Made by a program: the position numbers and the translations under genes
The notes under the pieces: model-generated
What the model saw: only the letters and a program-made list of their open reading frames with translations
What the model was told of the DNA's origin: nothing
Database searches by the model: none
Shown here: positions 1 to 32,947 of the stretch, in pieces
How the letters are laid out: the number at the start of each line of letters is the position of its first letter
Numbering within the stretch: position 1 is the first letter of the stretch
Assembly: GCA_902805565.1 (NCBI GenBank)
Contig: CADCTP010000352.1
Span: forward strand, 1 to 32,947
Direction of reading: 5' to 3'
DNA length: 32,947 nucleotides
From: an uncultured Mycobacteriales bacterium
GTDB taxonomy: Bacteria > Actinomycetota > Actinomycetes > Mycobacteriales > CADCTP01

Positions 1-156
1 GTCCGTGCCCGCCGCCCGGGCGATCGCGTGCGCCAGGCCGGCGGCGAGCAGCACCAGCCCCGCGGCCGCGCCGAGCGCGGCGGCCGCCGCGCGGGCCAGC
101 GCGCCGGGCACTCCCGGTACGCCGGCCAGCGGGGCGAGCGGACCCCGGTCCGTCAT
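1..156 (-). CDS. cydD: Probable CydD, N-terminal fragment (thiol/heme ABC exporter subunit), cut by window edge
   Basis: Only the first 52 codons are present; the rest lies beyond the left edge. The ATG at 156 overlaps the cydB stop codon in an ATGA, so the gene is translationally coupled to cydB. The visible peptide has a short polar start, then an Ala/Leu-rich hydrophobic stretch at about residues 19-45 that would be a first transmembrane helix. In actinomycetes, and in many other bacteria, cydAB is followed by cydDC (or a fused cydDC). These genes encode the ABC exporter needed to assemble the bd oxidase in the membrane. The call rests mainly on this gene order and on the membrane-type N-terminus. 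No ABC motif is within the window, so another membrane protein cannot be excluded. Confidence 0.6.
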   Translation of the reverse strand, partial: MTDRGPLAPLAGVPGVPGALARAAAAALGAAAGLVLLAAGLAHAIARAAGTD

Positions 157-1172
157 GCGGTCACCTGCGCCGGGTCCTCGCCGTGCGCGGGCCCGGCGGT
201 GAGCCGCCGGCGGAACACCCAGTACGTCCAGACCTGGTACGCCAGCACCACCGGCAGGCCGACAGCGGCCACCCAGGTCATGACGGTGAGCGTGTAGTCG
301 CTGACCGCGGCCTCGGCGATCGTGACGTCGAAGGCCGGGTCGATCGTCGAGGGGACGACCACCGGGAACGCCGCCCCGAACAGCGTGGCCGCGGAGGCCA
401 GCAGCACCGTGGCCCAGCCGGCGAAGGCCTGCCCCTCGCGGTCCAGGCGCACCCGGGTCCAGGTGACGACGACCGCCAGCGCGGCCACCCCCCACAGCGC
501 CCCGGTGACCGCGGTGCCGGAGCGCAGCTGCACCAGCCCCGCCCAGGCCAGCAGCGGCAGCGCGGCCAGCGGCGACCAGAGCAGCGCGAACGCCCGCGCC
601 CGCAGCCGTACCGGGCCGTCGGTCTTCAGGGCCAGGAACAGCGCCCCGTGGACGAGCGAGTAGCCGAGCACGGCGGCCGCGCCCAGGGCCGCCGACCAGC
701 TCAGGCCGGCGAACGCCCCGCCGACCCGCGTCCCGTCCCCGTCGATCGGCAGGCCGAGGGTGGTGGCGCCCAGCGCCGCGCCGACCCCGGCCGCGGCCAC
801 CACCGAGCCGCCGGTGATGACCCGGGTCCAGGCGGCGTCCCAGCGCGGGTCGTGCGAGCTGTGCCGCCACTCGAAGGCCACCGCGCGGACGATCAGGCCG
901 AGCAGCACCAGCACGAAGGGCAGGTACAGCGCCGGCAGCCAGGTGGCGTACCAGCCGGGGAAGGCGGCGAAGACCGCGCCGGCGGCGGTGATCAGCCAGA
1001 CCTCGTTGCCGTCCCAGACCGGGCCGATGGTGCGGAGCATGAGGTGCCGGTCGGCCCGGCGCCGGCCGAGCACCGGCAGCAGCGCGGCCACGCCGAAGTC
1101 GAACCCCTCCAGCAGCAGGAAGCCGGTCCAGAGCACCGCGACGGCGACGAACCACAGGGTCTGCAGGTCCAT
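153..1172 (-). CDS. cydB: Cytochrome bd ubiquinol/menaquinol oxidase subunit II
   Basis: CydB is the second membrane subunit of the bd-type terminal oxidase, which oxidises quinol and reduces O2 to water without pumping protons. The 339-residue protein begins MDLQTLWFVAVAVLWTGFLL and continues with the family hallmarks GFDFGV (about residues 24-29) and GPVWDGNEVWLI (about 49-60). Many hydrophobic segments fit the usual eight or nine helices. I place the start at ATG 1172 because an AGGAG (1180-1184 on the complement) lies 7 nt upstream and the family N-terminus begins here; a longer in-frame extension to 1226 has no family match. The cydA stop codon overlaps this ribosome site, and the next gene overlaps by ATGA, so cydA-cydB-cydD is a tight operon. 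Expression is probably under the BlaI-type operators upstream of cydA. Confidence 0.95.
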   Translation of the reverse strand: MDLQTLWFVAVAVLWTGFLLLEGFDFGVAALLPVLGRRRADRHLMLRTIGPVWDGNEVWLITAAGAVFAAFPGWYATWLPALYLPFVLVLLGLIVRAVAFEWRHSSHDPRWDAAWTRVITGGSVVAAAGVGAALGATTLGLPIDGDGTRVGGAFAGLSWSAALGAAAVLGYSLVHGALFLALKTDGPVRLRARAFALLWSPLAALPLLAWAGLVQLRSGTAVTGALWGVAALAVVVTWTRVRLDREGQAFAGWATVLLASAATLFGAAFPVVVPSTIDPAFDVTIAEAAVSDYTLTVMTWVAAVGLPVVLAYQVWTYWVFRRRLTAGPAHGEDPAQVTA

Positions 1173-1182
1173 GTCTCGGCTC

Positions 1183-2736
1183 CTAGTACGCGAAGGACAG
1201 GACGTCGTCGTCGGCCCGGTCGTCACCGGGACGCGGGTCGTCGTCGTCCCGGTCGGCGGACCCGACCGCCGGCGGCGTCGGCGTGGTGTCGCCGGTGGTG
1301 ACGCCGCGGCGCACCAGCCGGACGAGGAGGAACAGCTCCACCACCGCGAGCGCGCCGTAGAGCAGGCCGAGGCTGATCAGCGAGGTCCACACCTCGGCGG
1401 CGGTGACGCCGGGGGAGACGGCCTGGGCGGTGAAGAAGTACACCTGCTCGCCGACCGGCACGTCCGGGTTCGGGTACACGACGAACGGCTGGCGGCCCAT
1501 CTCGGTGAAGATCCAGCCGGCCGCGTTGGCCGCGAACGGCGCCCCGACGGCGAGCAGCGAGCCGTACACGCCGATCCGCGACCTCGGGACCCGGCCGCGG
1601 CGGGTGGCCCACAGGGCGTACGCCGCCACCCCGGCGGAGACCGCGCCCATGCCGATCATGAGCCGGAAGCTCCAGTAGGTGACCGCCAGCACCGGCGTGT
1701 AGTCGATCGGCTGGCCGGCCCGGTCGCCGAAGGACGGGTCGTCGGGGTAGGTGGCGCCGTAGACCGCCGAGTACTCCGCCTGCAGCTCGTTGACCCCGGG
1801 CACCGCGGTGGAGAAGTCGCCGTGCGCGAGGAAGGACAGCAGCGCGGGGACGGTGTAGCTGTGCACGTCGTCGCACTCGTTGGAGCCGAGCTTGCCCCAG
1901 GCGAAGATCGAGAACGGCGCCGGGGCCGCGGTCTCGCAGAGCGCCTCGGCCGAGCTCATCTTGAGCGGCTGCTGGTGGTACATCAGCTTGCCCTGCCAGT
2001 CGCCGGTGAGCGCCACCAGCGCGAACGCGGCCAGCGAGACGAAGCCGCCGAGCCGGACCGAGCGGCGCCACACGGTGTGGTCGACGTCGGTGTCCGGCCG
2101 GCCGGCCAGGGCGCGGCGGCGCAGCTGGTAGAGGCCGATGCCGACGAGCAGGGCGCCGGCGACCATGAGCGCGGCGACGATCGCGTGGCTGAAGGCGGCC
2201 AGGGCCGTGTTGTTGGTCAGCACGGCCAGGAAGTCGACCTGCCGCGGGCGGCCGTCGTCGGCGAGCGTGACCCCGACCGGGTGCTGCATCCACGAGTTGG
2301 CCGCGATGATGAAGTACGCGCTGACGATCGAGCCGATCACCGCGGCCCACAGCGACGCCAGGTGCAGCTTCTTCGGGATGCGGCCCCAGCCGAAGATCCA
2401 CAGGCCGAGGAACGTGGACTCCAGGAAGAAGGCGAGCAGCGCCTCCATGGCCAGCAGCGAGCCGAAGACGTCGCCGACGAAGCGGGAGTACTCGCTCCAG
2501 GCCAGGCCGAACTGGAACTCCTGCACCAGGCCGGTGGCCACGCCGAGGACGAAGTTGATCAGGTAGACCCGGCCCCAGAAGCGGGTCATCCGCAGCCACT
2601 CCGGCTTGCCGGTGCGCACCCACATGGTGTGCATCACCGCGACCAGGACGCCCAGGCCGATGGTCAGCGGGACCATCAGGAAGTGGTAGACGGTGGTGAT
2701 GCCGAACTGCCACCGGGCGATGTCGAGCACGTCCAC
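1183..2736 (-). CDS. cydA: Cytochrome bd ubiquinol/menaquinol oxidase subunit I
   Basis: CydA carries the quinol site and hemes b558, b595 and d of the high-affinity bd oxidase. In the 517-residue protein, likely heme ligands are His18 (in TTVYHF), His184 (in AFSHAI) and Met360 (in FRLMIG). The quinol-loop motif QQPLKMSSAE at about 255-264 keeps the Lys and Glu five residues apart, as in the E. coli protein. GRQPF at about 414-418 follows, and the loop is the short type common in actinobacteria. The start is GTG 2736, preceded by GGAGGAG at 2743-2749 (complement). An upstream ATG/GTG at 2772 adds 12 non-family residues and would run into the operator region. It heads the cydAB(D) operon. Two palindromic sites at 2778-2817 lie just upstream and probably bind the neighbouring BlaI-type repressor. 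Confidence 0.96.
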   Translation of the reverse strand: MDVLDIARWQFGITTVYHFLMVPLTIGLGVLVAVMHTMWVRTGKPEWLRMTRFWGRVYLINFVLGVATGLVQEFQFGLAWSEYSRFVGDVFGSLLAMEALLAFFLESTFLGLWIFGWGRIPKKLHLASLWAAVIGSIVSAYFIIAANSWMQHPVGVTLADDGRPRQVDFLAVLTNNTALAAFSHAIVAALMVAGALLVGIGLYQLRRRALAGRPDTDVDHTVWRRSVRLGGFVSLAAFALVALTGDWQGKLMYHQQPLKMSSAEALCETAAPAPFSIFAWGKLGSNECDDVHSYTVPALLSFLAHGDFSTAVPGVNELQAEYSAVYGATYPDDPSFGDRAGQPIDYTPVLAVTYWSFRLMIGMGAVSAGVAAYALWATRRGRVPRSRIGVYGSLLAVGAPFAANAAGWIFTEMGRQPFVVYPNPDVPVGEQVYFFTAQAVSPGVTAAEVWTSLISLGLLYGALAVVELFLLVRLVRRGVTTGDTTPTPPAVGSADRDDDDPRPGDDRADDDVLSFAY

Positions 2737-2777
2737 GCGCTGCTCCTCCGGGTGTGCCGCCGAGGCCGACACCTCAT

Positions 2778-2794
2778 TTCTACGCCTCGTAGAA
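2778..2794. promoter_or_regulatory. Predicted BlaI-type operator, site 1 (cydA side)
   Basis: TTCTACGCCTCGTAGAA is a perfect inverted repeat with 7-bp arms (TTCTACG/CGTAGAA) around 3 bp. It sits 42 bp upstream of the cydA GTG. BlaI/MecI-family winged-helix repressors bind short palindromes of this TAC...GTA type, and a blaI-like gene is adjacent. Assignment to that protein is inferred from position and symmetry. Confidence 0.75.
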
Positions 2795-2800
2795 CGACTT

Positions 2801-2817
2801 TTCTACGTCTCGTAGAG
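2801..2817. promoter_or_regulatory. Predicted BlaI-type operator, site 2 (cydA side)
   Basis: TTCTACGTCTCGTAGAG matches site 1 with one mismatch in the right arm. Its centre is 23 bp from that of site 1, about two helical turns, so two dimers could bind on the same DNA face across the cydA promoter. Confidence 0.72.
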
Positions 2818-2865
2818 GATGGCGGTGTGACCTTGCGGACAACGGCGGCCCCGGCCCGGCGACCG

Positions 2866-2882
2866 TTCTACGCTGGGTAGAG
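2866..2882. promoter_or_regulatory. Predicted BlaI-type operator, site 3 (blaI side)
   Basis: TTCTACGCTGGGTAGAG keeps the left arm exactly and five of seven right-arm positions. It lies just upstream of the blaI-like ribosome site (GGGAGGAGG at 2892-2900), where a bound repressor would block its own transcription. It is weaker than sites 1 and 2 by symmetry. Confidence 0.65.
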
Positions 2883-2904
2883 ATTCCGGCCGGGAGGAGG
2901 TCCC

Positions 2905-3270
2905 GTGGCATCGCTGGGCGACCTGGAGCGCACCGTCATGGACGTGTTGTGGGCGGCCGACGGCCCGGTCGCGGCGACCGGGCTGCGGGATGCGCTGGCC
3001 GGCCGCGACCTCGCGCTGACCACCGTGCACACCGTGCTGTCCCGGCTGGAGGCCAAGGGCTTCGTCGAGCACGACGACGCCCGGCCGCGCCGGTTCCGCC
3101 CGCGGGCCAGCCGGGCCGAGCACGCCGCCGAGCTGATGCACGAGGTCCTCGGGCGGGCCGGCGACCGGCAGGCGGTGCTGGCCCGGTTCGTCGGCGGCGT
3201 CGACCCGGAGGAGGCCCGGCTGCTGCGGCAGCTGCTCGCCGAGAGCGGCCCGGACACCCCCACCCGCTGA
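2905..3270 (+). CDS. BlaI/MecI/CopY-family winged-helix repressor
   Basis: This 121-residue protein has the full length and layout of BlaI-type repressors. An N-terminal winged helix (about residues 3-72) includes LERTVMDVLW, the recognition region LALTTVHTVLSRLEAKG and a basic wing ARPRRFRPRAS. A C-terminal dimerisation helix region begins near AEHAAELMHEVLG. Family members bind palindromic operators as dimers and are inactivated when a partner membrane metallopeptidase triggers their cleavage or release. The GTG start at 2905 follows GGGAGGAGG with a 4-nt gap. The M56 peptidase gene starts 1 bp after the stop, which is the expected partner arrangement. Three matching palindromes in the divergent cydA intergenic region suggest it represses both itself and cydABD. 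It is not a beta-lactamase locus here: no bla gene is present. Confidence 0.9.
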   Translation: MASLGDLERTVMDVLWAADGPVAATGLRDALAGRDLALTTVHTVLSRLEAKGFVEHDDARPRRFRPRASRAEHAAELMHEVLGRAGDRQAVLARFVGGVDPEEARLLRQLLAESGPDTPTR

Positions 3271-3271
3271 C

Positions 3272-4201
3272 ATGCTGCCCACCACCGCCGCGGCGCTCGC
3301 CGTCCTCGCGGCGCTGCTCGCCTGGCCGGTGCCGGCGCTGCTCGGGCGCGCCCGCTGGCCGCGGCGCGACCCGCTGGTGGCGCTGATCTGCTGGCAGGCC
3401 GTCGGGCTGGCCGGCGGTCTGTCGATCATCGGCGCGCTGCTGGTGCACGGCCTGGCGCCGTGGGGGCACTCGCTGTCCGGGGCCGGCCGGGCGCTGCTGA
3501 CCGGGGATCCCGCCCGCGACCCGGTCCGCGGCGACCACTGGGTCACCCTGACGCTGGCCGCCGTCCTCGCCGCCGAGCTGCTCGGCGTCCTCGCGCTGTC
3601 CTGGGTCCGCACCGCCCGTACCCGCCGCCGGCACCGGGAGCTGCTCGAGCTGGTCGTGCAGCCCTCCGCCGCGGCCCCGGACGCCCGGCTGCTGGAGCAC
3701 CCCGCGCCGGTGGCGTTCTGCATCCCGGGCGCGCGCCCGCTGCTGGTGCTGTCCTCGGGCATGGTGGCCGAGCTCGACGACCGGCAGCTGGCCGCCGTCG
3801 TGGCGCACGAGCGGGCGCACCTGGCCGAGCACCACCACCTCTACCTGCTGCCGTTCCTGGCGTGGGAGGCGGCGCTGCCGGTGCTGCCGGCGGCCGCGCG
3901 GGCACACACCGCGGTGCGCGAGCTGGTGGAGATGCGTGCGGACGACCGCGCCCTGGCCTCGCTCGGCGGGCCCGACCCGCGGCGCACGCTGGCCGAGGCC
4001 ATCGTGGTGGCCGCCGGGGGAGGCGGCGGGGTGGCCGACGGCGCGCTGGCGGTCGGCGGCAGCGCGCTCGGCGCCCGGGTACGCCGGCTGCTCGACCCGC
4101 CCGCGCCGCTCCCCGCCGCCGCCCGCCTCGCCGCCCTGCTCGCCCCGGGACTGCTCCTGCTCGTCCCGACCGCCCTGCTCCTCGCCCCGTCCCTGCTCTG
4201 A
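3272..4201 (+). CDS. M56-family membrane metallopeptidase (BlaR1/MecR1-like, no penicillin sensor domain)
   Basis: The 309-residue protein has hydrophobic segments at about residues 4-25, 38-60, 92-112 and 285-308. Between them is a cytoplasmic zinc-protease region with HERAH (His179, Glu180, His183) and a downstream Glu220 in ELVEMRADD as a likely third ligand. This is the M56 (BlaR1/MecR1) signature. BlaR1 carries an extracellular beta-lactam-binding domain after the last helix; here the protein ends at that helix, so the signal must be sensed otherwise. It begins 1 bp after the blaI-like gene and almost certainly acts on that repressor. The signal is unknown. The neighbouring bd oxidase suggests respiratory or envelope stress, which is inference. 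A short GC-rich inverted repeat after the stop (4202-4222) may help end transcription against the converging gene. Confidence 0.88.
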   Translation: MLPTTAAALAVLAALLAWPVPALLGRARWPRRDPLVALICWQAVGLAGGLSIIGALLVHGLAPWGHSLSGAGRALLTGDPARDPVRGDHWVTLTLAAVLAAELLGVLALSWVRTARTRRRHRELLELVVQPSAAAPDARLLEHPAPVAFCIPGARPLLVLSSGMVAELDDRQLAAVVAHERAHLAEHHHLYLLPFLAWEAALPVLPAAARAHTAVRELVEMRADDRALASLGGPDPRRTLAEAIVVAAGGGGGVADGALAVGGSALGARVRRLLDPPAPLPAAARLAALLAPGLLLLVPTALLLAPSLL

Positions 4202-4264
4202 ACCGGTCGCCGGCCGGCCGGTGCGGGCCACGGCGGCCCCCCGGCCGGTCGACGCCGGGCGCCG

Positions 4265-5317
4265 TCAGGCCGGAGCGGCGGCGTCGTGCAGGTTCACCGG
4301 CATGAGCAGCGACCAGTCGGTGCCGCCGGGCGGGCGGATCGCCAGCGGGGCGATCGGGCCGTCCAGCCCGAGCACCAGCTGGCCGGACCCGGGCAGCGCG
4401 TCGAGCAGGAAGTCCCGGTTCACCCCGACCCGTACGCCGTCGCCCGCGCCGCCGACCGTGAGCCCGCCGTCCGGGCCGAGCACCAGCACCACGGTCCGGT
4501 ACGCCACCCCGTCCTCCCGCACCTTCGGCACCGACGGGCCGGCCTGCACCGCCGCCCGGAACGCCGGCACGTCCAGCGTCACCTCGTGCCGGGCCGGCGC
4601 CGGGGCGAACCGCCGCCAGTCCGGGTAGTCGCCGGCCGGCGCCGCCGTCCCCCGCAGCACCTGCCCGCCCGCGGCGATCTCCACCGCATCCCCGGCCACG
4701 GTCACGGTCGCCGTCCCGCCGCTGCGGCGCAGCAGCTCCCGGGCGGCGTCGACCAGCCCGACCGGGAGCAGCACCCGGCCCCCGGTCCCGTCCGCGGGCA
4801 CCGCCAGGACGGCGGCGGCGGTCGCCAGGCGGTAGCGGTCGGTGGCGACCGCGTGCAGCGCGGTCCCGTCCGGCTCCAGCAGCACGCCGTGCAGCGCCGG
4901 GTGGCCGGGGTCGCGGCCCACCGCGTACCGCACCGCGTCGATCGCGGCGCCGAGCGCGCGGGCGTCCAGGGTCAGTTCCATCGGGTTCTCCGTACGGTCG
5001 AGGAGCGAGCGGACCGCGGAGAGCTCCCGGCGGGCGTCGGCGAGACCGCCCTCCAGCCGGGCCAGGTGCGCGTCGAGCACCGGACCGGGATCGCACCCGG
5101 CCAGCAGCGCCCGGACGGCGTCCAGCGGCATCCCGACCCGGCGCAGCCGGGCGACCAGCCGGGCCGACCGGACCTGGTCGGGGCGGTAGCGGCGGTAGCC
5201 GGTGCGCGCGTCCACGGCGGCCGGGACCAGCACGCCGGCCCCGTCGTAGAACCGCAGCGCGCTCACCGGCAGGCCGCTGGCCCGGGCCAGCTCGCCGATC
5301 CCCAGGAGTCCCTCCAC
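4265..5317 (-). CDS. MerR-family regulator fused to DnaN-like sliding-clamp domains
   Basis: Residues 4-72 form a MerR DNA-binding domain (GIGELARASGLPVSALRFYD, then GYRRYRPDQV), followed by a helical linker to about 110. Residues 113-345 resemble domains 2 and 3 of the DNA polymerase III beta clamp. Visible signatures are VATDRYRLA (157-165), GDYPDWRRF (229-237), NRDFLLDAL (300-308) and a C-terminal LLMPVNL (337-343), which matches the end of true clamps. Domain 1 is absent, so a normal two-subunit ring is unlikely. I chose GTG 5317 (350 aa). An upstream in-frame TTG at 5356 is better explained as the -35 box, and a -10-like hexamer ends 8 nt before this GTG. The role is probably ligand- or partner-responsive transcription control; what the clamp part binds is unknown. 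It is the last gene of the murA-lectin group. Confidence 0.85.
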   Translation of the reverse strand: MEGLLGIGELARASGLPVSALRFYDGAGVLVPAAVDARTGYRRYRPDQVRSARLVARLRRVGMPLDAVRALLAGCDPGPVLDAHLARLEGGLADARRELSAVRSLLDRTENPMELTLDARALGAAIDAVRYAVGRDPGHPALHGVLLEPDGTALHAVATDRYRLATAAAVLAVPADGTGGRVLLPVGLVDAARELLRRSGGTATVTVAGDAVEIAAGGQVLRGTAAPAGDYPDWRRFAPAPARHEVTLDVPAFRAAVQAGPSVPKVREDGVAYRTVVLVLGPDGGLTVGGAGDGVRVGVNRDFLLDALPGSGQLVLGLDGPIAPLAIRPPGGTDWSLLMPVNLHDAAAPA

Positions 5318-5356
5318 GGGGACGGACCCTGGTCCCTCGACCGGCTCGAGGGTCAA
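5318..5356 (-). promoter_or_regulatory. MerR-type promoter/operator of the MerR-clamp gene
   Basis: On the complement, TTGACC (5356-5351) is followed by a 19-bp spacer and CAGGGT (5331-5326), then 8 nt to GTG 5317. An inverted repeat with 7-bp arms CCCTCGA and TCGAGGG around 5 bp (5352-5334) lies across the spacer. Long 19-bp spacers spanned by the operator are the known hallmark of MerR-controlled promoters. The distance from start codon to -10 implies a leaderless transcript. The -10 matches only the A and final T of TAnnnT. Confidence 0.6.
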
Positions 5357-5375
5357 GCCGCGCCCGCCCCGCCGC

Positions 5376-6110
5376 TCAGCCGAGGGCCCAGGACTGGTTG
5401 CGCAGCTCCCGCTCCTCGCCGGCGCCGTGGCAGCCGAACTGCTGCACGCTCGCCCCGGCCTGCCGGGCGCGGCCCAGCACGTCCAGGCACTTGCCGCTGT
5501 GCGCGGCGACGAGCTGCGACCGGCCGCCGGAGTCGGCGACCGGCCGGCGGGTGAAGAGCTGGTTGCCGCCGCCGTTGCAGGTCCAGAGCAGGACGGTCAC
5601 CCCGTCGCCGGCCGACGCCCCCTCCACGTCGAGGCAGAGGCCGGACCGGCGGTCGGCGAGGACGACGGCGCCGTCCGGACCGGGACGGACGGCGAACCGG
5701 CGGGCCAGCGGCGACCCGCACGGCTGCTGGACGACCGGCGCCCCCTCCTGCGGGCTCGCGCTGCCGGTGCCGAGGCACAGGCCGCTGACCCGGGAGACCA
5801 CCCGGACCCCGGCGGGCGCCGGCGGGGTCGGTCGGGCGGTCGGCGACGGGACGGCCGACGAGGGCGGTGCCGTCGGCGGCAGGACCCGGCCGGCCGGGTC
5901 CGGCGGAGCCGCCGGCGCGGTCGCCGCCGGCGCGGCCGGGGCCGCGGTCGACGCCGTCGGGCTCGGCACGGGCGGAGCCGTGACCAGCGGGCGGTCGTCT
6001 GCCCGGACGAGGATGACCGGGAGCAGGATCGCCACCGCCGACACGACCACGATGGCGACCGCGACCAGGGTGATCGCCAGGTCGGGCCGGCGGGCGTGCC
6101 GCGAGGACAT
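5376..6110 (-). CDS. Membrane-anchored or secreted ricin B-type lectin domain protein
   Basis: The 244-residue protein starts with a short basic region and one hydrophobic helix (about residues 11-35). A Pro/Ala/Ser/Thr-rich linker (about 43-100) follows, then one beta-trefoil ricin-type lectin domain (about 102-244). The domain shows the repeating Cys-Leu and QxW-like pattern: SGLCLGTG, SGLCLDVEG with LLWTCNGGGNQLF, and GKCLDVLG ending NQSWALG. Six cysteines suit disulfides outside the cell. Such domains bind galactose-type or other sugars and often target surface polysaccharide. There is no attached catalytic domain. It lies 27 bp downstream of murA on the same strand and before the MerR-clamp gene, so it may share transcription with a cell-wall enzyme. 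The ATG at 6110 has no good ribosome site, so the start is only moderately certain. Confidence 0.82.
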   Translation of the reverse strand: MSSRHARRPDLAITLVAVAIVVVSAVAILLPVILVRADDRPLVTAPPVPSPTASTAAPAAPAATAPAAPPDPAGRVLPPTAPPSSAVPSPTARPTPPAPAGVRVVSRVSGLCLGTGSASPQEGAPVVQQPCGSPLARRFAVRPGPDGAVVLADRRSGLCLDVEGASAGDGVTVLLWTCNGGGNQLFTRRPVADSGGRSQLVAAHSGKCLDVLGRARQAGASVQQFGCHGAGEERELRNQSWALG

Positions 6111-6137
6111 CGGCGCAGTCTCGCAGCCCGGTCGCCG

Positions 6138-7460
6138 TCAGTGCAGCTTGGCGCCCACGGCGAGGAGCTTGGCCCGGAAGTTCTCGTAGCCGCGGTCGAG
6201 CAGCGAGGCCCCGCTGATCGTCGAGGTGCCCTGGGCGGACAGCGCCGCCAGCACGTACGAGAACCCGGCCCGCAGGTCCGGCACGTGCAGGTCGGTGCCC
6301 TGCAGCTTGGCCGGGCCGACGATGACCGCGGAGTGCCGGTGGTTGCGCGAGCCGAACCGGCACGGCGTGGAGCCGAGGCACTCGGTGAAGACCTGGATCT
6401 GCGCGCCGAGGGCCCGCAGCGCCTCGGTGTAGCCGAGGCGGTCCTCGTACACCGTCTCGTGCAGGACGGTGACCCCGTCGGCCTGGGTCAGCGCGGTGAT
6501 CAGCGGCGGCTGCCAGTCGGTCATGAAGCCGGGGTGCACGTCGGTCTCGATCACCAGCGGCCGCGGCATCGGCCGCTCCCGCCAGAACGTGACCTCGCCG
6601 CCGTCGGTGGAGAACTCGAAGTCGCCGCCGGCCCGCCGGTAGACGTTGAGGTAGGTGCTCAGGTCGCCCTGCCGGACGCCGGAGACGGTGATCCGGCCGT
6701 CGGTGGCCAGCGCGAGCCCGGCCCAGGAGGCGGCCTCCAGCCGGTCCGGCACCGCGGTGTAGTCGACGCCGCGCAGCGTGTGCACGCCGGTGACCTGGAT
6801 CGACCGGTTGGGCTTGACCGTGATGAGCGCGCCCATGCGCTGCAGCATCCCGATCAGGTCCATGATCTCCGGCTCGACCGCGGCGTTGTTGAGCACCGAG
6901 TCGCCGGCCGCGACGACCGCGCCGAGCAGGAACTGCTCGGTCGCGCCCACGCTCGGGAACGGCAGGTCGATGATCGCGCCGCGCAGCCCGGCCGGGGCGG
7001 TGAGCACGTAGCCGGTGTCGGTCCGCTCGTCCTTCGCGCCGAACGCCCGCAGCACGTCCAGGTGGAACCCGACCGGCCGCTCGCCGATCGAGCAGCCGCC
7101 CGGCCGCCAGATCTCCGCCTTGCCGGTGCGGTGCAGCAGCGGGGCGCAGGTCAGCACCGGGATGCGGCTGCGCTCGTGGAAGACGGCCAGCTCGCCCTCG
7201 CCGGCCAGGTGCACGTCGCGGGCGGTGATGGAGACCACGCCGCCGGCCGGGTCGGAGGTGGTGGTCGACCCCAGCGCCTCGACCAGGTCCGCGACGATGC
7301 CGATGTCGCGGACGAAGGAGACGTTGCGGATGGTGACGGGCTGCTCGGTGAGGAGGGCCGCGACCATCAGCTTCGGGACCGCGTTCTTCGAGCCGCGCAC
7401 CGGGACGGTCCCGTAGAGGGGGGCACCACCGGTGATGTGCAGCGTGTCGTCGACGGTCAT
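6138..7460 (-). CDS. murA: UDP-N-acetylglucosamine 1-carboxyvinyltransferase
   Basis: MurA transfers enolpyruvate from phosphoenolpyruvate to UDP-GlcNAc, the first committed step of peptidoglycan synthesis in the cytoplasm. The 440-residue protein has the substrate-binding VRGSKNAVPK (Lys25, Asn26) and the catalytic loop RPGGCSIGERPV with Cys123, the residue targeted by fosfomycin. The C-terminal half matches actinobacterial MurA: PDRLEAASW, ETDVHPGFMTDWQPPL, HETVYEDRLG and PDLRAGFSY. I start at ATG 7460 (MTVDDTLHITGG), which aligns with family N-termini. An in-frame TTG at 7505 adds 15 residues rich in Pro and Arg and is unlikely. It is followed 27 bp later by the lectin gene. I see no second copy in the window, so whether this is the main MurA cannot be told. 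Confidence 0.95.
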   Translation of the reverse strand: MTVDDTLHITGGAPLYGTVPVRGSKNAVPKLMVAALLTEQPVTIRNVSFVRDIGIVADLVEALGSTTTSDPAGGVVSITARDVHLAGEGELAVFHERSRIPVLTCAPLLHRTGKAEIWRPGGCSIGERPVGFHLDVLRAFGAKDERTDTGYVLTAPAGLRGAIIDLPFPSVGATEQFLLGAVVAAGDSVLNNAAVEPEIMDLIGMLQRMGALITVKPNRSIQVTGVHTLRGVDYTAVPDRLEAASWAGLALATDGRITVSGVRQGDLSTYLNVYRRAGGDFEFSTDGGEVTFWRERPMPRPLVIETDVHPGFMTDWQPPLITALTQADGVTVLHETVYEDRLGYTEALRALGAQIQVFTECLGSTPCRFGSRNHRHSAVIVGPAKLQGTDLHVPDLRAGFSYVLAALSAQGTSTISGASLLDRGYENFRAKLLAVGAKLH

Positions 7461-7698
7461 CTGGGTTGGGGTCTCCGTTCGGTCTCTTCCGGGCCGGGGT
7501 GGCAACCTCGTCCCCCGGAGTGGATGTTCCCGGTCGGAACTGATGACGCGGTACGGCCCTGATTCGTTGCGTCCGTTCGGGCGATGAGGCTACCCGGGCC
7601 CCGGGGTTTCACCGCTGAGGCGGGGCCCCACTACCCTCCTGCCGGGCCTTCGGCGGGGGAGGGCCGGACCGGAGGACGCGGCACACCTGAGGGGACCC

Positions 7699-8922
7699 AT
7701 GACGCAGAGCACGCTGCCGGGTACGGGACCGTGGTCCTGGCTGGAGCCGGGGCTGTGGGTCTACCGCTCCCGCGAGCTGGACCTGCTCGGCCAGGCGGAC
7801 GCCATGCTGGTGGGGGCGGCACCGGCGGCGCGGGCCGGCGGCTCCCAGCTGCTGGAGGCGAAGCGGCGGCTGCACGCCGCCGGGGTGGGCGCGGCGACCG
7901 CGCCGGCCGCGGTCGGCGGTGGCGGCCACCGGTACGTGGTGCAGGTCGGGATCCAGTTCCTGGCCGGCTACCGCGACCTGAACCTGCGCGACGCGGCGCA
8001 CGTCGGCCACGGCGCGCTGCTGGCCCAGGACCCGGAGTGGCACGGCCGGCGGGAGCTGGCCGCGGTCATCCGCGGCTCGCTGGTCGGGCTGGCCACCACC
8101 GAGCCGGCCACCGACCCGGACGTCGAGCCGGAGCTGGCCTCGGTCGCCACCCAGGCGGTGCCGACGGCGGACGGCTGGGCGATCACCGGCCGCAAGACGT
8201 GGGTGTCCCGGGTGGTCGAGGCGGACGCGTTCGTGGTGTTCGCGCGCAGCCCGGAGCACCTGGCCGCGTTCTACGTCCCGGCCGACGCGCCGGGCCTGAC
8301 CGCGGTGCCGGCGGCGCGGCCGGACGGCTCGTCCCCGGCCGGCTGGTCGTGGGGCGACCTGGTCCTCGAGCAGGTCCTGGTGCCGCCGACGGCCGTGCTG
8401 GGCGCGTCGGTGGGCGGGGTCGCGGTGTTCCGGCGGCACCTGGCCGACTACCGCCCGCTGGTCGCGGCGACCTGCCTGGGCGCCGCCGCGGCGGCGGTGG
8501 ACGGCTGGGTGGAGCAGGTCTCCTCGGCCGCGCCGCTGCCGGACCCGATGGTGCAGCGGCTGGGTGACCTGCGCGGCCGGGTGCTGCTGGCGCTGGGCGG
8601 GCTGTTCACCGGCGCGGCCCGCCCCGGCGGCGTGGACAGCTCCTGGTCGAAGATGGTCAAGGCCCAGGCCGTGCAGACCGCGATCGACGTGGTCCGGGCG
8701 GTCGAGCACGAGATGGAGACGGTGTCCGGCGGCGTGCCGGCGGCCGCGCTCGCCGGGGTGCGCCGGGCCCGGGCGGAGCTGACCGCGTTCGAGGCCGCGG
8801 ACGGCGCGGCGGCGCCGCTCCTGCGCTCGGCCGGCGAGCGGTTCGTGCAGTATTCGGCGGCCATTCTCGACGAGATTTCCGAGCCGACTTCGACCATGCC
8901 GCGCCCTCGGCTGTCGGACTGA
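7699..8922 (+). CDS. Acyl-CoA dehydrogenase-family flavoprotein (divergent)
   Basis: The 407-residue length and fold-type pattern fit the acyl-CoA dehydrogenase superfamily. A helical N-terminal part (1-130) comes first. A beta-domain follows with LATTEPATDPD (about 133-143) and GWAITGRKTWVSR (about 158-170), which normally line the FAD site. The C-terminal part is a helical bundle. The usual substrate-specific ACAD motifs and an obvious catalytic Glu are not clear, and the C-terminal bundle is divergent. It may therefore be a dehydrogenase or oxidase of an unusual substrate. ATG 7699 is preceded by GAGGGGA with a suitable gap. The gene stands alone, divergent from murA. A GC-rich hairpin in its upstream region (CCCTCC/GGAGGG with an inner GCCG/CGGC, 7634-7663) could form in the 5' leader. 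No neighbour reveals the pathway. Confidence 0.75.
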   Translation: MTQSTLPGTGPWSWLEPGLWVYRSRELDLLGQADAMLVGAAPAARAGGSQLLEAKRRLHAAGVGAATAPAAVGGGGHRYVVQVGIQFLAGYRDLNLRDAAHVGHGALLAQDPEWHGRRELAAVIRGSLVGLATTEPATDPDVEPELASVATQAVPTADGWAITGRKTWVSRVVEADAFVVFARSPEHLAAFYVPADAPGLTAVPAARPDGSSPAGWSWGDLVLEQVLVPPTAVLGASVGGVAVFRRHLADYRPLVAATCLGAAAAAVDGWVEQVSSAAPLPDPMVQRLGDLRGRVLLALGGLFTGAARPGGVDSSWSKMVKAQAVQTAIDVVRAVEHEMETVSGGVPAAALAGVRRARAELTAFEAADGAAAPLLRSAGERFVQYSAAILDEISEPTSTMPRPRLSD

Positions 8923-9036
8923 CCCGCTTATCGGAATTGTCCGTTCTACCAGCGGGTTCTACCGGTGAGTAATCGACTGGTGACCGGAGTTTCTACGCCG
9001 TCCCACGTTCAGTAGTCAAGACTTTACTTTCCGGTG

Positions 9037-9165
9037 CGAACGGAGCAGGCTCTGCCACCTACGGGGCCTGCGGGACGCTCATCCGGGTCCCGAGTGCACA
9101 TCTGAATCTGACTTCCCCGCGAGACGGGGGCGGCTTCCCAGTGCCGGGCCCGCCCCCGTCACCCA
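9037..9165 (+). ncRNA. Candidate structured RNA in the convergent acad-galK gap (weak)
   Basis: The gap at 8923-9158 is visibly richer in A/T than the rest of the window although no gene start faces it. A TACTTT hexamer at 9025-9030 could be a -10. Downstream come three hairpins: GCAGGC/GCCTGC (9045-9071), CGGGAC/GTCCCG (9071-9092) and the 11-bp stem at 9123-9160. No recognised RNA family or coding frame was found. No good -35 is visible, so this is only a candidate. Confidence 0.25.
9123..9160. terminator. GC-rich hairpin at the 3' end of galK
   Basis: GACGGGGGCGG (9123-9133) and CCGCCCCCGTC (9150-9160) form a perfect 11-bp stem with a 16-nt loop. It overlaps the galK stop codon and faces the converging acyl-CoA dehydrogenase-like gene. 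There is no T-run on either side, as is common for actinobacterial terminators. Confidence 0.6.
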
Positions 9166-10241
9166 ATTCTGTGCGCGCCCGCGGACGGGATCGCGTCGTA
9201 GAAGCCCGGACGTCCGAATCCGTTCTTGTCGTACGCCTCCTCGACCGCCGCCCGGACGGCGTCCTCGGTCCCGGCCCGGACCAGGGCCAGCACGCAGCCG
9301 CCGAACCCGCCGCCGGTCATCCGCGCGCCGAGCGCCCCGGCCTCCTCCGCGGTCGCCGCGATCAGGTCCACCCGCGGCACGGTGATCTCGAAGTCGTCCC
9401 GCATCGAGGCGTGGCTGGCCGACAGCAGCGGTCCGACCTCGGCGGTCCGGCCGTCCCGCAGCGCGGCCACGGTCTCCAGCACCCGGGCGTTCTCGGTGAC
9501 GACATGCCGGGCCCGGCGCAGCGGCGTGGCGTCCAGCCGGTCCAGGTCGGCGTCGGTGGCGTCCCGCAGGGCGGCCACCCCGAGCGTGCGGGCGGCGTCC
9601 TCGCAGGCCCGCCGGCGCTCGGCGTACGCGCCGTCGGTGAGCTGGTGCGGGGCCCGGCTGTCCACCAGCACGATCGCCAGGCCCGCCGCCGCCAGGTCCA
9701 GCGGGACCTGCTCGGCCTCCAGGCTGCGGCAGTCCAGGAACAGCGCGTGCGCCGGGGTGCAGAGCACCGAGGCCATCTGGTCCATGACCCCGCTGGGCAT
9801 GCCGACGAAGTCGTTCTCGGCCCGCTGGGCCAGCAGCGCCCGGTCCCGGGCCGCCAGCCCGAGGCCGAGCAGGTCGTCCAGCGCCGAGACCACCGAGCAC
9901 TCCAGCGCGGCCGAGGAGGACAGGCCGGCCCCCTCCGGCACGTCGCCGTCCACGGTGACGTCGAACCCGCCGCCGACGTCGTGCCCGGCCTCGCGCAGCG
10001 CCCACACCACCCCGGCGGCGTACGCGGCCCAGCCCTCGACCGAGCCCGGCTCCAGCCCGGCCACCGGCACCGGGTCGCTGTCGCCGCGCTGGGCCGACCG
10101 CAGCACGAGCGCGCCGTCGGTCCGCGGCCCGACCGTCGCGGTCGTCCCGTACGGCAGCGCGAACGGCAGCACGAAGCCGTCGTTGTAGTCGGTGTGCTCC
10201 CCGATCAGGTTGAGCCGGCCCGGGGCCCGCCAGGTCGTCAC
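9159..10241 (-). CDS. galK: Galactokinase
   Basis: GalK phosphorylates alpha-D-galactose at C1 with ATP in the Leloir pathway. The 360-residue protein begins [20 protein letters not shown], which contains the galactokinase signature ([12 protein letters not shown]). It has the GHMP phosphate-binding motif [11 protein letters not shown] (102-112), [16 protein letters not shown] with catalytic Asp154, and the C-terminal TGGGFGGC loop. The start is GTG 10241, which overlaps the galE stop in a GTGA. Translational coupling and shared transcription with galE are therefore expected. Neither galT nor a galactose transporter is next to it. The stop codon lies in the foot of a strong hairpin. Confidence 0.95.
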
Positions 10242-11200
10242 CGGGCCCTCGCCTGCTCGAACGCCCACGCGTCGGCGACCATCTCGTCCACCGTCGGTTT
10301 GCGGGGGACCCAGCCCAGGTCCTCCCGGATCCGGGCGCTGGAGGCGACCAGCACCGCCGGGTCGCCGCCGCGGCGCGGCTGCACCTCGGTCGGCACCGGG
10401 TGCCCGGTGACCCGGCGCACCGCCTCCACCACGTCGAGCACGGAGAAGCCGGCGCCGCTGCCCAGGTTGTAGATGCGGTGCTCGCCGGGGACGGTCGCGT
10501 CCAGGGCCAGCTGGTGGGCGTCGGCCAGGTCGTCGACGTGCACGTAGTCCCGGATGCAGGTGCCGTCCGGGGTCGGGTAGTCGTCGCCGAAGATCCCGAA
10601 CGTCGGCCGCCGGCCGCTGACCACCTGCAGCGCGATGGGGATTATGTGCGTCTCGGTGGCGTGCCGCTCGCCCTGCGGCCCGGAGGCGCCGGCCACGTTG
10701 AAGTAGCGCAGGCTGATCGCGCCCAGGCCGTGCGCCTGCGCCTCCGAGGTGATCATCATGTCCACCGCGAGCTTGGACGCCCCGTACGGGTTGGTCGGCC
10801 GGGTCGGCGCGGTCTCCACGATCGGGACCTCGTCCGGCTCGCCGTACGTGGCGGCGGTGGAGGAGAACACCAGCCGCGGCACCGCGTTGGCCCGCATCGC
10901 CTCCAGCAGGGCCAGGCTGCCGACCACGTTGGTCCGCCAGTACCGCTCGGGGTGCTGGGTCGACTCGCCGACCAGCGCCTTCGCCGCGAAGTGCAGCACG
11001 CCGTCGTACTGGTCGCGGGACAGCACGGCCGCCGCCGCGTCCTCCAGCGTGCCCTCGACGAACGCCGCCCCGTCCGGGACCGAGTCCGCGTGCCCGGTCG
11101 AGAGGTCGTCGAGCACGGTGACCTCGTGGCCGGCCTTCAGCAGGTGCAGCGTGACCACGCCGCCGATGTAACCGGCACCGCCGGTGACGAGCAGCCGCAC
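10238..11200 (-). CDS. galE: UDP-glucose 4-epimerase
   Basis: GalE interconverts UDP-glucose and UDP-galactose using bound NAD. The 320-residue protein starts [14 protein letters not shown], the Rossmann dinucleotide loop. It has SSTAATYG (113-120) and the catalytic pair Tyr139 and Lys143 in NPYGASK. The family motifs LRYFNVAGA and [10 protein letters not shown] follow. Start GTG 11200 is preceded by AGGAGG (11204-11209 on the complement). It is the first gene of a galE-galK pair. The upstream gap of 66 bp is shared with the divergent CorC-like gene. Besides galactose use, it could supply UDP-galactose for cell-surface glycans. Confidence 0.95.
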
Positions 11201-11253
11201 GGATCCTCCTCAGCATCGCAGGTGTTCCCGGGCTGCCCGGGGAAGGGCGACCG

Positions 11254-11259
11254 TACACT
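11254..11259 (+). promoter_or_regulatory. Probable -10 of a leaderless promoter for the CorC/HlyC-like gene
   Basis: TACACT fits TAnnnT and ends 7 nt before ATG 11267. There is no Shine-Dalgarno sequence in between. Transcription would start at or next to the A of the start codon. No convincing -35 is seen. Confidence 0.5.
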
Positions 11260-11266
11260 TTGCCCG

Positions 11267-12664
11267 ATGAGCGGCACCTGGGTGAACGCCCTGCTCGTCC
11301 TCGGATTCGTGTTGCTCGGCGGCTGCTTCTCCGCGGCCGAGATCGCGCTGGTCTCGCTGCGGGAGAGCCAGGTCAAGGCGCTGACCGAGCGGGGCGCCCG
11401 CGGTGCGCGGCTGGCCAAGCTGACCGGCGACCCCAACCGGTTCCTGGCCGCGGTGCAGGTCGGCGTCACGCTGGCCGGGTTCTTCTCCGCGGCCTTCGGT
11501 GCGGCGACCCTGGCCGGGCCGCTGGCGGACCTGCTGCTGGCCTGGGGCGTGCCGGACGGGGTGGCCGACACGGCCGCGTTCATCGGCATCACCATCCTCA
11601 TCTCCTACGTGTCGCTGGTGCTCGGCGAGCTGGCCCCGAAGCGGCTGGCCCTGCAGCGGGCGGAGTCGGTGGCGCTGCTCGCCGCCGCGCCGCTGGACCG
11701 GATCGCCACCATGTCCCGCCCGCTGATCTGGCTGCTGTCCCGGACCACCGACCTGGTGGTCCGGCTGGCCGGCGGCGACCCGGACGCCAACCGGGAGGCG
11801 ATCACCGACGAGGAGCTGCGCGGGCTGGTGGCCGCGCACGAGTCGCTGCCCGCGGACGAGCGCAAGCTGATCGACGACGTGTTCTCCGCCGGCGACCGGC
11901 AGGTGCGGGAGGTGATGGTGCCGCGCACCGAGGTCGAGTTCCTCGACGTCGGCACCACGGTGTCCCGGGCCGCCCGGCTCGCCATGGAGGCACCGCACTC
12001 CCGCTACCCGGTGGCCCGGCGGGACTCCGACGACGTGATCGGCTTCGTGCACATCCGCGACCTGCTCGCCCCGGACGTGCCCGGCGGCCGGGCGGCGACC
12101 GTCGGCGGGATGGCCCGCGAGGTCAAGCGGCTGCCCGGCACGAAGAAGGTGCTCTCCGCGCTGTCGGAGATGCGCCGGGAGGGCCACCACCTGGCGATCG
12201 TCGAGGACGAGTACGGCGGCACCGACGGCATCGTGACCCTCGAGGACCTGATCGAGGAGCTGATCGGCGAGATCCGCGACGAGTACGACGAGGCCGGTTC
12301 CGCGCCGGCCCGGCCGGGTGGGCCGGCCGAGGTGGACGGACTGCTCAACCTGGACGACCTGTTCGAGCAGACCGGGCTGCGGCTGCCCGAGGGACCGTAC
12401 GAGACCGCCGCCGGCTGGGTGATGTGGAAGCTCGGCCGGCTGCCGATGCCGGGCGACGTGCTCCTCGCGCAGCCGGCGACGCCGGCCTCCGGCTCGGAGG
12501 AGCCGAAGGACTGGACCGTGCGGGTGCTGGAGCTGGACGGGCGGCGGGTGTCCCGGCTGCGGGTGGAGCCGCCGGTGGCCGAGGTCGAGGAGCCGGCGCC
12601 GCCGACGGTCCTGGACGAGCCGGCGGGCGAGCCCCCGGCCCGGGGATCCGCCCAGGTCGTCTGA
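11267..12664 (+). CDS. CNNM/CorC (HlyC)-family membrane protein with CBS pair
   Basis: The 465-residue protein has an N-terminal membrane domain of the DUF21/CNNM type (about residues 1-190). It starts with a hydrophobic helix containing GGCFSAAEIALVS and later has VLGELAPKRLALQ. A pair of CBS nucleotide-binding modules follows (about 205-325), with MVPRTEVEFLDV and HHLAIVEDEYGGTDGIVTLE. A CorC/HlyC C-terminal domain then spans about 340-425. Related proteins are linked to magnesium or cobalt export and resistance, and some were misnamed haemolysins; toxicity is not implied. The last 30 residues are an acidic Pro/Ala-rich tail. ATG 11267 appears leaderless. The gene is monocistronic and is followed by the 16-bp tandem repeat. 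Confidence 0.9.
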   Translation: MSGTWVNALLVLGFVLLGGCFSAAEIALVSLRESQVKALTERGARGARLAKLTGDPNRFLAAVQVGVTLAGFFSAAFGAATLAGPLADLLLAWGVPDGVADTAAFIGITILISYVSLVLGELAPKRLALQRAESVALLAAAPLDRIATMSRPLIWLLSRTTDLVVRLAGGDPDANREAITDEELRGLVAAHESLPADERKLIDDVFSAGDRQVREVMVPRTEVEFLDVGTTVSRAARLAMEAPHSRYPVARRDSDDVIGFVHIRDLLAPDVPGGRAATVGGMAREVKRLPGTKKVLSALSEMRREGHHLAIVEDEYGGTDGIVTLEDLIEELIGEIRDEYDEAGSAPARPGGPAEVDGLLNLDDLFEQTGLRLPEGPYETAAGWVMWKLGRLPMPGDVLLAQPATPASGSEEPKDWTVRVLELDGRRVSRLRVEPPVAEVEEPAPPTVLDEPAGEPPARGSAQVV

Positions 12665-12711
12665 GGCCGGCCGGTCCGGGGTCCCTGGTCGGCGGCGCTC
12701 CGGGGTCGCGA

Positions 12712-12853
12712 GTGCTCCAGGCCCCCGGTGCTCCAGGCCCCCGGTGCTCCAGGCCCCCGGTGCTCCAGGCTTCCGGTGCTCCGGGTCGCCGGTGCTCCAG
12801 GCTTCCGGTGCTCCGGTCGCCGGTGCTTCGGGTCGCCGGTGCGCCGGTCGGGG
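12712..12853. repeat. Intergenic tandem repeat, nine copies of a 16-bp unit
   Basis: Units start at 12712, 12728, 12744, 12760, 12776, 12792, 12808, 12823 and 12839. The first three are identical (GTGCTCCAGGCCCCCG). Later copies vary in the second half (CTTCCG or GTCGCCG), and the seventh and ninth have lost one base. The first half GTGCTCC is the most conserved part. It fills the gap between the CorC-like gene and the next operon. No reading frame with features is apparent across it. Confidence 0.95.
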
Positions 12854-12906
12854 GACGGGGATCGTGTTCGGTGAACCGGCCGGCGTCCGGCTGATCTAAT
12901 CGCGGG

Positions 12907-12948
12907 GTGCTTCTTCTCTGCCGCCTCGCCGCCGGCCGGGCGCCGTGA
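12907..12948 (+). CDS. Possible 13-codon leader peptide, coupled to the next gene (weak)
   Basis: GTG 12907 opens the frame MLLLCRLAAGRAP and ends at TGA 12946-12948. That stop overlaps the GTG start of the 2H phosphoesterase in a GTGA. TCTAAT (12895-12900) lies 6 nt before the GTG, where a leaderless -10 would be, though it lacks the conserved A at position two. A coupled leader would explain why the next gene has no ribosome site. It is too short to prove by sequence. Confidence 0.35.
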   Translation: MLLLCRLAAGRAP

Positions 12949-13466
12949 CGACCACCCGGGTCGGAGTGGTCATCTCGGTGCCGACGCCGTGGCGCCAGGT
13001 GCTGGCCGGCTGGCGGGTCCGGGTCGGTGACGCGGAGATCACCCGGATCCCGCCGCACGTGACGCTGCTGCCGCCGACCGAGGTGCCGGCGGAGCTGCTG
13101 CCGGAGATCGACGACCACCTGGCCGCGGTCGCCGACGGGCACGGGCCGTTCGAGATCCACCTGTCCGGCACCGGCACGTTCCGGCCGGTGTCCGACGTGG
13201 TGTTCGTCGCGGTGGCGGCGGGGATCGCGCAGTGCGAGCAGTTGGAGCGCCGGGTGCGGTCGGGGCCGCTGCACCGGGAGACCCGCTTCCCGTACCACCC
13301 GCACGTCACGGTCGCCCACGACATCCCGCACGAGGGACTCGACGAGGCGTACGAGGGGCTGGCGGCGTTCGACGCCCGGTTCGCCGTGCGCGGGTTCACG
13401 GCGTTCCAGCAGGAAGCCGGTGGGGTATGGGCTGTACGGAAGGACTTCGCACTCCGGGGGAGCTGA
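12945..13466 (+). CDS. 2H phosphoesterase superfamily protein (2'-5' RNA ligase-like)
   Basis: The 173-residue protein contains the two HxT motifs of the 2H phosphoesterase/RNA ligase superfamily: HVT in PPHVTLLPP (about residues 38-40) and HVT in YHPHVTVAH (about 120-122). They lie about 80 residues apart, as in the family. Such enzymes act on 2'-5' or cyclic phosphate bonds in RNA or nucleotides; the substrate of this one is unknown. GTG 12945 overlaps the stop of a possible leader peptide, and no ribosome site precedes it. The YihY-like gene starts 3 bp after its stop, so the two form an operon. Confidence 0.82.
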   Translation: MTTTRVGVVISVPTPWRQVLAGWRVRVGDAEITRIPPHVTLLPPTEVPAELLPEIDDHLAAVADGHGPFEIHLSGTGTFRPVSDVVFVAVAAGIAQCEQLERRVRSGPLHRETRFPYHPHVTVAHDIPHEGLDEAYEGLAAFDARFAVRGFTAFQQEAGGVWAVRKDFALRGS

Positions 13467-13469
13467 CCG

Positions 13470-14573
13470 ATGCCGGGCCTCGTCGACCGGGTCAAGGGAA
13501 CGCTGCGCGAGCAGCGGGCCCGGCGGCCGTGGCTGGACCATCTCGTGCGGGCCTACACGCAGTACAAGAACGCGCACGGCGACCACCTCGCCGCCGCGAT
13601 CACCTACTTCAGCTTCCTGGCGATCTTCCCGCTGGTGCTGCTCGCCACCTCGGTCGCCGGCTTCGTGCTGGCGAACAACGAGCGCCTGCAGGGCGAGCTG
13701 CGGGAGGTCATCGCGGACAACGTGCCCGGCTCGCTCGGCGGGACGCTGTCGGACTCGGTCGGCTCGATCATCGCCAACCGCGGCAGCATCGGGGTCATCG
13801 CCCTGCTCGGCGTGGCGTACGCGGGGCTCGGCTGGGTCGGCAACCTGCGCACCGGCGTGCAGGTGGTGTGGGCGTGCGAGACGACCGAGGAGAACTTCGT
13901 CAAGGCCAAGGCCGGCGACCTGCTGGTGCTGATCGGCCTCGGGCTCGGGATCGTGCTGTCGCTGGCGCTCACCTCCGGCGGGACCGCGGCGACCAACGCC
14001 ATCGTGAACGCCTTGGGCATCGACGGCATCCCCGGGATGGGCCTGCTCGTCGGGGCGGTGGCGATCGCGCTGGCGCTCGCGGCGGACACGCTGCTGTTCA
14101 TCTGGCTGTTCGTCCGGCTGCCGCGCCGGCCGGTGCGCTACAAGACCGTGGTGCGCGGGGCCCTCCTCGCCGCCATCGGGTACGAGATCCTCAAGGTCGT
14201 CGGGACGACGTACATCGCCGGCGTGAGCAGCAACCCGACGTACGGGCCGTTCGCGGCGGCGGTCGGCCTGCTGGTCTGGATCGACCTGGTGTCCCGGTTC
14301 CTGCTGCTCACCGCGGCCTGGACGGCGACCGGCAAGCAGCCGGAGGGCTCGAGCGAGTGCGGCGACGACGAGCCGGAGGAGGGGTACGCGGTGCCGGTCG
14401 CCGACCGCCCGGCCGACGGCCGGGACGTCCTCGGGCCGGTGCCCGCGAACGGCGACCGGCCGGTCGGCGCGACCCGCCCGGCCGCGGTGGCCGGCGTCCT
14501 GGTCGGCACCGGGGCGGTGCTGGGGGCCGGCACCGCGACCGCGGCCGGCCGCTACCTCCGCCGCCACCGCTGA
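13470..14573 (+). CDS. YihY/BrkB-family inner-membrane protein
   Basis: The 367-residue protein has about six hydrophobic segments, starting at LAAAITYFSFLAIFPLVLLA (about residues 38-57) and ending with LVWIDLVSRFLLLTAAWTAT (about 264-283). This is the YihY/BrkB pattern. The family was once called ribonuclease BN by mistake and its function is not settled. The C-terminal 80 residues are charged and disordered, then end in a hydrophobic stretch rich in Ala, Gly and Val and a basic end (RYLRRHR). The start ATG 13470 has GGGGGAG about 9 nt upstream, and the gene follows the RNA ligase-like gene by 3 bp. Confidence 0.88.
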   Translation: MPGLVDRVKGTLREQRARRPWLDHLVRAYTQYKNAHGDHLAAAITYFSFLAIFPLVLLATSVAGFVLANNERLQGELREVIADNVPGSLGGTLSDSVGSIIANRGSIGVIALLGVAYAGLGWVGNLRTGVQVVWACETTEENFVKAKAGDLLVLIGLGLGIVLSLALTSGGTAATNAIVNALGIDGIPGMGLLVGAVAIALALAADTLLFIWLFVRLPRRPVRYKTVVRGALLAAIGYEILKVVGTTYIAGVSSNPTYGPFAAAVGLLVWIDLVSRFLLLTAAWTATGKQPEGSSECGDDEPEEGYAVPVADRPADGRDVLGPVPANGDRPVGATRPAAVAGVLVGTGAVLGAGTATAAGRYLRRHR

Positions 14574-14581
14574 CCGTCGGT

Positions 14582-14597
14582 GGCCGGCGCGCCGGCC
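14582..14597. terminator. Perfect 16-bp palindrome between convergent genes
   Basis: GGCCGGCGCGCCGGCC lies in the 34-bp gap between the YihY-like stop and the stop of the converging methyltransferase. It could act as a bidirectional terminator, but in such GC-rich DNA a palindrome of this kind also arises easily, and no T-run is present. Confidence 0.35.
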
Positions 14598-14607
14598 GCG
14601 GCGGGCG

Positions 14608-15390
14608 CTAGCGGCGGCGGAGGACGGGGATCATCCGCCACGCCTTCTGGTGGGTGACCGGGATCCCGCTGTAGGCGCCGTACCAGGCCACGACGTCGAA
14701 CGCGCCGCTGAGCCGGACCGCCGCCGTGACCTCGGTGGCCGTCCACAGCCGCTCGGCGAGGACGTCCCGGACCACCTGCCCGGAGCCGCCGCCCTCGGTC
14801 GCCCGCAGCTCCACGCTCCGCCGGGCGACCTGCGTGACCGGGTCGAACGGGTCCCCGTCGGCGCCCCAGCGGGCGGCGACGGTGAGCCCGCCGTCGGTCG
14901 CCTCCCACTCCGCCCGCGTCGACCCGTCGGTGCTGAAGTGGTCCTTCGGGTGGGTCATCTCCAGGATGTGCAGCCCGCCCGGCCGCAGTGACCGCGCCAC
15001 CGACTCCAGGTGCCCGACGAACGCGTCCAGGTCGAGCAGGTGGGAGTCCGAGGACAGCAGGAGCACGGCCAGCTCGACCTCCCGGCCGAGGTCGAACGCG
15101 GTCATGTCGGCCTCGACGACCTCCAGCGGCACCCCGTCCGCCACCGCCTGCGCGCTCGCGTAGTGGCACATCTCCGGGGACAGGTCCAGCGCGGTCGCCG
15201 CGATCCCGCGCCGGGCGAACTCCCGCGCGTGGTCGGCCGGACCGGCCGCGAGCTCCAGCACCGAGCCCGGCACCCCGCCCGCGTGCCGCCCGAACCAGCC
15301 GAGCAGCACGTCCACCTCGGCCGCGATGTCACGGTAGGAGAACGCCACCTGGTACACCCGAGCCTCTCCGTACACCGTCACGAGCCGCAC
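14608..15390 (-). CDS. Class I SAM-dependent methyltransferase
   Basis: The 260-residue protein has a Rossmann methyltransferase core. Motif I is VLELAAGPADHA (about residues 44-55), the acidic residue after strand 2 is in ALDLSPEM, VVEADMTAFDLG follows, and RPGGLHILEM is near residue 136. The N-terminal VYQVAFSYRDIAAEVDVLL and the aromatic C-terminal region probably form the substrate cover. The methyl acceptor cannot be told from sequence. Start GTG 15390 has only a weak ribosome site. It lies 74 bp downstream of the D,D-carboxypeptidase on the same strand, so co-transcription is possible but not shown. Confidence 0.85.
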   Translation of the reverse strand: MRLVTVYGEARVYQVAFSYRDIAAEVDVLLGWFGRHAGGVPGSVLELAAGPADHAREFARRGIAATALDLSPEMCHYASAQAVADGVPLEVVEADMTAFDLGREVELAVLLLSSDSHLLDLDAFVGHLESVARSLRPGGLHILEMTHPKDHFSTDGSTRAEWEATDGGLTVAARWGADGDPFDPVTQVARRSVELRATEGGGSGQVVRDVLAERLWTATEVTAAVRLSGAFDVVAWYGAYSGIPVTHQKAWRMIPVLRRR

Positions 15391-15464
15391 GCTAGCCGGT
15401 CAATCCTGCCGCACCGACCACGTCGCCCCGGGGCCGGACCCGCCGGCAGGGCGCGGGCGCCGGG

Positions 15465-16721
15465 TCAGGGGCGCCGCCGACGGGCGACCGCCATGCCGGC
15501 CCAGAGCAGGGCGGTCAACCCCACGATGCCGCCGGCCAGGGCGGCCGTCGGGACCCCGTTCCGCTTGGTCGCCCGGTCGCGTTCGCCGGCCGGGAGCGGC
15601 GCGGACTCGGCCGGCGTCGGTGGGACCGGCGTGGCCGGTGCGGCCGACGGAGTGGGTGGGGGTGCGCCGGGGTCCGCGGGCTCGACCAGCGTGCCGACCG
15701 GCGCCACGGCTGGTCGCAGCGAGAATCCCCAGTCCAGCATCCGGGCCGCCTGCTCGGAGAGCGAGGTCGGCCGGTGCTCGCCGTGCAGGAAGGTGACGAC
15801 CAGCCGCCGGGACCCCCGCCGGGCCGCGCCGACGAACGTGTGCCGGGCCGCGTCGGTGAAGCCGTTCTTCCCGCCGATGGCGCCCGGGTAGTTGTAGAGC
15901 AGCCTGTTGCCGTTGGCGAACTCGAACGCCCCGAACTTCGGTTTCTGCGCCGGGATCCGGCCCTTCCGCTGGGTCGAGTACCGCTGGAAGTCCGCCCGGG
16001 CCAACGCCGCCCGGCTGATCAGCGCCAGGTCGTAGGCCGAGGTCAACTGGCGCGGGCCGTCCAGTCCGGACGGGGTCGCGGCGTGCGTGTCGAACGCCTG
16101 CAGGCGCCGGGCCTCCGCGTTCATCGCGGCCAGCGTCTTCGGCACCCCGCCGTAGACCCGGGCGAGCGTGTTCGCCGCGTCGTTGCCCGAGGCCATCAGC
16201 ATCGACTGGAACAGCACGTCCACCGTGTAGCGGCCGCGGGGGACCAGGCCGACCCGGGTGCCGTCCACGTCGACGTCGGCGTCCACGCAGGCGATCACCC
16301 GCTTCTTGTCGGTCAGCCGGGGGAGCAGGGTCAACGCGGTGAGCACCTTCAGCGTGCTCGCCGGCGGGAACCGCCCGTGCGCGTCGCGGGCGGCGAGCAC
16401 GTCGCCGGAGTCCAGGTCGGCCAGCACCCAGCCCCGGGCGCTGATGTTCGCGGGCAGTGCCGGCGCGCCGGCAGGAACCTGGACGTTCACGGTGCCGAGG
16501 CGGATCCCGCCGACCGGCTCGCCGCCCGGCCCCTGCCCGGGCAGCGCCGGCTCGGGGGTCGGTGTCGGCACCGGGGCCGCCGGCGCGGCCAGGGCCGGCC
16601 CTGGCGCGGTCACGGCGAGCACTGACACGAGCACTGACACGAGCACCGCGATCCCGGCCGCCGGCCACTGCCTCCGCCTCACGGCGCCCGAGGCTACGTC
16701 CTCCACCGTCCTCCACCGCAC
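15465..16721 (-). CDS. D-alanyl-D-alanine carboxypeptidase, S11 family (PBP5/6-like)
   Basis: This penicillin-binding protein trims the terminal D-Ala of peptidoglycan stem peptides outside the membrane. Counting from GTG 16721 (418 aa), a signal peptide at about 15-46 ends near ALAAPA. The active-site STLK is at 122-125 (Ser122, Lys125), SGN at 178-180 and KNG at 285-287. KNG replaces the textbook KTG, a change common in actinobacterial members. A Pro/Thr-rich linker leads to a C-terminal helix (about 390-410) and RRRRP, so the protein stays anchored in the membrane. I chose GTG 16721 for the GGGAGGAGG just upstream. GTG 16706 and 16682 are possible and do not change the mature protein. It is divergent from the nucleoside importer operon. 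Confidence 0.9.
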   Translation of the reverse strand: MRWRTVEDVASGAVRRRQWPAAGIAVLVSVLVSVLAVTAPGPALAAPAAPVPTPTPEPALPGQGPGGEPVGGIRLGTVNVQVPAGAPALPANISARGWVLADLDSGDVLAARDAHGRFPPASTLKVLTALTLLPRLTDKKRVIACVDADVDVDGTRVGLVPRGRYTVDVLFQSMLMASGNDAANTLARVYGGVPKTLAAMNAEARRLQAFDTHAATPSGLDGPRQLTSAYDLALISRAALARADFQRYSTQRKGRIPAQKPKFGAFEFANGNRLLYNYPGAIGGKNGFTDAARHTFVGAARRGSRRLVVTFLHGEHRPTSLSEQAARMLDWGFSLRPAVAPVGTLVEPADPGAPPPTPSAAPATPVPPTPAESAPLPAGERDRATKRNGVPTAALAGGIVGLTALLWAGMAVARRRRP

Positions 16722-16993
16722 CGGCCTCCTCCCGCCCGTCGCCACCCGGCTCCCCGCCGGCAGGTCCAACCCTGACCCGTCCGGGCGCCCGGCGCGAACG
16801 GCTGTCCACAGGCCGTCCGGTTCTCCACAGATGTGCCCAGGTCGTTGACCGGCGGTCACCCGGCGACGAGCGTGTCCCCGCGTACAACGATGCGGTGACG
16901 AGAAGGCGCCCTCGGCGTCCTGACCGGTCACCGGCGGTCTACCGTGTCGCCCGATACCGGGCGCCGGACCCGGACCCTCGAAGGGAGATCCTC

Positions 16994-18064
16994 TTGCGCC
17001 GAGCGCGTGGGATGGGGCTGGTGGCAGCCGCGCTTATCGGCGCGATGACGCTCACCGCCTGTGGTGACGACACGGAGACCGGCGGCGGCGACGGCGGCAA
17101 CGCCGGGCCGAGCAGCGACCTGAAGATCGGTCTGGCCTACGACATCGGCGGGCGCGGCGACAAGTCGTTCAACGACTCGGCGGCGGTCGGCCTGGACAAG
17201 GCCAAGAAGGACTTCGGCATCTCCGAGGACAACGTCAGCGAGCTGTCGGCCCGCGCCAACGAGACCGACACCGACCGGGCGACCCGGCTGGACCTGCTGG
17301 CCAAGGGCGGATACAACCCGATCATCGCGGTCGGCTTCGCCTACGCGCCGGCCGTGAAGACCGTCGCCCCGAAGTACCCGGACGTGAAGTTCGGCATCGT
17401 CGACGCGACGACCTTCGACGTCGAGGCGCCGAACGTGGCGAACCTGGTCTTCGCCGAGGAGCAGGGCTCGTTCCTGGTCGGCGCGGCCGCGGCGCTGAAG
17501 GACACCACCAACTCCGTCGGTTTCATCGGCGGCTGCAGCGTGCCGCTGATCGCGAAGTTCGAGGCCGGCTTCAAGGCCGGTGCCGAGGCGGCCAAGCCGG
17601 GCATCAAGGTGGTCAGCCGCTACCTGTCCACCCCGCAGCAGAACTGCTCGGGCTTCAACGACCCGGCAGCGGGCGGCGAGGCCGCCAAGGGCATGTTCGA
17701 CGGCGGCGCGGACATCGTCTACGCGGCGGCCGGCGGCTCCGGCACGGGTGTCTTCCAGGCGGCCAGCGCGGCCGGCAAGAAGGCCATCGGCGTCGACTCC
17801 GACCAGTACCTGACGGCCGACCCGGCGGTCCAGAAGGTCATCATGACCTCGATGATCAAGCGGGTCGACGTGGCGGTCCTGAACTTCCTCACCTCGGCGA
17901 AGGACGGCAAGTTCGTCGCCGGCGCGACCACGTTCGACCTCAAGGCCGACGGCGTCGGCTACTCCACCTCCGGCGGCGGGGTCGACGACATCAAGACCAA
18001 GCTCGACGAGTACAAGGCCAAGATCGTCGACGGCAGCATCAAGGTTCCGACGAAGGTCTCCTGA
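16994..18064 (+). CDS. BMP-family nucleoside-binding lipoprotein of an ABC importer
   Basis: The 356-residue protein has a lipoprotein signal: basic start, hydrophobic core and LTAC with Cys23 as the lipid site. A Gly-rich linker and a BMP (PnrA/BmpA-like) domain follow, starting DLKIGLAYDIGGRGDKSFND. Family members bind purine or pyrimidine nucleosides outside the membrane and pass them to an ABC importer, which the next three genes encode. TTG 16994 is chosen because AAGGGAG (16981-16987) precedes it and the signal peptide then has normal length. An in-frame GTG at 16894 would give a 33-residue longer, Arg-rich start and is less likely. A strong hairpin follows the stop, so this gene may be expressed above the rest of the operon. 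Confidence 0.92.
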   Translation: MRRARGMGLVAAALIGAMTLTACGDDTETGGGDGGNAGPSSDLKIGLAYDIGGRGDKSFNDSAAVGLDKAKKDFGISEDNVSELSARANETDTDRATRLDLLAKGGYNPIIAVGFAYAPAVKTVAPKYPDVKFGIVDATTFDVEAPNVANLVFAEEQGSFLVGAAAALKDTTNSVGFIGGCSVPLIAKFEAGFKAGAEAAKPGIKVVSRYLSTPQQNCSGFNDPAAGGEAAKGMFDGGADIVYAAAGGSGTGVFQAASAAGKKAIGVDSDQYLTADPAVQKVIMTSMIKRVDVAVLNFLTSAKDGKFVAGATTFDLKADGVGYSTSGGGVDDIKTKLDEYKAKIVDGSIKVPTKVS

Positions 18065-18081
18065 CGGTCGGTCCTGACCCG

Positions 18082-18117
18082 GTCCGGGGGCGACGCACCA
18101 CCGCGTCGCCCCCGGAC
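18082..18117 (+). terminator. Intercistronic 15-bp perfect hairpin after the BMP gene
   Basis: GTCCGGGGGCGACGC (18082-18096) and its exact complement GCGTCGCCCCCGGAC (18103-18117) enclose a 6-nt loop. It lies between the binding-protein stop and the ATPase ribosome site. Such hairpins commonly end part of the transcripts or protect the upstream mRNA, giving more binding protein than transporter. Confidence 0.8.
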
Positions 18118-18140
18118 GTCGTTCGTAGCGGAGGAGAAGC

Positions 18141-19832
18141 GTGACGTCCGCAGCACCTGCCGGCCCGCCGGCCGCGCCGACACACGACGTCGCCGTGCAG
18201 TTGCGGGGCATCACCAAACGCTTCCCCGGCGTGGTGGCCAACAGCGACGTGCACATCGCGGTGCGCACCGGCACCGTGCACGCCGTCGTCGGTGAGAACG
18301 GCGCCGGCAAGTCGACCCTGATGAAGATCCTCTACGGCATGCAGAAGCCGGACGAGGGGACGGTCGACGTCGCCGGGAAACCGGTCAGCTTCTCCTCGCC
18401 GGCCGACGCGATCGCCGCCGGCATCGGCATGGTCCACCAGCACTTCATGCTGGCCGACAACCTCACCGTGCTGGAGAACGTGGTCCTCGGCGCCGAGCCG
18501 GGCGGCTTCGGCCGGCTGGACACCCGGGCCGCCCGCCGCCGGATCATCGAGATCTCCGAGGCGTACGGGCTGGGCGTGCGGCCGGACCGGATGGTCGAGG
18601 ACCTCGGCGTCGGCGACCGGCAGCGGGTCGAGATCCTCAAGGTCCTCTACCGCGGCGCCCGCATCCTGATCCTGGACGAGCCCACGGCGGTCCTCGTCCC
18701 GCAGGAGGTCGACGAGCTCTTCGGCAACCTGCGGGAGCTCAAGGCCGAGGGCATCACGATCCTGTTCATCTCGCACAAGCTCGACGAGGTGCTCTCCGTC
18801 GCCGACGAGATCACCGTCATCCGGCGCGGCACCACGGTCGCCACCGTGGACCCGGCCGAGGTCACCGCGCGGCGGCTGGCCGAGCTGATGGTCGGCGGCG
18901 AGCTGCCGTCCCCGGAGACGCGCGAGTCCACCGTCCGGGACCAGGTCGTGCTGACCGTCGAGGGGCTCACCGTCCTCGCGCCGGACGGCCGGGCCGTGCT
19001 GGACGACGTGTCCCTGACCATCCGGGCCGGTGAGGTGCTCGGCATCGCCGGCGTCGAGGGCAACGGCCAGTCCGAGCTGGTCGAGGCGATCATGGGCCTG
19101 CGGCCGGTGGCGAGCGGCCGGGTGCTGCTCGGCGACCGCGACCTCGCCCGGCTGGGCACCCGGCACCGCCGGGAGGCCGGCATCGGCTTCATCCCGGAGG
19201 ACCGGCACCGGCAGGGGCTGCTGCTCGAGGCGCCGCTGTGGGAGAACCGCATCCTCGGCCACCAGACCCGCAAGCCCAACGTCGCCGGCCCGTGGATCGA
19301 CCGGTCCGGCGCCCGCGAGGACACCGAGCGGATCGTCCGCGAGTACGACGTCCGCACGCCGGGCATCGACGTGGCCGCCTCCGCGCTGTCCGGCGGCAAC
19401 CAGCAGAAGCTGATCATCGGCCGGGAGATGAGCGGCGACCCGGTGCTGCTGCTCGCCGCGCACCCGACCCGCGGGGTGGACGTCGGTGCCCAGGCCCAGA
19501 TCTGGGACGCGCTGCGCGCCGCCCGCGCCGACGGCCTCGCCGTGCTGCTCATCTCCGCCGACCTGGACGAGCTGATCGGCCTGTCCGACACCATCGACGT
19601 GATCCTGCGCGGCCGGCTGGTCGGCCGGGCCGACCCGCGCACGGTGACCCCGGAGGACCTCGGCTCCGCGATGACCGGCGCCGGCACCGGCGCCGGCCCG
19701 GCGGCGGGTGCCGACGACGAGGGCGACGCCGTGCCCGGCACCACCGGGCCGGGCCTCACCGGCACCGGGACCACCGGCACCGGGTCGGTGTCCGGCGGAT
19801 CGACCGGGCTGCCCGCGAAGGGGGAGCAGTGA
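18141..19832 (+). CDS. Nucleoside ABC importer ATP-binding protein, two NBDs (NupA/YufO-like)
   Basis: The 563-residue protein holds two ABC ATPase domains in tandem, as in the BMP-dependent nucleoside and sugar importers. NBD1 has Walker A GENGAGKST (51-59), signature LGVGDRQRVEI (155-165) and Walker B ILILDEPTA (175-183). NBD2 has a degenerate Walker A, GVEGNGQSEL (304-313), signature LSGGNQQK (416-423), and LLLAAHPTRGVDVGA (436-450) in place of a normal Walker B. NBD2 degeneracy is usual for this family. The last 50 residues are a Gly/Thr-rich, probably disordered tail. GTG 18141 has GAGGAGAAG upstream. It overlaps the first permease gene in a GTGA, and the order binding protein-ATPase-two permeases is the standard importer operon. 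Confidence 0.94.
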   Translation: MTSAAPAGPPAAPTHDVAVQLRGITKRFPGVVANSDVHIAVRTGTVHAVVGENGAGKSTLMKILYGMQKPDEGTVDVAGKPVSFSSPADAIAAGIGMVHQHFMLADNLTVLENVVLGAEPGGFGRLDTRAARRRIIEISEAYGLGVRPDRMVEDLGVGDRQRVEILKVLYRGARILILDEPTAVLVPQEVDELFGNLRELKAEGITILFISHKLDEVLSVADEITVIRRGTTVATVDPAEVTARRLAELMVGGELPSPETRESTVRDQVVLTVEGLTVLAPDGRAVLDDVSLTIRAGEVLGIAGVEGNGQSELVEAIMGLRPVASGRVLLGDRDLARLGTRHRREAGIGFIPEDRHRQGLLLEAPLWENRILGHQTRKPNVAGPWIDRSGAREDTERIVREYDVRTPGIDVAASALSGGNQQKLIIGREMSGDPVLLLAAHPTRGVDVGAQAQIWDALRAARADGLAVLLISADLDELIGLSDTIDVILRGRLVGRADPRTVTPEDLGSAMTGAGTGAGPAAGADDEGDAVPGTTGPGLTGTGTTGTGSVSGGSTGLPAKGEQ

Positions 19833-21094
19833 AGCGCTTCGACCTGCAGCGGATCGGCCTCGGCCTGGCCGCCCCGCTGCTCGCGCTGATCGTCGCGCTG
19901 CTGCTGTCCTCGCTGGCCCTGATGATCTCCGGCAACTCGCCGATCGAGACCTTCGAGTCGATGCTGGACTACGGCATCGACCCGGACACCATGGTCCAGA
20001 CGGTCAACCGGTCGGTGACGTACTTCCTCTCCGCGCTGGCCGTCGCCATCGGCTTCCGGATGAACCTGTTCAACATCGGCGTCGACGGCCAGTACCGCAT
20101 GGCCGCGTTCTTCGCCGCCGTCGTCGGCGGCTGGCTGGTGCTGCCCGGCCCGGTGCTGATGGTCGTGGTCGTGCTGGTCGCGGTGGCGGTCGGCGCGCTC
20201 TGGGCCGGCATCGCCGCGATCCTCAAGGCCACCCGCGGGGTCAGCGAGGTCATCTCGACGATCATGCTGAACGTCATCGGCGCCGGGATCGTCGCCTACC
20301 TGCTCGACCCGAGCCGGCTGGGCACCCTGATCGGCAGCCAGCAGGTCAGCACCGAGCCGATGCCGGAGAGCGCACACCTGCCGGGCATCCCGTTCGCCAA
20401 CGGGGAGGTCTTCGGCTTCATCCTCATCGCGTTCGCCTGCGGCCTCGGCTACTGGATCCTGCTCGGCCGGACCCGGTTCGGCTTCGACCTGCGCGCGACC
20501 GGGTTGTCGGAGACCGCCGCGGTGGCCAGCGGCGTGGACGTGAAGAAGATGGTCGTCCGGACCATGCTGCTGTCCGGCGGCGTGGCGGGCCTGGTCGGCA
20601 TGCCGCTGCTGCTGGGGGAGAGCCACGCGTACGCGTCCGACTTCCCGGCCGGGTACGGCTTCTCCGGCATCGCGATCGCCCTGCTCGGCCGCAACCACCC
20701 GGTCGGCATCGCGATCGGCGCGCTGCTGTGGTCCTTCCTGGAGCAGTCCTCGCAGATCCTCGACCTGGAGGGGGTGCCCAAGGAGATCGTGACGATCATG
20801 CAGGGCGTCACCGTCCTGTCCGTGGTCATCGCCTACGAGCTGGTCCGCCGGTTCTCCCTGGCCCAGCAGCAGCGCCGGGTCGGCGCGGAGCTGCGGGCGG
20901 CCGCGCCGGTCCCGGCCGGCGTCCCCGGCGGCCCGGCCGACCGCAGCACCACCGGCACCGGCTCCGACCCGGACCCCGCACCGGGGGCCGGCCGGCACGC
21001 GTCCGGCGCCACCGCGACCGGTGGACCGGCCAACGGCCGGCATGCCGCCGACCCCGACAACCCGAGCCGTGACGGCGGGGAGGACCCGGCATGA
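19829..21094 (+). CDS. Nucleoside ABC importer permease 1 (NupB/YufP-like)
   Basis: The 421-residue protein belongs to the branched-chain amino acid/ribose-type permease family (BPD_transp_2). Hydrophobic segments begin at about residue 10. FRMNLFNIGVDGQYRMA (about 75-91) is the conserved region that, in relatives, contacts the substrate path. FGFDLRATGLSETAAVASGVD (about 215-235) is the coupling loop to the ATPase. A hydrophilic tail of about 75 residues rich in Gly, Pro, Ala and Asp (345-421) extends beyond the usual end. GTG 19829 overlaps the ATPase stop, and its own stop overlaps the second permease start in ATGA, so the genes are translationally coupled. Confidence 0.92.
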   Translation: MKRFDLQRIGLGLAAPLLALIVALLLSSLALMISGNSPIETFESMLDYGIDPDTMVQTVNRSVTYFLSALAVAIGFRMNLFNIGVDGQYRMAAFFAAVVGGWLVLPGPVLMVVVVLVAVAVGALWAGIAAILKATRGVSEVISTIMLNVIGAGIVAYLLDPSRLGTLIGSQQVSTEPMPESAHLPGIPFANGEVFGFILIAFACGLGYWILLGRTRFGFDLRATGLSETAAVASGVDVKKMVVRTMLLSGGVAGLVGMPLLLGESHAYASDFPAGYGFSGIAIALLGRNHPVGIAIGALLWSFLEQSSQILDLEGVPKEIVTIMQGVTVLSVVIAYELVRRFSLAQQQRRVGAELRAAAPVPAGVPGGPADRSTTGTGSDPDPAPGAGRHASGATATGGPANGRHAADPDNPSRDGGEDPA

Positions 21095-22353
21095 GCACCG
21101 GTCTGGTCGACCGGACGGTGGCCCCACCGGCCCCGTCCCGGCGCCGTCGCACCCTGAGCCCGGCGATGATCCTGCTCGCCGTCGCCGGCCTGCTGGTCCT
21201 GGTGTCGATCATCCGGCTGGTCACCGACGCCAACGACATCACCTCCTCCGGCACCACCGGCGCCGCGCTCCGGCTCGCCGTCCCGATCGGGCTGGCCGGC
21301 CTCGGCGGCCTGTGGGCGGAGCGGGCCGGCGTGGTCAACATCGGCCTGGAGGGGCAGCTCATCCTGGGCACCTGGTTCGGGGCCTGGGGCGCGTACGAGT
21401 TCGGCTCCTGGTGGGGCGTGCTGGCCGGGATCATCGGCGGCGCGCTCGGCGGGCTGGTGCACGCGGTCGCCACCGTCACCTTCGGCGTCGACCACATCGT
21501 CTCCGGCGTCGCGCTGAACATCCTCGGCGCCGGCGTCACCCGCTTCCTGTCCGCGCTGGTCTTCGCCGGCACCCCCGGCGGCGGCGTCACCCAGTCGCCC
21601 GGCCTGCCGCCGATCGGCACCTTCACGCTGCCCGGCAGCGGGCTGCTGCGCGACCTGGAGCGGCAGGGCTGGTTCCTGGTCTCCGACGTCGCCGGCATCC
21701 TCGGCGGCCTGGTCACCCAGGTCTCCTGGCTGACCCTGATCGCGGTCCTGCTGGTGCCGATCTCGTTCTTCCTGCTGTGGCGGACGAAGTTCGGGCTGCG
21801 GCTGCGCGCCTGCGGCGAGGCCCCGGGCGCCGCCGAGTCGCTGGGCGTGAACGTCTACAAGATGAAGTACCTCGCCGTGATCATCTCCGGCGGCTTCGCC
21901 GGCCTGGGCGGGGCGTTCCTCGCCCAGGTCGCCACCAGCATCTACCGGGAGGGCCAGACCAACGGCCGGGGCTACATCGGCCTGGCCGCGATGATCTTCG
22001 GCAACTGGCGGCCGGGCGGGCTGGCGATGGGCGCCGGCATCTTCGGCTACACCGACGCGCTGCAGCTGCGCTCCGGCGGCGAGTCGGTGCACGCGCTGCT
22101 CCTGCTGCTGGCCGTGGTCCTGGTGCTGCTCGGCGCCTGGTCGCTCTACCGCGGCCGGCGGCTGCAGGGCGTGCTCAGCATGGTCGTCGCCGCCCTCGCC
22201 GTGGTGTGGTACCTGGCGGCAGACACGGTGCCGGACGAGTTCGTCGGCTTCGCGCCGCACCTCACCACCCTGCTCGTCCTCGCCCTGGCCGCGCAGCGGC
22301 TGCGACCACCCGCGGCCGACGGCAAGCCCTACCGGCGCGGGGAGGCGAGATGA
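21091..22353 (+). CDS. Nucleoside ABC importer permease 2 (NupC/YufQ-like)
   Basis: The 420-residue protein pairs with permease 1. After a basic N-terminus (SRRRRTLSP), multiple hydrophobic segments follow. The family motif WAERAGVVNIGLEGQLILG (about residues 72-90) and the coupling-loop region FGLRLRACGEAPGAAESLGV (about 234-253) identify the YufQ type. The C-terminal 80 residues add two or three further hydrophobic segments. It starts within ATGA shared with permease 1 and ends within ATGA shared with the cytidine deaminase gene. That coupling ties uptake directly to nucleoside breakdown. Confidence 0.92.
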   Translation: MSTGLVDRTVAPPAPSRRRRTLSPAMILLAVAGLLVLVSIIRLVTDANDITSSGTTGAALRLAVPIGLAGLGGLWAERAGVVNIGLEGQLILGTWFGAWGAYEFGSWWGVLAGIIGGALGGLVHAVATVTFGVDHIVSGVALNILGAGVTRFLSALVFAGTPGGGVTQSPGLPPIGTFTLPGSGLLRDLERQGWFLVSDVAGILGGLVTQVSWLTLIAVLLVPISFFLLWRTKFGLRLRACGEAPGAAESLGVNVYKMKYLAVIISGGFAGLGGAFLAQVATSIYREGQTNGRGYIGLAAMIFGNWRPGGLAMGAGIFGYTDALQLRSGGESVHALLLLLAVVLVLLGAWSLYRGRRLQGVLSMVVAALAVVWYLAADTVPDEFVGFAPHLTTLLVLALAAQRLRPPAADGKPYRRGEAR

Positions 22354-22754
22354 CGGACCCGGACTGGCCGGGGCTGCGCCGGGCGGCGACCGAGGCGATG
22401 CGCCGGGCGTACGCGCCGTACTCCGGCTTCCCGGTCGGCGCCGCCGCGCTGGTCGACGACGGCCGCACGGTCGTCGGCTGCAACGTCGAGAACGCCTCGT
22501 ACGGCCTGGGCCTGTGCGCGGAGTGCGGCCTGGTCTCGGCGCTGCACGCCTCCGGCGGCGGGACGCTGGTCGCGTTCGCCTGCGTGGACGCCGGCGGCGG
22601 TGCGCTGCTGCCGTGCGGGCGGTGCCGGCAGCTGCTCTGGGAGCACGGCGGCCCCGCGCTGCTCGTCGACACCGTCGACGGCCCGGTCCCGATCGGCCGG
22701 CTGCTGCCCCGGGCCTTCGGCCGCGAGGACCTGGACCGGGTCGCCGGCACGTGA
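22350..22754 (+). CDS. cdd: Cytidine deaminase
   Basis: Cdd converts cytidine and deoxycytidine to uridine and deoxyuridine. The 134-residue size is normal for the small tetrameric type. Zinc and catalytic motifs are CAE (Cys56, Glu58) and PCGRC (Cys89, Cys92). YAPYSGFPVGAAAL (about 21-34) and NVENASYGLG (45-54) contact the substrate. The motif reads CAECG rather than the more usual CAER, which puts a cysteine next to the zinc site; the core residues are intact. ATG 22350 overlaps the permease stop, with GGAGG 5 nt upstream. Thymidine phosphorylase follows after 28 bp. Confidence 0.95.
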   Translation: MTDPDWPGLRRAATEAMRRAYAPYSGFPVGAAALVDDGRTVVGCNVENASYGLGLCAECGLVSALHASGGGTLVAFACVDAGGGALLPCGRCRQLLWEHGGPALLVDTVDGPVPIGRLLPRAFGREDLDRVAGT

Positions 22755-22782
22755 GCCGGGCGGCGTCGGGCAGGATGCAGCC

Positions 22783-24069
22783 GTGAGCGAGCCCTTCGAC
22801 GCGGTCGAGGTCATCCGGACCAAGCGGGACGGCGGCCGGCTGCCGGACGCGCAGATCGACTGGGTGATCGACGCCTACACCCGCGGCGCGGTCGCCGAGG
22901 AGCAGATGTCCGCGCTGCTCATGGCGGTCCTGCTGCGCGGGATGGAGCCGGCCGAGCTGGCCCGGTGGACCCGCGCGATGATCGAGTCCGGCGAGCGGCT
23001 GGACCTGTCCGCCGGCGGCCGGCCGACGGTCGACAAGCACTCCACCGGCGGCGTCGGCGACAAGATCACCCTGCCGCTGGCCCCGCTGGTCGCCGCGCAC
23101 GGCGTCGCGGTCCCGCAGCTGTCCGGCCGCGGCCTCGGCCACACCGGCGGCACGCTGGACAAGCTGGAGGCGATCCCGGGCTGGCGGGCCCGGCTGAGCG
23201 CGGCCGAGTTCCGCGCGCAGCTGACCGACGTCGGTGCGGTGATCTGCGCCGCCGGGGAGTCGCTGGCCCCGGCCGACCGCAAGCTGTACGCGCTGCGCGA
23301 CGTGACCGGCACCGTGGAGTCGATCCCGCTGATCGCCTCCTCGATCATGTCGAAGAAGATCGCCGAGGGCGCGTCCGCGCTGGTCCTGGACGTGAAGGTC
23401 GGCTCCGGCGCGTTCATGAAGGACCTCGCGGACGCCCGCGCGCTGGCCACCGCGATGGTGGAGCTCGGCACCGCGCACGGCGTCCGCACGGTCGCGCTGC
23501 TCACCGGCATGGACGTCCCGCTCGGCCGCACCGCCGGCAACGGGCTGGAGGTCGCCGAGTCGGTCGAGGTGCTGGCCGGCGGCGGACCGGCCGACGTGGT
23601 CGAGCTGACCCTGGCGCTGGCCCGGGAGATGCTCACCGCGGCCGGCCGGACCGAGGACCCCGCCGACGCGCTGGCCGACGGCCGGGCCATGGACGTCTGG
23701 CGGCGGATGATCGCCGCCCAGGGCGGGGACCCGGACGCCCCGCTGCCCACCGCCGCCGAGACCCACGAGGTGACGGCGGACCGGGCCGGCGTGCTGGCCG
23801 GTCTGGACGCGTACGCGGTGGGGGTCGCGGCCTGGCGGCTCGGCGCCGGCCGGGCCCGCAAGGAGGACCCGGTCTCCGCCGCCGCCGGTGTCGAGATGCT
23901 GGTCAAGCCGGGCGACCCGGTCGCGGCCGGCGCGCCGGTGCTGCGGCTGCACACCGACGACCCGGCGCGCATCGAACGGGCGCTGGCCGCGCTGGCCGGC
24001 GCGGTCACCATCGGCGACGCCGCGCCGGAGCCCGCCGCCTTGCTGCTGGACCGGATCGCGGCAGACTGA
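22783..24069 (+). CDS. deoA: Thymidine (pyrimidine-nucleoside) phosphorylase
   Basis: The enzyme splits thymidine, deoxyuridine or uridine with phosphate to the base and (deoxy)ribose 1-phosphate. The 428-residue protein has the phosphate-binding KHSTGGVGDK (85-94), the signature SGRGLGHTGGTLDKLE (about 115-130) and the SSIMSKKIAEG region (about 187-197). A C-terminal alpha/beta domain ends in the usual PxDxV-type barrel-sandwich region. I start at GTG 22783 (MSEPFDAVEVI), with AGGA 8 nt upstream. Longer in-frame readings overlap cdd and have no family match. Products of the upstream cytidine deaminase are its substrates. Confidence 0.94.
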   Translation: MSEPFDAVEVIRTKRDGGRLPDAQIDWVIDAYTRGAVAEEQMSALLMAVLLRGMEPAELARWTRAMIESGERLDLSAGGRPTVDKHSTGGVGDKITLPLAPLVAAHGVAVPQLSGRGLGHTGGTLDKLEAIPGWRARLSAAEFRAQLTDVGAVICAAGESLAPADRKLYALRDVTGTVESIPLIASSIMSKKIAEGASALVLDVKVGSGAFMKDLADARALATAMVELGTAHGVRTVALLTGMDVPLGRTAGNGLEVAESVEVLAGGGPADVVELTLALAREMLTAAGRTEDPADALADGRAMDVWRRMIAAQGGDPDAPLPTAAETHEVTADRAGVLAGLDAYAVGVAAWRLGAGRARKEDPVSAAAGVEMLVKPGDPVAAGAPVLRLHTDDPARIERALAALAGAVTIGDAAPEPAALLLDRIAAD

Positions 24070-24073
24070 CCGC

Positions 24074-24430
24074 ATGCCCCAGCACATCCCCGCGCCGACC
24101 ACCATCCCGGTTCCCGGCGGCAAGGTCATCGACGAGTACGTGGGCCGGGTCAACTCGGCCACCGAGGTCCTGTCGGTGGCCCGGATGACCGCGCCCGGCG
24201 GCTGGAGCGAGCCGCCGCAGACACCGGCGTTCGACGAGGTCACGCTGGTGCTGCGCGGCACCGTACGGCTCGAGCACGACGGCGGCGCGCTGGACGTGCG
24301 GGCGGGCGAGGCCGTCCTCACCCGGGCCGGCGAGCGCATCCGCTACACCACCCCCGACCCGGAGGGCGCCGACTACGTCGCCATCTGCGTCCCCGCCTTC
24401 TCCCCGGACACCGTCCACCGCGAGGACTGA
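24074..24430 (+). CDS. Small cupin-domain protein
   Basis: The 118-residue protein is a single cupin barrel. The first motif is hard to place because the stretch PPQTPAFDEVTLVLRGTVRL has Asp/Glu but no His pair. The second, AGEAVLTRAGERIRYTTP, fits the G(x)5 turn region. The metal-binding His residues of typical cupins are missing, so it may bind a ligand without metal, like some EutQ or regulatory cupins. It starts 4 bp after deoA and is the last gene of the nucleoside operon, which suggests a role tied to the freed sugar phosphate or to regulation. This is inference. Confidence 0.75.
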   Translation: MPQHIPAPTTIPVPGGKVIDEYVGRVNSATEVLSVARMTAPGGWSEPPQTPAFDEVTLVLRGTVRLEHDGGALDVRAGEAVLTRAGERIRYTTPDPEGADYVAICVPAFSPDTVHRED

Positions 24431-24443
24431 CCGGGCCCGGTCA
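24428..24443. terminator. Perfect 16-bp palindrome holding both convergent stop codons
   Basis: TGACCGGGCCCGGTCA begins with the TGA of the cupin gene and ends with the complement of the TGA of the response regulator. The only DNA between the two genes is this palindrome. It may end transcription in both directions, although a stem with no loop is not an ideal terminator. Confidence 0.45.
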
Positions 24444-25064
24444 CGGCGGCGGCAGCAGGCCCTGCGAGATCGCCCGGGTCACCGCGGCCGTGCGGTCGCC
24501 CACCCCGAGCTTCTCGAACACCCGCACCAGGTGGGTCTTCACCGTCGCCTCGCTGATGTGCAGCGCCCGGCCGACCTCGGCGTTGGACAGCCCGCGGGCG
24601 ACCTCGGCCAGCACCTCCAGCTCGCGCCGGGTCGGCGCCTCCACCGCCGGGAACCGGACCCGGGAGACCAGCTTGCGGGCCACCGGCGGGGCCAGCACGG
24701 TCTCGCCCCGGGCGGCGGCCCGGACCGCGTCGGCCAGCTGCCGGCGCGGGGTGTCCTTGAGCAGGTAGCCGGTCGCCCCGGCCTCGACCGCGCGCAGGAT
24801 GTCGGTGTCGGTGTCGTACGTGGTGACGACGAGCACCCGCCCGGTGCCGGCCGCGGTGATCCGGGCCGTCGCCGCCACCCCGTCCAGGCCGGGCATCCGC
24901 AGGTCCATCAGCACCACGTCCGGGCGCAGCGCGGCGGCCAGCGTGACGGCCTCGGCGCCGGACCCGGCCTCGCCGACCACCTCCAGGTCCGGCTCGGCGT
25001 CGAGCATCGCCCGCAGCCCCTCCCGGACCACCGGGTGATCGTCGACCACGAGCAGCCTCAGCAC
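24441..25064 (-). CDS. NarL/LuxR-family response regulator
   Basis: The 207-residue protein has a receiver domain (residues 1-120) with acidic Asp8 and Asp9, phospho-acceptor Asp54 in VLMDLRMPG, Thr81/82 and Lys103 in LLKD. A LuxR-type helix-turn-helix (about 144-203) contains RELEVLAEVARGLSNAEVG and ISEATVKTHLVRVFEKLGV. It should be phosphorylated by the histidine kinase encoded just upstream, whose gene it overlaps by 7 bp. GTG 25064 has GGAGG 4 nt upstream. It is the last of four same-strand genes with an ABC exporter at the front, so it probably regulates that exporter. Confidence 0.93.
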   Translation of the reverse strand: MLRLLVVDDHPVVREGLRAMLDAEPDLEVVGEAGSGAEAVTLAAALRPDVVLMDLRMPGLDGVAATARITAAGTGRVLVVTTYDTDTDILRAVEAGATGYLLKDTPRRQLADAVRAAARGETVLAPPVARKLVSRVRFPAVEAPTRRELEVLAEVARGLSNAEVGRALHISEATVKTHLVRVFEKLGVGDRTAAVTRAISQGLLPPP

Positions 25065-26224
25065 CGGACCTCCACCGCCGTCCCGCCCGGCCCGCTGCGG
25101 ACGGCCAGGGTGCCGCCGGTGTCCTCGACCCGGCGGCGCATGCCGGCCAGGCCGTATCCGAGGGAGGCGGCGGCCGGGTCGAACCCGGCCCCGTCGTCGG
25201 TGACGGTCAACGTCGTCCCCTCCTCCTGGAACCGGAGCTCGACGGCGACCCGCCCGGCCCCGGCGTGCTTGCGGACGTTCGCCAGCGCCTCCTGCGCGGA
25301 GCGCAGCAGCACCACCTCGGCGTTCGCCGGCAGCGCCCGGGGCGGGCCGGACACGGTCAGCTCGACCGGCAGCCCGGTCTCGGAGCCGAAGCGGTCGGCC
25401 AGCCGGCCGATGGCCTGCGGCAGCGACGCCTCGTGCAGGTCGACCGGGCTGAGCGCGGCCACCAGGGCCCGCGCCTCGGCGAGGTTCTGCCGGGCGGTCT
25501 CCCGGGCGGTGACCAGCCGGCGCCGGGCCGCCGCCGGGTCGGTGTCCAGCTCCGCCCCGGCCAGCTCCAGCAGCATGACCACCGAGGTGAAGCCCTGGGC
25601 GAGCGTGTCGTGGATCTCCCCGGCCAGCCGCTCCCGCTCGGCCAGCACCCCGGCCTCCCGGCTGACCGCGGCCAGCTCGGCCCGGGTCGCCTCCAGCTCG
25701 GCGATGACCGCCTTGCGCCCGACGCTCTGCCGGACGATGCCGGTCACCCACAGCCCCATCGCCACCGAGAACGTCAGCGAGATGCCGACCTGGGCCAGCA
25801 CCGCCGCCGGCGAGGCCTGCCAGCGCAGCAGGGTCACCAGGCCGAGCCCGACGGTGAGCACCACGTTCGCCGCCACCGCCGGCCGGCGCTCCTCGAACAT
25901 CGCCCAGGCGTGCGGGTACAGCACGAACAGCAGGAACCCCACCGCGCTGACCTGCGCGAACGCCAGGAGGAAGAGCGGGACCATGCCCGCGGTGTAGATC
26001 CAGGCCGGAGCGGCCGCGACCGAGCGCAGCGCCCGGGCGCCGAAGGCGGCGTACCAGCCGCCGAGGGCGAGCAGCGCGGCCAGCGCGACCGCCCGGGACC
26101 CGCCGGCCGGGTCGGCCTCGACGGCGACGGCCAGCGACGCCGCGAGCGCGAGCGCGAGCGCGAACGCGGCGTCCCAGCCGGCCCAGGTCCGGTCCCAGGC
26201 GTCGGTGCCGGCGGCCGAGCTCAC
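25058..26224 (-). CDS. NarL-type (HisKA_3) sensor histidine kinase
   Basis: The 388-residue protein has an N-terminal membrane part with about five or six hydrophobic segments (18-165) and no large outer loop. The signal is probably sensed in or near the membrane. A HisKA_3 domain has the phosphorylated His205 in RERLAGEIHDTLAQ. The ATP-binding domain shows QEALANVRKHA (N box), TDDGAGFD (G1) and GYGLAGMRRRV (G2). This architecture resembles DesK- and LiaS-type kinases linked to membrane or envelope stress. Start GTG 26224 has a weak ribosome site. It lies 49 bp after the ABC permease gene and overlaps the response regulator gene. Confidence 0.92.
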   Translation of the reverse strand: MSSAAGTDAWDRTWAGWDAAFALALALAASLAVAVEADPAGGSRAVALAALLALGGWYAAFGARALRSVAAAPAWIYTAGMVPLFLLAFAQVSAVGFLLFVLYPHAWAMFEERRPAVAANVVLTVGLGLVTLLRWQASPAAVLAQVGISLTFSVAMGLWVTGIVRQSVGRKAVIAELEATRAELAAVSREAGVLAERERLAGEIHDTLAQGFTSVVMLLELAGAELDTDPAAARRRLVTARETARQNLAEARALVAALSPVDLHEASLPQAIGRLADRFGSETGLPVELTVSGPPRALPANAEVVLLRSAQEALANVRKHAGAGRVAVELRFQEEGTTLTVTDDGAGFDPAAASLGYGLAGMRRRVEDTGGTLAVRSGPGGTAVEVRC

Positions 26225-26273
26225 CCGCCGGCCCCGTCCACCCGGTCGCGCCCGGGCCGTCCGCGCGCCCCGG

Positions 26274-27116
26274 TCATCCGTCGGCCTTGTTCCGCCAGCG
26301 GAACGTGCGCACCGCGACCACCAGCCCGACCACGGACCAGATCGCCAGCACCAGCGCGATCCGCCCGTGCTCCCAGGCCCCGGCCGGCTCCTGGGTCGCG
26401 TACCCGTCGGGCAGGAAGACCGAGCGCATCCCCTGGGTCATCCACTTCAGCGGGAACACCGACGCGATCGTCTGCATCCAGGCCGGCAGGTCGGAGAAGA
26501 CGAAGAACACGCCGGAGATGAACTGGAGCACGATCGCGATCGGGGAGATGACCGCCGGCGCCGTCTTGCCGTTGCGGACCGCCGACGCCGCGGCCACGCC
26601 GAGCAGCGTGCACGCGGTCACCCCGAGCACCGACACCCACGCGTACGTCAGCCAGCGGCCGGCCGAGCCCGGCAGGTCCAGGTCGTAGAACAGCACGCCG
26701 ATGAGCAGCAGCAGCGCGTTCTGCACGAGGGCGATGACGGCGACCAGGACGACCTTGCCGACGAAGTACGCCGAGCGCGGCATCGGGGTGCCGGCCAGCC
26801 GCTTGAGCGCGCCGCTGTCCCGCTCGATCGGGATCGCGATGGCCAGGTTCTGGAAGCTGCTGCCGAACAGGCCGGCGGCGATCATGCCGGCGACGAAGTA
26901 CTGCGCGAAGCTGACGCCGCCCTCGAGCTCCTGCCGGCCGAACACCGACCCGAAGATGACCAGCAGGATGATCGGGAACGCGAACGTGAAGATGACCGCC
27001 TCCCGCTCCCGCAGGAACGTCAGCAGCTCGACCCGCGCCCGGACCCGGGAGACCGACAGCAGCGACGGCGGCCGGTGCCCGGTGCCCGTGCCGGTGGCGC
27101 CCGCGGTGGTGGTCAT
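26274..27116 (-). CDS. ABC-2-type exporter permease
   Basis: The 280-residue protein has the six-helix ABC-2 transporter layout. After a Thr/Gly-rich N-terminus come a helix at about 45-60 (VIFTFAFPIILLVIFGSVFG) and FVAGMIAAGLFGSSFQNLA. The conserved ERDSGALKRLAGTPMPRSAY cytoplasmic loop and three further membrane segments follow, then FVFSDLPAWMQTIASVFPLKW before the last helix. Proteins of this type export drugs, lipids or lantibiotics; the substrate is unknown. The ATG at 27116 overlaps the ATPase stop in ATGA. The adjacent two-component genes suggest inducible expression. Confidence 0.92.
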   Translation of the reverse strand: MTTTAGATGTGTGHRPPSLLSVSRVRARVELLTFLREREAVIFTFAFPIILLVIFGSVFGRQELEGGVSFAQYFVAGMIAAGLFGSSFQNLAIAIPIERDSGALKRLAGTPMPRSAYFVGKVVLVAVIALVQNALLLLIGVLFYDLDLPGSAGRWLTYAWVSVLGVTACTLLGVAAASAVRNGKTAPAVISPIAIVLQFISGVFFVFSDLPAWMQTIASVFPLKWMTQGMRSVFLPDGYATQEPAGAWEHGRIALVLAIWSVVGLVVAVRTFRWRNKADG

Positions 27117-27967
27117 GCCGGGCTCCCGATCATCCGCAGGTAGACGTCCTCCAGGCTGGGCCGCTCGACCACCAGCTCCGGCACCTCGCCGTCGAAGCGG
27201 GCGGCGAGCTCCCGGACGACCTGGGTCGGGACGTCGGTGGTCACCGCCCGCGGCCCGTCCCGGTCCAGCCAGCGGACGGTGGCCGCCGCGTGCGCCCGGC
27301 CGCCGAGGGTGGCCGGCGGGCCGACCTCGACGATCCGGCCCGCGCTGATCACCGCGACCCGGTCGGCGAGGTGCTCGGCCTCGTCCAGGTAGTGGGTGGT
27401 CAGCAGGATCGTGGTGCCGGCCTCCGCGAGACCCTGGATCAGCCCCCAGAACTGCCGCCGCGCCTCCGGGTCGAACCCGGTCGTCGGCTCGTCCAGGAAC
27501 AGCAGCTCGGGCCGGCCCACGATGCCCAGCGCCACGTCCAGCCGGCGCCGCTGGCCGCCGGACAGGCTGGACGCGCGGGCGTCCCGCTTCCCGGTCAGGC
27601 CGACCATCTCGATGGCCTCGTCCGGCGGCCGCGGGTCCGGGAAGTACGCCGCCATCGAGCCGACCCACTCCCGTACGGTCAGCTCGCTGGACTGGGCGAG
27701 GTCGTCCACCCGCTGCAGGACGATGCCGATGCGGGCCTTCCACGCGGCGTCGGCGTGCGCCGGGTCGGTGCCCAGCACCCGCACGTCGCCGCCGTCCCGG
27801 CGGCGGAACCCTTCGAGGATCTCCACGGTGGTGGACTTGCCGGCGCCGTTCGGCCCGAGCAGCGAGAACACCTCGCCGCGGTGCACCTCCAGGTCTACGC
27901 CGTCCACCGCCGGCCGACCCTGGTAGAGCTTGCGCAGGCCGGTCACCCGGATGGCGGCGTCGGTCAT
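27113..27967 (-). CDS. ABC exporter ATP-binding protein (DrrA/CcmA type)
   Basis: The 284-residue ATPase has Walker A GPNGAGKST (38-46), signature LSGGQ (135-139), Walker B LLFLDE (155-160) and the switch His192 in TTHYLDEAEH. A C-terminal extension (about 220-284) is of the kind seen in daunorubicin-type exporters. It powers the permease encoded by the overlapping next gene. The start is ATG 27967, with GGAGG 9 nt upstream. An in-frame extension to 28114 would translate the tandem repeat into Arg/Pro/Gly-rich sequence and is rejected. It heads the exporter, kinase and regulator operon; its promoter must lie in or near the repeat-rich gap. Confidence 0.94.
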   Translation of the reverse strand: MTDAAIRVTGLRKLYQGRPAVDGVDLEVHRGEVFSLLGPNGAGKSTTVEILEGFRRRDGGDVRVLGTDPAHADAAWKARIGIVLQRVDDLAQSSELTVREWVGSMAAYFPDPRPPDEAIEMVGLTGKRDARASSLSGGQRRRLDVALGIVGRPELLFLDEPTTGFDPEARRQFWGLIQGLAEAGTTILLTTHYLDEAEHLADRVAVISAGRIVEVGPPATLGGRAHAAATVRWLDRDGPRAVTTDVPTQVVRELAARFDGEVPELVVERPSLEDVYLRMIGSPA

Positions 27968-28045
27968 GTCCCCGATCCTCCGGGATGTCCGCGGGAGCCG
28001 CCACGCCCGCCCGACCGGTCCCGCCGTCAACCGGTCGATGGACCC

Positions 28046-28161
28046 GGCCGGTCGGAGCACCGGGCCGGTCGGAGCACCGGGCCGGCCGGAGCACCGGGCC
28101 GGCCGGGGTGCCAAGCCGGTCGACTGCGGGGCCGGTCGGGGTGCGGGCCGGTCGGAGTGCC
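28046..28161. repeat. Intergenic tandem repeat, about seven copies of a 16-17-bp unit
   Basis: Units start at 28046, 28063, 28080, 28097, 28114, 28130 and 28146. The first two are identical (GGCCGGTCGGAGCACCG), the third differs by one base and later ones drift and shorten to 16 bp. Read on the other strand, the core is CGGTGCTCC, which is also the core of the repeat at 12712-12853. It fills the gap between the ABC exporter ATPase and the PIN-domain gene. Confidence 0.9.
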
Positions 28162-28186
28162 CGGCCGGCCGGGGCGGCCCACGGCC

Positions 28187-28597
28187 TCAGCCCGCCGGGA
28201 CCACCGTCAACCCCGGCAGCCCCGCGAAGTGCCGCACGTTGCCGGTCAGCAGGGGCACGCCGTGGTGCACGGCGCAGGCCGCGATCCACAGGTCGTTGAC
28301 GTGGTCCTCCTGGCCGAGCGGGTGGCCCAGGCGGACCGCGTCGGCCCGCAGCGCCCCCCAGCGCCGCAGCACCGCGTCGGTCGGCCGGAGCACCCCGTGC
28401 CGGGCGATGTCCTGCTCCAGCCGGCGCAGCCGGGTGTCGCCCCAGGTCGCCAGCCGGGCGCCGTAGTGCAGCTCGGCCACGGTCGGGAAGGCGAGGACGG
28501 TCCGCAGCCCGGCCAGCCGGCCGGCGAGCGCGGCCCCGCCGCCGCGCCCGTCGGCCAGCCGGGAGAAGGCGTCGGTGTCCAGGATGACGTCAGTCAC
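28187..28597 (-). CDS. PIN-domain ribonuclease, VapC-type toxin
   Basis: The 136-residue protein is the usual size for VapC. Acidic metal-site residues are Asp7 in ILDTDAF, Glu42 in TVAELHYGARLA and Asp102 in NDLWIAACAV. TGNVRHF (118-124) follows, as in active VapC proteins, which cut tRNA or rRNA. GTG 28597 overlaps the end of the upstream small gene by 8 bp, the typical antitoxin-toxin coupling. All catalytic positions I can identify are intact, so the toxin is probably active. Its target is unknown. Confidence 0.88.
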   Translation of the reverse strand: MTDVILDTDAFSRLADGRGGGAALAGRLAGLRTVLAFPTVAELHYGARLATWGDTRLRRLEQDIARHGVLRPTDAVLRRWGALRADAVRLGHPLGQEDHVNDLWIAACAVHHGVPLLTGNVRHFAGLPGLTVVPAG

Positions 28598-28904
28598 CGG
28601 CCCGCACCCCCGCCAGGGCGGCCCGCAGCTCCGCCCAGTCCGCGGCGGACAGTCGCGCGCCGCCCCGGTGCGCCGCCGGGTGGAAGGGCCGGACGCCCTG
28701 GGCGTCGAGCACCTCGCGCAGGGTCGGCTCGGGATGGGGGCGGGCCGCCGCGGCCGGCCGGTCGGCGAGCCCCCGGACCGCCCCCGCCGGCCGGGCCGCC
28801 CGGCGGTGCTCCCGCAGCCAGCGCGGGACCACCGCGGCGCCGACCCGGTGCGCGTCGCGCCCTCGGCCCGGTGCCCTCGGCACCCGCGGCTCCAGCGTCC
28901 TCAT
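28590..28904 (-). CDS. Small Arg/Ala-rich protein, likely antitoxin partner of the PIN protein
   Basis: The 104-residue protein is very rich in Arg, Ala and Pro. I do not recognise its N-terminal part, and no ribbon-helix-helix, AbrB or Phd signature is clear. The C-terminal part (PTLREVLDAQGVRPFHP, then LSAADWAELRAALAGVRAGD) contains two likely helices that could wrap the toxin. The call comes from position: it lies directly upstream of and overlaps the vapC-like gene. ATG 28904 has AAGGGA 6 nt upstream; ATG 28919 is an alternative. Confidence 0.6.
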   Translation of the reverse strand: MRTLEPRVPRAPGRGRDAHRVGAAVVPRWLREHRRAARPAGAVRGLADRPAAAARPHPEPTLREVLDAQGVRPFHPAAHRGGARLSAADWAELRAALAGVRAGD

Positions 28905-29005
28905 GATGCGTCCCTTCATCCATGATCCGGTATTGTGATGCCGGAGCGCTCCTCCGTGAATACAGATTACATCATGACGGATCGTTGAGGAGGGACGGCG
29001 CACTG
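28905..29005. promoter_or_regulatory. A/T-richer divergent promoter region, antitoxin/XRE
   Basis: This 101-bp gap is clearly lower in GC than its surroundings. TATTGT (28931-28936) fits a -10 for the XRE gene, and TAATCT on the complement could serve the antitoxin gene. CCGGTATTGTGATGCCGG (28927-28944) is an inverted repeat with one mismatch, so it could be an operator for the XRE or antitoxin protein. TCATGAT-like words recur at 28901, 28921 and 28972. Confidence 0.5.
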
Positions 29006-29257
29006 ATGAGTGGGAGCGGGGAGATCGACCCGGACGTCTGGCTGCGGGCGTTGGGCAAGCGGGTCCGGCTGCTGCGGCTGACCCGGGAGATGACCCAGGA
29101 CGAGCTGGCCGCCGCCGCCGGGATGTCGCGCAGCTTCGTGTCGCTGATCGAGCACGGCACCCACGGCGTGGACGTCGTCCGGCTCCTGCGGCTGGCCGCC
29201 GCGCTGGACGTGCCGCTGGGCGAGCTGCTCGGCGCGACCGACGGCCGGGCGCGCTGA
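29006..29257 (+). CDS. Small XRE-family helix-turn-helix regulator
   Basis: The 83-residue protein is one XRE domain: RALGKRVRLLRLTREMTQDELAAAAGMSRSFVSLIEHG and the following LRLAAALDVPLGELLG give the five-helix pattern. Nothing else is attached. It is divergent from the toxin pair and converges with the type VII-like genes, ending 9 bp from them. ATG 29006 has GAGGAGGG about 12 nt upstream; a longer in-frame start at 28922 would begin inside the likely operator. It probably regulates itself and perhaps the toxin-antitoxin pair. Confidence 0.88.
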   Translation: MSGSGEIDPDVWLRALGKRVRLLRLTREMTQDELAAAAGMSRSFVSLIEHGTHGVDVVRLLRLAAALDVPLGELLGATDGRAR

Positions 29258-29266
29258 GCGCCGCGG

Positions 29267-30019
29267 TCAGTCGGCGGTCCCGGTCTCCTGCTTGCGGCGG
29301 GCGGTCCAGGCGGCCAGCCCTTCCGAGCCGATGATCCCGGTGGGCGCGACGACCTGGTCGATGATCGCCCGCTCCACCGGGCCCAGCGAGCCGAAGTCGG
29401 CCCGGGAGGCGATCCGGGCCGCGATGGTGGCGGCGGTGCCGGCGTCGGGCGCGGTGGCCCGGCCGGTGGCCACCGCGGCGACCTCCTGGACGATCGCGGC
29501 GGCGGTCCCGCCCTGCGAGCCGAAGGTCGCGATCAGCTTCCCGGCGGCCAGCGTGGCGATCTTGCCGGCCGCGGCGGCGTCGGCGGCGGTGCCGGCGGCC
29601 ACCGCGGCGGTGATCATGGCCCGGACCGGCCCGAGCATCGCGTTCCCGGCCTGGTTGTGGACCGGGTTGGGGTTGAGCACCGAGCCGTCCGGCGTGACGA
29701 TCAGCCCGACGCCGTGCGCGGTGGCCACCGCGGCCGTGAGCGAGGCCTGGGCGGCGGTCAGGGCCTGGCCCAGGGTCACCAGCACCTGGCCGGTGGAGTC
29801 GGCCTCCTGGCCGCCGGCGACCAGCCCGCCGTCCAGGTGCGTGCCGCGGTCGGCCATCAGCTGCTTGGCCGCGCCCTGCCAGTTCGCGTCGAGCACGGCC
29901 ATCGCCTGCTGGAACGCCGCCCGCACCCGGGCGAACCCCTGGGCCATCCGCTGGTAGGTCCGCCCGGCCTCGACGAAGGACTGCGGGTCGCAGGCCCGCA
30001 GTTGCGCGTACGAGGGCAT
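29267..30019 (-). CDS. Putative type VII-secretion-associated helical protein (WxG motif)
   Basis: The 250-residue protein is nearly all predicted helix. Its first 90 residues look like the WXG100/EspB-like hairpin, with RTYQRMAQGFARVRAAFQQA, then NWQG (46-49) as the turn. The middle (about 110-135) contains VGLIVTPDGSVLNPNPVHN. The rest is Ala/Gly-rich helix (AGTAADAAAAGKIATLAAGK) and a charged end. I see no enzyme motif. Its ATG overlaps the stop of an EspC-like gene by one base. That makes a type VII substrate or chaperone-like partner likely; no ESX machinery gene is in the window. Confidence 0.62.
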   Translation of the reverse strand: MPSYAQLRACDPQSFVEAGRTYQRMAQGFARVRAAFQQAMAVLDANWQGAAKQLMADRGTHLDGGLVAGGQEADSTGQVLVTLGQALTAAQASLTAAVATAHGVGLIVTPDGSVLNPNPVHNQAGNAMLGPVRAMITAAVAAGTAADAAAAGKIATLAAGKLIATFGSQGGTAAAIVQEVAAVATGRATAPDAGTAATIAARIASRADFGSLGPVERAIIDQVVAPTGIIGSEGLAAWTARRKQETGTAD

Positions 30020-30357
30020 CAGGCCGGCCCCGTCCAGGAGGTGTCGGTGGGCACCGCCGCGGTGATCGAGGCGTTCTGCTGGTCCCGGTCGACCGCCTCG
30101 TACGTCCGGGCCGAGCCCTCCAGGTCCTTGCCGTGCTGGTCGAGCTGACCGCCCAGGTTGGCCAGCGCGGCGACGTGCGAGGCGGTGAGGGCCGCCATCG
30201 CCGGGGTGGTGAGGAACCCGGCGTTCCCGGAGCCGGCGAGCCGGATCGTGGCCGCCCCGGCGGACACGATCGAGCCGACGTCGGTGGACAGCTGGACGAC
30301 CGTGCGGCCCACTTCCCGGACTTTCGCGGGCACCACGTCGAAGCCGGACTCCGTCAC
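30019..30357 (-). CDS. EspC-like type VII secretion target protein
   Basis: The 112-residue protein fits the EspC/type VII secretion target family. It has an N-terminal amphipathic region (FDVVPAKVREVGRTVVQL), a central Gly turn, and a second helix that ends ARTYEAVDRDQQNAS. YEAVD (86-90) is a YxxxD secretion signal. In mycobacteria such proteins leave through ESX systems, often with a partner encoded next to them. GTG 30357 is preceded by a G-run, a weak ribosome site. The stop overlaps the next gene's ATG (TGATG). Confidence 0.8.
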   Translation of the reverse strand: MTESGFDVVPAKVREVGRTVVQLSTDVGSIVSAGAATIRLAGSGNAGFLTTPAMAALTASHVAALANLGGQLDQHGKDLEGSARTYEAVDRDQQNASITAAVPTDTSWTGPA

Positions 30358-30373
30358 TGCGCAACCCCCACTT

Positions 30374-30395
30374 GTACGAACAGTCCCTTTCGTAC
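30374..30395. promoter_or_regulatory. Inverted repeat in the espC-like/add divergent region
   Basis: Perfect 7-bp arms GTACGAA (30374-30380) and TTCGTAC (30389-30395) flank 8 bp. TACAGT on the complement (30413-30408) would be a -10 for the EspC-like gene, so the repeat would lie just downstream of its transcription start, a typical repressor site. The binding protein is unknown. Confidence 0.5.
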
Positions 30396-30444
30396 CTTTC
30401 GCCCGGTACTGTAAGTGACATCTCGTCGTCACGCCAGGGCCGGG

Positions 30445-30450
30445 TATCGT
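30445..30450 (+). promoter_or_regulatory. Probable -10 of a leaderless add promoter
   Basis: TATCGT matches TAnnnT and ends 6 nt before ATG 30457, with no ribosome site in between. A second candidate -10, TACTGT (30407-30412), would give a 38-nt leader instead. Confidence 0.45.
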
Positions 30451-30456
30451 CTCGTC

Positions 30457-31551
30457 ATGGCGACCCCGATCACCGGCGAGACGATCCTCCGCGCACCGAA
30501 GGTGCTGCTGCACGACCACCTGGACGGCGGACTGCGCCCGGCGACCGTTCTCGACCTGGCCGCGCGCACCGGCTACACCGACCTGCCCGCCACCGACGCC
30601 GACCGGCTCGGGGCCTGGTTCCGGGACGCGGCCGACTCCGGTTCGCTGGAGCGCTACCTGGAGACCTTCGCGCACACCGTCGGGGTGATGCAGACCGCCG
30701 AGGCGCTGCGCCGGGTCGCCGCCGAGTGCGCCGAGGACCTCGCCGACGACGGGGTGGTCTACGCCGAGGTCCGGTTCGCCCCCGAGTTGCACGTCGAGCA
30801 GGGGCTGTCGCTGGACGCCGTGGTGGAGGCGGTGCTGGCCGGCTTCCGCGAGGGCTCGGCCCGGGCCGCCGCCCGCGGCCGCCGGATCCGGGTCGGCGCG
30901 CTGCTCACCGCGATGCGGCACGCCGCGCGGTCGATGGAGATCGCCGAGCTGGCGATCCGGTTCCGGGACGTGGGCGTGGTCGGGTTCGACATCGCCGGCG
31001 CCGAGGCAGGGCACCCGCCGACCCGGCACCTCGACGCCTTCGAGTTCCTCAAGCGGGAGAACGCGCACTTCACCATCCACGCCGGCGAGGCGTTCGGGGT
31101 GCCGTCGATCTGGCAGGCGCTGCAGTGGTGCGGCGCCGACCGGCTCGGCCACGGGGTGCGGATCATCGACGACATCTCGGTGCCGGAGGACGGCTCGCCG
31201 GACGGGGTCAGCCTGGGCCGGGTCGCGGCGTACGTGCGGGACAAGCGCATCCCGCTGGAGCTCTGCCCGTCCTCGAACGTGCAGACCGGCGCCGCGAAGT
31301 CGATCTCCGAGCACCCGATCGGGCTGCTGGCCCGGATGAAGTTCCGGGTCACGGTCAACACCGACAACCGGCTGATGAGCGGCTGCTCGATGTCCTCGGA
31401 GATGCTCGCCCTGGTCGACGCCTTCGGCTACGGCTGGGCCGACCTGCAGTGGCTGACCGTCAACGCGATGAAGTCCTCGTTCCTGCCGTTCGACGAGCGG
31501 CTGGCCACGATCAACGACGTGCTCAAGCCGGGGTACGCCGAGCTCGTTTGA
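30457..31551 (+). CDS. add: Adenosine deaminase
   Basis: Add converts adenosine and deoxyadenosine to inosine and deoxyinosine. The 364-residue protein keeps the zinc ligands His19 and His21 (HDHLDGG), His208 with catalytic Glu211 in TIHAGE, His232 in GHGVRI, and Asp303 in NTDNRLMS. The length and motif spacing match bacterial adenosine deaminases. The product belongs with the nucleoside uptake and salvage operon at 16994-24430, but it lies 6 kb further along with unrelated genes between. The last bases (stop TGA at 31549-31551) overlap the -35 of the next gene. Confidence 0.95.
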
Positions 31552-31585
31552 CGTTGACGCGGCGTCAACTCCTACCGTCGTCCCC
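31548..31585 (+). promoter_or_regulatory. MerR-type promoter/operator of the TipA-like gene
   Basis: TTGACG (31548-31553), a 19-bp spacer, TACCGT (31573-31578), then 7 nt to GTG 31586. The spacer holds a perfect inverted repeat, arms GTTGACGC and GCGTCAAC around one G (31553-31569). This is the textbook promoter for MerR activators, which untwist a 19-bp spacer, and it implies autoregulation. No ribosome site is present, so the transcript is probably leaderless. Confidence 0.78.
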
Positions 31586-32338
31586 GTGCGGGAGAGCTGG
31601 TCGATCGCCGAGGTGGCGCGGATGTCCGGGGTGACGTCGCGGACGCTGCGGCACTACGACGCGATCGGGTTGCTGGCCCCGGCCCGGGTCGCCGCCGACG
31701 GTCGGCGGCACTACGGCCGGAAGGAGCTGCTGCGGTTGCAGCGGATCCTGCTGCTGCGCGAGCTGGGCGTGGGCCTGCCGGCGATCGGCGAGGCGCTGGC
31801 CCGGGTCGGCAGCGAGGCCGCGGTGCTGCGCAGGCACCGCGACCGGCTGGTGGGCGAGCGCGATCGGCTCGCCCGCCTGGTCCGCACGGTCGAGGACACC
31901 ATCGAGAGCATCGAAGGAGGTGCGGACATGGCCGCGGAGACCCTGTTCGAGGGGTTCGAGCACGCTCCGTACGAGGCCGAGGCGCGCGAGCGCTGGGGTG
32001 ACGAGGCCGTCGACGAGTCCTGGCGGAACCTGCGGGCGCTGCGGGGCGAGGACGCCGACCTGGCCCGCAACGGGTTCCAGCGGGTGCACGCCGCGCTCGC
32101 GCCGCTGCTGGCCGAGGGCGTGGCGGTCGACGACCCGCGGGTGCAGGAGCTGATCGCGCTGCACTGCCGGGTGCTGCGGCTGTTCTGGGAGCCGAGCGCC
32201 GAGGCGTACCGGACCCTGGGGCAGGTGTACGTCGAGGACGAGCGGTTCCGCCGCTCCATCGGCGGCGGGAACGACGCGCTCGTCGAGTACCTGCGGGACG
32301 GCATGGCGGTCTACGCCGACACGCAGCTGGGCCGGTAA
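31586..32338 (+). CDS. TipA-type MerR regulator (MerR domain plus TipAS ligand-binding domain)
   Basis: The 250-residue protein has a MerR DNA-binding domain (residues 4-72: WSIAEVARMSGVTSRTLRHY and RRHYGRKELLRLQRI), a coiled-coil linker (about 75-110), and a TipAS domain (about 115-250). The last contains GFEHAPYEAEARERWG and LGQVYVEDERFRR, close to TipA relatives that bind thiopeptide antibiotics. As I recall the Streptomyces TipA, its drug-linked Cys lies in a FYPCS-like stretch. Here the matching stretch reads FWEPS, without Cys; the only Cys is residue 194. The ligand may thus be different or bound non-covalently. An internal start at 31928 could produce the TipAS domain alone. Confidence 0.9.
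   Translation: MRESWSIAEVARMSGVTSRTLRHYDAIGLLAPARVAADGRRHYGRKELLRLQRILLLRELGVGLPAIGEALARVGSEAAVLRRHRDRLVGERDRLARLVRTVEDTIESIEGGADMAAETLFEGFEHAPYEAEARERWGDEAVDESWRNLRALRGEDADLARNGFQRVHAALAPLLAEGVAVDDPRVQELIALHCRVLRLFWEPSAEAYRTLGQVYVEDERFRRSIGGGNDALVEYLRDGMAVYADTQLGR
31914..31930 (+). promoter_or_regulatory. Strong internal ribosome site and ATG for a TipAS-only product
   Basis: AAGGAGG (31914-31920) lies 7 nt before ATG 31928, which is in frame with the TipA-like gene at residue 115. Translation from here gives a 136-residue ligand-binding domain without the DNA-binding part. Streptomyces tipA is known to make a short TipAS in this way. Confidence 0.68.
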
Positions 32339-32342
32339 CGGT

Positions 32343-32367
32343 CCCACCGGCACCGCGGGCCGGTGGG
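32343..32367 (+). terminator. Hairpin after the TipA-like gene
   Basis: CCCACCGGC (32343-32351) and GCCGGTGGG (32359-32367) form a 9-bp perfect stem with a 7-nt loop, 5 bp after the stop codon. No T-run follows. Confidence 0.65.
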
Positions 32368-32368
32368 G

Positions 32369-32403
32369 TCCCGCCCGGACCGTCGGCGCCGGCCCGGGCG
32401 GGA
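32369..32403. terminator. Second hairpin in the convergent gap
   Basis: TCCCGCCCGG (32369-32378) and CCGGGCGGGA (32394-32403) form a 10-bp perfect stem around 15 nt. It may serve the minus-strand gene that ends at 32445. Confidence 0.5.
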
Positions 32404-32444
32404 GGCCGTCGTCCGCCGGGCCGGGCCCCGCCGCCCGGCCGGCG

Positions 32445-32947
32445 TCACAGCACCGGCTGGAACCCGCAGCGGAGCCGGAGGGTGAGCGTCACGGTCCGGC
32501 CGTCCCGGGCCGTGACCGGCAGCACCAGGTAGCGGCTGGTGTCGTCGCGGATCAGCCGGGTCTTGATCACCGCCGGGTCGGCCTGGCCCGGCCGCGCCCG
32601 CATCCCCCAGGTGGGGGTGCTGGCCACCGTGGTACGGGTGATCACCCGGGACCGGACGAACTGTCCGTCCCGGGTGATGAAGCGATTGACCCCCGCCGCC
32701 CACTCCTGCCAGGACAGCTGCCGGTTGGGGTCGGTGCCGTTGACGGCGGCGTCGATCGCCGCGAACAGCCGCCGGTCCGGCGCGCGCACCGGGCCGCCGG
32801 GCGTCTCCGCGCCGCCGCACAGCCGGGTGATGAGCACGCCGTTGACCGCCGCCGCGGACAGCGGCCCGGCCGGCTCGACCGGCGGCCCGAACGCGAGCCG
32901 CTCGGTCAACCCGGGCGCCTTGGCGTGCGCGTACGACGGGGTGGTGG
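32445..32947 (-). CDS. Unrecognised protein, C-terminal part, cut by window edge
   Basis: The frame is open from the right edge to the stop at 32445, about 166 residues, so the true start is outside. I do not recognise the family. Visible features are a conserved-looking LTERLAFGPP, an Ala-rich stretch with VNGVLITRLCGGAE, LSWQEWAAGVNRFITRDGQF, and a beta-rich end (RYLVLPVTARDGRTVTLTLRLRCGFQPVL) that looks like an immunoglobulin-like or membrane-outer domain. A TTG at 32909 is an internal codon. Two cysteines are present. Nothing in the visible part shows a signal peptide or enzyme motif. Confidence 0.7.
   Translation of the reverse strand, partial: TTPSYAHAKAPGLTERLAFGPPVEPAGPLSAAAVNGVLITRLCGGAETPGGPVRAPDRRLFAAIDAAVNGTDPNRQLSWQEWAAGVNRFITRDGQFVRSRVITRTTVASTPTWGMRARPGQADPAVIKTRLIRDDTSRYLVLPVTARDGRTVTLTLRLRCGFQPVL

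Follow-up and report, generated by a model that had tools for sequence, protein, structure and literature searches.

A BlaI-type repressor and a sensor-less membrane protease tied to the cytochrome bd operon in an uncultured Mycobacteriales bacterium

Textbooks present BlaI-BlaR as a switch for beta-lactam resistance. Cytochrome bd, a high-affinity respiratory oxidase, allows mycobacteria to withstand inhibitors of bc1 and ATP synthase. The window analysed here, a 32,947-nucleotide stretch of DNA from an uncultured Mycobacteriales bacterium, places the genes for the two systems back to back. A sequence-only reading had proposed that the BlaI/M56 pair is wired to cytochrome bd; that observation is right but understated. 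It is borne out by the divergent layout, by an operator at cydA genes unlinked to blaI, by the lack of this operator where blaI is missing, and by its presence before cydDC.

On the minus strand, cydA (1183 to 2733; PF01654, 3.1e-149) starts at a GTG codon at 2733 preceded by GGAGGA and is followed by cydB (153 to 1172; PF02322, 2.4e-88; TIGR00203 over its cut-off). The ATG of cydD overlaps the cydB stop codon (ATGA), and the gene, recognized by translation, is truncated by the window edge (1 to 156, minus strand). It is probably a fused cydDC: in Geodermatophilaceae loci, the ORF that follows cydB shares 72–91% identity with the fragment and runs on into a CydDC-like protein. Divergent from cydABD, on the plus strand, lie a gene for a 121-aa winged-helix repressor of the BlaI type (2905 to 3270; PF03965, 1.9e-19) and, after a gap of 1 bp, one for a 309-aa M56/M48-type membrane metalloprotease (3272 to 4201). 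A scan of the cydA/blaI intergenic region for sigma-70-type promoters found none.

Three copies of the palindrome TTCTACGnnnCGTAGAA lie between the two operons, as had been read from the sequence, with 0, 1, and 2 mismatches. The cydA-proximal operator O1 (TTCTACGCCTCGTAGAA, 2778 to 2794) is 45 bp before the cydA start, and O2 (TTCTACGTCTCGTAGAG, 2801 to 2817) starts 23 bp from O1, within the commonest spacing between neighbouring operator sites (21–25 bp). The blaI-proximal O3 (TTCTACGCTGGGTAGAG, 2866 to 2882) starts 65 bp after the start of O2, with its end 22 bp short of the blaI start; the corresponding site in Geodermatophilus (L150, L151, L152, L162) is TTCTACGCTGGGTAGAA. At up to 3 mismatches, the window contains four matches to the palindrome, three of them at cydA/blaI, compared with 0.13 expected by shuffling, and none of 100 shuffles reached four. 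Conservation over 191 sites is 96–100% at the six outermost bases of each arm and falls to 57% and 53% at positions 7 and 11. The core first proposed, TTCTACG-nnn-CGTAGAA, thus stands for its outer six arm bases and gives way at these two positions; the conserved operator core is TTCTAC-N5-GTAGAA.

We then looked at the nearest BlaI relatives, 80 named loci from Geodermatophilaceae, Micrococcaceae, and Microbacteriaceae retrieved by BlaI similarity alone. A divergent cydA stands beside blaI in 77 of them, and every one has an adjacent blaI-M56 pair and a palindrome within 400 bp upstream of blaI, including the 3 loci without an adjacent cydA. The remaining 772 kb of these loci held 3 palindrome matches, each in front of a cydDC-type gene; the operator also precedes fused cydDC genes. 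Part of the blaI-cydA linkage is explained by shared descent, since these loci are the nearest BlaI relatives; the pair adjoins cydA in several architectures, with at least nine changes on the tree. Three families of isolates share the divergent layout and its operators. The earlier statement that no other regulator gene is nearby needs correction, as a gene for a MerR-type regulator fused to a DNA-clamp-like domain is next downstream of the M56 gene (4265 to 5317, minus strand). It was ruled out as the true cyd regulator, however, because no copy lies beside the module in 120 related loci.

The association holds where the genes are apart. Of 40 loci in which cydA is unlinked to blaI, 19 still have a palindrome 33–85 bp before cydA; the stretches directly before such cydA genes, 6.0 kb in all, contain 31 matches, compared with 0 in 47.6 kb further upstream. 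Such promoters came from f8, f12, f15, f3, G005, and G050. Operator-like palindromes precede both cydA and blaI in mycobacterial genomes (f8), whose BlaI is nearly identical to the protein of structure 2g9w. Operator variants follow family lines (GTCTAC in f12, TACGAC..GTAGTA in f8, TACTAC in f15; permutation 108/5040, in a test that ignores phylogeny). A palindrome was present at cydA in 26 of 36 genomes with blaI and in 0 of 6 without it (Fisher p 0.0015, phylogeny ignored). Among genomes with both a BlaI match and cydA, ten had no recognizable operator at cydA (f14, most of f4, G018, G024, and G002). Several BlaI orthologues occur in genomes without long-type cydA (f9, f7), and cyd is therefore not their only target.

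Genome scans for the palindrome, suggested with the original observation, gave a narrow result. The exact 6-3-6 core occurs in the window's genome only at O1 and O2, both between cydA and blaI. Apart from O3, the only 1-mismatch sites were on C222, C232, and C435; all three lie within coding sequence (by translation, a qcrB-like cytochrome b, a subtilisin-like protease, and thrS) and were rejected as targets. At 2 mismatches, the genome scan returned background (117 matches compared with 160 for a reversed control), so only sites with 0–1 mismatch were used; likewise, a degenerate operator pattern was swamped by background over 61 genomes. A count of all exact half-site pairs in 12 genomes returned 0 for the reversed control pattern. 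Such pairs were confined to the cydA/blaI intergenic region in the window's genome and in five Geodermatophilaceae genomes, and none was found there at a beta-lactamase gene.

The two proteins fit this assignment. BlaI carries a Penicillinase_R domain well above threshold (PF03965, 70.5 bits; cut-off 22.6), and its closest solved structure is 2g9w (E 4.5e-33, profile A1), which we take to be M. tuberculosis BlaI, Rv1846c. A dyad operator stands in front of both blaI itself and the target cydA. The partner protein falls below the Pfam M56 cut-off (20.4 bits compared with 31) and scores better as M48 (38.4; cut-off 20.3). Its structure model (pLDDT 91) has four long membrane helices, and its top five PDB fold matches by Foldseek are all S. 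aureus BlaR1, with probability 0.99–1.00 and E values of only 0.008–0.03. The motifs H179ExxH183 and E220xxxD224 are present, and H179, E180, H183, E220, and D224 are invariant in all 35 aligned M56 proteins. Also invariant are the segments WPxP and WQ...GG..S in the first two helices and, a short way along the sequence from the zinc-binding motif, the cysteine C150 (AYCLPG). As had been noted from the letters, the beta-lactam sensor is missing: a Pfam search and the structure model detected no PBP-type domain in the 309 residues, and the protein ends in its last membrane helix. We therefore model it as a BlaR1-like four-helix membrane gluzincin without a beta-lactam sensor domain.

Taken together, the operator and the cyd target of BlaI/M56 are strongly supported. 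BlaI probably represses cydABDC and its own operon, and M56 would relieve the repression by proteolysis, forming a local, self-regulating respiration switch. BlaI would be the operator-binding protein, with dimers occupying TTCTAC-N5-GTAGAA at O1, O2, and O3. Its effect would be repression: of cydABD(C) from O1 and O2, which lie two helical turns apart and could allow cooperative binding, and of the blaI-M56 operon from O3. Once activated, M56, a predicted BlaR1-type membrane zinc protease without a penicillin-binding sensor, would cleave BlaI, as homology, the BlaR1 fold, and the catalytic motifs suggest. Cleavage would derepress cydABDC, and M56 and BlaI would rise alongside, letting the system reset. 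Low oxygen, a block in respiration, and envelope stress are candidate triggers. As a proposal, the signal would be the state of the respiratory chain or the membrane, sensed by conserved transmembrane segments instead of an outside domain. In a bolder and rather doubtful version, M56 would itself sense the respiratory chain from within the membrane, through the quinone pool, the membrane's energy state, or redox, perhaps by means of WPxP, WQ...GG..S, and C150, and would cut BlaI in one step.

The pair could also be a general switch for envelope or beta-lactam stress, a role already suggested for it in M. tuberculosis, with cytochrome bd as one output and cell-wall damage, not respiration, as the signal. 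In that organism, the genes under BlaI control include blaC, atp, and cyd genes, and both blaR-blaI and cydAB are induced by beta-lactams (PMC5473688). The BlaI orthologues in genomes without cydA point the same way, as do other operator targets, namely a small membrane protein and DUF3817 membrane genes (predicted in f5 and f10). A protease without a sensor domain, and exact sites that in six genomes spare every beta-lactamase gene, speak against this reading, and we consider it unlikely.

Less probable again is that BlaI represses cydA but is released by a small ligand, a redox change, or another protease (Clp, for instance), with M56 acting elsewhere. The better M48 score would suit such a division of labour, as would some blaI-linked M56 proteins of only ∼250 aa that lack the last helix; the constant blaI-M56 adjacency (80 of 80 named loci, a 1-bp gap in the window), the intact catalytic motifs, and the BlaR1 fold do not. 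That the palindromes are operators of another regulator, or RNA or terminator hairpins, with BlaI adjacent by chance, strikes us as very improbable. O1 is followed by TTTT and scores as terminator-like, and Rex directly regulates aerobic-metabolism genes in Streptomyces, according to PMC5355995. Nevertheless, blaI keeps the palindrome in front of it when cydA lies elsewhere (L193, L217, L222, f9, f12), cydA lacks it in the genomes without blaI, and the arm letters themselves hardly vary over the 191 sites.

Among known systems, Rex in Streptomyces resembles the window system as a repressor system linked to aerobic metabolism genes; it is a soluble NADH sensor, differs from BlaI in operator and fold, and involves no membrane protease. 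Staphylococcal BlaI-BlaR1 and MecI-MecR1 share the BlaI fold, a divergent promoter region with dyad operators, and a membrane gluzincin with HExxH and ExxxD motifs. Their operator sequence differs from that of the window, where, unlike in staphylococci, the protease has no extracellular penicillin-binding sensor domain and a terminal oxidase takes the place of a beta-lactamase or PBP2a as the target. Cleavage of BlaI by BlaR1 is established in S. aureus (PMC9834060).

The closest parallel is M. tuberculosis BlaI (Rv1846c) and BlaR (Rv1845c). The window system falls in this sensor-less actinobacterial group, with a BlaI nearest to 2g9w, a membrane protease partner without a sensor, and an operator at the cyd promoter. 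PMC5473688, citing Sala 2009, reports that M. tuberculosis BlaI binds cyd and ATP synthase (atp) promoters, and the same source describes a BlaR without a sensor domain. Literature on BlaI with cytochrome bd, cydAB, or Rv1623c yielded the mycobacterial link in that paper only, second-hand; an mSphere study of the BlaI regulon names only atpH and sigC and is silent on cyd, and repression of an atp-linked gene by BlaI is supported by EMSA (PMC12565901). Because M. tuberculosis BlaI is already reported at cyd and atp promoters, the window system is a dedicated variant of a known system. In sampled mycobacterial genomes, blaI is unlinked to cydA and the M. tuberculosis regulon includes blaC, atp, and sigC. 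In the window, the pair diverges from the cyd operon, three operators lie between them, and the genome has no further exact site.

Because this link is found again in many actinobacteria, it probably serves as a general switch for respiration, and the operator evidence suggests that cytochrome bd is a core BlaI-BlaR output in much of Actinomycetes. If true, this would go some way to account for the coupling of respiration and beta-lactam response by M. tuberculosis BlaI and for the absence of a drug sensor from its BlaR. Should the respiratory chain be read within the membrane, a single membrane protease would connect respiratory state with transcription of the terminal oxidase, by a route spread over actinobacteria. 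Harmless soil actinobacteria such as Arthrobacter, Blastococcus, and Geodermatophilus, with one operon and three defined operators, offer settings for finding the signal.

The three predicted operators that the sequence-only reading had placed between the divergent cydA (− strand) and blaI (+ strand) genes were all found there. O1 (2778-2794) matches the palindrome perfectly and starts 45 bp before the cydA GTG (2733), O2 (2801-2817) has one mismatch and starts 23 bp beyond O1, and O3 (2866-2882) has two mismatches and ends 22 bp ahead of the blaI GTG (2905). These account for three of the four palindrome matches in the whole window, against 0.13 from shuffles. By profile or homology, we identified cydA, cydB, the start of cydD, blaI, and the M56/M48-type protease gene (3272-4201, + strand), which follows blaI after a gap of one base. 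A genome scan for the palindrome, suggested in the same reading, located the exact core at O1 and O2 only in the window's whole genome; there, the sites with one mismatch apart from O3 all lie inside coding sequence. Genome matches with two mismatches were discarded as background (117 vs. 160 for the reversed control).

We scanned 84,980 named genomes once, using a BlaI alignment and neither cydA nor the palindrome as the query. The scan returned the 80 nearest BlaI loci, from Geodermatophilaceae, Micrococcaceae, and Microbacteriaceae. A divergent cydA adjoined blaI in 77 of these, and all 80 carried the palindrome in the 400 bp preceding blaI. The rest of the 80 loci (772 kb) held only three palindrome matches, all in Microbacterium and each directly before a gene. 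In both loci classified by profile, this gene is a fused cydDC, with both halves far above cut-offs; in these species, cydDC sits across the cyd-blaI-M56 module, on its other side. CydDC is an exporter required for cytochrome bd assembly. The consensus from 191 sites is TTCTAC-N5-GTAGAA, with neighboring sites most commonly 21-25 bp apart (start to start) and three sites in 38 of the 77 intergenic regions. One palindrome was still kept at the three loci lacking an adjacent cydA, which points to BlaI autoregulation. The 80 loci are the nearest BlaI relatives, and shared descent contributes part of the linkage.

The blaI-M56 pair also occurs in other arrangements. It is divergent to long-type cydA in the window, Geodermatophilaceae, and Micrococcales; divergent to the distantly related short-type cydA in family f10 and one representative of f5; upstream of short cydA and codirectional with it in f15; and, in f4, downstream of cydABDC at a distance of a few kilobases. 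The arrangement changed at least 9 times on the BlaI+M56 tree, with 3 of these changes needed for the short-cydA form alone. The pair has become a neighbor of cyd genes more than once, and this repeated arrival argues for function rather than inertia. As far as sampled, the regulator group is restricted to the class Actinomycetes; outside this class, the phylum has weaker BlaI relatives, none of them seen adjoining cydA.

We then located blaI and cydA in 61 genomes of the window's order and inspected their upstream regions. An operator-like palindrome lay within 150 bp of the start in 19 of 40 further cydA loci (31 matches in 6.0 kb), and none was found further upstream of these loci (47.6 kb). 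The palindrome was present at cydA in 26 of 36 genomes with blaI vs. none of the 6 having cydA but lacking blaI (Fisher 0.0015, phylogeny ignored). The half-site variant tracks family (family permutation test, 108/5040): GTCTAC at both blaI and cydA in f12, TACGAC...GTAGTA in f8, TACTAC in f15, and TTCTAC in f4 (genome G050) and f5 (genome G005). Family f8 is mycobacterial, since its BlaI is nearly identical to PDB chain 2g9w, which we take to be M. tuberculosis BlaI. Locus L086 of G050 (G050:C1:2868000-2869800) carries a cydA that resembles that of Geodermatophilus and shares 84% identity with the window's. It has two operators and lies 1.7 Mb from that genome's blaI; it looks like a case of cyd transferred together with its operators.

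The lack of a sensor domain in M56 was borne out by its predicted structure (pLDDT 91), which combines helices at 2-17, 34-64, 87-128, and 282-308 with a compact protease part and has nothing beyond the last helix. The protein stops near residue 250, without that helix, in several Microbacterium loci and Gryllotalpicola. Its five best PDB fold matches were BlaR1 (probability 0.99-1.00, although E was 0.008-0.03), followed by Ste24. In Pfam, the M56 model stayed below cut-off and the M48 model was reached, which makes the protein an M48/M56 intermediate by sequence. HExxH (H179, E180, H183), E220, and D224 are invariant in 35 aligned M56 proteins, and such gluzincin motifs are reported for BlaR1 (PMC9834060). 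Also invariant among the 35 is C150 in the motif AYCLPG/AFCIPG, on a strand shortly ahead of the HExxH helix. An equivalent cysteine occurs in most other actinobacterial BlaI-linked family members and is missing in f4; C150 may act as a zinc or redox switch.

Contig origin is doubtful: mis-binning is possible, as is a recent transfer of the module. The window's cydA, blaI, and M56 are ∼90% identical to Geodermatophilus and group inside it, and the genus mate G001 lacks window-type cydA and blaI. QcrB, on another contig of the assembly, is 82% identical to G001 but only 67% to Geodermatophilaceae. The window's adenosine deaminase shares 75% identity with an f4 genome; an EPSP-synthase-like enzyme (6138-7505) has relatives only 35-37% identical among sampled genomes. 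Conclusions on the module are unaffected by contig origin because they rest on many isolate genomes.

Other genes were noted. Adjoining the module, 4265-5317 (− strand) encodes an odd fusion of a MerR-type HTH and a DNA polymerase III beta-clamp-like central domain (PF13411 + PF02767), absent from 120 related loci; 31586-32338 (+ strand) encodes a MerR/TipAS-type antibiotic-recognition regulator. A second BlaI-type gene in the assembly (L085, G000:C87, 4306-4635) has its own M56-like neighbor, encodes a protein 38% identical to the window's BlaI, and lacks an upstream TTCTAC palindrome. In three genomes (f5 and f10), an exact operator precedes small membrane genes of the DUF3817 family (PF12823) that lie close to methylmalonyl-CoA mutase genes (L147 ∼3065, L148 ∼3055, L149 ∼3005), a predicted second BlaI target. 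Single and double operators precede a small membrane protein gene in two f5 genomes (L144 ∼3002, L145 ∼2981); its product (138-148 aa) had no family match.

That a BlaI/BlaR pair without a sensor acts on cyd genes has already been put forward in the mycobacterial literature. As far as our searches show, the dedicated divergent module with a conserved triple operator spread across families, the cydDC operators, and the missing operator where blaI is missing are new. In S. aureus, BlaI is a direct proteolytic substrate of BlaR1 (PMC9834060). For M. tuberculosis BlaI, binding to the promoters of cyd and atp genes is described (PMC5473688, citing Sala 2009), and its repression of an atp-linked gene is supported by EMSA (PMC12565901). 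Lacking an outside domain, M56 should respond to a signal arising in the membrane or in the cytoplasm. Envelope stress is a live alternative as the signal: beta-lactams induce blaI-blaR as well as cydAB in M. tuberculosis (PMC5473688). In the mechanism that we favor, cydABDC and blaI-M56 would both be repressed by BlaI, M56 would cut BlaI upon a signal, and the oxidase and the switch would then be produced together.
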